This document shows positions 1-64,000 of a stretch of DNA of 64,000 nucleotides, piece after piece. The notes below the pieces were generated by a model that made no database searches, was not told the DNA's origin, and saw nothing but the letters and a program-made list of their open reading frames with translations. Position 1 is the first letter of the stretch, and each line of letters begins with the position of its first letter. Both the position numbers and the translations under genes were made by a program. Source of the stretch: Symbiobacterium thermophilum IAM 14863. GTDB taxonomy: Bacteria; Bacillota; Sulfobacillia; Symbiobacteriales; Symbiobacteriaceae. The DNA lies in assembly GCF_000009905.1 (NCBI RefSeq), contig NC_006177.1, forward strand, positions 3,110,595 to 3,174,594, given 5' to 3'.

Positions 1-33
1 GAAGCGACAAGTGGAATGAGACAGGTGTCCCGG

Positions 34-59
34 ACAGGTGTCCCGCGCGGGACACCTGT
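34..59. promoter_or_regulatory. Perfect 26-bp palindrome, candidate operator
   Basis: The left arm ACAGGTGTCCCG is followed at once by its exact reverse complement around a central CG. A third copy of the half-site GACAGGTGTC lies just upstream at 20-29, giving one inverted and one direct copy. The palindrome ends about 100 bases before the AOR start codon, so an operator for that operon is the simplest reading. It could instead be the end of an upstream terminator, but only a short T-run follows it. Confidence 0.5.
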
Positions 60-161
60 TTGCTGTATTCGACCGCCCCGGACCCGGTCTTTCCGTTGGC
101 ACGAAATTTGCAAGAAGTTATTGCCGGCATCTCGAAATTCCATGGGGTGGAGGGACTGCCG

Positions 162-1973
162 ATGACATTAGGTGGCTACGCGAACCGCATCGCACGCATC
201 AACCTGACCAGCCTCACGGTCGAGTACGACCAGGTCCCGAAGGAGCTGCTCCGCAAGTACATCGGCGCGCGCGGGCTGGGCGTGAAGTTCGTGTTCGATA
301 ACGGGCCCAAGGTCGACCCGCTCTCGCCGGACAACCTGATGGCTGTGATGATCGGGCCCTGCACCGGTTCCGCGGTTCCCATGTCGGGCCGCCTGGCCAT
401 CGTGACCAAGTCCCCGCTGACGGGCACCATCACCGACTCGCACATGGGCGGCTTCACCGCGGCCCGGCTGCGCTGGGCGGGCTTCGACGGGCTGCTGATC
501 AAGGGCCGGGCGTGGCGGCCGGTCTACCTGGTGGTGGAAAACGGCACGGTCCGGATCGAGGACGCCTCCCACCTCTGGGGCCTGGGCGTCCGGGCCACGG
601 TGCGGGCCCTGCAGGAGAAGTACGGCAGGGAGAACACCTCCGTCATGGCCATCGGCCCCGCGGGCGAGCGGCTGGTGCGCTTCGCCGGCTGGCTGAACGA
701 GCATGACCGGGCCTCCGGCCGGGGCGGCACCGGTGCCGTCGGCGGCTCCAAGAACCTGAAGGCCATCGTGATCATCGGCGACCGCTCCGGCCAGCCCCAG
801 CCGCTGCCCGAGCGGAAGGAGGCCTTCCAGGAGGCCGTGCGCATGGGCCAGAAGGCGATCATGGCCGCCGCGCTCACGGCGCCCAACAAGGGCGGTCTGT
901 CGCTGTACGGCACCAACGTGTTGATGAACATCCTCAACGAGGCCGGCTCCCTGCCCACTCGCAACGCGAAGGAGAGCCACTTCGAGCACGGGGAGGCCAT
1001 CAGCGGCGAGGCCTTCCGGGAGTTCAACCTCGCCTCCGAGCCGGTCTGCCACGCCTGCCCGGTGCACTGCAAGAAGGAGGTCGAGGTCAAGGAGGGCCGC
1101 TGGAAGGCGAAGACCGAGTCCATGGAGTACGAGACCGCCTGGGCCCTGGGCGCGCTGTGCGGGCTGGGCGATCGCGAGCCGCTCGTCTACATGCTCGATC
1201 AGTGCAACGACTACGGCCTCGACACCATCGAGATGGGCGTGACCCTCGCCATGGCCATGGAGGCTTCCGAGAAGGGGCTGACGCCGGAAGTCATCAACTG
1301 GGGCGACGCGGAGAAGATGTCGGAGCTGATCCGCAAGACCGCCTACCGCGAGGGCTTCGGCGACATCCTGGCCAACGGCGCGTACGGCGCCGCCTGCCTG
1401 CTGGGCGACCCCGACATCGCGCTGTCCGTCAAGGGCCAGGCCATTCCGGCCTACGACCCGCGCGGCGTGCAGGGCATCGGCCTGGGCTACGCGACCTCCA
1501 ACCGGGGCGCCTGCCACCTGCGGGGTTACACCATCGCCTCGGAGATCGCGGGCATCCCGTTCCCCACCGACCGCACGGTCACCGAGGGCAAGGCCGAGCT
1601 GCTGAAGACCTTCCAGGACCTGTTCGGCTTCCTGGATTCCATGGACGTGTGCAAGTTCGCCAGCTTCGCGCAGGGCGCCGAGGAGTTCTCGGCCCAGGTG
1701 CGGGCCCTGACGGGCTTCGACGACATCACGCCCGAGGAGGCCATGCGCATCGGCGAGCGGGTCTACAACCTCGAGCGCCACTACAACAACCTGAACGGTT
1801 TCACCGGCAAGGACGACACGCTGCCCAAGCGGTTCTTCACCGAGCCCGCCACCCACAACTCGGCCGGCATGCTGTCCCAGCTGCCCGTGATGCTGGAGGA
1901 GTACTACCGGCTGCGGGGCTGGAAGGATGGCGTGGTGCCGGAAGAGAAGCTGAAGGAACTGGAGATCATCTAG
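162..1973 (+). CDS. Aldehyde ferredoxin oxidoreductase (tungsten-type AOR)
   Basis: This 603-residue protein belongs to the AOR family, which oxidises aldehydes to carboxylic acids with ferredoxin, using a tungsten (or molybdenum) bis-pterin cofactor and one 4Fe-4S cluster in the cytoplasm. The cluster ligands are visible as C296-x2-C299-x3-C303 (CHACPVHC) plus C497 in MDVCKF, the same spacing as in archaeal AOR. The start at ATG 162 follows a GGTGGAGGGA ribosome site; the frame is open to a TTG at 60 but no site supports that start. The next gene starts directly after the stop and encodes a MoaD-like sulfur carrier, as is common beside AOR genes. The physiological aldehyde cannot be told from sequence. 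Confidence 0.95.
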   Translation: MTLGGYANRIARINLTSLTVEYDQVPKELLRKYIGARGLGVKFVFDNGPKVDPLSPDNLMAVMIGPCTGSAVPMSGRLAIVTKSPLTGTITDSHMGGFTAARLRWAGFDGLLIKGRAWRPVYLVVENGTVRIEDASHLWGLGVRATVRALQEKYGRENTSVMAIGPAGERLVRFAGWLNEHDRASGRGGTGAVGGSKNLKAIVIIGDRSGQPQPLPERKEAFQEAVRMGQKAIMAAALTAPNKGGLSLYGTNVLMNILNEAGSLPTRNAKESHFEHGEAISGEAFREFNLASEPVCHACPVHCKKEVEVKEGRWKAKTESMEYETAWALGALCGLGDREPLVYMLDQCNDYGLDTIEMGVTLAMAMEASEKGLTPEVINWGDAEKMSELIRKTAYREGFGDILANGAYGAACLLGDPDIALSVKGQAIPAYDPRGVQGIGLGYATSNRGACHLRGYTIASEIAGIPFPTDRTVTEGKAELLKTFQDLFGFLDSMDVCKFASFAQGAEEFSAQVRALTGFDDITPEEAMRIGERVYNLERHYNNLNGFTGKDDTLPKRFFTEPATHNSAGMLSQLPVMLEEYYRLRGWKDGVVPEEKLKELEII

Positions 1974-2252
1974 GTGGTTGTGAAGCTGTTCGGCAACCTC
2001 CGGCTCCACGGCGGCGGCAGCCGGGTGGAAGTGGACCTGGGCGGGGGCCGGACGGTGGCCGACCTGCTGGACCGGCTCTTCGCCCTGCACCCCGCCCTCA
2101 GGCCTCACGTGGTCACGCCGGAGGGGGATGCGCTCCTCCCCCACGTCAACATCATGCTGAACGGCCGGTTGATCCGCGACCTGCAGGGGCTGCAGACGCC
2201 CGTCTCCGAGCAGGACAGCGTGGCCATCTTCCCGCCGTCGGCAGGGGGGTAG
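1974..2252 (+). CDS. MoaD/ThiS-family sulfur carrier protein
   Basis: This 92-residue protein has the beta-grasp pattern of MoaD (start KLFGNLRL, middle VNIMLNGRLI) and ends in the Gly-Gly needed for adenylation and thiocarboxylation. MoaD donates sulfur to precursor Z when molybdopterin is made. Its start GTG abuts the AOR stop codon, so the two are almost certainly co-translated, and this copy probably serves the tungstopterin of the AOR. No moaE or moeB is seen in the window, and the other pterin genes lie 15 kb away. The GTG at 1980 is an alternative start. Confidence 0.85.
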   Translation: MVVKLFGNLRLHGGGSRVEVDLGGGRTVADLLDRLFALHPALRPHVVTPEGDALLPHVNIMLNGRLIRDLQGLQTPVSEQDSVAIFPPSAGG

Positions 2253-2256
2253 GGCG

Positions 2257-2502
2257 ATGAACCTGGACCTGCGGGGCTCCACCCCGGATCAGATCCGGGG
2301 GTACCTGGAGAGCCTGGGCGGAACGGTCCGGCCGGACGGCACGGTGGCCGGCCCGGACTGGACAGCCACGCTGGAGGCCGGCGAGCACCGGGCCTTCGGG
2401 GCGGTGTGGCCGCGGGTGGTGGTGACCTTCTCCGGCGATCCCCAGTCGGTGGCCCGGGTGGTCAGCGGCCTTCGCCTGCGGGCCATGCGCGGCGGAGGGT
2501 AG
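2257..2502 (+). CDS. Small protein, possible MoaD-associated C-terminal domain
   Basis: This 81-residue protein starts four bases after the MoaD-like gene and has no transmembrane segment. The order of beta and alpha segments (start NLDLRGSTPDQIRGYL, middle VVVTFSGDPQSVARVV) recalls the small domain fused to the C-terminus of some MoaD proteins (DUF1952), here as a separate gene. That match is from memory of the pattern and is tentative. It ends in three glycines, which may be chance. Its place as last gene of the AOR operon, just before a terminator, suggests a role in pterin sulfur transfer or AOR maturation. Confidence 0.6.
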   Translation: MNLDLRGSTPDQIRGYLESLGGTVRPDGTVAGPDWTATLEAGEHRAFGAVWPRVVVTFSGDPQSVARVVSGLRLRAMRGGG

Positions 2503-2528
2503 GCGGTGGCGTGACTGAACTGCACAGC

Positions 2529-2559
2529 AACCCCGGGGGCTGAGATGGCCCCCGGGGTT
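2529..2559 (+). terminator. Rho-independent terminator of the AOR operon
   Basis: A perfect 12-bp stem (AACCCCGGGGGC and its complement) with a 7-base loop is followed by CTTGTTGTTT. It lies 27 bases after the stop codon of the last gene of the AOR operon. Confidence 0.85.
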
Positions 2560-2589
2560 CTTGTTGTTTCCGGCCGTCCCATCCAGGGT

Positions 2590-2623
2590 TTGACAACGCC
2601 GGGCGTATAGGTCAATGTATATA
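2590..2623 (+). promoter_or_regulatory. Probable sigma-A promoter for the GGDEF gene
   Basis: A consensus -35 TTGACA at 2590-2595 is followed by a rare AT-rich stretch (TGTATATATA) that supplies the -10, although the best hexamer is 20 or more bases away instead of 17. The coding start is at 2654. Confidence 0.5.
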
Positions 2624-2653
2624 TATCACTCTCTATATGTGGGGGTATGCGAG

Positions 2654-3274
2654 ATGGTGGACGCACTGTCCGGAATTCTGACCCGTCAGCCGTTCTGGGA
2701 GGCCATCCGGAAGGCACTGACTGAAGAGGAGACCGTGTCCCTGGCGTCGCTGGATCTGGACGGGTTCGAGGAAATCAACGCGCAGGCCGGGCGGGAGACC
2801 GGCGACAAGCTCATCGCCCTGCTGGGCGGGATGCTGCGGGAGCGGGCCGACAGCCTGGGCTGGACGGTGGGCCGCATCGGCGGCGACGAGTTCGCCATCC
2901 TCATGCCGGGCACCGGCCTGGAGAAGGCCTTCCTGCAGATGGAGACCCTGCGCGCCGACTTCGCCGCCAGCGCAGCGCAGGCCTACCCGGAGCTGAACCC
3001 GACGATCAGCATCGGCGTGGCCAACTTCCCCCGGGATGCGAAGGATCTGGGCGGTCTCACGCAACAGGCGGGCCAGGCCCTGTACCAGGCCAAGGAGGCC
3101 GGGCGGAACAGCGTCGCGCTGCCGTCCCGGGAGGAGATGGTCCTGCGCTCCTGCTACTACACCACCTCCCAGGTGGCCCGCCTGAAGAAGCTGGCCGAGC
3201 AGCTGAAGAAGAAGGAGTCGGTCCTGCTCAGGGAGGCCCTGGACGACCTCCTGCGCAAGTACGACGTCCGGTAG
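2654..3274 (+). CDS. GGDEF diguanylate cyclase with C-terminal ribbon-helix-helix-like tail
   Basis: The 206-residue product has a GGDEF domain at about residues 12-158: LDLDGF at 33-38 for metal and GTP binding, and intact RIGGDEF at 74-80. GGDEF enzymes join two GTP into the second messenger c-di-GMP. The inhibitory RxxD I-site is absent (SLGW occupies the position), so product feedback is not expected. There is no sensor domain or membrane segment. Residues 163-206 (beta strand SCYYTT, then two helices ending LLREALDDLLRKY) look like a ribbon-helix-helix DNA-binding fold. ATG 2654 was preferred to the in-frame ATG at 2615, which lies in the AT-rich promoter. It is a single gene between terminators. 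Confidence 0.85.
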   Translation: MVDALSGILTRQPFWEAIRKALTEEETVSLASLDLDGFEEINAQAGRETGDKLIALLGGMLRERADSLGWTVGRIGGDEFAILMPGTGLEKAFLQMETLRADFAASAAQAYPELNPTISIGVANFPRDAKDLGGLTQQAGQALYQAKEAGRNSVALPSREEMVLRSCYYTTSQVARLKKLAEQLKKKESVLLREALDDLLRKYDVR

Positions 3275-3306
3275 TCGAGCCGGCACGACCAGAAAAAAGC
3301 GGAGAC

Positions 3307-3332
3307 GCGGGCGCTCCGTGTCCTGCGCCCGC
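3307..3332. terminator. Terminator between convergent genes
   Basis: An 8-bp stem GCGGGCGC/GCGCCCGC has a 10-base loop. Read on the minus strand it is followed by GTCTCCGCTTTTTT, so it should end the arg operon. It may also serve the plus-strand GGDEF gene. Confidence 0.7.
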
Positions 3333-3354
3333 CGTCGTTCTCGGACACAGCCTG

Positions 3355-4563
3355 CTAGGTCCGGTAACTGCCGTTGATCTTCACGTAGTCATACGTCAGG
3401 TCGCAGCCCCAGGCGGTGGCCTCGCATTCGCCGGCGTGCAGGTCGGCGGTGAAGACGACCTCCTTCTCCCGCAGTACCCGGGCCGCGGCCGCCTCGTCAA
3501 AGGCCACCGGCTCGCCGGCGCGCATCATCTGCAGGTCGCCCAGCCACAGGTCCACCCGGCCGGGGTCGAACTGCGCCCCCGAATAGCCCAGGGCCGCCAG
3601 CACGCGGCCCCAGTTGGCGTCCTCGCCGAAGACCGCGGCCTTCACCAGGTTCGACCCGCAGACCGCCCGGGCCGCCTTGCGGGCGTCGGAGAGGGTCGCG
3701 GCCCCCTTCACCCGCACCTCGATCAGCTTGGTCGCGCCCTCGCCGTCCCGGGCGATCTCCTTCGCCAGGTGGATGAGCACCGCCGCCAGCGCGTCGGCGA
3801 ACGCCCGGTAGTGGGCGGAGCCCGGCATGATCCTGGGGTTGCCCGCGAGGCCGTTGGCCAGGACGAGGACCATGTCGTTGGTCGAGGTGTCGCCGTCCAC
3901 CGTGATCATGTTGAAGGAACGGTCCGTGGCCTCCCGGAGGGCCTCCCGCAGGGCGGCCGCGTCCACGGCGGCGTCGGTGGTGACGAACCCCAGCATCGTC
4001 GCCATGTTGGGGTGGATCATGCCGGAGCCCTTGGCCATCGCCCCGATGGTGACCGTCGCCCCGCCGATCTCCAGCCGCGCCGCCGCCTGCTTCGGGAAGG
4101 TGTCGGTGGTCATGATGGCCTCCGCCGCGTCGGCGCCGCCCTCCGGGGAGAGCGCCGCGGCCGCGGCCCTGATGCCCGCCGACACCCGGTCCATCGGCAG
4201 CGGTACGCCGATCACGCCCGTCGAAGCCACACCCATCAGCTCGGGCCGGATGCCCAGGGCCTCCGCGGCCAGCCGGGCCATCTCGGCCGCGTCCCGCATC
4301 CCCTGCTCGCCGGTGCAGGCGTTGGCGTTGCCGGAGTTGGCCACCACGGCCTGCAGCTCACCGGTCTCGGTCCGCCCCCGGGTGAGCACCACCGGCGCCG
4401 CCTTCACCAGGTTGGTGGTGTACACCCCCGCGGCCGCGCAGGGAACCCGGGAGGCGAGCAGGGCCACGTCCTTCTTCCCCGCGCCGTTCCCCTTGATGTC
4501 CGCGCACGCGCCCGCGGCCACGAAACCCGCCGGCGCCGTCACGCCGCCTGCCAGCCACTCCAT
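3355..4563 (-). CDS. argJ: Bifunctional ornithine acetyltransferase/N-acetylglutamate synthase ArgJ
   Basis: ArgJ moves the acetyl group from N-acetylornithine to glutamate, recycling it in arginine synthesis; bifunctional forms also use acetyl-CoA. The 402-residue protein carries the self-cleavage site MATML, where T189 becomes the N-terminal nucleophile of the beta chain. The conserved GSGMIHPN precedes it and TTDTFPK lies at 152-158. Length is normal for the family. It is the last gene of an argC-GNAT-argJ run on the minus strand, eight bases after the acetyltransferase gene. Bifunctional and monofunctional forms cannot be separated by eye, but a second acetyltransferase next door could supply the first acetyl group. 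Confidence 0.95.
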   Translation of the reverse strand: MEWLAGGVTAPAGFVAAGACADIKGNGAGKKDVALLASRVPCAAAGVYTTNLVKAAPVVLTRGRTETGELQAVVANSGNANACTGEQGMRDAAEMARLAAEALGIRPELMGVASTGVIGVPLPMDRVSAGIRAAAAALSPEGGADAAEAIMTTDTFPKQAAARLEIGGATVTIGAMAKGSGMIHPNMATMLGFVTTDAAVDAAALREALREATDRSFNMITVDGDTSTNDMVLVLANGLAGNPRIMPGSAHYRAFADALAAVLIHLAKEIARDGEGATKLIEVRVKGAATLSDARKAARAVCGSNLVKAAVFGEDANWGRVLAALGYSGAQFDPGRVDLWLGDLQMMRAGEPVAFDEAAAARVLREKEVVFTADLHAGECEATAWGCDLTYDYVKINGSYRT

Positions 4564-4571
4564 GTGCTCAT

Positions 4572-5099
4572 CTACCCCTTTACCCAGTTCGGACGGGCCA
4601 CCAGGGGGATCTCCCAGGGCTCGTCGTCCAACTCCTCCGGCGGCACCAGCAGCCGCATCATCGCGATCTCATCGCAGTTGTGGAACTTGTCGCAGTACAC
4701 GCATTCCTTCCAGACCTTCTGCGGCAGGCTTTCCTTCGGGACGACCTCGAAGCCGCACTTGGCGAAGAACCCCGGCTGGTAGGTCAGCGCGAAGATCCGT
4801 TTCAGCCCCAGGGCCCGGGCCTCCTCCAGAAGCTGCTCCACGAGGCCCCGCCCGACGCCCCGCCTGGTGAGGCCGGGGCGCACCGCGAGGGAGCGGATCT
4901 CCGCCAGGTCCCGCCACATGATGTGCAGGGCCGCCACGCCCAGCACCTGGCCGTCGTCGTCCACGGCCACCGTGAAGTCGCGCACCGATTCGTACAGCAT
5001 CATCAAGGGCCGCCGGAGCATGAGCCCCTGGGCCGCGTAACCGTTGATGATCTCGTGGGCCGCCGGGATGTCGGCCATCACGGCCTTCCGAAACAGCAT
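4572..5099 (-). CDS. GNAT N-acetyltransferase, probable short-form N-acetylglutamate synthase
   Basis: The 175-residue protein is a single GNAT domain; the acetyl-CoA loop is seen in RPGLTRRGVGRGLV. The C-terminal half carries FFAKCGFEVVPKESLPQKVW followed by a cysteine-rich stretch CVYCDKFHNC, typical of the short ArgA-like proteins found in arg operons of Firmicutes and other bacteria. It would make N-acetylglutamate, the first step of arginine synthesis. Position between argC and argJ supports this. The cysteines could bind a metal, which is inference. A GNAT of other specificity is the main alternative. Confidence 0.8.
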   Translation of the reverse strand: MLFRKAVMADIPAAHEIINGYAAQGLMLRRPLMMLYESVRDFTVAVDDDGQVLGVAALHIMWRDLAEIRSLAVRPGLTRRGVGRGLVEQLLEEARALGLKRIFALTYQPGFFAKCGFEVVPKESLPQKVWKECVYCDKFHNCDEIAMMRLLVPPEELDDEPWEIPLVARPNWVKG

Positions 5100-5136
5100 G
5101 TGATCCCTCCTGGGCAGATGGATGGGACCGGCCGGT

Positions 5137-6183
5137 TCAAGGGTAGACCGGTCCGGCGTTCAGCAGTCCCGTGGTCTCGGGAAGGCCGAAGAGCAGGTTC
5201 ATGTTCTGGATCGCCTGGCCCGCCGCGCCCTTGACCAGGTTGTCGATGACGCTGATGACCAGCACCCGGCGGGTGCGCGGGTCCACCTGCAGGCCGATGT
5301 CGCAGTAGTTGGAACCCCAGACCTGTTTGGTGGTGGGCAGTTCGCCCGCCGGGCGCACCCGGACGAAGGGCTCCCCGGCGTAGAACTCCCGGAACAGGTC
5401 CACCAGCTGCTCGGTGGTACGCTCCGCCTTCAGTGTGAAGTACCCGGTGGCGAGGATCCCCCGGGTCATGGGCACCAGGTGCGGCGTGAAGCTCACCACC
5501 ACGGGCCGGCCGGCCAGGTCCGAGAGGGTCTGCTCGATCTCGGGCGTGTGCCGGTGGGTCCCGGCGATGTTGTAGGCCTTGAAGTTCTCGTTGACTTCTG
5601 AGAAGTGGACGCCGAGGTTGACCCCGCGCCCGGCGCCGGACACGCCGGACTTGGCGTCAAAGATGATCCCCTCCGTCTCCACCACGCCGGCCTGAAGCAG
5701 CGGCGCGGCTGCGAGCGCACAGGCCGTGGGGTAACAGCCGGGGTTCCCGACCAGCCGCGCCCCCCGGATCCGCTCCCGGTAAAGCTCCGGCAGGCCGTAC
5801 ACCGCCTCTTCCATGAGGTCCGGGGCGGTGTGGGTCTTTCGGTACCACTGCTCGTATGCGGTCACGTCCCGCAGCCGGAAGTCGGCCCCCAGGTCGATCA
5901 GCCGCCCGCCGGCCGCGAGCACCGCCGGCGCCAGGGCCATGGTCAGGCCGTGGGGCAGGGAGGTGAACACCACGTCGCACCCCGCCAGGGCCTCGGGCGA
6001 GGCTTCCCGTCCGACCAGGTCCACCCGCTCCCGCAGGTGGGGGTAGACCGCGGCGAGGTGCTGTCCCTGGTAGCTCTCGGTGCCGGCCACCACCACCTCC
6101 GCCTCCGGGTGCTGCGCCAGCAGCCGGACCAGTTCCACGCCGGTATAGCCGGTGGCTCCGGCGATTCCCACGCGTATCGTCAT
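5137..6183 (-). CDS. argC: N-acetyl-gamma-glutamyl-phosphate reductase ArgC
   Basis: ArgC reduces N-acetylglutamyl phosphate to the semialdehyde with NADPH, the third step of arginine synthesis. The 348-residue protein shows the NADP motif GATGYTGVELVRLL at 10-23 and the active-site cysteine in GNPGCYPT; length and both halves fit the family. It is first in the argC-GNAT-argJ run; argB and argD are not in the window. The start ATG 6183 lies about 28 bases downstream of an AT-rich segment that may be an arginine-repressor site. Confidence 0.97.
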   Translation of the reverse strand: MTIRVGIAGATGYTGVELVRLLAQHPEAEVVVAGTESYQGQHLAAVYPHLRERVDLVGREASPEALAGCDVVFTSLPHGLTMALAPAVLAAGGRLIDLGADFRLRDVTAYEQWYRKTHTAPDLMEEAVYGLPELYRERIRGARLVGNPGCYPTACALAAAPLLQAGVVETEGIIFDAKSGVSGAGRGVNLGVHFSEVNENFKAYNIAGTHRHTPEIEQTLSDLAGRPVVVSFTPHLVPMTRGILATGYFTLKAERTTEQLVDLFREFYAGEPFVRVRPAGELPTTKQVWGSNYCDIGLQVDPRTRRVLVISVIDNLVKGAAGQAIQNMNLLFGLPETTGLLNAGPVYP

Positions 6184-6210
6184 CGTTCCGGCCTCCGCCC
6201 CTGTTCTTGT

Positions 6211-6244
6211 TGCATAATCATAACTCTAAGTGTATAAAGATGCA
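6211..6244. promoter_or_regulatory. Candidate ARG box upstream of argC
   Basis: This AT-rich 34-base segment stands out in GC-rich DNA. It is bounded by TGCAT and ATGCA and holds two A/T-rich halves (TAATCATAAC and GTGTATAAAG), resembling paired ArgR half-sites. It sits 28 bases upstream of argC, where a repressor would block transcription. The match to the ArgR consensus is loose. Confidence 0.4.
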
Positions 6245-6292
6245 ATCCCCGGAGCCCGCTCACGGGCCCGGACCTCTTCATCATAATCCAAT

Positions 6293-6319
6293 CCCGAGCC
6301 CTGTCCAGCAGGGCTCGGG
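6293..6319. terminator. Strong hairpin between the membrane-protein gene and argC
   Basis: A perfect 11-bp stem CCCGAGCCCTG/CAGGGCTCGGG has a 5-base loop. On the plus strand CATTTTT follows it; on the minus strand only ATTGGATT follows. It probably ends the minus-strand gene that stops at 6359 before argC transcription begins. Confidence 0.6.
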
Positions 6320-6358
6320 ACTCATTTTTCCGGAAATCGGCCGGCGCGGCCCGTGCCT

Positions 6359-7144
6359 TCAACCATCCCGGGGCGGAGGAACCACGCGGATGACCAGTTC
6401 AACCTCGTCGCCCGCCTGTACGCCCTGCGTCACCGTGACGGGATGGCCCTCCAGGACCGCCCGCAACCGCTCGGCCAGCTCCGCCGCCTTCGCACGGGGG
6501 CAGCGCACGGCAACGGCCTCTTCGTCCCGGCTGCCGTCCTCCCGGGTGGCATAGGGCAGCGCGCGCCGCCGGGCGGTGGCCTCCACCAGCCCGACGACCC
6601 GGTCCGGCACGGGCCTGTGGACCAGCGGGCCGGCCGACGGGTTCCCCTCAGCCGAGGTGGGGAAGGCGAGGCGCACCAGCCCCCGGAGGAACAGGTAGAA
6701 CGCCGCGCTCTGCACGGCCAGCGCCCGGACCGGTTCGCCGGAGCCCGCCAGGGGCACCAGCGCGTAGCGCACCGCCGCCAGCGGCGCGGCGTACGCCCAG
6801 AGCCCGGCGCCCGCGCCGCGCCCCAGGGCGCCGCCCAGGGCTGACAGGACCAGCCCCGCCGCCAGGGCAAGCCCTTCACCCCAGGCGAACGGACCCCGGC
6901 GGAGGGCGTCGACCGCCACCGAAGCCAGGGCAACCAGGCCCGCGGCGAGCAGGGCTGGCTGCCGCAGCCGGCGCGCGGCCAGGTTCGCCAGGGCATAGAG
7001 GGCAGAGAACGCCAGGGCCATCAGAAAGGCGACGCTGAGCAATGGCCACGCCGGAGGCTGCCCGGCAAGCCAGGGAACCCCCGCGGCGGCAAATGCGGCC
7101 GTCAGCGCCAGCAGCAGCAGTTCAGCGGTCAGCAGTCTCGCCAA
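6359..7144 (-). CDS. Polytopic membrane protein of unknown function
   Basis: The 261-residue protein begins with several hydrophobic stretches (LLLLALTAAFAAAG, LLSVAFLMALAFSALYAL, ALLAAGLVALASVAV, LALAAGLVLSALGGALG) and ends in a soluble region of about 85 residues after PVPDRVVGLVEATARRRALP. No family was recognised. No ATG is available; the best start is TTG 7144, just after GGGGGGAGG, overlapping the upstream gene by 23 bases, so translation is probably coupled. A CTG a few codons later is also possible. It likely works with the upstream PH-like membrane protein. Confidence 0.65.
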   Translation of the reverse strand: MARLLTAELLLLALTAAFAAAGVPWLAGQPPAWPLLSVAFLMALAFSALYALANLAARRLRQPALLAAGLVALASVAVDALRRGPFAWGEGLALAAGLVLSALGGALGRGAGAGLWAYAAPLAAVRYALVPLAGSGEPVRALAVQSAAFYLFLRGLVRLAFPTSAEGNPSAGPLVHRPVPDRVVGLVEATARRRALPYATREDGSRDEEAVAVRCPRAKAAELAERLRAVLEGHPVTVTQGVQAGDEVELVIRVVPPPRDG

Positions 7145-7694
7145 CTTCCTCCCCCCACTTCGGCACCGCCATCTCCCGGAGGAGGGCCAGAAGGCGCGGC
7201 GAGGGCCGGACGGCCACCGCGCGGCAGAGGCCGGCCGGGTCATGGCCCACCACGACCCAGCACGCCGTGCGGACCAGTGCGACGGGCGGGTACCATTCCA
7301 CCTCCGCGACGCCCAGTTCCGCGGCGGCCGCTCCGCTTCCGTCCCAGCGGTTGAGCCAGCGGTGCAGCCGCAACGGCTGCCGAAGGTCCAGCTCCACGGC
7401 CCGGCGCCCCTGAGCGACGCGGAACCGCTGGTCCCGGAGCGCGTACCGCACCGTGGACAGCTCGTAGCCGGCATGCCCAAGGTAAGCGGCCAGGGCCAGG
7501 AGCAGGAACAGCCCGGTGAACTCCAGCGGGTGGGCGGCGCCCGGGGTGGACCGGATGCGCACGACCAGCCAGCCGGCGGCCAGGCAGACGGCCGCCAGCA
7601 GCGCGCCCACCAGGTACTGCTCCGCACGCGTATCGGGCCGCTCCAGGTATGGACCGTCCACCGAATCCCTCCCCACTTGGGAATGGTCACGCAT
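7122..7694 (-). CDS. Membrane protein with a bacterial PH-like domain
   Basis: The 190-residue protein has two transmembrane helices near residues 27-47 and 58-78, followed by a soluble domain. That part (YALRDQRFRVAQGRRAVELD, later PSPRLLALLRE) has the pattern of bacterial PH-like domains found in small two-helix membrane proteins. Function is unknown. The start ATG 7694 was chosen because the hydrophobic region and the downstream fold are then intact; the longer open frame upstream runs into the promoter region of the divergent gene. It overlaps the next membrane-protein gene, suggesting a two-gene operon. Confidence 0.65.
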   Translation of the reverse strand: MRDHSQVGRDSVDGPYLERPDTRAEQYLVGALLAAVCLAAGWLVVRIRSTPGAAHPLEFTGLFLLLALAAYLGHAGYELSTVRYALRDQRFRVAQGRRAVELDLRQPLRLHRWLNRWDGSGAAAAELGVAEVEWYPPVALVRTACWVVVGHDPAGLCRAVAVRPSPRLLALLREMAVPKWGEEVGETADR

Positions 7695-7896
7695 TAGACC
7701 TTCGGCCACCGGCCCGTCATCTCCTCTCTCCCAGGTTCCCGCCGCCCGACGAACCGATACGCGTGAGGAGGGGACCGGGACGAACGCACTATTCGAATTA
7801 TCCACGAATGGTTCTCGGCTGGTATTTTCGGACACTCGTTCCAATGGTATGGTGAAAGTGAAAGGGAAACGCTCGGGACGAAAGGGGGCTGATCGT

Positions 7897-9066
7897 ATGA
7901 CGAACATTGTCCATCCGCGCCCCACCGATTTCGCCCACGAACCGTTGGTACACTGGACCGCCGACGGGCTCTTCGCCGCGCCGTGGACCGGCCGCCCGGA
8001 TACGGAGGAGCCGGCCGACGTCGAAGAGCTGTCGGCCCGCCTGAACCAGGAACCCGCACACCGGGAGGACATCACCCTGGCGCTCGGCCATCTCCTGGCG
8101 GTACGCGCCCACTGCCGGCGAGCCGCCTCGGCGCTGGACCACCTCACCTGCCGCCGGCATTACGCCGATGCCCTGAAGGAGTGCGAGTCGGCGCTGTTCC
8201 GGCTGCACAGCTGTGAAGGCGCCGATGCGGCAGCCCTCACGGCCTGGGCCCTGGGGGTGCACGCGCTGATCCGCGCCCAGACGACCCTGACCCAGGATCC
8301 CACAGAGGCGCGGGCCCTCGCCGCGGAGGCCCTGGGGAGACTCACCGGCCCGCAGACCGCGCTCGCCCTGGGCGCCGGGGCCGACGCCCTGTCCGCCCTG
8401 AAGCTCCAGCAGGAGACGGTGGAGCTGGAAGACCGGCTGCTCCGGCTGCCCGCGGAGGTGCGCGTCATGACGGAGGCGGCCGAACAGGCCGCGGAGAGCC
8501 GGCTGAACGCCCTCAATCTGGCCGTCCGGGCGCTGCGGCGGCGCTATGCGCAGGCGTTTGCCTGGGCCGTGGGCTGGGGCGTTCTGAACCTGCTGCTCAT
8601 GGCCGCCGCGCCGATCAACGCCCTGCTCCTGCCCGCCGTCCCCTGGTCCATTCCGTGCATCGTCGCGCTGCCCATCCTCTGGTGGGCGACGTGGGCGGTT
8701 CCTTTCCGCGACGGCCTCCCGTTCTTCGGGTTTGTGCGCCGGCTGCGGCTCGAGGCGATCGCGGATCTGCGCGCAGCGGCGGGCGACCTGGAGCCGCCGG
8801 GCGACCGGCTGGCGGCCGAGATCGGGCCACTCTTGGAGGAAGGGGCGCAGGCCGAGCGGCGGCTGCGGCAGTTCTACCTCTTCCGGCTGCCCGAGCAGTA
8901 TGAGACGGTCTGGAAGGCCCGGGCGATCGCTGAGGGAGCGCTGGCCCGGCTGAAGGGCGACTGGGTCGCGGACATGATCGACGCGCCGGCGGCGCCCCTC
9001 CGCGAGGTGATGGAGGAGACGGAACGGATCGCGGCCCTCATCGGTGTCCGGCTGGCCGAACCCTGA
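7897..9066 (+). CDS. Hypothetical protein with two central transmembrane helices
   Basis: The 389-residue protein has an acidic helical N-terminal half of about 210 residues, with a likely coiled coil near 165-215 and cysteines at 73, 85, 96 and 106. Two hydrophobic helices follow (about 220-242 and 250-270), then a helical C-terminal region with likely coiled coils (RLAAEIGPLLEEGAQAERRL). The start ATG 7897 follows AAAGGGGG at eight bases. It is divergent from the PH-like membrane gene, with about 200 bases of shared upstream DNA. No known family was recognised; the helix-membrane hairpin-helix layout suggests a scaffold or membrane-remodelling role, which is a guess. Confidence 0.75.
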   Translation: MTNIVHPRPTDFAHEPLVHWTADGLFAAPWTGRPDTEEPADVEELSARLNQEPAHREDITLALGHLLAVRAHCRRAASALDHLTCRRHYADALKECESALFRLHSCEGADAAALTAWALGVHALIRAQTTLTQDPTEARALAAEALGRLTGPQTALALGAGADALSALKLQQETVELEDRLLRLPAEVRVMTEAAEQAAESRLNALNLAVRALRRRYAQAFAWAVGWGVLNLLLMAAAPINALLLPAVPWSIPCIVALPILWWATWAVPFRDGLPFFGFVRRLRLEAIADLRAAAGDLEPPGDRLAAEIGPLLEEGAQAERRLRQFYLFRLPEQYETVWKARAIAEGALARLKGDWVADMIDAPAAPLREVMEETERIAALIGVRLAEP

Positions 9067-9072
9067 GAGGCG

Positions 9073-9852
9073 TCAGCCCAGCGCCTCCAGCCACGGCAGA
9101 AGCGCAGACAGATCCGTGCACGCCAGGTCGGCCGGGTGGCGCTCGTCCCGCTCCCGGCCGCCGCGCTGCACCCACACGGTCAGAAGGCCGGCGGCCCGCC
9201 CGCCGGCCACGTCGCGCCCGGGGTTGTCGCCGACCATCACCGCCTCGTGGGGCGCGACGCCCAGGCTCCGGCAGATGTGGCGGAAGATGCCGGGATCGGG
9301 CTTGCCGCAGTCGACCTCCCCCGAGATGACCACGGCGTCGACCTCCCTTTCCAGACCCGAGACCGCCAGCTTCTCCCGCTGCAGGTCGGGCACGCCGTTG
9401 GTGACGATGCCGAGCAGGTAGCCCCGCTCCCGGAGGGCGGCCAGCAGGGGGTCGACCTCGGGGTAACGCAGGTACCGGCGCCGGGCCGCCGCGAACCGCT
9501 CGGCCATCGCTTCCGCCAGGGCGTCGTCCCGCACTCCCTGCTCCGCCAGGGCCTCCCGCCATACGGCCACGCGGTAATCGGGAGCCCATTGCCGGAGCCC
9601 CTGGATGGCCGGATGGTCGCCCCGGTCGTACCGGGCCCAGAGCCCCTCGGCCGCGCTGTGGCCGATGCGCCTGCAGTAGGCTGCATACGGCCCCTCCGCC
9701 CACCGCCGCCGGGCCTCCGCCCAGGCCCGCGCCGCCAGCCTTTCGGGGTCCGCCCGGGAACCGGCCAGGGCCGCCGCGGCGGCCAACGCCTCCCGGGTCA
9801 CCGGCTCGTCGAGGATCAGCGTCTCGTCCAGATCGAACAGGACAGCCCTCAC
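9073..9852 (-). CDS. HAD-superfamily hydrolase (YjjG/DehII-like phosphatase)
   Basis: The product is about 259 residues and shows the HAD motifs in order: motif I DLDET near the N-terminus (nucleophile Asp), motif II in GIVTNG, motif III lysine in GKPDPGIF, and motif IV MVGDNPGRDV. A helical cap of about 100 residues lies between motifs I and II, as in subclass I enzymes that act on small phosphate esters. The start GTG 9852 (or TTG 9855) follows AGGAGGT at a good distance; upstream in-frame codons lack a site. It converges with the preceding gene. The substrate cannot be predicted. Confidence 0.85.
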   Translation of the reverse strand: MRAVLFDLDETLILDEPVTREALAAAAALAGSRADPERLAARAWAEARRRWAEGPYAAYCRRIGHSAAEGLWARYDRGDHPAIQGLRQWAPDYRVAVWREALAEQGVRDDALAEAMAERFAAARRRYLRYPEVDPLLAALRERGYLLGIVTNGVPDLQREKLAVSGLEREVDAVVISGEVDCGKPDPGIFRHICRSLGVAPHEAVMVGDNPGRDVAGGRAAGLLTVWVQRGGRERDERHPADLACTDLSALLPWLEALG

Positions 9853-9908
9853 CAATCGCGCCACCTCCTGCCGTTTGGGCCATCTTACCATACCCGCCCC
9901 GATAAGAA

Positions 9909-9935
9909 GACCCCCCGGCGTTGCGCCAGGGGGTC
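9909..9935 (-). terminator. Terminator of groES-groEL
   Basis: A 12-bp stem with one mismatch (GACCCCCTGGCG/CGCCGGGGGGTC on the minus strand, loop CAA) is followed by TTCTTAT, 18 bases after the groEL stop. Confidence 0.8.
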
Positions 9936-9953
9936 CACTTGTCCGCACCCGGA

Positions 9954-11576
<1,623 letters not shown>

Positions 11577-11593
11577 CTATGGAAGACCTCCCT

Positions 11594-11887
11594 CTAACCC
11601 TGAACGATGGCGAGAATGTCCCGCTCGCCGTCCAGGATGATGTACTCCTCGCCGTCGATCTTGACCTCGGTGCCCGCGTACTTGGAGAAGATGACGGTGT
11701 CGCCCTCCTTGACCTCGAGCTCCACCTTCGTCCCGGACTCCAGGGTACGGCCGGGGCCCACGGCGATGACCTTACCCTGCTGGGGCTTCTCCTTCGCAGT
11801 GTCGGGCAGCACAATGCCGCTCTTGGTGCGCTCTTCCTTCTCAAGCGGCTTGATGACGACCCGAGCGCCCAACGGCTTGACGTTCAT
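11594..11887 (-). CDS. groES: Co-chaperonin GroES
   Basis: The 97-residue GroES forms the heptameric lid of GroEL. It begins with the typical [16 protein letters not shown] and contains the mobile loop ([18 protein letters not shown]) and the roof region; the length is normal. It is the first gene of a two-gene operon with groEL. The start codon is preceded by AGGAGGGACC, and the CIRCE operator lies 31 bases upstream. Confidence 0.99.
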
Positions 11888-11917
11888 CTCGAAGGTCCCT
11901 CCTCAGTGCTGAGTCTG

Positions 11918-11944
11918 TTAGCACTCATTCCGCCCGAGTGCTAA
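11918..11944. promoter_or_regulatory. CIRCE element (HrcA operator)
   Basis: TTAGCACTC, nine bases, GAGTGCTAA: this is a perfect match to the CIRCE consensus bound by the heat-shock repressor HrcA. It sits just downstream of the predicted -10 of groES, so HrcA binding would block transcription start. No hrcA gene is in the window. Confidence 0.97.
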
Positions 11945-11955
11945 CACCATGACCT

Positions 11956-11984
11956 ATGATAGAAAAGGAACTGGAGGCAGTCAA
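11956..11984 (-). promoter_or_regulatory. sigma-A promoter of groES-groEL
   Basis: On the minus strand the -35 TTGACT (11979-11984) and -10 TATCAT (11956-11961) are separated by 17 bases. The start of transcription would fall at the edge of the CIRCE element. Confidence 0.85.
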
Positions 11985-12219
11985 GTCCCTCCGAACGCTT
12001 TTTTTGCTGTCGCCGCGGCCACCGCATGCCAGTTCGGGGCGATCCGAGGCCGGCCATCCGGGCGCGGGGAATCCCGTCCCTGCCAGGCCCCGGGACTGTT
12101 CGGCAGCGTGCCCTGGCCCTTGCCCCGATCGTCACCCCTGGCCAGGTTCGGGTAGAATGAGCGGTGAACGCGGAAAGGGGCGCGGACCGACCGCCCGCGC
12201 CCTGCGGGGAGGTGACGCC

Positions 12220-13887
12220 GTGGACAACCTGACCGTGGCCGAGGCCCTCTACGAGATCGCCGACCTGCTGGAGTTCACCGGCGGCGACCCCTTCAAGGTG
12301 CGCGCCTACCGCAAGGCCGCCGAGACCCTGGGCCTGCTGCCGGAGCCGGTGGCGCAGCTGGTCCGGGAAGGGCGGCTCACGCGCGTCCCCGGCATCGGCA
12401 AGGCCATTGCCGCCAAGGTCACCGAAATGGTGGAGACGGGCCGCATCGGCTACCTGGAGGAGCTGCGCCAGGCGGTGCCCCCGGGCGTGCTTGACCTTAC
12501 CCGCGTGCCCGGGCTCGGCGCACGGACCGCCATGCTGCTGTACCGTCGGTTGGGCGTGGACAGCCTGGAGGCACTGGAGCTCGCCGCCCGGGAAGGCCGG
12601 CTGCGGGACCTGCCGGGGCTCGGGCCCCGCAGGGAGGCGGCCTTGCTTCAGGCCGTGACCCGGGTGCGCCGACGGCCCGACCGGCTCTCCATCGGCGTCG
12701 CGGCCCCGATCGCGGAAGCGGTGGCTACACAGCTGCGCAGCCACCCCGCCGTCGTCCGGGTCGCCGTTGCGGGCTCCATCCGCCGCCGCGCCGAGACGGT
12801 GGCGGACATCGACCTGGTTATCGCGACCCGGGACCCCGATGCCGTCAAGCTCTATCTGGACCGGCTCCCACCCCTGCCCCTGCCGGTGGATCCGGCGCTG
12901 GTTCCCCCTGATGCGTTCGTCGTCACCCTCTTTGAGCGGACCGGGTCGGCGGCGCACCTGGAGGAGCTGGCCCGCCTCGCCCCAGCCGGCAGTCTGCCGC
13001 GGAACGCGGCCCGGGCCGCCGCCCAACCGCCGGACGGGGGGAGCGCCGACGCGGACGACGCCCCCGTATACCAGGCGCTGGGGCTGCCCTACATCCCTCC
13101 CGAGCTGCGGGAGGGACGGGGCGAGGTGGCCGCGGCCCGCTCCGGCCGGCTGCCCCGCCTGATCGCCCGCACCGACCTGCGCGGGGACCTGCACGTGCAC
13201 ACCGCGGCATCGGACGGGACGGCCGGCCTCGCGGAGATGGCCGAGGCGGCTCGGGCGTTGGGCCACCGCTACCTGGCCGTGTGCGACCACTCCCAGTCCC
13301 TGCACGTCGCCCACGGCCTGAGCCCCGAACGGCTGAGGGAGCACGTCGCCGCGATCCGCCGGCTGGATCAGTGGCCGGACTTCCGGCTGCTCGCCGGGGC
13401 CGAGGTGGACATCCTGCGGGACGGCACGCTGGACTACCCCGACGAGATCCTGGCCGAACTGGACGTGGTGGTGGCCTCCATCCACAGCCACCTCCACCTG
13501 CCCGAGGCGGAGCAGACCGAGCGGCTTCTGCGGGCCATCGCCAACCCGCACGTGGACATCATCGGCCACCCCTTCGGCCGGGTCATCGGCCGGCGGGAGC
13601 CCATGGCCCTGGACTTGCCGCGCATCCTGGAGGCCTGCGCCCGCACGGGCACCGCCCTGGAGATCTCGGCCAGCCCCTCCCGGCTGGACCTCTCCGCCGA
13701 GCACGCCCGCACGGCGAAGGAGTTCGGGGTGAAGCTGGTCATCAACACCGACGCCCACTCCGTGCGGGAGCTGGAACTGCTGCCCTACGGCGTCGCACAG
13801 GCCCGCCGGGGCTGGGTCGGGCCGGAGGACGTGGTCAACGCCATGGACCTGCCCGACCTCCTGGCCTGGCTCAACCGGCGGGCCTGA
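12220..13887 (+). CDS. polX: PolX-type DNA polymerase / 3'-5' exonuclease with PHP domain
   Basis: The 555-residue protein has the layout of bacterial PolX, a repair polymerase. Two helix-hairpin-helix motifs lie near residues 55-66 and 95-106 (VPGIGKAI, VPGLGARTA). The nucleotidyltransferase motif GS-x9-DID lies at 185-198, with a likely third Asp in VDPAL at 224. The C-terminal PHP exonuclease, from about 322, has all metal motifs (DLHVHTAASDG, CDHSQ, ASIHSHL, GHPFGR, NTDAHS). The usual YFTGS before the nucleotide pocket is ERTGS here (239-243), and HN..LR has become HLEELA, so polymerase activity may be altered. The start GTG 12220 follows GGGGAGGTGA. It stands alone, divergent from groES. 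Confidence 0.93.
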   Translation: MDNLTVAEALYEIADLLEFTGGDPFKVRAYRKAAETLGLLPEPVAQLVREGRLTRVPGIGKAIAAKVTEMVETGRIGYLEELRQAVPPGVLDLTRVPGLGARTAMLLYRRLGVDSLEALELAAREGRLRDLPGLGPRREAALLQAVTRVRRRPDRLSIGVAAPIAEAVATQLRSHPAVVRVAVAGSIRRRAETVADIDLVIATRDPDAVKLYLDRLPPLPLPVDPALVPPDAFVVTLFERTGSAAHLEELARLAPAGSLPRNAARAAAQPPDGGSADADDAPVYQALGLPYIPPELREGRGEVAAARSGRLPRLIARTDLRGDLHVHTAASDGTAGLAEMAEAARALGHRYLAVCDHSQSLHVAHGLSPERLREHVAAIRRLDQWPDFRLLAGAEVDILRDGTLDYPDEILAELDVVVASIHSHLHLPEAEQTERLLRAIANPHVDIIGHPFGRVIGRREPMALDLPRILEACARTGTALEISASPSRLDLSAEHARTAKEFGVKLVINTDAHSVRELELLPYGVAQARRGWVGPEDVVNAMDLPDLLAWLNRRA

Positions 13888-13915
13888 GGGGCCCGCCCCC
13901 GCCCGGTCCGGCCCC

Positions 13916-14623
13916 TCAGGCCGTCACCCGGGTGAGCAGCCCGCTCCGGGGTGAGCCTCCCCTGGGGCCCACACCCAGCGTCAGCCGGTTATTGTCCACC
14001 ACGGCCAGGTCGAAGAGCATCCGCAGGTCCCCCTCCACCTCCATCCAGTGGAACCGGTGCCCATGAGGCTTCATGATGCGGTCGCACCTGGGGTACAGCG
14101 CACCCTCCTGGTACAGTTTCAGCCGGAAGAGCCCCTGGGGCGCGGGGCGGATCTCCACCCGCACATCCCCGTCGGGCAGACTTCCGGCGTATGTACCGAC
14201 CCACGCGTAGTTCATCTGGCCCACGTGCCGGTCGGCCAGCACATCGAAGGGCCGTGCAACCGGATCCAGCTCCGGATGAAACGCCATGACCACCAGGACG
14301 TCGGCCTGCCGGTTCAGCCACGGCTCGTTGCAGCTGACGGTCACCGCCTCCCCGGGGCGGATGATCGCCGGGTTGCCGGTGCCCACCAGGCGTGCGTTTT
14401 CGGCCGTGACCGGAAGTCCGGCCGGCACGCTGTAGAACTCGGTGGAGGCCACGACCTCCCGGGAGCCGAGGTTGAGCACGACCGCGCGCGGGCGCCCGTC
14501 GGGTCCCACCGTGATGTCGGGTGAGGCAAAGGGCGCCGCGAGGGGCCGGGCGCCCGAGTCCCCGGGCCGGGACCGCAGCACCAGGAATACGGGCCTGTGG
14601 CTTCTCCTGTCCCTGCGCAGCAC
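13916..14623 (-). CDS. Hypothetical beta-rich protein
   Basis: The product is about 235 residues, rich in beta strands and prolines, with blocks such as VVLNLGSREVVASTEFYSV and NPAIIRPGEAVTVSCNEPWL resembling an immunoglobulin-like or CARDB-type sandwich. There is no signal peptide or membrane helix. The start is uncertain: GTG 14623 follows a run of seven G, while ATG 14638 and longer options also exist. The G-run and the ATG lie inside a strong inverted repeat (14626-14658), so the hairpin may mask translation. It converges with polX. No function can be assigned. Confidence 0.6.
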   Translation of the reverse strand: MLRRDRRSHRPVFLVLRSRPGDSGARPLAAPFASPDITVGPDGRPRAVVLNLGSREVVASTEFYSVPAGLPVTAENARLVGTGNPAIIRPGEAVTVSCNEPWLNRQADVLVVMAFHPELDPVARPFDVLADRHVGQMNYAWVGTYAGSLPDGDVRVEIRPAPQGLFRLKLYQEGALYPRCDRIMKPHGHRFHWMEVEGDLRMLFDLAVVDNNRLTLGVGPRGGSPRSGLLTRVTA

Positions 14624-14625
14624 AC

Positions 14626-14658
14626 AAATCCCCCCCATTCGCAACGTGGGGGGGATTT
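14626..14658. repeat. Perfect 12-bp inverted repeat over a translation start
   Basis: AAATCCCCCCCA and its exact complement flank nine bases (TTCGCAACG). On the minus strand the second arm holds the G-rich ribosome site and the ATG of the hypothetical gene. No T-tract follows on either strand, so it is not an ordinary terminator; a translational control hairpin is the likeliest role. Confidence 0.6.
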
Positions 14659-14816
14659 CACCAGGATCAGGTGTGCACCCTTTTCCCTTACAGATTATTC
14701 GCAAATCATCACAACCGCCGGGGATTTGTCGAACGGCTGCCCCGGGCACCGTTCCGGGCGTCGGGCGTCCAGTCGCGCGTCTCCGGCGTCCGCCCCGCGC
14801 TTCGAGCGCCCCTCCG

Positions 14817-15332
14817 TCAGCGGACCCTTACCCCGCGCTTCTGCACGTCGGCAAGCCTGCGGGCCGGAACCCACTCCCCCGGCGCGGCGCGCACGGGCGG
14901 GGGCGCGGGCGCGGGCACTTCACGGCCCGCACCGGCGAAGAGCAGGACAATGGCGGCGGCGGAGGCCCAGAGCCAGGGTACGACGACCTGGCCGAGTCCC
15001 GGCCGGTACCGCTCCAGCAGCGCAGCCACCGGCAGGAAGGTGCCCTGCCAGAGGGAGTAGATCCAGTCCGGCGCCCAGAAGGGCAGAAGCAGCAGGCCGG
15101 GGATCTGCGACATCACGGCCGTCCACGCTGCCGCGGCCGTGCGGTAGCGGCGGGTGCGCCGCTCGGCCTCCTCCCGGAAGACGACGCCCAGCCGCCAGGC
15201 GAACCAGAGCAGGACCAGGGCCGGGATGAGCCCGATCCAGGGCCAGCGGCCGGCCAGGAACCACCCCAGGCCGCCCAGCAGAAGCTGTCCGAGGAGCAGC
15301 AGGAACGCCGTCTGAAGCCGCAACTGCAGCAT
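14817..15332 (-). CDS. Hypothetical four-helix membrane protein
   Basis: The 171-residue protein has about four transmembrane helices (LQTAFLLLLGQLLLGGLGWF, WIGLIPALVLLWFAWRLGVV, AVMSQIPGLLLLPFWA, LWASAAAIVLLFAGAG), a basic cytoplasmic loop (EEAERRTRRYRT), and a proline-rich hydrophilic tail. The start ATG 15332 was chosen over the GTG three codons earlier because GAGGTGA lies six bases before it. No family was recognised. Its neighbours are a beta-rich unknown and an ECF sigma factor fusion; a shared role is not evident. Confidence 0.7.
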   Translation of the reverse strand: MLQLRLQTAFLLLLGQLLLGGLGWFLAGRWPWIGLIPALVLLWFAWRLGVVFREEAERRTRRYRTAAAAWTAVMSQIPGLLLLPFWAPDWIYSLWQGTFLPVAALLERYRPGLGQVVVPWLWASAAAIVLLFAGAGREVPAPAPPPVRAAPGEWVPARRLADVQKRGVRVR

Positions 15333-15456
15333 GGTGATCACCTCAGGGGGATTTCACCTGTACAGTACGCGTCCGGACGGCGATTTTCCTGCATGTGGAT
15401 TGTCAAGATATGAAACTGGGGAGGCGGCCTCCATCCGCCCCACCCCACGGAACCCC

Positions 15457-16944
15457 CTAACCCGGCAGGTCGAAGACCCAGGGACCGTCCACCAGCACCC
15501 CCGCCTTGGTGGCCCGCACGGCCACCGGCTCCAACCCTTCCGGCAGTTCGGTCTCGTAGCGCTGGTAGCGCACCCCATCATGGGTGTAGTTGGAAAACCC
15601 TGCCCACGAACCGCCCAGCGGGTACACGTTTCCCTCGCCGTCGATCACCTCGAACCCGCTGACCCCGACGAAACCTTCCCTTACAGGGCTCGTCCAGCTG
15701 AGCTCGATGGCGCCCGGTCGCCGCTCGATCCCCGCCAGGGTGACCGGCACGCCCACCACCTCGGCCACGGCCCCTTCCTCCAGGGGCCAGACCGCGTCCA
15801 ACGGCTCTGCCTTGACCGCCGGCTTCAGCACCAGCCGGGCCGGCCCCCTCACAGGGGGAAAGGCCAGGTACGACACAGAGTTGAGCCCTCCACCTGATCC
15901 CGATTGGCGGTAACGCTGTCCGCCCGCCTCCAGGTAGTTGCAGTGGACGTCCCCGTCCCACTGCACCGGGAAGTCAAAGCTTTCGGTCACCTCTTCCCGG
16001 TAGCGCACGATGGTCTCGGCCGGCGTGTAGATCACCGCCTCCACCGTGATCCGCACCCCGTCGTACTCCAGGGCCCGGTTGACGGCCACCTCCCGGGAGA
16101 ACCGGTCGGTCTCGGTGCGGGAGGCAGGCACGGTCAGGGTGATGGTTTCCGCGCCCACGTCGAACCGGACCTCCAACTCGGCTGCCTCCGCCTCCAGCGG
16201 AAGGGTGGAGACGGTGCCGAGGTAGCCCAACGGCGTCTCCTCCGGCGGAGTGAACTCGCTCATCTGGGCCGTGATGGTGGCATGCACGGGCACGCGGGGC
16301 TGACGCCCCCGCCCCACCGTGGACGGCGCTCCCAGCACCTGATAGAGCACCGTGGTGCGCCGGGCGTCGGCCACCACGCCGAGGATGCGCACGGTGATGC
16401 CGTTCTGGGTGACCTCGGCGACGGGCTCCCCGATCAGCCCCATGTCATAGGCCCACTGCAGCCCGGCACCTGCCAGGATGAACCGCGTGATGACAGGACC
16501 CACCAGCGGCAGGGCCTTGCCCAGCCGGGACTTGACCGTGCCCAGCGGGATGCCCAGCGCCTCGGCGATCTCTTGCTGGGACATGTCCAGCATGTAGCGC
16601 AGCACCACCACCGGGCGCAGGTGGTCGCCGAGGCGTGCCACCATCTCCCAGATCGCCGTCGCTTCCGGGTCCGGTCCGGGAACGGTGTCGGGCAGATGGG
16701 CCGCCAGGTCGTCCACGGGAAAGGACCGCCGGCGGCGCTCCAGGATCTGCCGGCACTGCCGGATCAGGATCCGCCGCATCCAGGCCCCGAAGGCCTGCTC
16801 ATCCCGCAGTTGGGCGAACCGGCGGTAGCCGGCCAGGGCCGCCTCCTGCAGGGCGTCCTCTGCGTCGGGCCGGTTCCCCAGCATCGCCAGCGCGATCCGC
16901 TCCAGGTATCCCTGGTGGGCCCGCAACAGCTGGAAGTAGTCCAT
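15457..16944 (-). CDS. ECF sigma factor fused to a DUF4179-like anti-sigma extracellular domain
   Basis: Residues 1-145 form an ECF (group 4) sigma factor: region 2 contains DAEDALQEAALAGYRRF, region 4 the helix-turn-helix MSQQEIAEALGIPLGTVKSR. The remaining 350 residues are beta-rich and begin PLVGPVITRF...GLQWAYDMGLIG...NGITVRILGVV, the pattern seen at the start of the DUF4179-type outer domain of membrane anti-sigma factors. The zinc-finger and membrane helix that normally stand between are missing, and no other convincing transmembrane segment is seen. The frame is unbroken. ATG 16944 follows GAGAGGA. The protein is probably cytoplasmic unless the hydrophobic stretch 148-172 inserts. Target genes are unknown. 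Confidence 0.85.
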   Translation of the reverse strand: MDYFQLLRAHQGYLERIALAMLGNRPDAEDALQEAALAGYRRFAQLRDEQAFGAWMRRILIRQCRQILERRRRSFPVDDLAAHLPDTVPGPDPEATAIWEMVARLGDHLRPVVVLRYMLDMSQQEIAEALGIPLGTVKSRLGKALPLVGPVITRFILAGAGLQWAYDMGLIGEPVAEVTQNGITVRILGVVADARRTTVLYQVLGAPSTVGRGRQPRVPVHATITAQMSEFTPPEETPLGYLGTVSTLPLEAEAAELEVRFDVGAETITLTVPASRTETDRFSREVAVNRALEYDGVRITVEAVIYTPAETIVRYREEVTESFDFPVQWDGDVHCNYLEAGGQRYRQSGSGGGLNSVSYLAFPPVRGPARLVLKPAVKAEPLDAVWPLEEGAVAEVVGVPVTLAGIERRPGAIELSWTSPVREGFVGVSGFEVIDGEGNVYPLGGSWAGFSNYTHDGVRYQRYETELPEGLEPVAVRATKAGVLVDGPWVFDLPG

Positions 16945-17015
16945 GGCGCCGTCCTCTCGGTGTGTGTTCTCACTCAGATAGAGGGGAAGAAGGGCCCGTT
17001 CGCGGCCAGCGCAAA

Positions 17016-17040
17016 GCCCCCGCGCCGCCGGCACGGGGGC
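17016..17040 (-). terminator. Terminator of the moeA-moaA-moaC operon
   Basis: On the minus strand GCCCCCG...CGGGGGC (7-bp stem, GC-rich 11-base loop) is followed by TTTGCG. It lies 25 bases after the moaC stop. Confidence 0.6.
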
Positions 17041-17064
17041 CTCTTGACATATGCGCGTCGTGGG

Positions 17065-17649
17065 TCACTCCACGTCCTCACCGGGGCGGATATAGGTCCC
17101 GCTCTTGCCGCCGGTCTTCTTCACCAGCCGCACCTCGCCGATGACCATGCCCTTGTCCACGGCCTTGGCCATATCGTAGATGGTCAGCGCGGCCGCGGCG
17201 CAGGCGGTGAGCGCCTCCATCTCCACGCCGGTCCGGCCGACGGTGGAGACCCGGGCCTCGATCAGCACCCGGCTGCCGGCTTCGTCGAAGGCGAAGTCGA
17301 CGCTGGCCTGCGTGATGGGCAGCGGATGGCAGAGGGGGATCAGATCGCCGGTGCGCTTGGCGGCCATGATGCCCGCCACCCGGGCCACACCCAGCACGTC
17401 GCCTTTCGGCACCCCGCCCGACTGAATCAGGGTCAGCGTCTCCGGCTTCATCCGCACCTCAGCCCGGGCGACGGCCACCCGCTCGGTCTCGGGCTTCGGA
17501 CCCACGTCGACCATGCGGGCATGGCCGCGCTCGTCCAGGTGGGTCAGCCGCGCCTCACCGCCGCCCTCGGTCTGGCCGGCGAGCTGCGCGTTGTCCCCGC
17601 GCTCGTCCGTCCCATGCCGCGGCGCATCTGCGTGGTTGATGTTGCTCAT
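17065..17649 (-). CDS. moaC: Cyclic pyranopterin monophosphate synthase MoaC
   Basis: MoaC turns the product of MoaA into cyclic pyranopterin monophosphate, the first stable precursor of molybdopterin. The family core starts at [27 protein letters not shown] and [20 protein letters not shown] are diagnostic, including the catalytic Lys/His/Asp region near AKAVDKGM. The 194-residue protein carries a longer, variable N-terminus of about 34 residues ([17 protein letters not shown]) that may be a start overcall. It is last in the moeA-moeA-moaA-moaC run, 18 bases after moaA. Confidence 0.95.
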
Positions 17650-17667
17650 GTCGCACCCCTTTCGCGG

Positions 17668-18657
17668 CTACCCGCCGATGCCGTGCATGACCCGCAGGAC
17701 GTAGTCCGACTCGGCGTCGTCGAAGTTGTGCTCCCGGGGCTTGCGCAGGATCGCGTCCGCCAGGGCGTTCCGCAGATCGTCATCGGTCTTCTCCGGGTCG
17801 CGGATCACCGGCTTCAGGTCCACCTCGTGGACGTGGCCCAGGCAGGGGTTGACCTTGCCGTCAGCCGACAGCCGGATGCGGTTGCACTCCGCGCAGAAGC
17901 ACTCGGTGACGGCCGAGATGAAGCCCACCGTGCCCTTGGCGCCGGGCAGCCGCCAGTACTTGGCGGGCCCGTTGCCCCGGACGCCCCCGCGCACCGGCTC
18001 CAGGTCGCCGAACTCGTCCAGCAGCCGCTCCCGCATCTCGGCCGCGGGGACCAGGTTCTCCCAGGTGAACTGATAGCCTTCCGAGAAGGGCATGACCTCG
18101 ATGTAGCGCACGTGGATCGGCCGATCCAGAGTCAGCCGGGCCATGTCGCCGATCTCGTCGTCGTTCCAGCCGCGGATGACCACCATGTTCAGCTTCACCG
18201 GCTCCATGCCCAGTTCCAGCGCGGCCTCCGCCGCCTCCAACACCTGGGCCGGGCTGCCGCTCAGCCGGGCAATCTTCGTGAAGCGGTCGGGGCGCAGCGT
18301 GTCCAGGGAAATGTTCACGCGGTCGACCCCCGCGGCCTTCAGGTCCTTCGCCATCGGGGCGAAGAGCAGGCCGTTGGTGGAGAGCGAGAGGTCGGTCACG
18401 CCCAGGGGCTTCAACTGCGCCAGGAACTCCACGATGCCCTGGCGCACCAGCGGCTCGCCGCCTGTCACGCGGATGCGGTCGATCCCCAGGCCGACCGCGG
18501 CCTTGACGACGCGCAGAATCTCCTCGTAGCGGAGGTACTCGTCGTGCGGTCCCAGCTTGACACCGGTCAGGGGCATGCAGTAGACGCAGCGAAGGTTGCA
18601 GCGGTCGGTCACGGAGATGCGCATGTAGTTGACTTTGCGGCCCCACTGGTCGATCAC
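17668..18657 (-). CDS. moaA: GTP 3',8-cyclase MoaA
   Basis: MoaA is a radical SAM enzyme that rearranges GTP with MoaC to start molybdopterin synthesis. The 329-residue protein has the SAM cluster C20-x3-C24-x2-C27 (CNLRCVYC) and the C-terminal substrate cluster C255-x2-C258-x13-C272. It ends in the Gly-Gly dipeptide required for activity (HGIGG). The gene follows moeA-PBP by 24 bases and precedes moaC, so the whole run is controlled by the molybdenum-cofactor riboswitch at 21.9 kb. Confidence 0.97.
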   Translation of the reverse strand: MIDQWGRKVNYMRISVTDRCNLRCVYCMPLTGVKLGPHDEYLRYEEILRVVKAAVGLGIDRIRVTGGEPLVRQGIVEFLAQLKPLGVTDLSLSTNGLLFAPMAKDLKAAGVDRVNISLDTLRPDRFTKIARLSGSPAQVLEAAEAALELGMEPVKLNMVVIRGWNDDEIGDMARLTLDRPIHVRYIEVMPFSEGYQFTWENLVPAAEMRERLLDEFGDLEPVRGGVRGNGPAKYWRLPGAKGTVGFISAVTECFCAECNRIRLSADGKVNPCLGHVHEVDLKPVIRDPEKTDDDLRNALADAILRKPREHNFDDAESDYVLRVMHGIGG

Positions 18658-18681
18658 GGGGTACCGCCCCCTTTCTTTCGG

Positions 18682-20607
18682 TCAGACCCGACGGATCCGG
18701 CCGGAGTCGCTGCAGTCATAGCCGCCCAGCGCCTCCACAGCCTTCAGGAACTCGGGATCGCGCAGGAGGCTCAGCACCGCCTGGACACCGGGGTGCTCCT
18801 CCAGTTCCGCTGGGATGCAAAGCTCGTACTCTTCCCAGGCCACGGGCACGAAGTCCAGGTCCAGCGCCTGTGCAGCTGAGCGGATGCCCAGTCCTGTGTC
18901 GGCGTCGCCCGCCTTCACGGCCTGGGCGACATTCAGGTGCGTGAACAGCTCCCACCGGTAGCCCTGCACCTGCTCCGGAGAGATCCCCTCCTGCCGCAGG
19001 TGGAAATCCAGGAGCAGACGGGTGCCGGCCCCCCGCTGCCGGTTGACGAACCGCACGTCCGGCCGGGCCAGGTCGCGGAACGACCCGATCCCCTTCGGGT
19101 TGCCCTTCGGCACGATGAACCCCTGCTCCCGCCGGGCCAGCAGCACCAGGAGCGCGGGCCTGCCCAGGTACTTGCGCACGTAGGACGTATTGCACTCGCC
19201 CGTATCCGTGTCCAGCAGGTGGACGCCGGCCATGTGCGCCTCGCCCCGCTTCAGGGCCAGCAGTCCGCCCTGGGAGCCCACGTGGGCGCTGGAGAGGTAG
19301 TAACCGCCCTTGCGGCGCAGCCAGGAGCCCATCAGGTCCAGCGAGGTGTCGTGGGAGCCGATGACCACCACGGTCTCCTGAATGTCGCGCAGCGGCCGGA
19401 GCAGCTCCACCGTCACCTCGGTGCCCTCGCCGATGCCCTCCCGGTCCGCGGGGACGACCAGCAGCCCGTCGGCCCGCACCAGCGAGGTGATCACCGCGGC
19501 GCCCCGGCTGATGGGCGTGGCCACCAGCCGCTCGCCCACGCGGCCCAGCTTCACCCGCACGAACTCCTCGACCCCCATGGGCGAGGTGATCCGCCTGGCC
19601 AGGGAAGCCCGCACCGTCTCCCGCTCGGGCACCGGCAGGCCCTGCGCCCGGAAGACCAGCGGCTTGACGAAGAGGTCCGCCGTCAACCACGTGGAGACCG
19701 GGTAGCCGGGCAACCCGACGAAGGGCTTGCCGTCGATGAGGCCCAGCATCACCGGCTTGCCGGGGCGGACGGCGACGCCGTGGGCGAGTACCTGCCCCAG
19801 CTCCTTCAACACATGTACGGTGTAGTCTTCGCTGCCGGCGGAGGAGCCGGCGTTGACGATGACGATGTCCGACCGGGCGACGGCCTCCCGCACGGCCCGC
19901 CGGATGAGGTCGTAGTCGTCCCGCACGATGGGGTGCCGCACCGGCTCGCCGCCCCACTCCCGCACCAGGGAGAGGATGACCCGGGAGTTGAACTCGATGA
20001 TCTCGCCCTCAGCCGGATCCGCCTTGGGCTCGACGATCTCCGTGCCCGTCGGGATGAACGTCACCCGCGGCCTGCGCACCACCGGCACCTCCAGGATCCC
20101 GGCCGCCAGCAGGGCGCCCAGGTCCTGCGGACGGATGACGTGCCCCTCGGGCAGCAGGATCTCGGTGGCCACCACGTCTTCGCCGATCTGCCGCACGTCC
20201 TGCCACGGGGCGACCGGCGCCAGGATCTCGCAGCGGGCGCCCTGGTGGTGGCCGTCGTCCAGCAGGTTGACGTGCTCCACCATGATCACCGCGTCGCACC
20301 CGGGCGGCAGCGGGTCGCCGGTGTCGACCCAGAAGGCCTGCTCGCCGATGGTGAGGATCCGCGGCGCCGTCTCGGTGGCGCCGAAGGTGTCGCTGGCCTT
20401 GACGGCGATACCGTCCACGGCGGCGGCGTTGTAATGCGGGGCAGAGATGCGGGCCCGCACGGGTTCGCAGGTGATGCGGCCCAGCGCCTCGTCGGTGGGG
20501 ATGACCTCCCGCTGCGGTCCCCACCCGGCCTGGTCGAGCGCACGGAGCAACCGGCTCAGCGCCTCGTCGCGGGGCAGCGATTCCAGGTAGATCTTGCGCG
20601 TGCTCAT
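18682..20607 (-). CDS. MoeA molybdopterin molybdotransferase fused to a periplasmic-binding-protein-like domain
   Basis: Residues 1-405 are a complete MoeA, which inserts molybdate (or tungstate) into adenylylated molybdopterin; the motif VNAGSSAGSEDYT (251-263) and GKPFVGLPGYPVS (293-305) are present. Residues 410-641 form a PBP-like type-2 fold (VVVIGSHDTSLDLMG, IVPKGNPKGIGSFRDL, RGAGTRLLLDFHL, GLGIRSAAQALDLDFVPV) similar to the ligand domain of LysR-like and ModA-like proteins. Such MoeA-PBP fusions are known and may bind metal oxyanions or the cofactor. ATG 20607 overlaps the stop of the upstream moeA by four bases. Confidence 0.95.
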   Translation of the reverse strand: MSTRKIYLESLPRDEALSRLLRALDQAGWGPQREVIPTDEALGRITCEPVRARISAPHYNAAAVDGIAVKASDTFGATETAPRILTIGEQAFWVDTGDPLPPGCDAVIMVEHVNLLDDGHHQGARCEILAPVAPWQDVRQIGEDVVATEILLPEGHVIRPQDLGALLAAGILEVPVVRRPRVTFIPTGTEIVEPKADPAEGEIIEFNSRVILSLVREWGGEPVRHPIVRDDYDLIRRAVREAVARSDIVIVNAGSSAGSEDYTVHVLKELGQVLAHGVAVRPGKPVMLGLIDGKPFVGLPGYPVSTWLTADLFVKPLVFRAQGLPVPERETVRASLARRITSPMGVEEFVRVKLGRVGERLVATPISRGAAVITSLVRADGLLVVPADREGIGEGTEVTVELLRPLRDIQETVVVIGSHDTSLDLMGSWLRRKGGYYLSSAHVGSQGGLLALKRGEAHMAGVHLLDTDTGECNTSYVRKYLGRPALLVLLARREQGFIVPKGNPKGIGSFRDLARPDVRFVNRQRGAGTRLLLDFHLRQEGISPEQVQGYRWELFTHLNVAQAVKAGDADTGLGIRSAAQALDLDFVPVAWEEYELCIPAELEEHPGVQAVLSLLRDPEFLKAVEALGGYDCSDSGRIRRV

Positions 20608-21836
20608 GCCAGGACCTCCACCTCCACCGTGTCGCCGGCCAGCAGTCCCTCGCGGGCCGAGGGGATGATGAGGAACCCGTCCGCCCGCACGAGAGTCGAG
20701 ATCAGGCCGGACTTGCCGTGCACCGGTTCCGCCCAGACCTCGCCGTCTTTCCGGAACAGCCGCACCCGCACGACGTCGGTGCGCCCGGCAGCCGAAGCGA
20801 CGTTCTTGGTGAGCCTCGCCCGCACCGTGGGCCGGAACTCCGGCTCCGGCGGCAGCCCCTGCATCTGCCGGAGCAACGGGGCGACGAACAGGCCGTAGAC
20901 CACCTGCGCCGAGACGGGGTGGCCTGGCAGTCCGACCACCGGAACCCCGTCGCACACCGCCAGGATCGTCGGCTTGCCAGGCTTCAGCTGGACGCCGTGC
21001 ACCAGCACCCCGGGGCTGCCCAACTGGTCGATCAGCCGGGACGTGAGGTCGCGGGCGCCCACGCTGGAGCCGCCGGAGATCAGGACCAGGTCGTAGGCCA
21101 GGCCTTGACGGAGCAGGGACAGGATCTCCTGCTCGTCGTCCCGGGCGAGGCCGAGGTAGTGCGGCTCACCGCCGTCCCGCAGCACCAGGGCCCGCATGGC
21201 CTGGCCGTTGGACTCGCGGATCTGCCCGGGCCCCGGCGCCTCCTCCGGGGGTACCAGCTCGTCCCCCGTGGAGATGATGGCCACCCGCGGCCGCCGCACC
21301 ACGTCGACCTCACGCACGCCGGCGTGGGCGAGCAGGGCCGCCTCCTGAGCCCGGATCATCCGTCCGGCCGGGAGCAGCGGCTCGCCGGCCCGGCAGTCCT
21401 CGCCCCGCTGCATGACGTTCTCGCCCGGCGACACGGGGCGCAGCACGGCGATCTCATCCGGCGCCGACTGCTCGGTGTGCTCCACCATGACGACGGCATC
21501 AGCCCCCTCGGGCAGGGCGCCGCCGGTGGCGATCTTCTGCGCCTCGCCAGGGTGAAGCGGCACCGCGGAAACCTGTCCCATGGGGATCTCCGCGGTAACG
21601 GTGAGGTACGCCGGCAGCCCTTCAGACGCGCCGAAGGTGTCGGCCGACAGAACGGCATAGCCGTCCACTGAGCTGCGGGGAAAGGGGGGCAGATCCTCGG
21701 GAGCGGGCACGGGGGCGGCGGTGATACGCCCCAGGGCTTCCTCCCTTGCGACCCGCTCCGCGGGCATCCGGCGGGTGACGGCGCCGAGGAACTCGACCCG
21801 GGCCTCCTCGACAGATTTCAGCGTGAAAAAGTCCAT
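20604..21836 (-). CDS. moeA: Molybdopterin molybdotransferase MoeA
   Basis: The 410-residue single-domain MoeA carries the hallmark LISGGSSVGARD and PVVGLPGHPVSAQ motifs and the MoCF domain core (VAIISTGDEL). It is the first gene after the riboswitch and overlaps the moeA-PBP gene by ATGA, so both ligases are made together. Two MoeA proteins in one operon often reflect separate use of molybdate and tungstate; with an AOR in the same region that is plausible here but not shown. The start ATG 21836 follows GCAGGTGAGGAC. Confidence 0.95.
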   Translation of the reverse strand: MDFFTLKSVEEARVEFLGAVTRRMPAERVAREEALGRITAAPVPAPEDLPPFPRSSVDGYAVLSADTFGASEGLPAYLTVTAEIPMGQVSAVPLHPGEAQKIATGGALPEGADAVVMVEHTEQSAPDEIAVLRPVSPGENVMQRGEDCRAGEPLLPAGRMIRAQEAALLAHAGVREVDVVRRPRVAIISTGDELVPPEEAPGPGQIRESNGQAMRALVLRDGGEPHYLGLARDDEQEILSLLRQGLAYDLVLISGGSSVGARDLTSRLIDQLGSPGVLVHGVQLKPGKPTILAVCDGVPVVGLPGHPVSAQVVYGLFVAPLLRQMQGLPPEPEFRPTVRARLTKNVASAAGRTDVVRVRLFRKDGEVWAEPVHGKSGLISTLVRADGFLIIPSAREGLLAGDTVEVEVLA

Positions 21837-21869
21837 GTCCTCACCTGCTTCGCCGATACTGCCTGGAGC

Positions 21870-21899
21870 AAAAAAGCTATCTCCCGAACGGAAGATAGC
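21870..21899 (-). terminator. Intrinsic terminator of the Moco riboswitch expression platform
   Basis: On the minus strand a 10-bp stem GCTATCTTCC/GGGAGATAGC with loop GTTC is followed by six T. It lies between the aptamer and moeA with no gene before it, so it acts as an attenuator. Confidence 0.9.
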
Positions 21900-21902
21900 A
21901 GA

Positions 21903-22040
21903 ACGACGCGGGCATCTCCCGCAGTTCCGCCCCTTTCCAACGGGAGGCCGCCAGGTTTCCCCGACAACCCTGGCCCGGTACGACCGGGACCGGTCAGGCG
22001 ACCATACCCCATCGGGTACAGGTCGCATGACTCGGGACGT
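21903..22040 (-). ncRNA. Molybdenum-cofactor (Moco) riboswitch
   Basis: The leader of the moeA-moeA-moaA-moaC operon folds into several helices. A GCGACC/GGTCGC hairpin is capped by TACCC/GGGTA, and a CCAGG/CCTGG stem leads into GGCCTCCCGTTGGAAAGGGG (21930-21949). That last element matches the conserved core of the Moco RNA motif as in the E. coli moaA leader (CUCCCG..UGGAAAGG). A terminator follows directly. Binding of Moco (or the tungsten form) would be expected to favour termination. The exact borders and the Moco-versus-Tuco type are uncertain. Confidence 0.75.
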
Positions 22041-22066
22041 GATCACATCATTCAGTTGCTGGATCC

Positions 22067-22096
22067 ATTATACGGCTTATGACGCGGACAGGGCAA
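22067..22096 (-). promoter_or_regulatory. sigma-A promoter of the molybdopterin operon
   Basis: On the minus strand the -35 TTGCCC (22091-22096) and -10 TATAAT (22067-22072) are 18 bases apart. Transcription would start near 22060, giving a leader of about 220 bases that holds the riboswitch and its terminator. Confidence 0.8.
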
Positions 22097-22256
22097 GCAA
22101 GCTTGGCCCCCTTCCGACATATGTTTAGCTGACCAGGGACAGACTACGTGTTTTCAGGGGTCTGGATGCAGGTGCGCCCCCGGCGGACCAGCGTCCCCAC
22201 TGCACCAGCGCCACGGCGCCGGTCTGTGGCTCGTACGGGCCGGGCAGGCGTACTCG

Positions 22257-22798
22257 GAGCGCACGGCGTGGGCGTGCGCAGTTGTGCACCGTGTGCAAGT
22301 CCAGATGCATACTTGGGGCGCACGGCGTTGGGAGTGCGCAGATGGACCCCGTGCGTGGGTCCGTGTGCGTACCCGGGGTGCACGGCGTTGGGCGTGCGCA
22401 GTTGTTCCCGTGTGCGAGTCCGTATGCGTGCTCGGGGCGCACGGCGTTGTGCGTGCGAAGATGGCCCCGCGCGCGGGCCGTGTGCGTGCCCGGGGCGCAC
22501 GGCGTTGGGCGTGCGCAGTTGTTCCCGTGTGCGAGTCCGTATGCGTGCTCGGGGCGCACGGCGTTGTGCGTGCGAAGATGGCCCCGCGCGCGGGCCGTGT
22601 GCGTGCCCGGGGCGCACGGCGTTGGGCGTTCGCAGCTGTTCCCGTGTGCGAGTCCGTATGCGTGCCCGGGGCGCACGGCGTTGGGCGTTCGCAGCTGTTC
22701 CCGTGTGCGAGTCCGTATGCGTGCTCGGGGCGCACGGCGTTGGACGGGCGAGGTGTGCGCCATGCGAGTCCGTGCGCCCGGTGCGGACCCCCTCATGC
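22257..22798. repeat. Tandem array of nine 58-60 bp repeats with hairpin core
   Basis: Units start at about 22258, 22317, 22377, 22436, 22494, 22553, 22611, 22670 and 22729, each with GCGCACGGCGTTG. Two types alternate: a 59-base unit with AGTTGTTCCCGTGTGCGAGT and a 58-base unit with AAGATGGCCCCGCGCG. The 117-base pair at 22377-22493 is repeated almost exactly at 22494-22610. Several units contain GCGCACG-N8-CGTGCGC, a perfect hairpin. All frames stay open because of base composition, and no convincing gene is present. It is not CRISPR, as there are no unique spacers. The stretch 22100-22256 shows no other feature. Confidence 0.85.
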
Positions 22799-22856
22799 TG
22801 CGTGCGAACCCAGGTGAACTTGCCGAATGCCGAAGGCGGCGAAAGGAGTGGTGCGC

Positions 22857-23909
22857 ATGGCGAGGCGCGGTGCGGCGGTCTTCCGCGTGGCCACCACCTA
22901 CATCGGCACGGTGGTCGGAGCCGGTTTCGCGTCGGGTCAGGAGACGCTGCGCTTCTTCGCCGCGTACGGCCCCGCGGGGCTGGCCGGCATCCTGCTTGCC
23001 ACGCTGCTCTTCTGCGTACTGGGCATCAGCGCCATGAACCTGGGCCGCAGACTCGGAGCAGAGACCCACCGGGAGATCCTTCACCACGTGCTGGGTGCTT
23101 CCCTCGGGCGCATCATGGACGGAGCCATCACCCTGTTCCTGGGCATCACCCTCACCGTCATGATCGCCGGGGGCGGCGCCATCTTCGCCCAGCAACTCGG
23201 GGCGCCGTACGCCCTGGGCACCCTGCTCACCGCGGTGGTCGCCGGCGCCACCATCCTGGCTGGAATGCGCGGGGTCATGGCCGCCAACACCGTCGTCGTC
23301 CCACTGCTCAGCCTCGCGGTACTGGGGCTGGTCGGCGCCTCGCTGCACCACCACGGCCTCGGCGAGGTCCTGAGCGCGCTTTCTCCGCACGCAGCCCTCG
23401 CGCCGGCGCGCTCCTGGTGGATGTCCGCGCTCCTGTACGTCAGCTACAACCTGGTGCTGGCGTTGTCGGTGCTCGGCCCGCTGGGCGCCGAGATCCGGGA
23501 CCGAACGGCCCTGCTCTGGGGCGGCCTGCTGGGCGGCCTCGCCCTCGGCGTGATGGCGGCCGGCATGACGCTGGCGATTTCCGCCCACCTCCCCGAAGCG
23601 GCGGTGGAGATCCCGATGCTGTACCTGACCCGCTTCCACGGCCCCTTCGTGCAGTGGTTCTACGCGGTGGTGCTCTGGGCGGAGATCTACACGACGGCGG
23701 TCGGCTGCGCATACGGCTTCGCCGGGAGGCTCGGCCAGGCCTGGCGATACCGGGAAGCCGTGGTCGCCAGCATCTGTTTCGCACTGGTGGGCAGCGGCTT
23801 CGGGTTCAGCCGGCTCCTGGCCCTGTTCTACCCGCTGTTTGGCCTCGTCGCCCTGGTGGTGCTCGCGGGGCTCTTGCGAGAACCGCTCCGGGGTGTGCCG
23901 CGGGGGTAG
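22857..23909 (+). CDS. YkvI-family membrane transporter
   Basis: The protein is about 350 residues with ten or so hydrophobic helices and starts with the YkvI/APC-like signature TYIGTVVGAGFASGQE at the first helix, a glycine-rich break typical of LeuT-fold carriers. It is related to Bacillus YkvI, whose substrate is unknown; amino-acid-type cargo is a guess. The start ATG 22857 follows AAAGGAG at eight bases; the ATG ten codons upstream lacks a site. The gene sits alone between two tandem repeat arrays. Confidence 0.85.
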   Translation: MARRGAAVFRVATTYIGTVVGAGFASGQETLRFFAAYGPAGLAGILLATLLFCVLGISAMNLGRRLGAETHREILHHVLGASLGRIMDGAITLFLGITLTVMIAGGGAIFAQQLGAPYALGTLLTAVVAGATILAGMRGVMAANTVVVPLLSLAVLGLVGASLHHHGLGEVLSALSPHAALAPARSWWMSALLYVSYNLVLALSVLGPLGAEIRDRTALLWGGLLGGLALGVMAAGMTLAISAHLPEAAVEIPMLYLTRFHGPFVQWFYAVVLWAEIYTTAVGCAYGFAGRLGQAWRYREAVVASICFALVGSGFGFSRLLALFYPLFGLVALVVLAGLLREPLRGVPRG

Positions 23910-23982
23910 GGGGTGTGCGTGGTCGTCACGCGCACCAGTCCCCTACGGATCAACGATCCGGAACAGGGCCCGGGCACCGATC

Positions 23983-24613
23983 TGCGACAGATTTTCACTT
24001 CCGCCGCTCGCCAAGTAGAAATCCCTCGCACTTCGCCCTGGCCCCCTGATCCCGTCACACCTGAACAATCCCGGTCCAGAGCCCCGGCGCCATCTACCTG
24101 CGACGAATTTTCACTTCCCCCCTGCGCCAAGTCGAAATCCCTCGCACTTCGCTCCCGTCCCCTGATCCGTCACACCTGAACTAATCCCGGGCCAGGTCCG
24201 CGGCGTTGCCTATCTAAGACAGATTTCACTTTGCCCGCCTGCGAAGTAGAAATCCGTCGCACTTCCCACCCGCCCCCTGGTCCCGTCACACCTGAGCAAT
24301 CCCGGTCCGAGCCCCGACGCCATCTACCTGCGACGAATTTTCACTTCGCCCCTGCGCCAAGTCGAAATCCCTCGCACTTCGCTCCCGTCCCCTGATCCGT
24401 CACACCTGAACTAATCCCGGGCCAGGTCCGCGGCGTTGCCTATCTAAGACAGATTTTCACTTTGCCCGCCAGCCAAGTAGAAATCCCTCGCACTTCCCAC
24501 CCGCCCCCTGGTCCCGTCACACCTGAACAATCCCGGCCCGAACCCCGGCGCCATCTACCTGCGACAGATTTTCACTTCGCCCGTCAGGCATGTGTAAGTC
24601 CGCCGCACTTTGC
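23983..24613. repeat. Six tandem 114-116 bp repeats, each with a large imperfect hairpin
   Basis: Units start near 23983, 24099, 24215, 24329, 24445 and 24560. Each begins with an imperfect inverted repeat of about 48 bases, TGCGACGAATTTTCACTT ... AAGTCGAAATCCCTCGCA (units vary), followed by a linker containing CGTCACACCTGAAC and CCCGG. Units 2 and 4 are almost identical and so are 3 and 5, giving a second period of about 230 bases. The last unit is degenerate. No ORF with coding character spans it. Nothing else is seen in 23910-23982 or 24614-24754. The hairpins suggest a structured RNA or REP-like element. Confidence 0.85.
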
Positions 24614-24785
24614 CCCGGACCCCTGCTTCAGGGCGCCGCACAACCCCGTTGCGTCAGGCTACCCCCCTGCGCCGCTCCAACAAAACAACCATCCGCCCGA
24701 GCAACTGGCAGGAATTGGGTCGCCATGGCAGAAATCCCCTAATCGGTGAGCGGCATGAAACCAGTGGAGTTCAGCGTGCCGGATG

Positions 24786-24796
24786 CACTGTGGAAA
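24786..24796 (+). repeat. IS target-site duplication, left copy
   Basis: CACTGTGGAAA directly flanks the left IS end and is repeated exactly at the right end. Eleven bases is within the range known for IS4-family elements. Confidence 0.9.
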
Positions 24797-25940
24797 GGGG
24801 GTGTCGCGAAACTCATGCAATGAAGCGTGAGAGCTTGCGTGAACAAGAACCACGCAAACGGTTTGCGTAGAGAATGGATGAGAAGGCGAGAATCCGCCAG
24901 AACACCCAATCCGACACGCCTCTCAAACCCCGAATCCATCCCGGAATCTGTCCGACCTGGAACGGATTGGACAGGTCCTTCAGTTGCGCGTTCACCGATT
25001 CGATCAGCGACCGGTGCTTGCCATAAATCCTCCGTGCCAGGTCGGTTTTCCAGAACTCCAGCGCCGCTTTCCGATAAGGCCCCTGCGCCCGCACTTCTTC
25101 CCCCTCCGGCGTGCCCCGCCGGTTGGGAGCGCACAGGAAGTGCCCGCAACACACATCCGCCCAGAACTTGTACAGGTTCTCGCTGTCGTAGGCGCTATCT
25201 CCCACCCCGTAGGTCAACTCGGCCTTTTGCTTCTGGTCCGCCAGCTTGACCACCTCAGCAAAGAGCGAGACTGCAGGCCTCATCTCATGGATGGCGGCCG
25301 GGGTGACCCGGAAGGCCAACGGGAAACCGGTCCGGCTGATGACCAGGTGCAACTTGTAGCCAAAGAACTTTCCCTTCGAGGTCGCTCCCCAGGTTGCGTC
25401 CGGGTCCTTCCTCCGGAGGGGTACGGGTAAGTCCGTCATGTCGATGGTCAAGACCCGAAGGTCTCCTTGCCGCAGGGAGCGCCGGCGCAGCTTGCGCCAG
25501 AGGCGGGTCCGCAGCCGCCGGACGTCATCGCCGTGCAGGCGGCGGCAGACCACAGACAGATGCGGCACCTGCTCCCAGCCAAGGGCCTTACGGAGCCATG
25601 CTCCCGCTTCCTGTTCCGCATAGTTGAGCGTTTTGCGCAGCGACCAGCCCAGCAAATCCGCTGCAATTCGGAACAGGAGCAGCGAGGGGGTCGAGTACAA
25701 GCGCGGGCGCCCGGTCTTGGGTTGGTTCCTCGGCTTGCGACCCCGCCGTTCGGCAGCAACTTCGTCCAGGAGGCGATGCAAGTGCTGGAGAATCAGGGCC
25801 ACGGCGTGGTACACTGGTCTTGCCACCATCCCCGCGGTTTTGGTTGTTTTGGCGGCTAATCCAACCAATTCGCGGGATATGGTGGCTTTCCTGTTCTATG
25901 CTCCAGGTTTCACTGGCTTACGGGGATTTCGCAACACGCC
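24797..25940. mobile_element. IS4-like insertion sequence, 1144 bp
   Basis: The element is bounded by imperfect inverted repeats (left GGGGGTGTCGCGAAACTC, right inward GGGCGTGTTGCGAAATCC; 14 of 18 match) and by an 11-bp direct duplication. It carries one DDE transposase gene on the minus strand, which appears intact, so the element could still move. The clean duplication points to a fairly recent insertion. Confidence 0.9.
24813..25829 (-). CDS. IS4-family DDE transposase
   Basis: The 338-residue protein (351 if a TTG at 25868 is used) has the DDE triad of DDE_Tnp_1 transposases: Asp in LTIDMTDLPV, Asp in YGVGDSAYDSE, Glu in SLIESVNAQLKDL. The last region follows the IS4 signature approximately (Y-x3-R-x3-E-x6-K in YGKHRSLIESVNAQLK). 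A basic N-terminal region (RRGRKPRNQPKTGRPR) probably binds the terminal repeats. It fills the IS almost end to end and has no frameshift or internal stop. It catalyses cut-and-paste movement of the element. Confidence 0.92.
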   Translation of the reverse strand: MVARPVYHAVALILQHLHRLLDEVAAERRGRKPRNQPKTGRPRLYSTPSLLLFRIAADLLGWSLRKTLNYAEQEAGAWLRKALGWEQVPHLSVVCRRLHGDDVRRLRTRLWRKLRRRSLRQGDLRVLTIDMTDLPVPLRRKDPDATWGATSKGKFFGYKLHLVISRTGFPLAFRVTPAAIHEMRPAVSLFAEVVKLADQKQKAELTYGVGDSAYDSENLYKFWADVCCGHFLCAPNRRGTPEGEEVRAQGPYRKAALEFWKTDLARRIYGKHRSLIESVNAQLKDLSNPFQVGQIPGWIRGLRGVSDWVFWRILAFSSILYANRLRGSCSRKLSRFIA

Positions 25941-25951
25941 CACTGTGGAAA
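25941..25951 (+). repeat. IS target-site duplication, right copy
   Basis: This is the second copy of CACTGTGGAAA, directly after the right inverted repeat; the interrupted reading frame resumes with GAC AGG ACG. Confidence 0.9.
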
Positions 25952-26929
25952 GACAGGACGATCACTGAGGCGGCCAAGACCCTCTGGTGTTACCTCTGCG
26001 CGCTCCAACCCAGGACCTCCTTTTCCCTGGGCGAGCTGCACAAGCTGACGGGTATGTCCCGACCCACCCTGCACAACGCACTCCGTCAACTGCACGACAA
26101 AGAATGGGTTCAGTACCGCAGGACGGGCCTGCGGACCGTCTTCTGCCTGGTTAACACCGACGACGGTCTGCGCCTGCCGTCGGACATCCTGCTGCAGCCG
26201 CTTCCACGTCCGGCGAAGTGGATCTGGGCGGTGCTGCGCACGCTGGACCGCCCCGTCACGTATCAGGAGCTTCGGAGCCTCACCGGGTTCAGCCTGGACA
26301 CCATCCGGGAGTCGATACAGCAACTTCTGCACTCCCGCTGGTTAGTCATGGAGGGAACCGCCAGGCGGCCGATGAGGTTGAAGGCCAGAAACCCGGCGGA
26401 GTCAAAGCGGCAGGTCGAAATCGAGCAGTGGGAAAAGCAGTTCACGGACGGCGTCAGAAGCGGCCTGTCCCGGGGTCAGTGCCTCCTGTATCTCATCGTC
26501 CGCATGGCTCTGCCCGGGTCCAAGATTCTGGTGAACGCGCGGCTGCCCGGTCTGACCAACCCGCTGACCGATGCCGAGCTTGAGATCGACCTCTATCTGC
26601 CCGACTACCGGCTGGGGCTCGAGTACAACGGCCCGCAGCACTACACGCCCACGGAGTGGTTTCCCGATGAGGTGCAGTTCCGCTCTCAGCGCGCCCGAGA
26701 CCTGATCAAACTGGGGCTCTGCCGGGAAAGGGGCATCGACCTGTTCGTGGTGACGCTGCAGGACCTGTGGCCCGATCAGATCTGGCGAAGGCTGGCCCGC
26801 AAAGCCCCCGTGCGGGAGATTCCCGATGAGGAGTGGCACCTGGTGCGGTGGCTGTACAAGCACATCCGCCGATACCAGGAATCCGTGCATCGTGAGAACG
26901 GCGCGGCAGGATAGCGGCTTCTGCGCGTG

Positions 26930-26970
26930 ACGACACCGGACGGTGCCTTCACGGCATCATCCGGTGTCGT
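26930..26970 (+). terminator. Terminator after the interrupted nuclease gene
   Basis: A perfect 11-bp outer stem ACGACACCGGA/TCCGGTGTCGT encloses a smaller TGCC/GGCA stem. TCATCGTTC follows, so the T-tract is weak. Confidence 0.6.
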
Positions 26971-27051
26971 TCATCGTTCGGTCCGGCAACGATCCGGGCA
27001 CGCGCCAGTCACGTGGAGACTGGGCCCTTGCACCCGGCTCAGCCCCGATCC

Positions 27052-27606
27052 TCAGTCCGCGGACTCTGACTCGGGCCGCCGGGGCCAGATGAAGTACGAA
27101 ACGGAAATGGCCATGTCGATAACGAGGGACACCGTCCAGAACCCCAGCACCCGCAGCAGTGCGACGCTCCGGCCCAGGTCGCCGATCAGGTAGATGAGCA
27201 GGCCGAGGTAGCCCCCGCCCAGCAGGTACGCCAGCAGGTAGAGCATGCTGCCGCTGAAGTTGTAGCGGGCGTGCTCATAACCGTAGAGCTGACGGGGCCG
27301 GGGACCGCGCTTCAGGACGTAGTATTGGAACCGTTCGTCGGCCCAGCGGACGATGCGCTTGCCGAACGTGACCGAGACGCTCAGGTAGAAGGCGGCGATG
27401 CCGTGGGCGAGGGTCGGCGTGGCGCCGTTCACCAGCACGTCGCGCGTGGTGACCACCAGCAGGATGCCGTCCAAAACCAGCGTCATGGCCAGCAGGAGGG
27501 CACTCAGGCGCGGCCGGTTCAGCACGTAGCGCACGGCCAGGCCCGAGATCACGAGAACCCAGAAACCGATCTCGATGCCCACGATCAGGTAGGCGATGGG
27601 ACTCAA
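27052..27606 (-). CDS. Membrane protein of unknown function, partner of a TetR regulator
   Basis: The 184-residue protein has about five transmembrane helices (residues 5-25, 36-54, 66-82, 118-142, 150-175) with a basic loop (ERFQYYVLKRGPRPRQ). No family was recognised. The start TTG 27606 follows AAGGAG at eight bases; a longer frame to 27642 lies in the operator region. It is divergent from a tetR gene, and paired near-identical operator-like sequences lie between them, so it is the probable target of that repressor. A role in transport or stress protection would be typical for such a pair. Confidence 0.75.
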   Translation of the reverse strand: MSPIAYLIVGIEIGFWVLVISGLAVRYVLNRPRLSALLLAMTLVLDGILLVVTTRDVLVNGATPTLAHGIAAFYLSVSVTFGKRIVRWADERFQYYVLKRGPRPRQLYGYEHARYNFSGSMLYLLAYLLGGGYLGLLIYLIGDLGRSVALLRVLGFWTVSLVIDMAISVSYFIWPRRPESESAD

Positions 27607-27624
27607 GGCGGGCACTCCTTTTTC

Positions 27625-27688
27625 GCACAAGTGTATTGCCAAAGACGAAGTGTAGCACGGGTCGCTGGTTTTTGCAATACATCTGTGC
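27625..27688. promoter_or_regulatory. Inverted pair of 19-bp operator-like sites
   Basis: GCACAAGTGTATTGCCAAA (27625-27643) and TTTTGCAATACATCTGTGC (27670-27688) are inverted copies with four mismatches, separated by 26 bases. They lie in the divergent promoter region, the second touching the -10 box of tetR. A dimeric TetR-family protein bound to both could control both genes. Confidence 0.75.
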
Positions 27689-27694
27689 TATAAT
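27689..27694 (+). promoter_or_regulatory. Extended -10 promoter of a probably leaderless tetR gene
   Basis: TGCTATAAT is a perfect extended -10; no good -35 is seen. The start codon at 27701 lies where transcription should begin, and there is no clear ribosome site, so the mRNA is probably leaderless. Confidence 0.75.
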
Positions 27695-27700
27695 GAGACC

Positions 27701-28297
27701 ATGCCCAAGATCGTCGATCACGAGGAACAGCGGAAGCGCATCGCCGAAGCGATGTGGCGGGTCATCCTGCGGGACGGCATGGAGGGGGCGACGGTGCGCA
27801 AGATCGCCGCGGAGGCGGGCATGTCGGTCGGCGCCCTGCGGCACTACTTCAGGCAGCAGGATGACCTGCTGGTCTACGCGATGCGGTTGGTCAACGAAAG
27901 GGTGGAACAGCGCATCCTCCGGCTGGCGCGCACGAACCTCCCGCCGCTGGAGAAGGCCGTGCGGCTCCTGCTGGAGGTGGTGCCGGTGGACGGGGAGCGG
28001 CGGGCCGAGATGGACGTCTGGTTCTCCTTCATGGAGCACGTCCGCCACCGCCCGGACCTGGAGGGCATCCCCGAGAACCGGCTCCACCTGTTCGTCAGCC
28101 AGGTACTGGCTTACCTGCAGCACGAAGGCCTCCTGGAGGAGGGGCTGGATCTGGCCCTGGAGGCCGAGCGCATGTACGCCATCGTCGACGGCCTGGCCGT
28201 CCACGCGCTGCTGGAGCCCGAGCGGCTCCGCCCGGAGACGATGGAGGAGGTCGTGCGCACATCCCTGCGGCGGATCTGCCGCAACAGGCCGCAGTAG
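27701..28297 (+). CDS. TetR/AcrR-family transcriptional regulator
   Basis: The 198-residue protein has a typical N-terminal TetR helix-turn-helix (ATVRKIAAEAGMSVGALRHYF at about 31-51; BetI-like) and an all-helical ligand domain (VWFSFMEHVRHRPDL). It would repress its own gene and the divergent membrane-protein gene by binding the inverted sites between them. The inducing ligand is unknown. The start ATG 27701 is only seven bases after the -10 box, implying a leaderless message. Confidence 0.9.
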   Translation: MPKIVDHEEQRKRIAEAMWRVILRDGMEGATVRKIAAEAGMSVGALRHYFRQQDDLLVYAMRLVNERVEQRILRLARTNLPPLEKAVRLLLEVVPVDGERRAEMDVWFSFMEHVRHRPDLEGIPENRLHLFVSQVLAYLQHEGLLEEGLDLALEAERMYAIVDGLAVHALLEPERLRPETMEEVVRTSLRRICRNRPQ

Positions 28298-28461
28298 CGT
28301 GGAACGGGTCCGGGGCGCACATGGCCAGCCTCTGTCCCATACCGGGTAGAGGCCCTGGCGGAGGGAAGGATGCCCCCGGCCGCCCCAACAGCGGCAACGA
28401 AGTCGAGGAATGCGAGCCGCCCCCGCCGCGGCGAACGCGGCACGGGCGGCCGGGCAGAACA

Positions 28462-28499
28462 GGGCCGCTCTCGCCGCATTCACCGCGGCGGAGCGGCCC
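28462..28499. terminator. Bidirectional terminator
   Basis: A long GC-rich hairpin (GGGCCGCTC...GAGCGGCCC, with an inner CGCCGC/GCGGCG stem) lies between the convergent tetR and hbd genes; GTTTCC follows on plus and TGTTCTG on minus. Confidence 0.7.
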
Positions 28500-28507
28500 C
28501 GTTTCCA

Positions 28508-29389
28508 TCACCGCTTGAACTTCATGGGCGTGGCGCCGTTCTCGTCGTAGATGTAGAAGCCGCGCCCGCTCTTGCGGCCCAAGTAGCCCGCCTGCACCAT
28601 CTGCACCAGCAGCGGGCAGGGGCGGTACTTGGGATCCTTGAACCCCTCGTAGAGCACGTTCAGGATCGCCAGGCAGGTGTCCAGCCCGATGAAGTCCGCC
28701 AGCGTCAGCGGGCCCATCGGATGGTTCATGCCCAACTTCATCACCGTGTCAACCTCTTCGACCCCGGCGATGCCCTCGTACACGCAGAACATCGCCTCGT
28801 TCAGCATGGGCATGAGGACCCGGTTCGAGACGAAGCCGGGGAAGTCGTTGACCTCGACCGGGGTCTTGCCCATCGCCTCGGCCAGGTTCCGGATCGCCGC
28901 GTACGTCTCGTCCGACGTCGCGATGCCCCGGATGACCTCCACCAGCTTCATGACCGGCACCGGGTTCATGAAGTGCATGCCGATGAACCGATCCGGCCGG
29001 CGGGTCACCGCCGCCAGCTGGGTGATGGGCAGGCTGGAGGTGTTGGAGGCGAAGAGGGTCACCTCCGGACAGATGGAATCCAGCTCCCTGAAGAGCGCAA
29101 GCTTGGCCTCCAGGCTCTCCACGATCGCCTCGATGACCAGGTCGCATTCGGCGGCCGGCCCGAGTTCGGTCGTGCCCGTGATGCGCCCCAGAATCGCGGC
29201 CTTCTCCTCCTCGGTGCGACGGCCCTTGGCCACGTCGCGCGCCAGGTTCTTCTCGATCACCCCAAGGCCCCGCTCGACAAAGCGCGGCTCGAGGTCCCGC
29301 AGCCAGACCTGCAGCCCGGCCTGTGCCGCCACCTGCGCGATGCCCGAACCCATCTGGCCCGCGCCCACCACCATGACCCGCTTGATCAT
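28508..29389 (-). CDS. hbd: 3-hydroxybutyryl-CoA dehydrogenase
   Basis: The 293-residue enzyme oxidises or reduces the 3-hydroxyacyl-CoA/acetoacetyl-CoA pair with NAD(H). The dinucleotide-binding [14 protein letters not shown] is at the N-terminus; the catalytic region [16 protein letters not shown] and the C-terminal GRGFYIYDE are intact. Length matches the bacterial short form, without a hydratase domain. It lies about 100 bases downstream of a thiolase gene on the same strand, which fits acetoacetyl-CoA formation and reduction, in either beta-oxidation or butyrate/polyester synthesis. Confidence 0.95.
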
Positions 29390-29494
29390 CGGCGTTCCCT
29401 CCTGCCACAGCTTCTTCCGTCAGGCTCGTCCATCGGCCGCTCCCCGCCGGGGGCGGCCCTGTTCGCTGCGCGTCCGGCGCACCCGCCCGTGTCG

Positions 29495-30682
29495 CTAGTC
29501 CACGCGCACCAGCGTCGCCTCGCCCTGGCCGCCGCCGGAGCAGATGGCCGCCAGGCCGAAGCCGCCGCCCCTCCGGCGCAGCTCGTACACCAGGTGCATG
29601 AGGATGCGGCCGCCACTGGCCCCGATCGGGTGGCCCAGGGCGATGGCCCCGCCGTTGACGTTGACGATCTCCGGGTCGACGCCCAGCAACCGGGTTGAGA
29701 TGAGGGTCACCGAGGCGAACGCCTCGTTGATCTCGACCAGGTGCAGGTCCTTGGCCGTGAGGCCGGCGCGGCGCAGGGCCGCCTGCCCCGCCCGGGCGGG
29801 CACCTCGTGCAGCAGGTGAGGCTCGTCGGAGTACTGCCCCTGCGCGACGATGGTCGCCAGGACCTCCAGCCCGAGCGCCGTTGCCTTCTCCCGGGACATG
29901 ATCACCAGGGCTGAGGCGCCGTCGGAGAGGCCCGGAGCGTTGCCGGCGGTGATGGGGCCGTCCGGCTCGAACGCGGGCCGCAACGCCGCCAGCTTCTCCG
30001 GCGAGGTGTCCCGCCGGATCGGCTCATCCTCCAGCACGACGGTCTCGCCCTTCTTCTGCGGTACCACCACCCGGGTCACCTCCTCCGCGAAGAAGCCCCG
30101 GTCCCAGGCGGCGGCAGCCCGCACATGGCTGCGGTAGGCCCAGGCGTCCAGCTCCTCCCGGGCGACGCCGTACTCCCGCGCCCCGCGCCCTCCGTAGGTG
30201 CCCATGTGCACGTCGCCGAAAGCGCACCACAGGCCGTCGTGAATTACGCCGTCGATCAGCTGCCCGTGGCCCATCCGGTATCCCCGGCGAGCCCCCTGAA
30301 GCAGGTAGGGCGCGTTGCTCATCGACTCCATGCCGCCGGCCACCACCACGTCGGCATCGCCGGCCCGGATCAGGGTGTCGGCAAGGTTCACCGCCCAGAG
30401 GCTGGACGCGCAGACCTTGTTGACGGTCGCCGACACGACCCCGAACGGCAGCCCGGCCTTGTGTGCGGCCTGTCGCGCGGGGATCTGGCCCGCGCCCGCC
30501 TGCACCACCTGGCCCATCAGCACCTGGTCGATCTCCTCCGGCCGCTCCAGGAGTTCCACCCGGCGCAGCGCCTCGCGAATGGCCACTGCGCCCAGGTCGG
30601 TCGCGGACAGATCCTTCAGCGCCCCCTGGAAGGCGCCGAACGGGGTGCGCGCTGCGCTGACGATGACGGCTTCCCGGCCCAT
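29495..30682 (-). CDS. Acetyl-CoA acetyltransferase (thiolase)
   Basis: The 395-residue thiolase carries nucleophile C91 in NKVCASSLWAV, the His of GHPIGASGGRI and the second Cys of AICSGGGQGEA. It joins two acetyl-CoA to acetoacetyl-CoA or runs in reverse in fatty-acid breakdown. ATG 30682 follows GAGGAGCGC; the frame is open further upstream across the promoter but without a start site. An extended -10 and two nested inverted repeats upstream indicate regulation. It is first gene before hbd. Confidence 0.95.
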   Translation of the reverse strand: MGREAVIVSAARTPFGAFQGALKDLSATDLGAVAIREALRRVELLERPEEIDQVLMGQVVQAGAGQIPARQAAHKAGLPFGVVSATVNKVCASSLWAVNLADTLIRAGDADVVVAGGMESMSNAPYLLQGARRGYRMGHGQLIDGVIHDGLWCAFGDVHMGTYGGRGAREYGVAREELDAWAYRSHVRAAAAWDRGFFAEEVTRVVVPQKKGETVVLEDEPIRRDTSPEKLAALRPAFEPDGPITAGNAPGLSDGASALVIMSREKATALGLEVLATIVAQGQYSDEPHLLHEVPARAGQAALRRAGLTAKDLHLVEINEAFASVTLISTRLLGVDPEIVNVNGGAIALGHPIGASGGRILMHLVYELRRRGGGFGLAAICSGGGQGEATLVRVD

Positions 30683-30707
30683 GTGCGCTCCTCCCTTGCG
30701 ATTGGCA

Positions 30708-30739
30708 ATGGTGAAATTCTTCTCACGCTCACCATTATA
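30708..30739 (-). promoter_or_regulatory. Thiolase promoter with overlapping operator
   Basis: On the minus strand TGCTATAAT is an extended -10 (hexamer 30734-30739). An inverted repeat ATGGTGA...TCACCAT (30708-30714 and 30729-30735) overlaps it, and GTGA-N8-TCAC is nested inside. A repressor bound here would block initiation. Confidence 0.65.
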
Positions 30740-30776
30740 GCAGATGCCTCCCGAAAGCGGACGCGCAAACAGCAAA

Positions 30777-30797
30777 GCCCCTGCGTTGAGCAGGGGC
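30777..30797 (-). terminator. Terminator of ftsW
   Basis: A perfect 8-bp stem GCCCCTGC/GCAGGGGC with a 5-base loop is followed on the minus strand by TTTGCTGTTT; it lies 41 bases after the ftsW stop. Confidence 0.8.
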
Positions 30798-30837
30798 GAG
30801 TGCGCAGGGTCATCCACGCTTGCGCCGGGTCTCCGCA

Positions 30838-32052
30838 TCAGTGGTGCCGGAAGCGCCGTCTGCCGGGGCGGGCCGCCGGTTCCGGCCCCGGTTCCGCCCG
30901 GGCCGACGGCTTGGGCTCAGCCGGCGGCAGCCGGCTGACGGCCAGGAGGAGTCCCGTCGCGATCATCAGGGCGAGCAGTGAGGAGCCGCCCGACGAGAGG
31001 AACGGCAGCGGGATGCCGGTGTTGGGCAGGGTTCCGGTGACGACGCCCACGTTGAGCGCCGCCTGGCCCGCCACCCAGGTGGTGATCCCCGCCGCCAGGA
31101 GCATGCTGTAGCGGTCCGGGGCCCGGAGGGCGATGGTGAAGCCCCTCCAGGCGAAGAGCACGAAGAGCAGGATGACGGCAATGCCGCCCACCAGCCCCAG
31201 CTCCTCCACCACCACGGAGAAGATGAAGTCCGTCTCCGCCTCGGGCAGCCGGTTGCCCAGCTTCTGCAGCGACTGGCCCAGCCCGACGCCCCACAGGCCG
31301 CCCCGGGCCATGGCCGTCCACGACTGGATGATCTGGTGGCCAATGGTGTCCTGGAACGCCCAGGGGTTGCGCCAGGCCAGCAGCCGCTCCTGCTGGTGCT
31401 GCTTGGTCCGGGCCAGCAGGAGGATGGCGCCCACCGCCCCCCCAAACAGCGACAGCACCCAGAACCAGTGCACCCGCGCCACCCACAGCATGCAGATGGC
31501 AATGCCGCCGATCACCGCGGCCGTGCCCAGGTCGGGCTCCCGGTAGATCAACAGCGCCACGCCGGCCGTCACGCCCAGGTAGACCATCCACTGGGGCAGG
31601 CGCATGCGCCGGAAGTTCCGGTCCAGGAAGCCGGCGGAAAACAGGATGAACGCCAGCTTGGCGAACTCGGACGGCTGGATGCTGAGGGGGCCGACCTGAA
31701 GCCACCGGGTGGCGCCCAGCCGGGTGATGGCCAGGGGATTGCCCGGGATCAGCAGGGACGCCAGAGCCCCGGCTGCGCCCACCAGCAGCAGCGGCGTCAG
31801 CCGGCGCCACCACGACAGCGGCACGAGCATGCCCAGGAGCAGGCCGGCGCAGCCTACCCCAAACTGCAGGGCCAGCTCCCGCACCACCGCGGAGGGAGAT
31901 CCCTCGTGGACGGTGGTGCTGTAGATCATCACCATGCCAAGGCTGACGAGGCCGATCAGTGCGACGATGAGCAGGCCGTCCGGCAGGCCCGGCACGGGCG
32001 GCGGGGCCGCGGGTGCGGGCGGGCGCCGGGCAGAGGGAACCGTACGTGCCAC
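30838..32052 (-). CDS. FtsW/RodA/SpoVE-family peptidoglycan glycosyltransferase
   Basis: The 404-residue protein is a SEDS-family integral membrane protein with about ten helices that polymerises lipid II. The family signature NTGIPLPFLSSGGSSLLA is near the C-terminus, and QPSEFAKL and YREPDLGTA are conserved loop motifs. Proline-rich cytoplasmic ends are present. The downstream half of the cluster (murA, murC, here in separate transcripts) fits cell division or spore cortex synthesis. FtsW, RodA and SpoVE cannot be told apart by sequence alone. Confidence 0.93.
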   Translation of the reverse strand: MARTVPSARRPPAPAAPPPVPGLPDGLLIVALIGLVSLGMVMIYSTTVHEGSPSAVVRELALQFGVGCAGLLLGMLVPLSWWRRLTPLLLVGAAGALASLLIPGNPLAITRLGATRWLQVGPLSIQPSEFAKLAFILFSAGFLDRNFRRMRLPQWMVYLGVTAGVALLIYREPDLGTAAVIGGIAICMLWVARVHWFWVLSLFGGAVGAILLLARTKQHQQERLLAWRNPWAFQDTIGHQIIQSWTAMARGGLWGVGLGQSLQKLGNRLPEAETDFIFSVVVEELGLVGGIAVILLFVLFAWRGFTIALRAPDRYSMLLAAGITTWVAGQAALNVGVVTGTLPNTGIPLPFLSSGGSSLLALMIATGLLLAVSRLPPAEPKPSARAEPGPEPAARPGRRRFRHH

Positions 32053-32172
32053 CAGCCTCCCCCCTATGCCTTACATAAATTAGGCGGGAAGCTTCCGTTC
32101 CCTGCTGCGTCCGCCCAACTTACCGCCCGCCGGCCCGGCATGGGGCTTGGTTCGCGCCTGCCGACCCAGCGC

Positions 32173-33444
32173 TCACTGCTCACTGCCGTTGGGTACCCGC
32201 CGGATGTCGGCGCCCAGCGCGGCCAGCTTCTCCTCCATGCGGGTGTAGCCCCGGTCGATGTACTGCACCCCGGACACCTCGGTGACGCCCTCCGCCGCCA
32301 GGGCCGCGGTGACCAGGGCGGCGCCGCCCCGGATGTCCCTGGCCTCCACGGGCGCGCCGGTGTAGCGCTTCACGCCCCGGATGATCCCGGTGTTCCGGTC
32401 CACCTTGATCTTCGCCCCCATGCGGATCAGCTCGTTGGTGAAGCCGAACCGGTTCTCGAAGATCGTCTCGTGCACCACCGAGATGCCGTCGGCCAGGCCC
32501 ATGAGGGCGACCCAGGGCGACTGCAGGTCCGTGGGAAAGCCCGGGTAGACCTGGGTCTCCACGTCCACCGCCCGGATGGGGCGCGCCCGCACCCGGATGC
32601 AGTCGCCGTGCTCCTCCACCTCCTGGCCGGCCTCCACCAGCTTGGCGATCACCGTGCCCAGGTGCTCGGGGATGACGTTCTCCACCACGACGTCGCCTCC
32701 GGCGGCGGCGGTCATCATCATGTAGGTGCCGGCCTCGATCCGGTCGGGGATGATCTCGTGGCGGGCCCCTCGCAGCCGGTCGACCCCCTCGATGCGCACC
32801 GTGTTGGTGCCGGCGCCCCGGACCCGGCCGCCCATCGCGTTGATGAAGTTGGCCAAGTCGACGATCTCCGGCTCGCAGGCCGCGTTCTCCAGCACCGTGA
32901 CGCCCGGCGCCAGGCTGGCGGTGATGATCATGTTCACCGTCGTGCCCACGCTGGCCCGATCCACGTAAAAGCGGCCGCCCCGCAGGTCCACCCTCCGGCT
33001 GACCATCGCGCCGTGCTCCACGACGACCTCCGCCCCCAGCGCCCGGAAGCCCTTCAGGTGGAAGTCCACCGGACGGGCCCCGATCTCGCAGCCGCCGGGG
33101 CAGGCCACCTCGCCCTTGCCCAGGCGCGCGAGCAGGAGCCCCATCACATAGGTGGAGCCCCGCAGACGGCGGGCCAGGTGATACGGTGCGACGTGGTGCT
33201 CCAGTTCACGGGCCTGGATGCGCAGGGTGGTCTCGGCCACCCGCTCGACGCGGCACCCCAGCGCCCTCAATATCTCACAGAGGTGTTGTATATCGGAGTT
33301 ATCCGGTACGTTCTCCAGAATAGACTCGCCCTCGGCGGCCAGCGCAGCGGCCGTGACGATGGGCAAGGCGCTGTTCTTGGCGCCGCCGATGGTGACGGTG
33401 CCGGAGAGGCGGTTGCCGCCGCGGACGACGAACTTCGCTGTCAA
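32173..33444 (-). CDS. murA: UDP-N-acetylglucosamine 1-carboxyvinyltransferase MurA
   Basis: MurA adds enolpyruvate from PEP to UDP-GlcNAc, the first committed step of peptidoglycan synthesis. The 423-residue protein has the active-site loop CPGGCEIGARPVD, where Cys of GGC is the fosfomycin target, and the N-terminal GGAKNSALPI. The start is TTG 33444, preceded by GGGGGAG at eight bases. Firmicutes often have two MurA proteins; which one this is cannot be decided. A perfect palindrome lies 29 bases upstream. Confidence 0.96.
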   Translation of the reverse strand: MTAKFVVRGGNRLSGTVTIGGAKNSALPIVTAAALAAEGESILENVPDNSDIQHLCEILRALGCRVERVAETTLRIQARELEHHVAPYHLARRLRGSTYVMGLLLARLGKGEVACPGGCEIGARPVDFHLKGFRALGAEVVVEHGAMVSRRVDLRGGRFYVDRASVGTTVNMIITASLAPGVTVLENAACEPEIVDLANFINAMGGRVRGAGTNTVRIEGVDRLRGARHEIIPDRIEAGTYMMMTAAAGGDVVVENVIPEHLGTVIAKLVEAGQEVEEHGDCIRVRARPIRAVDVETQVYPGFPTDLQSPWVALMGLADGISVVHETIFENRFGFTNELIRMGAKIKVDRNTGIIRGVKRYTGAPVEARDIRGGAALVTAALAAEGVTEVSGVQYIDRGYTRMEEKLAALGADIRRVPNGSEQ

Positions 33445-33472
33445 TAGCGGTCTCCCCCATACGATGCGGGTT

Positions 33473-33486
33473 GCATACTAGTATGC
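33473..33486. promoter_or_regulatory. Perfect 14-bp palindrome upstream of murA
   Basis: GCATACTAGTATGC is an AT-rich palindrome 29 bases upstream of the murA start codon, in the place expected for the promoter or an operator. The binding protein is unknown. Confidence 0.5.
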
Positions 33487-33575
33487 GCTGATTGGACGCT
33501 CACCCGGTCACACCTAGTCACTTTAACAGAAAGCCGAACCCCCGTCCAGGAAGCCCCCGCAATTCCCAAGCAAAG

Positions 33576-33599
33576 GGCCCGGGCTGCGCTGCCCGGGCC
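33576..33599 (-). terminator. Terminator of guaB
   Basis: A perfect 9-bp stem GGCCCGGGC/GCCCGGGCC with a 6-base loop is followed on the minus strand by CTTTGCTT, 26 bases after the guaB stop. Confidence 0.8.
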
Positions 33600-33624
33600 G
33601 CCGTTTTCGCCTCGCCCTGCATTC

Positions 33625-35866
<2,242 letters not shown>

Positions 35867-37289
35867 CCGCCCGGGACTGCAGCGCCTGGGCCAGCGCCCG
35901 GGCCACCTTCCAGATGTCGCCGGCGCCCATGGTGATCACCGTGTCCCCGGGGCGCACCTCCGCCAGCAGGAAGCGGAGGATCTCCTCCTGGTCGGAGATG
36001 ACGGCGACGGGCCGGCCGGTGTTGGCCTGGATGCGCCGGGCCAGGGCCTCGGCGGAGACGCCGGGAATCGGTCGCTCACCCGGCGGGCTGTAGATCCGGG
36101 TCAGCACCAGCACGTCGGCGTCCTGGAAGGCCGTGGCGAACTCATCCATCAGCCAGTGGGTGCGGGAGTACCGCTGCGGCTGGAACACCGCGACGACCCG
36201 CCGCCCCGCCTGCTCCCGGGCCGCCGCCAGGGTGGCCCGGATCTCGGTGGGGTGGTGGGCGTAATCGTCTACGACCCGGATCCCGTCCACGTCGGCCCAC
36301 ACCTCGAAGCGGCGGCGGGCGTTGCCGAAGGAGAGCAGGGTCTCCTGCATCTGCCTAAACGACAGGCCGGCATAATCCCCGGCGACGAGGGCCCCCAGGG
36401 AATTCAGGGCGTTGTGCCGCCCGGGGATGGGCAGCCGCACCTCGCCCAGGAGCCGGCCGTCCCGGACGCAGTCGTAGACGATTCCCTTCTCCCACGGGCG
36501 GATGTTCTCCGCGCGCCACTCGGCCTCGGGATGGGTGCCGTAGAAGACCACGTGCACGACTCCCGGTTGGTTACGCAGCTCCTGCCCGATGCTGCGCAGC
36601 GTCGGATCGTCGGCGCAGAGCGCGGCCAGCCCGCCGGGCTGCACCTGGCGCAGGAACTGGCGGAACCCCTCCTGGATGCGGGCGAAGGACCCCTCCCAGA
36701 ACTCCAGGTGCTCCGGCTCCACGTTGGTCACCACCGCCACCCGCGGATGGTAGCGGAGGAAGGAACGGTCAGACTCATCCGCCTCGGCCACCACCCAGTC
36801 GCCGCGGCCGGCCTTGCCGGTGCCGCCGATGACCTCCAGGTCGCCGCCGAGAAGGATGGTGGGATCGAGCCCCGCCTTCTCCAGCAGGCAGGCCACCATC
36901 GACGAGGTGGTGGTCTTTCCGTGCGTGCCCGCCACCGCGATGGACCGTCCGTTCAGGAACTCGGCCAGGAGCTCCGAGCGGTGGAGCACCCGCAGCCCCC
37001 GGGCCCGGGCGGCTGCCAGCTCAGGATTGTCTTCAGGAACCTGCGTCGAGTAGACGACCACGTCCGCTCCCTCGATGTGAGCGGCGTCATGGGCGCCGAT
37101 GTGGACCTCCACCCCCGCCTCCGCGAGCCGCTGCGTGCGGGCAGAGGCGGCCACGTCGGAACCCGACACCGCCGTGCCGCGCTGCTTCAGCACCATGGCC
37201 AGCGCGCTCATGCCGTAGCCACCGACTCCGATGAAATGCACCTTCCGGGCCTTCAGCACCCAGGCTTCCCCCTCGTGGGACGACGTTTC

Positions 37290-38192
37290 CTACAAGTGAT
37301 GCGTCTTCTGTTCCAACTGCACCGCCGGCGGCCGGGCAATGAACCGCGCGAAGAGCCACGGCGCCACCAGCGTCGCCGTGAACGCGACCAGCCCGTACCG
37401 CACCATGTCGCCGACGCCGCTGTCCGGCAGCACCAGCTTCAGCCCTTCCTTCGCCGCCAGTACCAGCACGATCCCTACGATGATCTTCAACAAGTGCTGC
37501 AGCGGCGTGCCGGCGCGCGGGTCAAACCGCACCCACTGCTCCTCCAGGGCGGACCCCAGCAGCAGCCCGCTCCAGGTGCCCATGACCATCCAGGCGATCT
37601 CGTCCACCGGGCCCAGCAGCGCGAGCAGCCCCAGGGCCGCGCCGGGCAGGAGGAACGCCAGCAGCGCCTGCAGGCCCAGCGACTGCCCCTCGCCGGTCCA
37701 GAACCGCCGGCTGCGCACCATCAGCCAGAGGACGACGAGGCCGATGGCCCAGCCGCCGATCACGTCCAGCGGCCAGTGGACGCCGATATAGAGCCGGGAG
37801 AACCCGATGAGGAAGACGAGGATGCCCGCCGCCCACGTGAACCAGCGCCGCCGCACGTGGTCGGCGATCGCCCCCCAGAAGACCAGCGGGGTCTGCGCGT
37901 GGCCGCTGGGGAAGGCGTAGCCGCCTCCCGTCTCGGCCAGGATCACCCGCACCTGGGCGGGGTCAGGGCGGGGCGTCCGGAACACCTCTTTCAGGAAGTC
38001 ATTGGACCAGAAGCCGATGACGAACACCGAGAACATGTACCGGCCGAAGCGCTTGTCGTAGAGCCAGTAGATGAGCGGAAGGACCAGGATGTAGACCGCC
38101 TCGTGGTGCAGGTTGGTGATCAGTCCCAACACCCGGTCCAACAGCGGGGACTGGATGGTCTGGATCGCCTGCAGGATCTCCACGCCCGACAT
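37290..38192 (-). CDS. PAP2-family phosphatase (membrane)
   Basis: The 300-residue polytopic protein carries the three phosphatase motifs of the PAP2 family: KEVFRTPRP (K-x6-RP), PSGH in AFPSGHAQ, and SRLYIGVHWPLD (SR-x5-H-x3-D). It probably removes phosphate from lipid pyrophosphates; undecaprenyl pyrophosphate would fit the neighbouring murC. Additional C-terminal helices (about five) extend beyond the catalytic core. The start ATG 38192 follows GGGGTGG; ten codons upstream there is another possible start. Confidence 0.9.
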   Translation of the reverse strand: MSGVEILQAIQTIQSPLLDRVLGLITNLHHEAVYILVLPLIYWLYDKRFGRYMFSVFVIGFWSNDFLKEVFRTPRPDPAQVRVILAETGGGYAFPSGHAQTPLVFWGAIADHVRRRWFTWAAGILVFLIGFSRLYIGVHWPLDVIGGWAIGLVVLWLMVRSRRFWTGEGQSLGLQALLAFLLPGAALGLLALLGPVDEIAWMVMGTWSGLLLGSALEEQWVRFDPRAGTPLQHLLKIIVGIVLVLAAKEGLKLVLPDSGVGDMVRYGLVAFTATLVAPWLFARFIARPPAVQLEQKTHHL

Positions 38193-38246
38193 GTCACCCA
38201 CCCCTTCCACCTGTCCTGTCATTCTATGGGTCCGGGGCGTCCGCGA

Positions 38247-38744
38247 TTACTGTGCGGCGCTGATCACCGTCGCCGGCACCCCGCCGGCCATGGCTCCCGG
38301 CGGGATGTCCCGGTTTACCAGGCTCATGGCGGAGACGGCGGCGCCGTCGCCGATGCGGACCCCGGGCAGGATGGTGCAGTTGGCCCCCACCAGCACGTCG
38401 CGCCCGATGTGGACCGGCCCGATGAACGCCTCCCGCACCCGGAAGTCGTGGCAGAGGATCACCGAGTTGTAGCCCACGACGCTGTTGTCGTCGATGCGGA
38501 TGAGGTGGGGGTAGAAGATGTCGAACACGACCGCCAGGCCGATGGAGACGTTGCGCCCGATCTGCGCCCCGGTCAGCCGGTAAAGCCAGCATTTGAGCGT
38601 GAGCGAGGGGCAGTACCTGGCGAGGTAGATACAGATGAAGTTCCAGACCACCCGAAGCGGGTGGACATGCCGGTACCAGTACTGCAGCGGGTTGTGCGGC
38701 CCGTAGTCGGGCAGCCGGGTGAGCCTCTCGTGCCGGCGCGTCAC
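38247..38744 (-). CDS. Left-handed beta-helix (hexapeptide-repeat) acyltransferase
   Basis: The 165-residue protein has an N-terminal helical region and then hexapeptide repeats (IGRNVSIG, IRIDDNSVVG, IGPVHIGRDVLVGANC, ILPGVRIGDGAAVSAMSLV) ending in GGVPATVI, as in serine and maltose acetyltransferases. It would acetylate a sugar, serine or a cell-wall component; the acceptor cannot be predicted. The start is GTG 38744 after GAGGGGGGAT. It follows tsaD by 14 bases on the same strand. Confidence 0.85.
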   Translation of the reverse strand: MTRRHERLTRLPDYGPHNPLQYWYRHVHPLRVVWNFICIYLARYCPSLTLKCWLYRLTGAQIGRNVSIGLAVVFDIFYPHLIRIDDNSVVGYNSVILCHDFRVREAFIGPVHIGRDVLVGANCTILPGVRIGDGAAVSAMSLVNRDIPPGAMAGGVPATVISAAQ

Positions 38745-38758
38745 GGCGCCATCCCCCC

Positions 38759-39784
38759 TCAGCCGCCGATGCCGAGCCCCAGCCCGGGCACGGCGTTCAG
38801 GTCCAGGTCGTGGCGGACGCCGGCCCGCCAGAGGTAGTAGCCGGCGGCGGCGATCATGGCCGCGTTGTCGGTACAGAGCACCGGCGGCGGGTAGCCGAGG
38901 CGGATCCCCCGGGGCTCCAGTGCGGCGCGCATCTCCTCCCGCAGGGCGCCGTTGGCGGCGACGCCCCCGGCCAGGATCACCTGCCGAACGCCCTTCGCCT
39001 CCGCCGCCTTCACCGTGCGCTCCACCAGCACCGACGTCACCGCCCGCTGGAACGACGCCGCGAGGTCCGCCCGCTGCTGATCGTTCAGGGGACCGGTGCG
39101 CTGGACGTACTGGAGCACCGCGGTCTTCAGGCCCGAGAAGGAGAAGTCGTAAGGCCCCTCCGTGTGGGCGCGCGGCAGCGGCACGGCCTCCGGGTCGCCC
39201 GACCGGGCCAGCTTCTCCACCTGCGGGCCGCCGGGGTAACCGAGCCCCACGGAGCGGGCCACCTTGTCGAAAGCCTCGCCGGCCGCGTCGTCCAGGGTGC
39301 GGCCGAGCAGCTCCATCCGGCCGTGGCCGGCCATGTAGATCAGGTCCGTATGGCCGCCCGAGACCACCAGGCAGACCAGCGGGAACTCAGGCGGGGGCTC
39401 CACCAGGAAGTTGGCGTAGATATGGCCCTGCAGGTGGTTCACGCCGATCAGGGGCTTGTCCAGGCCGAAGGCCAGGGCCTTCGCGGCTGACAGCCCCACC
39501 AGCAGCGTGCCCACCAGGCCGGGACCGTGGGTGACGGCGACCGCGTCGATCTGCTCCAACGTGACGCCGGCCATCTGCAGCGCCTCCCGGATCACGGGCA
39601 GGATCAGCTCCAGGTGCCGGCGCGAGGCGATCTCAGGCACGACCCCTCCGTACTTGCGGAAGAGGTCCACCTGACTCGCGACGGTATTGGACAGCACCCT
39701 GCGCCCGCCCGCGACGACGGCCGCCGCCGTCTCGTCGCAGGAGGACTCGATACCGAGGATCAGCCCTTCCGACAACCCCTTCAC
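38759..39784 (-). CDS. tsaD: tRNA N6-threonylcarbamoyltransferase TsaD
   Basis: TsaD transfers the threonylcarbamoyl group to A37 of tRNAs that read ANN codons, working with TsaB and TsaE. The 341-residue protein has the ASKHA-type start ESSCDETAAAVV and the metal-binding histidines in NHLQGHIYANF; PALGPGLVGTLLVGL-like residues (THGPGLVGTLLVG) are conserved. It is last in the tsaE-tsaB-rimI-rnhA-tsaD cluster. Confidence 0.97.
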   Translation of the reverse strand: MKGLSEGLILGIESSCDETAAAVVAGGRRVLSNTVASQVDLFRKYGGVVPEIASRRHLELILPVIREALQMAGVTLEQIDAVAVTHGPGLVGTLLVGLSAAKALAFGLDKPLIGVNHLQGHIYANFLVEPPPEFPLVCLVVSGGHTDLIYMAGHGRMELLGRTLDDAAGEAFDKVARSVGLGYPGGPQVEKLARSGDPEAVPLPRAHTEGPYDFSFSGLKTAVLQYVQRTGPLNDQQRADLAASFQRAVTSVLVERTVKAAEAKGVRQVILAGGVAANGALREEMRAALEPRGIRLGYPPPVLCTDNAAMIAAAGYYLWRAGVRHDLDLNAVPGLGLGIGG

Positions 39785-39787
39785 CTC

Positions 39788-40231
39788 TCAGCCCTGCGTG
39801 CCGGCCGCGATCGCCGCGCGCGCCAGCTCGTCACAGCGGTTGTTCTCCGCCACGTCGGCGTGCCCCTGCACCTTCAGCCATTCCACCTGGTGCGGCCGGG
39901 CAGCCTCCAGCAACTCCTGCCACAGGTCCTGGTTCTCCACCGGCTGCTTCCTGCTGTTGACCCAGCCGTTCCGCTGCCAGGTCCGCAGCCAGTTCTGCCG
40001 GAAGGCGTTGACCAGGTAGGCGCTGTCCGAGTACAGCTTGACCTTGCAGGGATACTTCAGGGCCCGCAGGGCCTCGATGGCGGCCTGAATCTCCATGCGG
40101 TTGTTGGTCGTGTGGGGGTGGAAGCCCGACAGCTCCTTGCGGTGGGAACCGTACAGGAGCACCGCGCCCCAGCCGCCGGGCCCGGGGTTTCCGGAGCAGG
40201 CGCCGTCGGTGTAGATGATGACCTCCCGCAC
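39788..40231 (-). CDS. rnhA: Ribonuclease HI
   Basis: The 147-residue enzyme cuts the RNA strand of RNA-DNA hybrids. All catalytic acids are seen: Asp in TDGACSGNPG, Glu in NRMEIQAAIEAL, Asp in YSDSAYLVN and Asp in NNRCDELA. The basic handle region (NWLRTWQRNGW) is present, as in E. coli RNase HI. The start GTG 40231 lies three bases after the rimI stop and follows GAGGAGG. An rnhA gene inside a tsa cluster is unusual; it is probably co-translated with rimI and tsaD. Confidence 0.95.
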   Translation of the reverse strand: MREVIIYTDGACSGNPGPGGWGAVLLYGSHRKELSGFHPHTTNNRMEIQAAIEALRALKYPCKVKLYSDSAYLVNAFRQNWLRTWQRNGWVNSRKQPVENQDLWQELLEAARPHQVEWLKVQGHADVAENNRCDELARAAIAAGTQG

Positions 40232-40233
40232 GG

Positions 40234-40707
40234 TCAGATCGCCTCCTCGACCAGCGGTTCCTTCCACATGATGATGGCGTCTTCCCCGGTGTCCGTGTAG
40301 TAGCCCTTGCGCACCGCTCCGGGCTCGGTGACGAAGCCCAGCTTCCGGTACAGGGCCTGGGCCGGGGCGTTCCCGACCCGGACCTCCAGGGTCATGCGGG
40401 CGGCGCCGCGCCGGTAGGCGATGCGGATCAGCTCCCGCATCAGCCGCTCGCCGACCCCGCGGCCCCGGAACTCGGGATGGACGGCGACGTTGGTCACGTG
40501 CGCCATTTCCCAGAGCACGTGCATGCCGGCGAAGCCCACCACCCGGTCCCCCGCCCGCGCCACGAGGTAGACGGTGTACCGCTGCAGCAGCTCCGACTCA
40601 AACGCCTCCCGGGACCAGGGGGTGAGGTACGACAGCCGCTCCACCTCCATCACCTGGTCCAGGTCCGCCGGGGTCATGGGGTGAACCGCGATCTCCGGGA
40701 CTCCCAT
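40234..40707 (-). CDS. rimI: Ribosomal-protein-alanine N-acetyltransferase RimI
   Basis: The 157-residue GNAT enzyme acetylates the N-terminus of ribosomal protein S18 and perhaps other proteins. The signature LTPWSREAFESEL, the acetyl-CoA loop FRGRGVGERLM, and RVGNAPAQALYRKLGF are present. ATG 40707 lies inside the last exon of tsaB in another frame, overlapping it by 34 bases; the intron thus sits just upstream of this gene, and its removal would restore the coupling between tsaB and rimI. Confidence 0.95.
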   Translation of the reverse strand: MGVPEIAVHPMTPADLDQVMEVERLSYLTPWSREAFESELLQRYTVYLVARAGDRVVGFAGMHVLWEMAHVTNVAVHPEFRGRGVGERLMRELIRIAYRRGAARMTLEVRVGNAPAQALYRKLGFVTEPGAVRKGYYTDTGEDAIIMWKEPLVEEAI

Positions 40708-40742
40708 AGGCTCTCCGCCTCGCTTCTGCGCAGATAGACCGG
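40674..40742 (-). CDS. tsaB: tsaB second exon (after group II intron)
   Basis: After removal of the intron, codon 224 onwards reads PVYLRRSEAESLW and ends at TGA 40674-40676 inside rimI. P-x-YLR-x-x-EAE is the conserved C-terminal motif of TsaB, so the exon is genuine. The junction is in phase 0 (Ser TCG | Pro CCG). The spliced protein has 245 residues. Confidence 0.85.
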   Translation of the reverse strand, partial: PVYLRRSEAESLWESRRSRFTP

Positions 40743-42622
40743 ATCGAGTAGGAGGGGGCGGCTAGCCCCCGTCCTCTCACACCACCGGACATGCGGGTCC
40801 GCATCCGGCGGTTCGCCAGGATTGACGAGTCGCTTCATAGCATTCGGTCAGGCTTATCAGCCCCTGGGCACGCCAGTAGGCGTCGCCCAGGGCGCTGTTT
40901 AGTGGGCCACCTGCCATCCGCCACGGGCCTTTGCGGCTGTTGGCGAGTTGGTGGACTACCCATTCGGGCAAACCGAGGGCGCGCAACTCCCGAAAGCGCG
41001 TGCGTACACGCTTCCACTGCTTCCATACGCATGCTCGCAGCCGACGCTTCAGCCATCCTTCGAGTCTTTCAAAGGCTGACCTGGCATCGGAGAGCGCATA
41101 GTACCCAACCCAGCCCCGCAAGTAAGCATTCAGGCGCCGGATTCGGTCCTCCATGCTCTGGCTGCGGTTGCGGTCCGTCAGCGTGCGGAGCTTGTCCTTC
41201 ACGCGCTTCAGGCTCTTCGGGGCCAGCCGGATGCGCACTCCCCGGTGCTTGTAGAAACTAAACCCGAGGAACTGCCGCTTCCACGGCCGGTCCACTGCGC
41301 TCTTCTCCTCGTTGACCTTCAGCCGTAACCGCTCCTGCAGGAAGTGGCGCACGCTCCTGTAGACCCGTTCTCCCGCCCGCTTGCTGCGGACGTAGATGTT
41401 GCAGTCATCGGCGTACCGGACGAAGTGGTGCCCGCGGCGCTCCAGCTCCTTGTCGAGGTCATCCAGCAGGATGTTCGCCAGCAGCGGGCTCAGCGGACCG
41501 CCCTGCGGCGTCCCTTCCTCCGTCGCCACGACTACCCCGTTCAGCATGACCCCAGCCTGTAAGTACCGCCGGATCAGCCGCAGCACACGCTTATCCGTTA
41601 CCCGCCGCGCCACGCGGGCCATCAGCACGTCGTGGTTGACCCGGTCGAAGAACTTCTCCAGGTCCATGTCCACGACCCAGTCGTACCCTTCCTCCACGTA
41701 CTGACGTGCCTTCCTGACCGCATCATGACCCCGCCGCCCCGGCCGAAAGCCGTAGCTGGATTCGGAGAATGTCGGGTCAAAGATCGGCGTCAGTACTTGC
41801 AGGAGTGCCTGTTGGATCAGGCGGTCCATCACGGTGGGAATCCCCAGCATCCGCTTGCCGCCGCCCGGTTTCGGGATTTCGACCCGGCGGACTGGCTGCG
41901 GTCTGTAGGTCCCCTGGAGCAGTCCCTCACGGATGCGGCTCCACTCCACGCGAATCTGGTCCCGCAGCCGTTCGGTGGGGACACCGTCCACGCCGGGAGC
42001 GCCTCCGTTCCGCTCCACCCGTTTCAGGGCGGCCAGCATGTTCTCCCTGGCCACCACCTGCTCCATCAGGTTGCTGTGCTCCCCGCGGGGTAACGTTCCG
42101 TCTTGTGCCGGCTGCCCACTCCGCCCTCTCGCCGTCCCTTGCGGCTTCACCGCTACCTCCGGCGAGCAGGTCCCGTTCGGGGTCTTCTGCGTTTGTCGCG
42201 GGCTGCTCGAACGCAACGGGTTCACCCCTTTCCTGACGTTCGGCCCTTCCCGGTTGGGGCGTCCCCCTGCCGGTACTATGGCCTTTGCTGACTTCTGCCG
42301 GTTCAGCTGCGTCTCCCGACGCAGGTTACCAGCGTTGCTGGCGTTCCCGGCAGATCTCCCCGGGTAAGAACGCTGACCTTCACCCCGCACCCGCCCCATC
42401 TACCGCACCGCCCTTTGGCAGCTTCGGGTTTTGCTGTGTTCGGCCAGCTCACCCGAGCGGCACAGCCTCCTATGGGGTTCGTGTTCCTCGGGTCGTGGCT
42501 TTGCCTCGGGCTTCCTTCAGATTCCGCCTCACGACGGACACCCTTGCCTTTGGCTAACGGGCTGGTGCTGCCTCGCCCGTAGCGGACTTTCACCGCCAAG
42601 TCAGCGCCCATGCCGGGCACAC
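40743..42622 (-). mobile_element. Group II intron inserted in tsaB
   Basis: The intron runs from GTGTGCCCGG at 42622 to CTACTCGAT at 40743 (1880 bases). The 5' region has GTGAAAGTCCGCTACGGGCG and GTTAGCCAAAGGCAAGGGTG, typical of bacterial group II ribozymes, and the 3' end has a domain V-like hairpin (CCGGATGCGGACCCGCATGTCCGG) followed by a domain VI hairpin (GGGGGCTAGCCGCCCCC). It carries a reverse transcriptase/maturase. The exon frame and the restored TsaB motif fix both ends to the base. The structural class was not determined. Confidence 0.9.
40777..42225 (-). CDS. ltrA: Group II intron reverse transcriptase/maturase
   Basis: The product (about 482 residues) helps splice and mobilise the intron. 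The fingers-palm region is complete: GVDGVPTERL, RMLGIPTVMDRLIQQALLQVL, the RT block TPQGGPLSPLLANILLDDLD and the catalytic YADDCNIYV. A maturase X domain follows (RRLNAYLRGWVGYYALSD). No C-terminal HNH endonuclease is seen. The start is uncertain: GTG 42225 after a GGAAAGG site is chosen, but ATG 42063 (MEQVVARENML) begins the conserved part. The gene ends inside the domain V-like region. Confidence 0.92.
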   Translation of the reverse strand: MNPLRSSSPRQTQKTPNGTCSPEVAVKPQGTARGRSGQPAQDGTLPRGEHSNLMEQVVARENMLAALKRVERNGGAPGVDGVPTERLRDQIRVEWSRIREGLLQGTYRPQPVRRVEIPKPGGGKRMLGIPTVMDRLIQQALLQVLTPIFDPTFSESSYGFRPGRRGHDAVRKARQYVEEGYDWVVDMDLEKFFDRVNHDVLMARVARRVTDKRVLRLIRRYLQAGVMLNGVVVATEEGTPQGGPLSPLLANILLDDLDKELERRGHHFVRYADDCNIYVRSKRAGERVYRSVRHFLQERLRLKVNEEKSAVDRPWKRQFLGFSFYKHRGVRIRLAPKSLKRVKDKLRTLTDRNRSQSMEDRIRRLNAYLRGWVGYYALSDARSAFERLEGWLKRRLRACVWKQWKRVRTRFRELRALGLPEWVVHQLANSRKGPWRMAGGPLNSALGDAYWRAQGLISLTECYEATRQSWRTAGCGPACPVV

Positions 42623-43291
42623 CGACAGCGCGTCGGGGCTCATCGCCCCGCCGCTCCGGAGCAGGCTGAGCCCCAGGGCCGCCACGCTGGAGGCCCGGGG
42701 CAGCAGGCTCCCCGCGGGGGCCAGCCGCACGGCGCCGTCCCCGCCGAACCGGGGCGCGTGCTGCTCGGCTGCGTCGCCGCAGAGGGTGATGAACGGCCAC
42801 GGGCGGTCCAACCGCGCCCGCAGCTCACGGACCCGCTCCACGACCTCGTCGATGTGCAGGTTCGCGGGGCCCAGGAGCTCGGTCCAGGTAGACGGGTCCC
42901 GGTCGCCCGCGGCGTACACCGCCGTGAACACCTGGTCCCGCTTCGCGTCCAACAGCGGCACCACCAGGCCCGCCTGTGCGCCGGTGCCGTAGGCGGCGGC
43001 TGCCAGGGTCGAGACGGGGACCACGGGCTTGTCCAGCGCAAGGGCCAGCCCCTTGGCCGTCGCCAGGCCGATGCGCAGGCCGGTGAAGGAGCCCGGTCCC
43101 ACGCCGACGGCGATCGCGTCCAGTTCCCGCCGGTCCACCCCGGCCTCCCGCAACGTTTGGGCGATCAGCGGCATCAGCCGCACCGAGTGGGCCCGGGGCA
43201 CCTGCAGCGTGAACTCGGAAAGCACCTGCCCGTCCGCCGCCACCGCGACGGTGCAGGCGGCGGTGGCGGTGTCAAAGGCCAAAACCCGCAT
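42590..43291 (-). CDS. tsaB: tRNA threonylcarbamoyladenosine biosynthesis protein TsaB
   Basis: TsaB is the non-catalytic partner that dimerises with TsaD to make t6A37. The first 223 codons (43291-42623) encode the ASKHA fold: FDTATAACTVAVAADG at the start and VGPGSFTGLRIGLATAKGLA in the middle. The last ten codons as drawn (VCPAWALTWR, stop at 42590) come from the intron and would be used only in unspliced mRNA. Splicing joins codon 223 to the exon at 40742-40674. It overlaps tsaE by 20 bases at its start. Without splicing the conserved YLR-EAE tail would be lost. Confidence 0.93.
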   Translation of the reverse strand: MRVLAFDTATAACTVAVAADGQVLSEFTLQVPRAHSVRLMPLIAQTLREAGVDRRELDAIAVGVGPGSFTGLRIGLATAKGLALALDKPVVPVSTLAAAAYGTGAQAGLVVPLLDAKRDQVFTAVYAAGDRDPSTWTELLGPANLHIDEVVERVRELRARLDRPWPFITLCGDAAEQHAPRFGGDGAVRLAPAGSLLPRASSVAALGLSLLRSGGAMSPDALSVCPAWALTWR

Positions 43292-43745
43292 GCGCCAACT
43301 CCTCCAGGAGCGGCCGGTAGCGGGCGGTGCCGGTCAGTTCGAGCACCCGCTCCTGCTCCCCGCTCCCATAGCTGAGTGAAATCTCCAGGACCTCGTCGGG
43401 CCAGAGCGGCCGCACCCGGTCCGCCCATTCGACGAGGTTGACGCCATGGTCGCTGAAGAAGTACTCTTCGAAGCCCAGATCCTCCAGCTCCGCGGCATCC
43501 TCCAGGCGGTAGACGTCCCAGTGGAACACCGGGATGCGCCCCTCGTACTCCCACAGCAGGGTGAAGGTGGGGCTTCCGCCGGACCGGCTCACCCCCAGCC
43601 CCGCCAGGATGCCGGTGGACAGGGCCGTTTTGCCCGTCCCCAGGTCGCCCACCAGCGCGACGAAATCGCCGGGCTGCAGCCGCTCGCCCAGCCACCGGCC
43701 CAGCGCCTGCGTTTGGGCGGGGCTCCTGCTGATCACGCGCACCAT
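43272..43745 (-). CDS. tsaE: tRNA threonylcarbamoyladenosine biosynthesis ATPase TsaE
   Basis: TsaE is the P-loop ATPase that resets the TsaB-TsaD complex between catalytic cycles. The Walker A GDLGTGKTALS and the family motif SPTFTLLWEYEG...HWDVYRLE are seen in the 157-residue protein. ATG 43745 follows GGGAGG at nine bases; the ATG three codons earlier touches that site and is less likely. It is the first gene of the tsa cluster and overlaps tsaB. Confidence 0.95.
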   Translation of the reverse strand: MVRVISRSPAQTQALGRWLGERLQPGDFVALVGDLGTGKTALSTGILAGLGVSRSGGSPTFTLLWEYEGRIPVFHWDVYRLEDAAELEDLGFEEYFFSDHGVNLVEWADRVRPLWPDEVLEISLSYGSGEQERVLELTGTARYRPLLEELAHAGFGL

Positions 43746-43806
43746 GGCGTTCATCCTCCCAAGACCATCAAGACCTATTCTGGGCGTCTCGCTGCATCAG
43801 GTCAAG

Positions 43807-43839
43807 AAAAAAGCCCCGGCGCGCCGCGCGCCCCGGGGC
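43807..43839 (-). terminator. Terminator of fabI
   Basis: A GC-rich stem GCCCCGG...CCGGGGC with a complementary CGCGC inner region is followed on the minus strand by TTTTTTCTT, 52 bases after the fabI stop. It separates fabI from the tsa cluster. Confidence 0.9.
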
Positions 43840-43890
43840 GGAAGTGCCGCGCGGAACCCCCGCCGGCGTGATTTCTCCGCAGCCGACCGG

Positions 43891-44673
43891 TCACACCCCC
43901 ATGATGTGGAAGCCGTTGTCGGCGTAGATCGTCTCGCCGGTGATACACCGGGACAGGGGAGAGGCCAGGAACAGGCCGACGTCGCCCACCTCTTCCAGGG
44001 TCACGTTGCGCCGAAGCGGCGCCCGCTCCTCCACGATGTCCCGGATGGTGCTGAGCCCCTTCACGGCGCTGGCAGCCAGGGTCTTCAGCGGCCCGGCGGA
44101 AATGGCGTTCACCCGGATGTTGCTGGGCCCCAGCTCGTGGGCCAGGTAGCGCACGTTGCACTCCAGGGCCGCCTTGGCCGGCGCCATGATGTTGTACCGG
44201 TCCACCACCCGCTCGGAGGCCAGGTACGTCAGCGTCATGATGGACCCGCCGCCGGCGGCTTCCATCAGCGGCTTGGCCGCCCGGGCGACGGCAATGAGGG
44301 ACCATGCCGAAACCTCCTGGGCGATGCGCCACCCCTCCCGGGTGGTGTCCACGAAGTCCCGCTGCAGGTCCTCCGTCCGTGCGTAGGCGATGGAGTGGAC
44401 CACCACGTCCAGCTTCCCCCAGCGCCTGCCCAGTTCGGCGAAGGCCGCCTCGATCTGGCCGTCCTCCATGACGTCGCAGGGCAGGAGCGGCATCTCCTCG
44501 TGCCCGTCCAGAGTCCGGACCAGCTCCTCCACGTTCTCCTTCAGCCGATCGTTGACGTAAGTGAACGCCAGCTCCGCGCCCTCCCGGTGCAGGGCCCGGG
44601 CGATCCCCCACGCGATGGAGCGCTTGTTGGCGACGCCCATCACCAGGCACTTTCTCCCCGTCATCAGTCCCAC
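43891..44673 (-). CDS. fabI: Enoyl-[acyl-carrier-protein] reductase FabI
   Basis: FabI reduces the trans-2-enoyl-ACP in the last step of each fatty-acid elongation round with NAD(P)H; it is the target of triclosan-type inhibitors. The 260-residue short-chain-dehydrogenase protein has MGVANKRSIAWGIA for cofactor binding, VHSIAYARTEDL, and the catalytic Tyr-x6-Lys in YNIMAPAK. Start GTG 44673 follows GGGGGAG; an ATG three codons on is possible. A FapR-like operator lies 33 bases upstream, so expression should follow malonyl-CoA. It is a single-gene unit. Confidence 0.95.
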   Translation of the reverse strand: MGLMTGRKCLVMGVANKRSIAWGIARALHREGAELAFTYVNDRLKENVEELVRTLDGHEEMPLLPCDVMEDGQIEAAFAELGRRWGKLDVVVHSIAYARTEDLQRDFVDTTREGWRIAQEVSAWSLIAVARAAKPLMEAAGGGSIMTLTYLASERVVDRYNIMAPAKAALECNVRYLAHELGPSNIRVNAISAGPLKTLAASAVKGLSTIRDIVEERAPLRRNVTLEEVGDVGLFLASPLSRCITGETIYADNGFHIMGV

Positions 44674-44705
44674 GGCACACGTCTCCCCCTTACCCGTCGG
44701 CCGGA

Positions 44706-44722
44706 TTAATACCTGGTACTAA
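44706..44722. promoter_or_regulatory. FapR-like operator of fabI
   Basis: TTAATACCTGGTACTAA closely matches the FapR binding consensus (TTAGTACCTGATACTAA). It lies over or just after the predicted -10 (TATTAT, 44722-44727, minus strand), so FapR would repress fabI until malonyl-CoA rises. No fapR gene is in the window. Confidence 0.8.
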
Positions 44723-44830
44723 TAATAGCCTATTAGATCGGAGTTTACCATGCCCTATGGCCGCTTCTGCACGCCCCCGTCGCCCGCCGACATGTGCCGG
44801 TGCAGACAGACGAACCAGGGCGAAGACAAA

Positions 44831-44848
44831 CGGGAGCGGAATCTCCCG
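44831..44848 (-). terminator. Terminator of tex
   Basis: CGGGAG/CTCCCG, a 6-bp stem with a 6-base loop, is followed by TTTGTCTT on the minus strand, 43 bases after the tex stop. Confidence 0.7.
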
Positions 44849-44890
44849 CCCCCGTAAGCGCGACACCCCATGCCCGGCTGGGCTTCGGCC

Positions 44891-47181
<2,291 letters not shown>

Positions 47182-47185
<4 letters not shown>

Positions 47186-47493
47186 CGCGTTTCACCTTCC
47201 CGCTCGGGCGGCTCACCGGGCAGGAGAAGCCGCTCCATGTCTCGCCACATCTCCCCGTCCCACACCATCACGGTCATGATCGGCGGCTGCTCGTACCACT
47301 GGCAGACGAACCGCAGGTCACCCTCCTGCACCAGGTGCGGGAAGTCGTCGGGCGCCCGGTGACCGAGATCGCGCCACACCGCCTCGGCCAGCGACCGGGC
47401 CCGCTGGGCGTCGTAGGCCGGGCCGCCGTGGTGGCGGATGGCCTCCGCCAGCTGCCGGAGGAACCCGGCCTCACTCCCCTTGCCTGCGGACAT
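47182..47493 (-). CDS. Hypothetical protein upstream of tex
   Basis: The product is about 103 residues, acidic and soluble, with a helical first half (FLRQLAEAIRHH, RARSLAEAVWRDL) and a beta-like second half (GDLRFVCQWYEQPPIMTVMVWDGEMW). No family was recognised. ATG 47493 lies inside the 3' end of the DUF1444 gene (23-base overlap), and the stop overlaps the tex start, so three genes are tightly coupled: DUF1444, this gene, tex. Confidence 0.7.
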
Positions 47494-48052
47494 AGCGCAC
47501 GATCCTTTCTCCATCAAAGGTGTACAGGTACGGGCTCACGGGGAACCCGGCGTGACGGTGCTCGTGGGCCACCCGCCGCGCCACCACCTTCAGCAGCTCC
47601 TCATCGGCGTCGCCGACGGCCACCAGCCAGTTCCGGTGGGGCACCCCGAGCACCAACCGGCCCGGCACCGCCTCGGCGAAATCCTGCAGCCACTCGGTGA
47701 GCAGGATCCGGGCGGCGTCGTAGCCGTCCGCCAGCGCCCAGATGAACATCGGCCGGCCGCCCTCCGCCGAGTCGAGCTTCGTCACCCGCTTCCCCTCGGT
47801 CAGCCGCTTCAGGTTCTGGACGGCGGTGATGTGGACGGTGGTGTGGCTCACGCCCCAGTCGCGCAGGTCCTGGTACGTGACGTACCGGATCTTGTCGCCC
47901 GGCTCCTCAATGCCGTAGATGACATAGAGCCCCTCGGCGATCTGGCCGTTCACCATCTGCCCCCCGCCCTTGGCCTGGATCTGCACCGGATCCATCATCA
48001 GGGGGTAAAGCCGGCCGCGGATGTCCGCGAACTCCTGCTCCATGAGCTTCAT
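47471..48052 (-). CDS. DUF1444 family protein
   Basis: The 193-residue protein resembles Bacillus YtpQ (DUF1444), a soluble conserved protein of unknown function in Firmicutes. Characteristic blocks are RLYPLMMDPVQIQ near the N-terminus, GLYVIYGIEEP, TYQDLRDWGVS and LYTFDGERIVRYV at the end. The start ATG 48052 follows GGGAGGGATGCACG; a second in-frame ATG lies three codons later. It is the first gene of a unit with the small hypothetical and tex. Confidence 0.8.
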   Translation of the reverse strand: MKLMEQEFADIRGRLYPLMMDPVQIQAKGGGQMVNGQIAEGLYVIYGIEEPGDKIRYVTYQDLRDWGVSHTTVHITAVQNLKRLTEGKRVTKLDSAEGGRPMFIWALADGYDAARILLTEWLQDFAEAVPGRLVLGVPHRNWLVAVGDADEELLKVVARRVAHEHRHAGFPVSPYLYTFDGERIVRYVRRQGE

Positions 48053-48156
48053 CGTGCATCCCTCCCGGGGCCCTGCCGGCCCGGCAGCCGGACGGGGAGT
48101 TTAGACCGCCCGGCCGTGGTCGATACTTTCCGATAGCGCGATGGAGGTGACCTCCG

Positions 48157-48351
48157 ATGAAGGCCCGCGACACCATCGACCTGTATGCCACGCTGGCTGA
48201 CATGAAGGCGGTCGACTACCGGTCCGTCCTCGCCCTCACGGCCCTGATCGATCTCCTGGTCGCCAAGGGGATCATCACCCGGGAGGAGATGGCCGAGCGG
48301 GCCAGCCAGCTTGACGCCGCAGGCGAGAAGAGTTTACCAGTCGGCGGCTGA
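48157..48351 (+). CDS. Small hypothetical protein
   Basis: The 64-residue protein is mostly helical (SVLALTALIDLLVAKGIITREEMAERASQL), with no membrane segment or signal. The helix pattern of short C-terminal thirds ending IITREE-M resembles nitrile-hydratase-type or membrane-adjacent small proteins, but no family is claimed. ATG 48157 follows a very good site, GGAGGTGA at seven bases. It lies divergent from DUF1444 and ends 16 bases before a terminator that it shares with the spore-protein gene. Confidence 0.7.
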   Translation: MKARDTIDLYATLADMKAVDYRSVLALTALIDLLVAKGIITREEMAERASQLDAAGEKSLPVGG

Positions 48352-48367
48352 AGCGTCAAGAAAAGCC

Positions 48368-48393
48368 GGGAAGGGGGCCGGAGCCCCCTTCCC
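48368..48393. terminator. Bidirectional terminator
   Basis: A perfect 11-bp stem GGGAAGGGGGC/GCCCCCTTCCC with a 4-base loop; GGCTTTTCTTG follows on the minus strand. It ends the spore-protein gene and the convergent small gene. Confidence 0.85.
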
Positions 48394-48428
48394 GCCTGTC
48401 CCGGAGGAGCCAGTCAGCTGTGCCGCCG

Positions 48429-48647
48429 TTACCGCACGGTCCCGCCGTTCAGCTGCTGCTCGGCCAGGGCGATCATCTTCTTCACCATGTAACCGCCGAC
48501 GGAACCGTTCACACGGCTGGGCAGGTCGCCCTTGTACTGCTGGGCGTAGTTGGGGATGCCCAGCTCGGCGGCCGTCTCGTACTTCAGCTGCTCCAGGGCG
48601 CTGCGGGCCGAGGAGACGACGAGATCGTTGTTATTGTTGTTCGCCAT
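48429..48647 (-). CDS. Alpha/beta-type small acid-soluble spore protein
   Basis: The 72-residue protein saturates and protects DNA in dormant spores. The family blocks are present: LKYETAAELGIP with the GPR protease site region (YETAAELG) near the middle of the protein, and VNGSVGGYMVKKMIALAEQQL at the end. ATG 48647 follows AGGAGGTGAG at about ten bases. It is transcribed alone and expected to depend on sigma-G in the forespore; no clear promoter was picked. It is the best evidence in the window for sporulation. Confidence 0.95.
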   Translation of the reverse strand: MANNNNNDLVVSSARSALEQLKYETAAELGIPNYAQQYKGDLPSRVNGSVGGYMVKKMIALAEQQLNGGTVR

Positions 48648-48752
48648 TGCGTTTCTCACCTCCTGACGGTCTTATGTTTCCGCCGGAGGCGCCGCGTTAT
48701 GACGACCAGTTGTTGGCGCGGCCGAAGGCGCCGTGCAGCGTCCCGATCAGCG

Positions 48753-49478
48753 TCAGCGATCGACGGATCGGCGCGCCGCTTCCACGAACGCGTCAAACAG
48801 CGCGTCGAAATTGCAGGGCTGCCCCTGGTGGTTCTCGGGGTGCCACTGCACCGACAGGACGAACCGCCGGCCCGGATGCTCCATCGCCTCGATCACCCCG
48901 TCGGGCGCGTGGGCGCTGGCCACCCATCCCTCCGGCACCCGCTTCACGGCCTGATGGTGCCGGCTGTTGACCCGCCGCTCCGTGCCCAGCAGCGCGGCGA
49001 GGCGGGTGCCGGGCAGGATGCTCACCGGGTGCGAGGGGTAGTTCTTGGGCGCCTCCTGCCGGTGCTTGATGGCGCCCTCGACCTGCGCGGGAATGTCCTG
49101 CCAGAGCGCGCCGCCGAAGGCCACCGCCAGCACCTGGTGGCCGCGGCAGATCCCCAGGACGGCCATGTCGCGAGCCACCGCCACCCGGGCATAGGCGAGC
49201 TCTGCCTGATCCCGCTCCGGTTCAATGGATCCGGTCACGGGGAGGGGCAGCTCGCCGTACAGCATCGGATCCAGATCGCCGCCGCCGGAGAGGAGCAGGC
49301 CGTCGAGCCGGTCCAGCACCTGGGCCGCCTCCTCCTCGTCGGTGACGAAGGGCAGCATGACCGGCAGCCCTCCCGCCCGCCACACGGCCCGGAAGTAGTC
49401 GTGCGGGGTGTACAGCCAGTCCTGACCCGGCTCCTCGTTGGCCCGGTTGCACGCGGTAATCCCGATCAACGGCCTCAT
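48753..49478 (-). CDS. Class I glutamine amidotransferase-like hydrolase (PuuD/peptidase C26 family)
   Basis: The 241-residue protein resembles gamma-glutamyl-gamma-aminobutyrate hydrolase (PuuD). The nucleophile elbow GICRGHQVLAVAFGG, the loop SGGGDLDPMLYGE, and the catalytic His/Glu in VQWHPEN are intact. It would cleave gamma-glutamyl amides; the true substrate may differ, as no polyamine genes are nearby. The start ATG 49478 has AGGAGGATGACGGGAAGCC upstream. It has its own promoter region and follows the toxin-antitoxin genes. Confidence 0.9.
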   Translation of the reverse strand: MRPLIGITACNRANEEPGQDWLYTPHDYFRAVWRAGGLPVMLPFVTDEEEAAQVLDRLDGLLLSGGGDLDPMLYGELPLPVTGSIEPERDQAELAYARVAVARDMAVLGICRGHQVLAVAFGGALWQDIPAQVEGAIKHRQEAPKNYPSHPVSILPGTRLAALLGTERRVNSRHHQAVKRVPEGWVASAHAPDGVIEAMEHPGRRFVLSVQWHPENHQGQPCNFDALFDAFVEAARRSVDR

Positions 49479-49522
49479 GGCTTCCCGTCATCCTCCTTCG
49501 CGTCCGGCGCCTTGATAAGCAT

Positions 49523-49564
49523 GCGAACCCGGGGGTCCACACTCCTTTGGACTCCCGGGTTCGC
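49523..49564. terminator. Long hairpin after the toxin gene
   Basis: A perfect 11-bp stem GCGAACCCGGG/CCCGGGTTCGC encloses TCCA/TGGA. No T-tract follows on the minus strand, so it is a weak terminator or an mRNA-stabilising structure between the toxin gene and the amidotransferase gene. Confidence 0.55.
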
Positions 49565-49587
49565 CGCGGAGGTGCCCCGGCGGCCCG

Positions 49588-49950
49588 TCAAAACTCCTTG
49601 AGTCCGAGGCTGATCATCAGGGCCTCGTCCACCTGGCGCATGATGTCGCTGCCCAGGTGCGTCACCCGCTCGCGCAGCCGCCGCTTGTCGATGGTGCGGA
49701 CCTGTTCCAGCAGGATGACGGAATCCCGCTCGAGGCCATAGGTTTCCCCGTCCAGCTCGACGTGAATCGGCAGCTTCGCCTTCTCGATCTGGCTGGTGAT
49801 CGCCGAGACGATGACCGTGGGGCTGTACTTATTGCCGACATCATTCTGCAGGATCAGAACGGGCCGCACGCCTCCCTGCTCCGAGCCGATCACCGGGCTC
49901 AGGTCCGCGTAGAAGACGTCGCCCCGTCGAATCTGAAGTGGCTTGCTCAT
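49588..49950 (-). CDS. ndoA: MazF/PemK-family endoribonuclease toxin (EndoA/NdoA)
   Basis: The 120-residue toxin cleaves mRNA at short sequences, as Bacillus EndoA does at UACAU. The family start [45 protein letters not shown] and the final LISLGL are present. It lies 14 bases after its antitoxin gene, next to alr, the common Firmicute arrangement. The cleavage site preference cannot be read from the sequence. Confidence 0.95.
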
Positions 49951-49964
49951 ACGGCCGGGACCGC

Positions 49965-50213
49965 TCAGGGCAAACTGCCGATCCGCTCGAAGATCGGCCC
50001 TTCCTCCGCAAGAGTCAGGTTGATGCGGGACATCTCCCGATAGCCCCGCCTCAGCTGCTCCCGCATGTCCCGTTTCTTCCTTTCTTCCACATAGATTCGC
50101 ACGGCCTCCTGGATCAGGGCGTCCCGGTCGGTCCGTTCCAGGGCCGCGAGGCCGTCCACCTGCTCCAGGAGCGACGCAGGCACGGTCACCAGAATGCGCC
50201 GGACAGCGGCCAT
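49965..50213 (-). CDS. ndoAI: Ribbon-helix-helix antitoxin (EndoAI)
   Basis: The 82-residue protein has an N-terminal RHH strand-helix-helix ([33 protein letters not shown]), as in EndoAI, and a charged C-terminus ([14 protein letters not shown]) that would wrap the toxin. It neutralises the MazF-family toxin downstream and probably represses its own operon. It follows alr by 78 bases. Confidence 0.9.
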
Positions 50214-50291
50214 GGGGAACCTCCTCCGGATACGACCCTCAGTAGCAGTCTATACGCCGGCCGTGCGAATGGTCATCGGAAGGCCCGGGGT

Positions 50292-51425
50292 TCACGCGGT
50301 CTCCCCGCCGTAAAAACGGGGCACCCGCCGCGAGATGCCGCAGACGATCTCGTAGCTGATCGTGTCCGCCAGCCCGGCCAGCTCCGTCGCCGTGATCTCC
50401 TCGCCGCCCTGCCGCCCGATCAGCACCACCTCGTCCCCGACCCGGACCGGCAGATCGTCCGGCACCCGGACCATCATCTGGTCCATGGTCACCACACCGA
50501 CCACGGGGCACCGCCGGCCCCGGATCAAGACCTGCGCCCGGTTGGAGAGTCTCCGGGGGTAGCCGTCCGCGTAGCCCACCGGCAAGGTTGCGATCTGCTC
50601 GCGGCGGGCGGTCGTGTAGGTGCAGCCGTAGGAGATCGAGTGGCCGGCCTCCAGCCACTTCACCAGCCCCACCCGGGTCTTCCAGGTGAGGGCGGGGGCG
50701 AGCTTCACGGGCCACGCCACGCCCGGCGCCGGGGGCAGCCCCACCACCGCGATGCCGCTGCGCACCATGTCGTAGTGCGCCTCCGGGTGGAGCATGAGCC
50801 CCGCGCTGTTGGCGGCGTGCCGGATGGCGGGCCGGACACCCGCCGCCGCCAGCTCCGCCAGGGCCGCCTCGTACCGCTCCAGCTGCAGACGGGTGTACGG
50901 GTTCCCCGGCTCATCGGCGGTCGCCAGGTGGGTGAAGACCCCCTCCACCTCCACATGGTCCAGCCTGGCCAGTTCGCGGCCGAGGCGGCCCACCTCGGCG
51001 GGCTGCAGGCCGATGCGCCCCATGCCGGTGTCCACCTTCAGGTGGACGCGGGCCCAGCGGCCCAGCCTGCGCCCCTCCCGGTTCAGGGCCTGCCCCAGTT
51101 CGCCGTCGAAGAGGGCTACCCGCAGCCCCTCCGTCAGCACGGCCTCGGCCTGGCCGGGGGACACGTAACCCAGCACCAGGATGGGCGCGGAGATGCCGTG
51201 GCGACGCAGGGTCACGCCCTCCTCCACCGACGCGACGCCCAGCCAGTCCGCCCCGGCCTCGATGGCCGCCGTCGCCACGGGCACGGCGCCGTGCCCGTAG
51301 CCATTCGCCTTCACCACCGCCATCAGTCGAGGAGCCTTCGAGATCCGCTTCAACGCCCGGATGTTCGCCCGGACCGCGTTCAGATCGACCTCCGCCCACG
51401 TCGGGCGCATGCCGTCCAGATCCAT
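50292..51425 (-). CDS. alr: Alanine racemase
   Basis: The 377-residue PLP enzyme makes D-alanine for peptidoglycan. The PLP lysine is in AVVKANGYGHGAV; the catalytic Tyr in SISYGCTYT and the substrate-binding VTMDQMMV are present. A spore-type role (germination control) is also possible because the organism seems to sporulate. Alr lies between nnrD and the toxin-antitoxin pair, the conserved order in Bacillales and Clostridia. Confidence 0.97.
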   Translation of the reverse strand: MDLDGMRPTWAEVDLNAVRANIRALKRISKAPRLMAVVKANGYGHGAVPVATAAIEAGADWLGVASVEEGVTLRRHGISAPILVLGYVSPGQAEAVLTEGLRVALFDGELGQALNREGRRLGRWARVHLKVDTGMGRIGLQPAEVGRLGRELARLDHVEVEGVFTHLATADEPGNPYTRLQLERYEAALAELAAAGVRPAIRHAANSAGLMLHPEAHYDMVRSGIAVVGLPPAPGVAWPVKLAPALTWKTRVGLVKWLEAGHSISYGCTYTTARREQIATLPVGYADGYPRRLSNRAQVLIRGRRCPVVGVVTMDQMMVRVPDDLPVRVGDEVVLIGRQGGEEITATELAGLADTISYEIVCGISRRVPRFYGGETA

Positions 51426-51451
51426 CTTGGCTCCTCCCGTCCGTCCAGTCT

Positions 51452-53014
51452 CTAGCCCACGAACTCCTCAATCAGATCCGGCAGCCCCTCCCGCACGGCC
51501 TGCTGGGCAGCGGGCACCTCGGCGGCGATCTCGCCGGCCAGCACCCCGTCCAGCCCCAGCCGCCGGGCCAGCCGGTCGCCGGCCAGGCCGTGCAGGAACG
51601 CACCGGCTGCGGCCGCCTCCGGCGCGCCCATGCCCTGGGCCATCAGCCCGGCGATGATGCCGGTCAGCACGTCGCCGGAACCCGCCGTCCCCAGGATCCG
51701 GCTGCCGGTCGGGTTGATGAACACCTGGCCGCCGGGCTCCGCGATCAGGGTGTAGGCGCCCTTCAGAAGCACCACGGCCTTGGTCAGTTCCGCCGCCCGC
51801 CGCACGGCGGCGAACCGGTCCGCCTGCACGGACTCCACCGACGCGCCCAGCAGGTGGGCCATCTCCCCCGGGTGTGGGGTGATCACCAGCGGCATCGGGC
51901 ACTCGGCCAGGAGCTCCGGCCGGCCGGCGAACGCCTTGATGGCGTCGGCGTCCAACACCAGCGGCGCCGTCGCCCCGGCCACCACCCGGCGGGTAAAGAG
52001 CTGCGCGTCGGCGTCGGTGCCCAGGCCGGGACCCACGGCCAGGGCGTCGGCCCGGGCCGCCCGTTGCAGGAAGTCCTCGGCGCTCTCCGCCCGGAAGCCG
52101 CCGGCCTCCGATTCGGGCAGGGCCATCGTCATGCACTCGGGCCGCATCGCGGCCAGCACCGGCTGCGACCGCTCGGGCGCGGCCACGGTGACCAGCCCGG
52201 CCCCCGCCCGCAGAGCGCCCACGGCCGCCAGGGCCCCGGCCCCGACCATTCCGTGGGAGCCCGCCGCCACGTACACCCGGCCGCGGGTTCCCTTGTGCGC
52301 GTCCCGGCTGTAGGTGGGCAGCCAGCTCTTCACCATCGCGGGCCGGGTGAGCTCCACCTGGATGTTCTCGGCCTCGATCGCCTTCTCGTCCAGGCCGATG
52401 TCGGCCACCACGATGCGGCCGACCAGGTCGGCCCCCGGGAAGAGGAAGAGGCCCAGCTTCGGCAGGCCGAAGGTGACGGTGACGTCGGCCCGGACCGCCG
52501 GACCGTCCACCCGTCCCGTGTTGGTGCCGATGCCCGAAGGGATGTCCACCGCGAGCACCATCCGCTTGGCCGCGTTGATCAGCTTGATCGCCTCGGCGGC
52601 CTGGCCCCTGGCGGAGCCGACGGCGCCGGTGCCCAGCACGGCGTCGATGATCAGGTCGGCACCCTGCAACGCCTCGTACGCCTGCGCCGGCATGAGGATG
52701 TTCACGCCGGCCATGCGGGCCGAATAGAGCGCCGCGGCGGCGTCCGCCGGCAGGTCGTCCAGGGAGGCCCAGACCACCGCGGACACCGGGAAGCCCCAGT
52801 GCCGCAACCAGCGGGCGGCCACCAGGCCGTCGCCGCCGTTGTTGCCCTTGCCGCAGACCACGACGATGGGCCCCGACCGCCCCTGCATCATCCGCCGGGC
52901 GATCAGGGCCACCTGCCGCCCCGCCAGCTCCATCAAGATCGCGGAGGTGAAGCCGTACTGATCGAAAAGGCGCGCCTCAATCGCCCGCATCTGCTCGCCG
53001 GAAACGACCTTCAT
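51452..53014 (-). CDS. nnr: Bifunctional NAD(P)H-hydrate epimerase/dehydratase
   Basis: The 520-residue enzyme repairs NAD(P)H hydrates. Residues 1-215 form the NnrE epimerase ([35 protein letters not shown]), and the rest is the NnrD ADP-dependent dehydratase ([41 protein letters not shown]). The start ATG 53014 overlaps the stop of acpS (ATGA). Length and motif order are normal, so both activities are expected. Confidence 0.96.
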
Positions 53015-53388
53015 CCCTCGATCACCACCTGTGCCACCGCGTACTCCTGTGTATGGGACAGGGAAAGATGAATGCGAGTTGCGCCCCGCGCGGCGGCGAT
53101 CTCGGCGAGCCGGCCCGTAAGCCGCACCGACGGGCGGCCGCGTTCGTCGCGGCAGACCTCCGCGTCGGTCCAGCGCACCTCCCGCAGCCCGATCCCCAGG
53201 GCCTTCAGCACCGCCTCCTTCGCGGCGAACCGGGCCGCGAGGCGCGCCGCCCGGTGCGCTTCGCTGGATGTGCAGTAGGCGAGCTCCCCCGGGGTGAAGA
53301 CGCGCCGGAGGAACCGGTCCCCGTGGCGTTCGACGGCGCGCGCCACCCGCTCCACCGCCACGATGTCGACGCCGGTGCCCAGGATCAC
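53011..53388 (-). CDS. acpS: Holo-[acyl-carrier-protein] synthase AcpS
   Basis: AcpS attaches the phosphopantetheine arm of CoA to ACP. The 125-residue protein has the metal-binding Asp in [10 protein letters not shown] and the Glu of [13 protein letters not shown], and the C-terminal [11 protein letters not shown]. The start GTG 53388 follows GAAAGGGG; a longer open frame upstream lacks the family pattern. It overlaps nnr by four bases and begins the acpS-nnr-alr-antitoxin-toxin run. Confidence 0.95.
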
Positions 53389-53443
53389 GCCGAGCCACCC
53401 CTTTCCACCTGTCTGAAGCCCGCGTGCCCCATCTCCCCGGGAC

Positions 53444-53671
53444 CTAGACCAGGCGATCCAGCCCGGCCTCGTCCCCCGCCAGGCGGAGCACGACGGCACC
53501 GTTCCTGGCGCGCTCCACCCGGAGGATGACCCGCTCGCCCTCCCGGAGCGGCGCCCGCGCCGCGACCTCGATGCGGACGCCGTCCCCGAAGGCGAGGACG
53601 GCGCGGTCGAGATAGACGGAGACGACTTCGGCCACCAGCCGCCGGCCCGGGGCGAAAAGGCGCGACCGCAC
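53444..53671 (-). CDS. Small hypothetical protein
   Basis: The 75-residue protein (97 if ATG 53737 is used) is beta-rich: [20 protein letters not shown], then [19 protein letters not shown]. It looks like a small barrel, such as seen in nucleic-acid-binding or flagellar-associated proteins, but no family is named. GTG 53671 is preferred because AGGAGGGG lies five bases before it. It lies between the TPR-like gene and acpS on the same strand. No signal or membrane segment is visible. Confidence 0.6.
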
Positions 53672-53767
53672 GGCCACCCCTCCTGCCGAGCACAACTTCC
53701 CGGTAGGTTTCTCCAATGCGGCAGCGATCCCCTTCATCCGGAGCGGCGATCCGGCGCAGCGGTGGGT

Positions 53768-54319
53768 TCACTCCCGGGCGAAGGAGATGAGGTCGGCCAG
53801 GTCCAGGTACTCGTACACGTCCACCCCCTGGGCGGCCAGGGCGCTGGCCAGCTCGCTCACCGCGGTCCAGCCGCCGGCCCGGAGCTGCAGCGCGAGCAGG
53901 TCGGAGGCCCTGCGCTCCAGCCAGCCCATCCCGCAGGTCGCCGCGGTGACCCGTGCGGCCAGGGCGAAAGCGAGGGCCTCCACCAGCCGTCCGGTCGCGC
54001 CCGCGACCCGGCTCAGGAAGAGCTGGGCACGCACCTGCAGGGGGCTCAGCGGCTCCGCTTCCTGGAGGGCGCGGAAGGCCTCGTCGACCGCCTGCTGCGG
54101 CCGGCCGGCCGCACGGAGCATGCCGGCGCTCACCAGCCGCAGCCGGGCGCTGCAGATCTGGCGCACCGACCCCGTGGCCCGCCGGCACCTCTCCACCAGC
54201 ACCAGCACGCGCAGCCGCTCGCCGGGCGTGAGCACCCCGGCCTTCAAGAGCCGGCGCCCGTGCGCCAGGCAGCGCCGGTAGTCTCCCATCCGGAAGAGGC
54301 GATCCAACCACAGTGTCAT
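53768..54319 (-). CDS. Hypothetical alpha-helical (TPR-like) protein
   Basis: The 183-residue, all-helical protein starts LDRLFRMGDYRRCLAHGRRLLKAG and contains paired helices of TPR size (RLVEALAFALAARVTAATCGMG). Its N-terminus resembles that of the 327-residue gene upstream (RLLEEGRYARCLFAAEQIM), so the two are probably paralogs. The function is unknown; TPR proteins usually hold other proteins together. It may be co-transcribed with downstream small gene and acpS. Confidence 0.7.
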   Translation of the reverse strand: MTLWLDRLFRMGDYRRCLAHGRRLLKAGVLTPGERLRVLVLVERCRRATGSVRQICSARLRLVSAGMLRAAGRPQQAVDEAFRALQEAEPLSPLQVRAQLFLSRVAGATGRLVEALAFALAARVTAATCGMGWLERRASDLLALQLRAGGWTAVSELASALAAQGVDVYEYLDLADLISFARE

Positions 54320-54380
54320 CCACTCACCGCCCCTCTCCCAGATTTGCGCATAGTCTTCCCTGCCCCGGGCGGAAAGGAAA

Positions 54381-54400
54381 CAGCCCCGTCCGCGGGGCTG
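54381..54400 (-). terminator. Terminator after the TPR gene
   Basis: A perfect 8-bp stem CAGCCCCG/CGGGGCTG with a 4-base loop is followed by TTTCCTTTCC on the minus strand, 12 bases after the stop codon at 54412. Confidence 0.8.
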
Positions 54401-54411
54401 TCGGAAGGCGG

Positions 54412-55395
54412 CTACTGGAGGTCCCGCCTGAGCAGCGGGACTGTCGGCATCTCCTCGGGAAACCGGGCGCTGGCCTGGTAGGCGGCATCGAGGTGGCGCA
54501 GGATCTCCACGCCCTCCCGCTGCACCACCTCATCCAGGGCATCGGCGGCGAGCTGCTCCAGCTCGGGTCGGCCGGCCATGACCGCCTCGTTCTGGGCCGC
54601 GAGCGCGAAGGTGAGGGCCTTGTGCGCTTCGCCCAGCTGCAACTCGCACCGGGCGAGCAGCAGGTAGCAGTGGCAGGCGTGGGCGGGATCATCGCGATGG
54701 ACGAACAGGGCGCGCACGGCTGCCGCCGCCGCCCGTCCGTAGTAGCCGCCGCTGGCCAGCCAGGCGGCGAGGTCCAGCAGATAGGTGCCGGCGTAGTACG
54801 GCTCGGTCGGACGCCGGGCCGCAATCCCGCGCTGCTCGATGAGCAGCCGCCGGACCGGCCGCCGCAGGCTGCGGTCCTCCTTCGCCAGGTAGAGGTAAAC
54901 GTTGATGAGGTCGTGGGTGGTGGTGAAGACGCCGTGCTCCATCTGCCGGCCGCCGAACCAGGTCCGCGCCGCCTCCAGGGCGTGCACGGCCTGCTTGGGC
55001 TGCAGCATCCGCTGGTAGGTGATCCCCAGCGACTTCCACGCCGCGCCCTCCAGCCGGGCCGCGTCGCGGTAGTAGGCCCGGTACGTGAAGTACCGTTGAA
55101 AGCAGCTCAGAGCCTGCTCGAACTGCTGCATCGCCGCATGGGCGGCCCCGAGCGCGAGGAGGGCCCGGCCCAGCAGGTCGTACTCGCGCTCCTGCTCGGC
55201 CAGTTTCACGGCGCTCAGGCCAGACAGCACCGCGCCGGGCGCATCCTGAAGGAGGAGCCGACAACGGCTCATGATCAGGTGGATCCCGGCCTGCTCCACC
55301 GACGACAGGCCGCCCTGCTCCATGATCTGCTCCGCCGCAAACAGGCAACGGGCGTACCTGCCCTCCTCCAGGAGGCGGGTTAACGCGTCGACCAT
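54412..55395 (-). CDS. TPR-repeat protein
   Basis: The 327-residue, all-helical protein has repeats such as LLGRALLALGAAHAAMQQFEQALSCFQRYF and KSLGITYQRMLQPKQAVHALEAA, typical tetratricopeptide pairs that bind partner proteins. It has no DNA-binding domain, although the layout recalls Rap- or PlcR-like TPR regulators of Gram-positive bacteria without their helix-turn-helix. The start ATG 55395 follows AAGGGGATGAGGC. About 190 bases upstream (55396-55582) show no gene. A smaller paralog follows. Confidence 0.75.
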   Translation of the reverse strand: MVDALTRLLEEGRYARCLFAAEQIMEQGGLSSVEQAGIHLIMSRCRLLLQDAPGAVLSGLSAVKLAEQEREYDLLGRALLALGAAHAAMQQFEQALSCFQRYFTYRAYYRDAARLEGAAWKSLGITYQRMLQPKQAVHALEAARTWFGGRQMEHGVFTTTHDLINVYLYLAKEDRSLRRPVRRLLIEQRGIAARRPTEPYYAGTYLLDLAAWLASGGYYGRAAAAAVRALFVHRDDPAHACHCYLLLARCELQLGEAHKALTFALAAQNEAVMAGRPELEQLAADALDEVVQREGVEILRHLDAAYQASARFPEEMPTVPLLRRDLQ

Positions 55396-55582
55396 GCCTC
55401 ATCCCCTTCTTTCCTGGGGTGATTACCTGGCTGCGACTCCGTCTGCCGATTTTCGCCTACAGATAAAACACTGACCCTCGTGCTTCGGCGCAAGGCTGAA
55501 CCAGACCACGATCCGTCTTTCACCCTCATATACGTACACCGCGCCGAAAAGGTTCATACATAAGGGATAGATTTGTGACTGA

Positions 55583-57409
55583 TTATTGATCGGATTCATT
55601 CAACCACGACAGAACCTGGTCGACGGGCAGCTCGTGCGCCACGTGCCCGTCGCGTCCCGTCACGGTGCGCGCGGTGAACAGCGCGTTGATGACGGCCTCC
55701 TCCACCGCCTCGACGGCGGCGCGGAACAGGTCATCCATGGCCGCGCTGTCGTCCCGGAGCAAGGTCACGGCCCGCACCGGGTAGTCGGCGCGATGCGCCG
55801 TCCGGTTGGCGGTGGAGAACGCCAGGACGAAGTCGCCGCTGCCGTTGGCCGCGCTGCCCCCCACCCGGGCGAGGCCCAGCGCGCCGCGGCGCGCAAGACG
55901 GGTCAGCTGGCGCGCGTCCAGCGGCGCATCCGTGGCCAGCACGATCATGACCGACCCCGGCGGCGGCTCGTCGGGATCACCCACCTCCGGGGCCTGCTCC
56001 GCCGCCGGGGCAGGTTCCTGGGCATCCGCAGGTCCGCTCGCCGGGGCTGCCGGCGGCTCCGGGTAATGGGCCAGCCGCCTGCCCACGGGTACGCCGTGGA
56101 TCAGCAGGTCCTCGCGGCGGCCGAAGTTGGCGAGCACCAGCGCGCCCAGCACGTACCGGTCCACCCGGCGGGAGGCGGAGCCGATGCCCCCCTTGAAACC
56201 CAAGCACACCATGCCGGTCCCCGCGCCCACCGCCCCCTGCTGCACCGGGCCGGAAGAGGCGCCTTCCAGGGCCGCGCGGACCATCTCGGCGGTGACGTGC
56301 CGGCCCTGGATGTCGTTGAGGTGGCCGTCGTTGCACTCGCCCACCACCGGGTTGACCGTGCTGGTGGTCACGCCGATCTCCGGGTTCTGCTCCAGCATGT
56401 AGCTCACCAGCGCGTCCGCGGCCCGGAAGGCGGAGAGGGTGTTGGTCAGGAGGATCGGCGTCTCGAGGGTGCCCAGCTCGACCACCTGGGCGAGGCCCGT
56501 TGCCTTGCCGAAGCCGTTGAGGACGAAGACGCCGGCGGGCACCTTCTGCTGGAATAGGTTCCCGCCATGGGGCAGGATGGCCGTCACGCCGGTGCGCACC
56601 GGCCCCTGGCCGGGCACCAGCGGCCCCTCGCCCTCCACCCGGGTCGCGTGGCCGACGCGCACCCCGGGGACGTCGCAGATGTCGTTCTGCGGCCCGGGCG
56701 GCAGCTGGCCGGTCACCAGGCCCAGGGCCCTGGCCGTGGGCCGGGGCGGGTACGGGCTGGGGAAGGACATGGGCGGCACCTCCTCCTCGGCGGCGTTCTC
56801 GGGCGGATCGGGCACCAGGCGGATCACCGGCACCGGCCCGCGCCACTCGACCTCCACGTGTCGGCCCAGCAGCAGGGTGGACAGGACGTTGTGGACGCTG
56901 TGCCCGATGGCCGGCGCCCACAGGTCGCCGGTCAGAGCGTATGCGGCTCCGAAGAGGGTGCCGGAGAGGGCGGCGACCGCCGCGTAGGCCCAGTTGTCCC
57001 GCACCCAGCCGCCGTGGCTGAACCCGAACAGGAAGGCAGCGGGCAGAAGACCCACCAGCGGCTGCAGGCCGCCCCGGAACAGCAGCTCCTCGCCGATGGC
57101 CGAAGTGGTCACCAAGGCCACCATGAGCGGATACCCGAGGGACTGCAGCACCTCCTCGCCCGCCCGGGTGCCCGTCCGCCGCAGGGCATCCTCCAGCCGG
57201 CCGCTGAGCCGGGAGAGGAGCCCGACCAGGGCCAGGGAGGCCCCGCCCGCGACCAGGCCCGCCAGAGTGGCCTGGCCGGAGGGCAGCCGCAGAAGGTCGG
57301 GAAACCGTCCCGTGACCAGCCGGGCCAGGAGCAGGCCGCCGGCCCCCATGGCCGCCGGCGCCGCCACGCCGACCAGCAGGAAGAGCCGCCAGCGCGCGCG
57401 CGGGTCCAC
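55583..57409 (-). CDS. CPBP-family intramembrane protease fused to an S58-type (DmpA-like) peptidase
   Basis: The 608-residue protein joins two enzymes. Residues 1-195 form a polytopic CPBP (CAAX-processing-like) protease with EELLFRG, F-x3-H (FGFSH) and H-x3-N (HSVHN). From M214 (ATG 56770) an S58 DmpA/BapA-type Ntn peptidase follows: GVTAILPHGGNL, TLETPILLTNTLSAF and FKGGIGSASR, where the chain would cleave at Gly-Ser to free Ser198 of the second part. AGGAGGAGGTG stands just before ATG 56770, so the peptidase may also be made alone. Start GTG 57409 follows GGGGGTGG; GTG 57433 is an alternative. The region between the two is acidic and Pro-rich. Confidence 0.85.
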   Translation of the reverse strand: MDPRARWRLFLLVGVAAPAAMGAGGLLLARLVTGRFPDLLRLPSGQATLAGLVAGGASLALVGLLSRLSGRLEDALRRTGTRAGEEVLQSLGYPLMVALVTTSAIGEELLFRGGLQPLVGLLPAAFLFGFSHGGWVRDNWAYAAVAALSGTLFGAAYALTGDLWAPAIGHSVHNVLSTLLLGRHVEVEWRGPVPVIRLVPDPPENAAEEEVPPMSFPSPYPPRPTARALGLVTGQLPPGPQNDICDVPGVRVGHATRVEGEGPLVPGQGPVRTGVTAILPHGGNLFQQKVPAGVFVLNGFGKATGLAQVVELGTLETPILLTNTLSAFRAADALVSYMLEQNPEIGVTTSTVNPVVGECNDGHLNDIQGRHVTAEMVRAALEGASSGPVQQGAVGAGTGMVCLGFKGGIGSASRRVDRYVLGALVLANFGRREDLLIHGVPVGRRLAHYPEPPAAPASGPADAQEPAPAAEQAPEVGDPDEPPPGSVMIVLATDAPLDARQLTRLARRGALGLARVGGSAANGSGDFVLAFSTANRTAHRADYPVRAVTLLRDDSAAMDDLFRAAVEAVEEAVINALFTARTVTGRDGHVAHELPVDQVLSWLNESDQ

Positions 57410-57479
57410 CCGACACCACCCCCGTTCATGCACCAGCAGGCCAGGAGGTTGCCCCCTGGCCTGGCCCGGTCTCAGGCGC

Positions 57480-58373
57480 TTACTGGGCGAGCGTGTTCGT
57501 GATCTGGGCGTTCTCCCGCAGTTCGCTGTACCAGGTGCCCAGCCGCGCGCTCACCTTCTCGTTCAGATACTGCTCCAGAATGGTCTGCTTCTCCTGCTCA
57601 AAGTGCAACTGGTAGGCCTGGATGATGTGCCAGCCGTACGTGCTCTGCACGGGGGCGGAGATCTCACCGTCGTTCAGGGCGAAGGCTGCTGCCTCAAACT
57701 CGGAGACGGTGTCGCCCTTGCCGATCAGACCCAGGTCGCCGCCCTTGGCGGCGCTGGCCGTGTCCTTGGACTCCGCCTGCGCGAGCTGGGCGAAGTCGGC
57801 GCCGGCGTCCAGCCGGGCCTTAATCTCGTTGGCCTTCTCCTCCGTGTCGACGAGGATGTGGCGCACCTTGATCTTCCGAGTCTGTTCCGCGCTCTGCATC
57901 TCGTCGAAGTACGCCTTCAGCGTGGCATCGTCCGGCTGCAGCTGCTGGCGGAGCACAGCGGTGGCGACCATGTCCCGGCGCAGCATGTCGCGGAACTGCG
58001 CCTCGCTCAGCCCATACTGGCTCAGCGCCCAGGAGAAGTACAGGTCGCCGCCGTACGCGGCCTTGGTCGCCTCGACCTCCTCCTCCACCTCGGCATCGGT
58101 CACGGTCACGCCCGCCCTGGCGGCTTCCTGATCCACGAGGCGGGTGAGAATCATGTCGTCGACGACGGCTGCCCCGTAGTAGGTCATCAGCTTCTGGTGC
58201 ACTTCGTCCCGGGTGATCTGCTCGCCGTTGACCGTCGCGACCACGGCGGGATCGTTGCCGGTGCCGGGCCGCTGCAGGCTGCTGCCCACGAAGTAGCCGC
58301 CGAGTCCTGCCACCACCAGGGTGGCCACCACGGCCAGGGCGATCGTCGCCCGGTTATTCCCGTTGGCCAACAC
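57480..58373 (-). CDS. PrsA/SurA-type peptidyl-prolyl isomerase (foldase)
   Basis: The 297-residue protein has one N-terminal membrane helix (about 11-32) without a lipobox, a SurA-like N-domain (NGEQITRDEVHQKLM), a parvulin domain (VRHILVDTEEKANEIKARLDAGADFAQLAQAESKD, GGDLGLIGKGD, GWHIIQAY) and a C-terminal helix. It would help exported proteins fold outside the membrane. GTG 58373 follows AAAGGAG. It lies alone between the DUF59 gene and the protease fusion. Confidence 0.9.
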   Translation of the reverse strand: MLANGNNRATIALAVVATLVVAGLGGYFVGSSLQRPGTGNDPAVVATVNGEQITRDEVHQKLMTYYGAAVVDDMILTRLVDQEAARAGVTVTDAEVEEEVEATKAAYGGDLYFSWALSQYGLSEAQFRDMLRRDMVATAVLRQQLQPDDATLKAYFDEMQSAEQTRKIKVRHILVDTEEKANEIKARLDAGADFAQLAQAESKDTASAAKGGDLGLIGKGDTVSEFEAAAFALNDGEISAPVQSTYGWHIIQAYQLHFEQEKQTILEQYLNEKVSARLGTWYSELRENAQITNTLAQ

Positions 58374-58472
58374 GCCACGCTCCTTTGGTTCAGGCTTGAA
58401 TCAGGGTCACACCCGCTATGGTAACGCACTTCGGGCCGGATGCCAATGGCGGGAACGCGGGCGCGTATCCGC

Positions 58473-58814
58473 TTACGGCCAGCCGAGCTGCTGCCGGGCC
58501 TCGGGCGACATCCGCTGGGGCGACCACGGCGGATCGAAGGTGATGTCGACCTTCACGTCGGCAAAGCCAAGCACCGTCAGGGCCTCGTAGACCTCGTTCA
58601 CCAGGTGGCCGCCCACCGGGCAGCCGGCGGTGGTGAAGGTCATGAGCACCCGGCAGCGGTCCTGCTCGTCGACCTGGAGATCGTAGACCAGGCCCAGGTC
58701 GATGATGTTCAGGCCGATCTCCGGATCGTAGACATTGCGGAGCAGCGTGCGCGCCAGCGCCTCCCGGTCCGCAGGCCGGGTCGGCTCCCGGCGGAGGTCG
58801 GCGGAGTTGTTCAT
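58473..58814 (-). CDS. DUF59 (MIP18/PaaD-like) iron-sulfur assembly factor
   Basis: The 113-residue protein carries the DUF59 signature: DPEIGLNIIDLGLVYDLQV and TFTTAGCPVGGHL with the conserved Cys. Such proteins assist iron-sulfur cluster assembly or delivery (SufT-like). The start ATG 58814 overlaps the stop of the membrane-protein gene (ATGA). It is the last gene of the cupin-membrane-protein operon that follows the CRP/FNR gene, which suggests a role in repairing or supplying clusters under stress. Confidence 0.9.
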   Translation of the reverse strand: MNNSADLRREPTRPADREALARTLLRNVYDPEIGLNIIDLGLVYDLQVDEQDRCRVLMTFTTAGCPVGGHLVNEVYEALTVLGFADVKVDITFDPPWSPQRMSPEARQQLGWP

Positions 58815-60130
58815 CCCATGGATCGCTCCCTTCCGTCCAGCGGCCTGGCCCGAAGCACTTGGAGGATGGTGCCGGCGAACAGCAGGCTGCCGGTCAGGTT
58901 TAGTATGGCGCTCCCCCGCACCAGATACCGGGCGTCCCACCAGCCCAGCGCGCCGCCCAGCAGCAGCAGCCCGGTGAGCAGCACCCCTGCCGTCCAGCAG
59001 AAGTACCCGGCCCGCGCCGTCCGCTGTGCGAACATCTCGTCCAGCTTGGGCAGCCGCTGGGTCTTGGAGCGCCGGTTTCTCATGAGGTGGTGCCAGAAGA
59101 GGAAGGGGATGATCCTGTAGAGCATCCCCAGGATCATCGTGGCCACGAAGCCGAACAGGAAGAGCCAGGCGCCGGGGACGGCGAAGGCGCGGTGCCGGAC
59201 GCTGAGCAGGAGCAGAAGCGCGGCCGGCACGAGGAAGGCCAGCGCGGTCACCCCATAGCGCATGGACAGGTCCAGCTCGGGCCGGCGGCGCTGCCGCATC
59301 ATGGCGAAGAAGTCGGCGGCGTACCGGGCCGCACCGGCCGCGGCCAGCAGCAGGCACGCGGCCGTGAGCGCCGGCAGGTGCAGGAGCAGCGATGCAAACG
59401 CGCCCCAGAGCCCCGCCGAGAGCTTGGCGAGCACGGCGTGGCCCGACGCGGCGCTCGGCCGGTTGGTGAGGGCGAACATGGGGAAGAGCTGGTACGAGAC
59501 GCCGAAGACCGTGAGCATGAACCATCCGCCCAGGCCGAGCAGCACGTGCGCCCCCAGCGGCGAGTAATCCAGGCTGTCGGGCAGGAAACCCCGCCGCAGG
59601 TTGAACGCCAGGACCAGGCCCCAGATCACCGTACCCAGCACGAACGAGAGGGCCGCCGCCATGAAGCGGCCGGCGACGGTCCACTGGGTGGCGGACCGCA
59701 TCGCCCGGACCACCAGCGCGGCGAAGACGACGAGGGCCAACACCACCAGGGTGCCCCCCGCCGTGATCCACGGCCCGGCGGAGCGGTAAAACCCCCAGAC
59801 CAGGGCCCAGCTGCCGGCAAGGTAAGCGAGGCCCTGCAGCAGGGCCCACCCGCCCTCCACCGGACGCCCCCGCATCATCACCGGGGTGATCTGATGGAAC
59901 GCGCCGATCATGACGCTGGTGGCAAAGCCCAGCGTGAACAGATGAACGGCCGCGAGCGCCGCGGGGTTGAACCGGAAGGGGCCGAAGATCATGGGCGCCT
60001 TGGCGATGACCAGCGCCTGGAGCACGAGCAGCCCCAGGACCCCGGCCAGCGCCATGCCGATGGGCACGTAGATCGGCGGCGACAGGGCCGGATCGATCAC
60101 CTGGGGCCCTGCCTTCTTCGGTCCTTTCAT
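58811..60130 (-). CDS. Polytopic membrane protein with conserved histidines (NnrS/COX1-like)
   Basis: The 439-residue protein has about twelve transmembrane helices. Histidines at helix ends (HLFTLGFATSVMIGAFHQITPV, GAHVLLGLGGWFMLTVFG, FLFWHHL) suggest haem or metal binding, as in NnrS proteins and cytochrome oxidase subunit I-like families. The exact family was not identified. Both ends overlap neighbours by ATGA: cupin upstream, DUF59 downstream. With a CRP/FNR gene next door, a role in nitric-oxide or low-oxygen response is likely but inferred. Confidence 0.7.
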   Translation of the reverse strand: MKGPKKAGPQVIDPALSPPIYVPIGMALAGVLGLLVLQALVIAKAPMIFGPFRFNPAALAAVHLFTLGFATSVMIGAFHQITPVMMRGRPVEGGWALLQGLAYLAGSWALVWGFYRSAGPWITAGGTLVVLALVVFAALVVRAMRSATQWTVAGRFMAAALSFVLGTVIWGLVLAFNLRRGFLPDSLDYSPLGAHVLLGLGGWFMLTVFGVSYQLFPMFALTNRPSAASGHAVLAKLSAGLWGAFASLLLHLPALTAACLLLAAAGAARYAADFFAMMRQRRRPELDLSMRYGVTALAFLVPAALLLLLSVRHRAFAVPGAWLFLFGFVATMILGMLYRIIPFLFWHHLMRNRRSKTQRLPKLDEMFAQRTARAGYFCWTAGVLLTGLLLLGGALGWWDARYLVRGSAILNLTGSLLFAGTILQVLRARPLDGRERSMG

Positions 60131-60435
60131 GGCCGCGGCGCATACGTCGCCAGCACGGTGGCGGGCTCGCCGGTCGCCCTGACGCCGAACGGCTCGCCCG
60201 GCGGGTAGAACCAGATGGTCCCGGCCGCGGCCGCGACCCACTCGCACCCGGCGACCAGCTCGCAGCGACCGCTCACCACCTGGAGGCTGACGCTGGAGGA
60301 GCTCGTGGCCAGCGGCACCTCGCCACCCGGGCTCAGCTGAATCAGCAGCACCCGCATGTCCTGGCAGCTGTGGATCATCTCAACGGAGACCCCGTCGGCC
60401 GTCGGCTTCGGCGATCGGATCAGCTGCACCTGCAT
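60127..60435 (-). CDS. Cupin-domain protein
   Basis: The 102-residue protein is a small one-domain cupin with glycine-rich beta strands (SPGGEVPLATSSSSVSLQVVSGRCELV, PPGEPFGVRA). The metal-binding histidines of classic cupins are not obvious, so it may bind a ligand without metal. It is the first gene of the operon with the membrane protein and DUF59, starting just after a CRP-like site, and probably senses or processes a small molecule. Confidence 0.8.
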   Translation of the reverse strand: MQVQLIRSPKPTADGVSVEMIHSCQDMRVLLIQLSPGGEVPLATSSSSVSLQVVSGRCELVAGCEWVAAAAGTIWFYPPGEPFGVRATGEPATVLATYAPRP

Positions 60436-60465
60436 GGCGGTTCCCCTTTCTCTCCGGTTTCCCTC

Positions 60466-60471
60466 AGTGTA
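60466..60471 (-). promoter_or_regulatory. -10 box of the cupin operon
   Basis: TACACT on the minus strand is 30 bases upstream of the cupin start. The predicted start point (about 60459) puts the CRP-like site at about -64, a class I activator position. Confidence 0.5.
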
Positions 60472-60515
60472 CCCGCGGCCCGCCGTCGCGCCCGTGCCGC
60501 GGCGCGCCGGTTCGC

Positions 60516-60531
60516 GGTGATATCCGTCACC
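60516..60531. promoter_or_regulatory. CRP/FNR-type operator GGTGA-N6-TCACC
   Basis: The site GGTGATATCCGTCACC is a palindrome with the five-base halves and six-base spacing of CRP/FNR targets. It lies between the crp/fnr gene and the cupin operon, so the regulator next door is the likely binder. Confidence 0.7.
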
Positions 60532-60564
60532 AACGGAAACGGGCGGCGCGCCTGCGCCGCCCGA

Positions 60565-61236
60565 TCAGCTTTCTCCCATCCACTCCCGCAGCTTGCGCTC
60601 GTCCCGGATGACCACCGACTCGCCCTGCACGGCAATGCAGCCCGTGCGCCGGAAGTCGCCCAGCACCCGGGTGACGGTCTCGCGACTGGTGCCGATCATT
60701 CCGGCGATCTCCTGGTGGGTCATGCCGAGGTTGATGACGTCGCTCCCCTGCTCTGCCTTCATCCGGAGCAGCAGGGCGGCCAGCCGTCCGTGGGTGTTGT
60801 GCACGGCCAGCTCGTGGGCGGTGTCGCGCGCGAGCCGCAGCCGGCGGCCCACCAGGCAGAAGGCGTTGGCCGCGAGCGTTCGGCTCTCGGGCAGGAGCTG
60901 CACCAGATCGTCCACCCGGAAGGCGATGAGCACCGAATCCTCGGTGACCTGCGCGGTGGCCGGGTACGGCGCCTTGTCGGCCAGCACCACCAGGCCGACC
61001 TCGTGGCCCGGCCCCCAGACCCGGAGCACCTGTTCCTGGCCGTTCGCCGCAAGGCGCGACACGCGGACGCGGCCCTTCTTGATGAAGTAGATGGCCTCGC
61101 CGGGGTCGCCCTCGTTGAACAGAATCGTCCCCTTGCGGTAGTGCCGCTCGCGCGCGATGGCGGCGATGCGGGCCAGTTCCTCGTCCGACAAGCCTTGGAA
61201 GAGCGAAAGGCTCCGCAGGAAGTCCAGATCGGGCAC
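60565..61236 (-). CDS. CRP/FNR-family transcription regulator
   Basis: The 223-residue protein has a cyclic-nucleotide-type sensor domain (KGTILFNEGDPGEAIYFIKKGRVRV), a dimerisation helix, and a winged helix-turn-helix (MTHQEIAGMIGTSRETVTRVLGDF). The N-terminal cysteines of FNR are missing, so oxygen sensing by a 4Fe-4S cluster is unlikely. GTG 61236 follows AGGAGGTGA; the longer frame overlaps the ychF promoter. It probably activates the cupin operon; the effector is unknown. Confidence 0.9.
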   Translation of the reverse strand: MPDLDFLRSLSLFQGLSDEELARIAAIARERHYRKGTILFNEGDPGEAIYFIKKGRVRVSRLAANGQEQVLRVWGPGHEVGLVVLADKAPYPATAQVTEDSVLIAFRVDDLVQLLPESRTLAANAFCLVGRRLRLARDTAHELAVHNTHGRLAALLLRMKAEQGSDVINLGMTHQEIAGMIGTSRETVTRVLGDFRRTGCIAVQGESVVIRDERKLREWMGES

Positions 61237-61310
61237 GCCGGCCTCACCTCCTGGAAAGGAACAGATTGTATAGGTACGACGGCGGGCCGCCGCGCCCCTG
61301 CTGCCCACAA

Positions 61311-61339
61311 TTGCGGCCGCGATCCCCATCCATTATAAT
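61311..61339 (+). promoter_or_regulatory. sigma-A promoter of ychF
   Basis: The -35 TTGCGG (61311-61316) and -10 TATAAT (61334-61339) are 17 bases apart, 31 bases ahead of the ychF start codon. Confidence 0.85.
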
Positions 61340-61370
61340 CGTAAAGGTGTTTGCAAGAGGGGGGCTTTCC

Positions 61371-62474
61371 ATGGGACTCTCGATCGGCATTGTGGGCCTG
61401 CCCAACGTCGGGAAATCCACGCTGTTCAACGCCATCACCCGCGCCGGCGCGGAGGCTGCCAACTATCCGTTCTGCACCATCGAGCCCAACGTGGGCGTGG
61501 TGGACGTGCCGGACGCTCGCCTGCCCGTCCTGGCCAAGATGTTCAACTCCGCCCGCATCGTGCCCACCAGCATCAAGTTCATCGACATCGCCGGCATCGT
61601 GAAGGGCGCGTCCAAGGGCGAGGGGCTGGGCAACAAGTTCCTGCACCACATCCGCGAGGTCGACGCCATCGCCCACGTGGTTCGCTGCTTCGAGGATCCC
61701 AACGTCACCCACGTCAGCGGGCGGGTCGACCCGCTCTCCGACATTGAGGTCATCAACCTGGAGCTGATTCTGGCCGACCTGGAGACGATCGAGCGGCGGT
61801 ACGAGCGCTCGGCCAAGGCGGCCAAGGCCGGGGTCAAGGAGGCCCAGGTGGAACACGGACTGCTCTCCCGCCTGAAGGAAGCCCTGGAGGCCGGCCTTCC
61901 GGCCCGGAGCGTGGCCATCGAGGGCGACGAGGAGGCCCGGGTCCTGCGCGACCTGCACCTGATCACCGCCAAGCCGGTGATGTACATCGCCAACGTGGCG
62001 GAGGAGCACGTGGCCAACCCCTTCGCGGTGCCGTACGTGGCCCAGGTCAAGGAGCTGGCCGACCGGGAGGGCAGCGAGGTGGTGCCGATCTCCGCCAGGA
62101 TCGAGTCCGAGCTGGCGGAGATGGACGACGAAGAGCGCGCGGCCTTCCTGGCCGACCTGGGGCTGGCGGAGTCCGGCCTGGACCGGGTGATCCGGCACGG
62201 CTACCACCTGCTCAACCTGATTTCCTTCCTGACCGCGGGCGAGACCGAGGCGCGGGCCTGGACGATCCGGCGGGGCACCAAGGCGCCGCAGGCGGCGGGC
62301 GTCATCCATTCCGACATGGAGCGGGGGTTCATCCGCGCCGAGGTGGTCTCCTACGACGACCTGGTGACCGCGGGCTCCATGGCCGCCGCCCGGGAGGCGG
62401 GAAAGGTCCGGCTGGAAGGCAAGGACTACGTGATGCAGGACGGTGACGTCGTCACCTTCCGGTTTAACGTGTAG
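61371..62474 (+). CDS. ychF: Redox-regulated ATPase YchF (OLA1 family)
   Basis: The 367-residue Obg-like P-loop protein hydrolyses ATP and binds ribosomes; it is linked to stress response and translation. The G1 loop GLPNVGKST, switch region NYPFCTIEPNVG and DIAGIVKGASKGEGLGNKFL are clear, and the TGS domain ends with VMQDGDVVTFRFNV. The usual NKxD is replaced by NVAEE, which explains ATP preference. ATG 61371 follows GAGGGGGG. It is transcribed alone. Confidence 0.97.
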   Translation: MGLSIGIVGLPNVGKSTLFNAITRAGAEAANYPFCTIEPNVGVVDVPDARLPVLAKMFNSARIVPTSIKFIDIAGIVKGASKGEGLGNKFLHHIREVDAIAHVVRCFEDPNVTHVSGRVDPLSDIEVINLELILADLETIERRYERSAKAAKAGVKEAQVEHGLLSRLKEALEAGLPARSVAIEGDEEARVLRDLHLITAKPVMYIANVAEEHVANPFAVPYVAQVKELADREGSEVVPISARIESELAEMDDEERAAFLADLGLAESGLDRVIRHGYHLLNLISFLTAGETEARAWTIRRGTKAPQAAGVIHSDMERGFIRAEVVSYDDLVTAGSMAAAREAGKVRLEGKDYVMQDGDVVTFRFNV

Positions 62475-62519
62475 CCCTACAGGCTGCCTGGTGTCCACAT
62501 CGAAAAGGGCGCGTAGGAA

Positions 62520-62561
62520 GGGGCTGCCCCGAGGTCGACCCTGTCGACCCGGGGCAGCCCC
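62520..62561. terminator. Terminator between ychF and a convergent gene
   Basis: A perfect 11-bp stem GGGGCTGCCCC/GGGGCAGCCCC with an inner GGTCGAC/GTCGACC stem. There is little T-tract; CTTCCTACGCGCCCTTTT follows on the minus strand. Confidence 0.7.
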
Positions 62562-62574
62562 GAGCGCGTCTCGT

Positions 62575-63582
62575 TCACGACATCGGCCGCCGGACCGCCC
62601 TCCAGAGGCCGAGCTGTCCGAGGTCGGGCCGCCAGTCCACCGCATAGGTATAACCGGCATCCGACAAGTCGACGCGCCGGCCGTCCACGGCTGCTTCGAG
62701 GTCGGTCCCCTGAACGTAAGACCGGCCCTCGATCTCCGCCACCGAAAGCGGTTCGGTGCGGGTGCCGCCGGCCAGCACCAGGGAGACGGAGCCGTCCTCC
62801 TGCCAGGCGATCTCGCCCAGGACGGCGAGCGCCTCCACCGAGACCCGGTAGCCCCCGGCCCCATCGGCCAGCACGGCCGCCGGCAGGTCCAGCAGGGCAG
62901 GGGCGGCCGCATCCTCGGGGCCGGCGCCGTACCAGACCGCCACGGCCAGGTCCGGTGCGCCGGCCGCAGCGTGGGCGTAACCGGTCACCAGCGGCTCACC
63001 GCCCTCCAGGTAACTGACCAGCACCTCATCATCGCCCTCCAGCGCCAGCCGCCCGGCGCTGTCCCTGCGGATCACCTGGACCTGGAAGGAAAAGGCCTCA
63101 TCCGTCTCCTGCGTGTCGACCAGCCGCACCCACACCTGCTCGGCATCCGCCGGGCGGAACGGGGCCAGCTGTTCCTGCAGGGCCGGGGCGACGGCGAGCG
63201 GCACCGTCAGTTCGGCGCCATGCACCCAGAGCGCAGCGCGCTGGGCCGCCTCCCAGGCGGAGATCCCCCCGACCTCGGCCCGCAGGTCGGCGGGCAGATC
63301 GGACAGCGCCGGCGCCGGGACGCGGAGCGAGAAGCTGCCGTCGTCCGTGACACGGTCCGGAACGGGGGCCGCGGCGGGTGTGTCGTCGGGGGAGACGTGT
63401 CCGCCGTCGGTGGCGGGACCGGGCGATCCGGTCTCAACGGAGCCCGCGGAACCGGGCGCCGCGTCGCCGGCCTGCTCGGCGGCGACCGGCGGATCGCCGG
63501 GCCCGGGCGATGAGGCAGGGCTGCCGGTTCATCCGGCCAGCAGGGCCGCCGCGGCGGCGAGGGCCATCCATCTTCTGTTCAC
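62575..63582 (-). pseudogene. Lipoprotein gene with a TGA codon at the lipobox cysteine
   Basis: From GTG 63582 (after GAGGTGA) the frame reads a signal peptide VNRRWMALAAAAALLAG, then TGA at 63529-63531, then continues open to 62575 with a Pro/Gly/Ser-rich linker and a soluble domain. LLAG-x-TG is a lipobox in which the cysteine codon is TGA instead of TGC/TGT. The 335-residue full product would be a surface lipoprotein. The C-terminus (ALAVLGEIAWQEDGSVSLVL, EGRSYVQGTDLEAAVDG) resembles copper-amine-oxidase-type stalk domains. As read, only restarts such as ATG 63225 would give protein. A sequencing error cannot be excluded. Confidence 0.75.
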
Positions 63583-63714
63583 GCGAGGTCACCTCAAAGG
63601 TTGATTATTTGGTTCGTTGATGATCTGTGTTCAGTATACATGACCTCGCGGCCGCGGCGGGGATCCGGGCCGAGCTTGCGCCCGTCCAAATGCTGGTAAC
63701 CGGTGAAGCCGCCC

Positions 63715-64000
63715 TCAGGCCTGCCTGGCGGCCTCCAGGTGCAGTTCGATCTTCACCTCTTCACCCACCAGGACGCCGCCGGTCTCCAGCACCGCGTTCC
63801 AGGTGAGCCCGAAGTCCTTGCGGTTGATCTTGCCGGTGGCCGAGAAGCCGATCTTCTCGTTCCCCCACGGGTCCTTGCCCACGCCGGCAAACTCGAGGTC
63901 GAAGGTCACCGGCTTGGTGACGCCGCGGATGGTCAGGTCGCCGGTCAGCTTGTAGCCGTCGCCGGCGCGCTCCACCTTCGTGCTCTTGAAGGTCAGAGTC
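63715..64000 (-). CDS. YceI-family protein (partial, 5' end outside window)
   Basis: The visible 94 codons are the C-terminal half of a YceI-like lipocalin that binds isoprenoid-type lipids, usually exported. The blocks TLTFKSTKVERAGDGYKLTG, DLTIRGVTKPVTFDLEF, GFSATGKINRKDFGLTW and EEVKIELHLEAAR are typical. The N-terminus lies past the right edge. No terminator is obvious after the stop. Confidence 0.92.
   Translation of the reverse strand, partial: TLTFKSTKVERAGDGYKLTGDLTIRGVTKPVTFDLEFAGVGKDPWGNEKIGFSATGKINRKDFGLTWNAVLETGGVLVGEEVKIELHLEAARQA

Follow-up and report, generated by a model that had tools for sequence, protein, structure and literature searches.

An ECF sigma factor gene joined in frame to the end of its anti-sigma factor gene in Symbiobacterium thermophilum

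Domain organization of the fusion protein

The window, a 64,000-nucleotide stretch of the Symbiobacterium thermophilum IAM 14863 genome, contains a gene whose single reading frame begins as an ECF sigma factor and continues as the outer domain of an anti-sigma factor. The locus raises the question of how the two came to form one chain and what became of the control of the sigma factor. The frame runs on the minus strand from the ATG at 16944 to the stop at 15457 without an internal stop in its 495 codons, and the GC3 is 0.86–0.92 in both the sigma half and the tail. The frame and the codon use are thus intact, as had been stated in the original prediction. The genome is finished and consists of one contig of 3,566,135 bp.

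Regions 2 and 4 of the sigma half are recognized by Pfam (Table 1), and its match to the general ECF superfamily profile TIGR02937 of NCBIfam reaches 65.1 bits against a cut-off of 42.9; the highest non-qualifying score is that of the SigE subfamily. With regions 2 and 4 only, the sigma half has the composition of an ECF sigma factor. Both regions had been described as complete. This holds for region 2 and for the helix-turn-helix of region 4, but not for the C-terminal end of region 4, where the last 15 residues of the sigma factor are absent.

The assignment of the tail is less direct. The DUF4179 match covers only the last third of the domain (profile positions 66–92 of 94), and this match as well as the DUF5643 match lies below the curated Pfam cut-off. 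These weak scores are not decisive, because residues 146–493 align with the orthologous two-gene locus at about 58% identity and the anti-sigma factor of that locus passes the DUF4179 cut-off with 51.1 bits, the match being full-length in the relatives. The profile search that had been suggested for the tail returned both expected families at subthreshold scores, and it is the orthologues, to which the tail corresponds along its length, that identify it as a DUF5643-type outer domain. This bears out the proposed in-frame fusion of an ECF sigma factor with such a domain. Pfam gave no zf-HC2 match in the fusion protein and no SnoaL, TPR or Cys-rich extension; the entire protein contains two cysteines. 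No mention of DUF5643 was found in the literature searched.

Structure prediction is consistent with this assignment. The two AlphaFold models are of low quality (mean pLDDT 56, built from three sequences, and 46) because only two to three sequences were usable, and they permit no conclusion on the packing of the tail against the sigma half. When the whole model was searched with Foldseek, the best match, and the sole one under an E-value of 1e-3, was 3FBQ (E 4.4e-5), the outer domain of the Bacillus anthracis DUF4179 anti-sigma factor BAS1627 (PMC6066255). The TM-scores of this match are low (0.15 and 0.24), so it supports the identity of the tail without proving it. VIA-align returned many tied beta-sandwich matches and was uninformative.

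Table 1. Features of the fusion gene and its upstream region (window coordinates)
Feature	Residues	Position	Strand	Remarks
Promoter-like motif CGCGAACGG-N12-CTCTAT		16978..17004	-	conserved motif; N16 in relatives
G+C-rich hairpin		17013..17043	-	14 pairs; between moaC-like gene and fusion gene
Fusion CDS, ECF sigma factor + anti-sigma extracytoplasmic part	495 aa	15457..16944	-	
Sigma-70 region 2	6–73	16726..16929	-	Pfam PF04542, 7e-10, over cut-off
Sigma-70 region 4	97–145	16510..16656	-	Pfam PF08281 (Sigma70_r4_2), 7e-12, over cut-off
Fusion junction, KAL/PLVG	145/146	16504..16516	-	within CTG-NCN-CTG short repeat
Former juxtamembrane segment, PLVGPVITRFILAGAGLQWAYD	146–167	16444..16509	-	less charged than in all orthologues
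DUF4179 remnant	177–203	16336..16416	-	Pfam 2e-5, below curated cut-off
DUF5643 match	284–375	15820..16095	-	Pfam 1.5e-6, below curated cut-off
Best-predicted part of tail, beta strands	381–480	15505..15804	-	pLDDT about 90 over most

Origin of the fusion

In relatives, the sigma factor and the anti-sigma factor are encoded by two separate genes at the syntenic place, as the original prediction had asked to be checked. The sigma factor of the closest relative, G002 (locus L032), is 93% identical to the sigma half of the fusion. It ends in GKALALLREMEEAERRAAR followed by the stop codon, and a 460-aa anti-sigma gene begins within the overlapping ATGA. Two genes are also present in G001 and G004, which belong to the same genus or family, and in G017 and G027 from the same class. 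In L032, which comes from a metagenome-assembled genome of the same genus, the gene order is the same: moaA and moaC lie upstream of the sigma and anti-sigma genes, and genes for a small membrane protein and for a conserved protein follow downstream. Because this flanking order is shared, the fusion locus is regarded as the two-gene locus of the relatives. The two downstream genes (window 13916–15341, minus strand), which accompany the locus in G001, G002 and G003, gave no Pfam or NCBIfam match above cut-off. Farther away in the window, the molybdopterin gene cluster and a transporter-like gene are separated by a repeat array (22248–22750) in which a 59-bp unit occurs about 8.5 times (117-bp higher-order unit, 89% matches).

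Alignment with the nearest relative (L040, positions 3135–3400) places an absence of 266 bp between the sigma codons for KAL and the anti-sigma codons for PLVG. The missing piece is flanked by short, imperfect, CTG-rich repeats, which agree at 12–13 of 18 bases in two within-genus comparisons. The two genes lie in different frames, and a loss of 266 bp is of a length that brings them into one frame. Counted on the nearest relative, the last 15 residues of the sigma factor and the first 74 residues of the anti-sigma factor have been lost. Except in a paralogue, the genome contains no copy of the missing piece. These comparisons indicate that a single deletion has joined the sigma gene to the downstream anti-sigma gene, in agreement with the mechanism initially suggested.

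The deleted part of the anti-sigma factor comprises a probable helix-4 remnant of the sigma-binding domain, then the original transmembrane helix, then small residues beyond it. The prediction that the membrane part is missing was correct for the original helix. The stretch DFEHRLSQGLKRWAQAG of the relatives aligns with the segment that directly follows the zinc finger in the fusion genome's own paralogous anti-sigma factor (L039) and probably corresponds to helix 4, which in class I anti-sigma factors contacts sigma2 (PMC7406223). In RsiV, the portion of DUF4179 next to the outer side of the membrane contains the signal-peptidase site and shielding helices (PMC6066255), and the corresponding segment has also been removed. 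Nothing is therefore left of the sigma-binding and anchoring machinery that the anti-sigma factor still had before the deletion. The zinc-binding domain, in contrast to what had been assumed, was not taken by the deletion, because the two-gene orthologues already lack a zinc finger; its loss in the fusion event is thereby ruled out.

Erosion of the anti-sigma factor and rarity of the fusion

Zinc fingers are present in the anti-sigma factors of G017, G027 and the paralogue and absent from those of G001–G004. The anti-sigma factor of G001 (L034, 8950–9633) has a diverged post-membrane segment and ends after 228 aa without the DUF5643 half, next to an intact sigma gene. In G003, a genome that is 77% complete, the anti-sigma factor (L036, 1033–2729) still has its outer domain and membrane anchor, but its cytoplasmic part has shrunk to about 20 residues. 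No adjacent sigma gene was found; the divergent gene next to it appears from its sequence to encode a TIR-domain protein. The fusion adds a further state to this stepwise erosion.

When the fusion protein was compared with 60 other genomes, none of the matches listed spanned both halves. Within the class (154 genomes, 16 with DUF4179 matches), no fusion of a sigma factor to DUF4179 was seen among the matches read. A phylum sample of 398 genomes contained 103 with DUF4179. Twenty regions were read, 19 from the phylum sample and one from the class, most of them selected because their frames were long or lacked the membrane part. Two fusions were found among them, both in one Bacillota genome, G533 (L063, 895–2982, and L064, 935–3145, both on the minus strand). 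Further fusions may exist, since only part of the DUF4179 matches was read. The long frames of G139 and G143 were rejected as sigma fusions, as they read like penicillin-binding proteins, judging by the sequence from G139.

Comparison with known systems

Fusions of ECF sigma factors to full anti-sigma factors are known in ECF48, ECF52, ECF53 and IutY of ECF243 (PMC8999054). As in the protein described here, the anti-sigma factor is joined to the C-terminus of the sigma factor. These proteins, however, keep the transmembrane helices and, between the sigma factor and the membrane, a sigma-binding domain (zinc-binding in ECF48, ECF52 and ECF53), whereas the present fusion has the outer domain only. 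The two proteins of G533 likewise carry sigma region 4, DUF4179 and DUF5643 in one chain. They differ in having a complete DUF4179 with the membrane part and in that their region 2 is missed by Pfam; L063 also contains a weak zinc-finger-like stretch (E 0.096), unlike the fusion.

Among the DUF4179 anti-sigma factors, the tail resembles the outer domain of B. anthracis BAS1627 (3FBQ), which is of the DUF5643 type, while the outer domain of Bacillus subtilis RsiV is unrelated to this type. The segment that follows the membrane in RsiV and BAS1627 is retained in the fusion, but the cytoplasmic sigma-binding domain, the original transmembrane helix and the normal cleavage region are not. ECF41, ECF42 and CorE-type sigma factors share with the fusion a long C-terminal extension and the lack of an anti-sigma partner (PMC8999054); their extensions are of the SnoaL, TPR or Cys-rich kind, whereas here the extension is the outer domain of an anti-sigma factor. 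The protein is a variant of the fused sigma/anti-sigma proteins, most likely arisen as the accident of one lineage, and does not look like a new kind of system.

Upstream region and selection

The motif CGCGAACGG and the element CTCT(A/T)T are separated by 16 bases in G001, G002 and G004 and by 12 in the fusion genome. The motif may represent the promoter by which this sigma factor regulates its own gene; if so, the spacer shortened by 4 bp should change the promoter strength. A regulon search with the motif gave no matches in the fusion genome; the locus itself was the only place with the correct spacing in G001 and G002, and in G004 three further matches were found. The hairpin upstream of the motif is terminator-like but has no T run, and, given its composition, it folds with an unremarkable energy (z -1.55).

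The dN/dS of the sigma half is 0.085 in the pairwise comparison with G002 and about 0.10–0.13 on its own branch, indicating purifying selection at the sequence level. The tail gives 0.41 pairwise and 0.47–0.50 on its own branch, compared with 0.31–0.33 on the G002 branch. It has accumulated 24 changes of its own; the relative has 20 or 31, depending on whether G004 or G003 serves as the outgroup. The difference in dN of the tail is not significant, its confidence interval spanning zero, and the dN of the sigma half is slightly higher here with G001 as the outgroup (0.031 versus 0.007 in G002) and equal with G004. Neither half is clearly faster-evolving than in the nearest relative. A tail free of selection for a dS of 0.1 would be expected to have acquired about three stops, and for a dS of at least 0.1 the chance of an open frame is at most about 5%. 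Since no stop is seen, either the fusion is young or the tail is still constrained. The branch has a dS of about 0.15–0.35, and the conservation of both halves could predate the fusion on it.

Interpretation of the fusion

We consider the chance about even that a lineage-specific deletion has released the sigma factor from control at the membrane, leaving a tail that is probably inert and cytoplasmic. In this case the sigma half would still bind RNA polymerase and DNA, the brake releasable by cleavage would be lost, and the former outside domain would be carried along in the cytoplasm without its old sensing role. The shorter promoter-like spacing would weaken the original autoregulation, as might be expected of a sigma factor that is active at a low level without any check; we propose that a weaker positive feedback would compensate for the missing brake. 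Against this reading, the anti-sigma factor of the paralogue could act in trans, and the truncation of the final helix in region 4 might reduce the affinity for DNA.

That truncation also counts in favour of a rather unlikely reading, in which the sigma factor is decaying and no longer works as one, the fusion and the shortened spacer being early steps of its loss. A low-confidence model shows the recognition helix running on into foreign sequence, and the locus is unstable in this family, given the truncated anti-sigma factor of G001 and that of G003, beside which no sigma gene was found. Decay is opposed by the absence of stops or frameshifts from all 495 codons, by the small chance of such an open frame in a neutral tail and by the low dN/dS of the sigma half on its own branch. 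That the two genes are still separate in the living strain, the fusion being a clone deletion or an assembly collapse, is highly unlikely. The deletion does fall between short repeats, and one genome of the species was covered by the search; but the genome is finished in a single contig, the missing piece has no second copy except that of the paralogue, and the spacer change and the charge losses at the junction are also specific to this genome.

These charge losses bear on whether the protein has been repurposed as a one-protein sensor, its tail regulating the sigma factor in cis, either in the cytoplasm as in ECF41 or through a new anchor at the junction. We regard this as improbable. Fused, cleavable sigma/anti-sigma proteins are known (PMC8999054), and L063 and L064 may be compared. 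The junction segment reads AGAGLQ where all orthologues keep charges (EDAGLK, KDAGLK and similar), and its Wimley-White octanol sum is -3.15 against +4.7 to +6.6 in the orthologues, whose real transmembrane helices give -1.7 to -5.4. The segment is borderline hydrophobic, and the two scales disagree: on a Hessa-type scale it scores +4.5, compared with 0.5–2.0 for real helices. The segment is no outlier, since other DUF4179 anti-sigma factors are similarly low just outside the membrane (-4.8 and -3.1), and this family-wide control weakens any strong claim of a new transmembrane helix. The sigma-binding element is also gone. It is quite improbable that the former juxtamembrane segment acts as a new weak anchor, with the sigma factor held at the membrane and the old sensor domain outside; were this true, the own tail of the sigma factor would serve as its brake.

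The locus represents a sigma/anti-sigma pair caught after its fusion, with two-gene neighbours still there to compare. In related genomes the anti-sigma factor is found whole with its zinc finger, with helix 4 and the membrane helix only, with its outer end lost, without a sigma gene beside it, and fused to the sigma factor. Some sigma factors with C-terminal extensions seem to derive from ancient fusions with anti-sigma factors (PMC8999054), and this series of states could show how such one-protein sigma factors originate.
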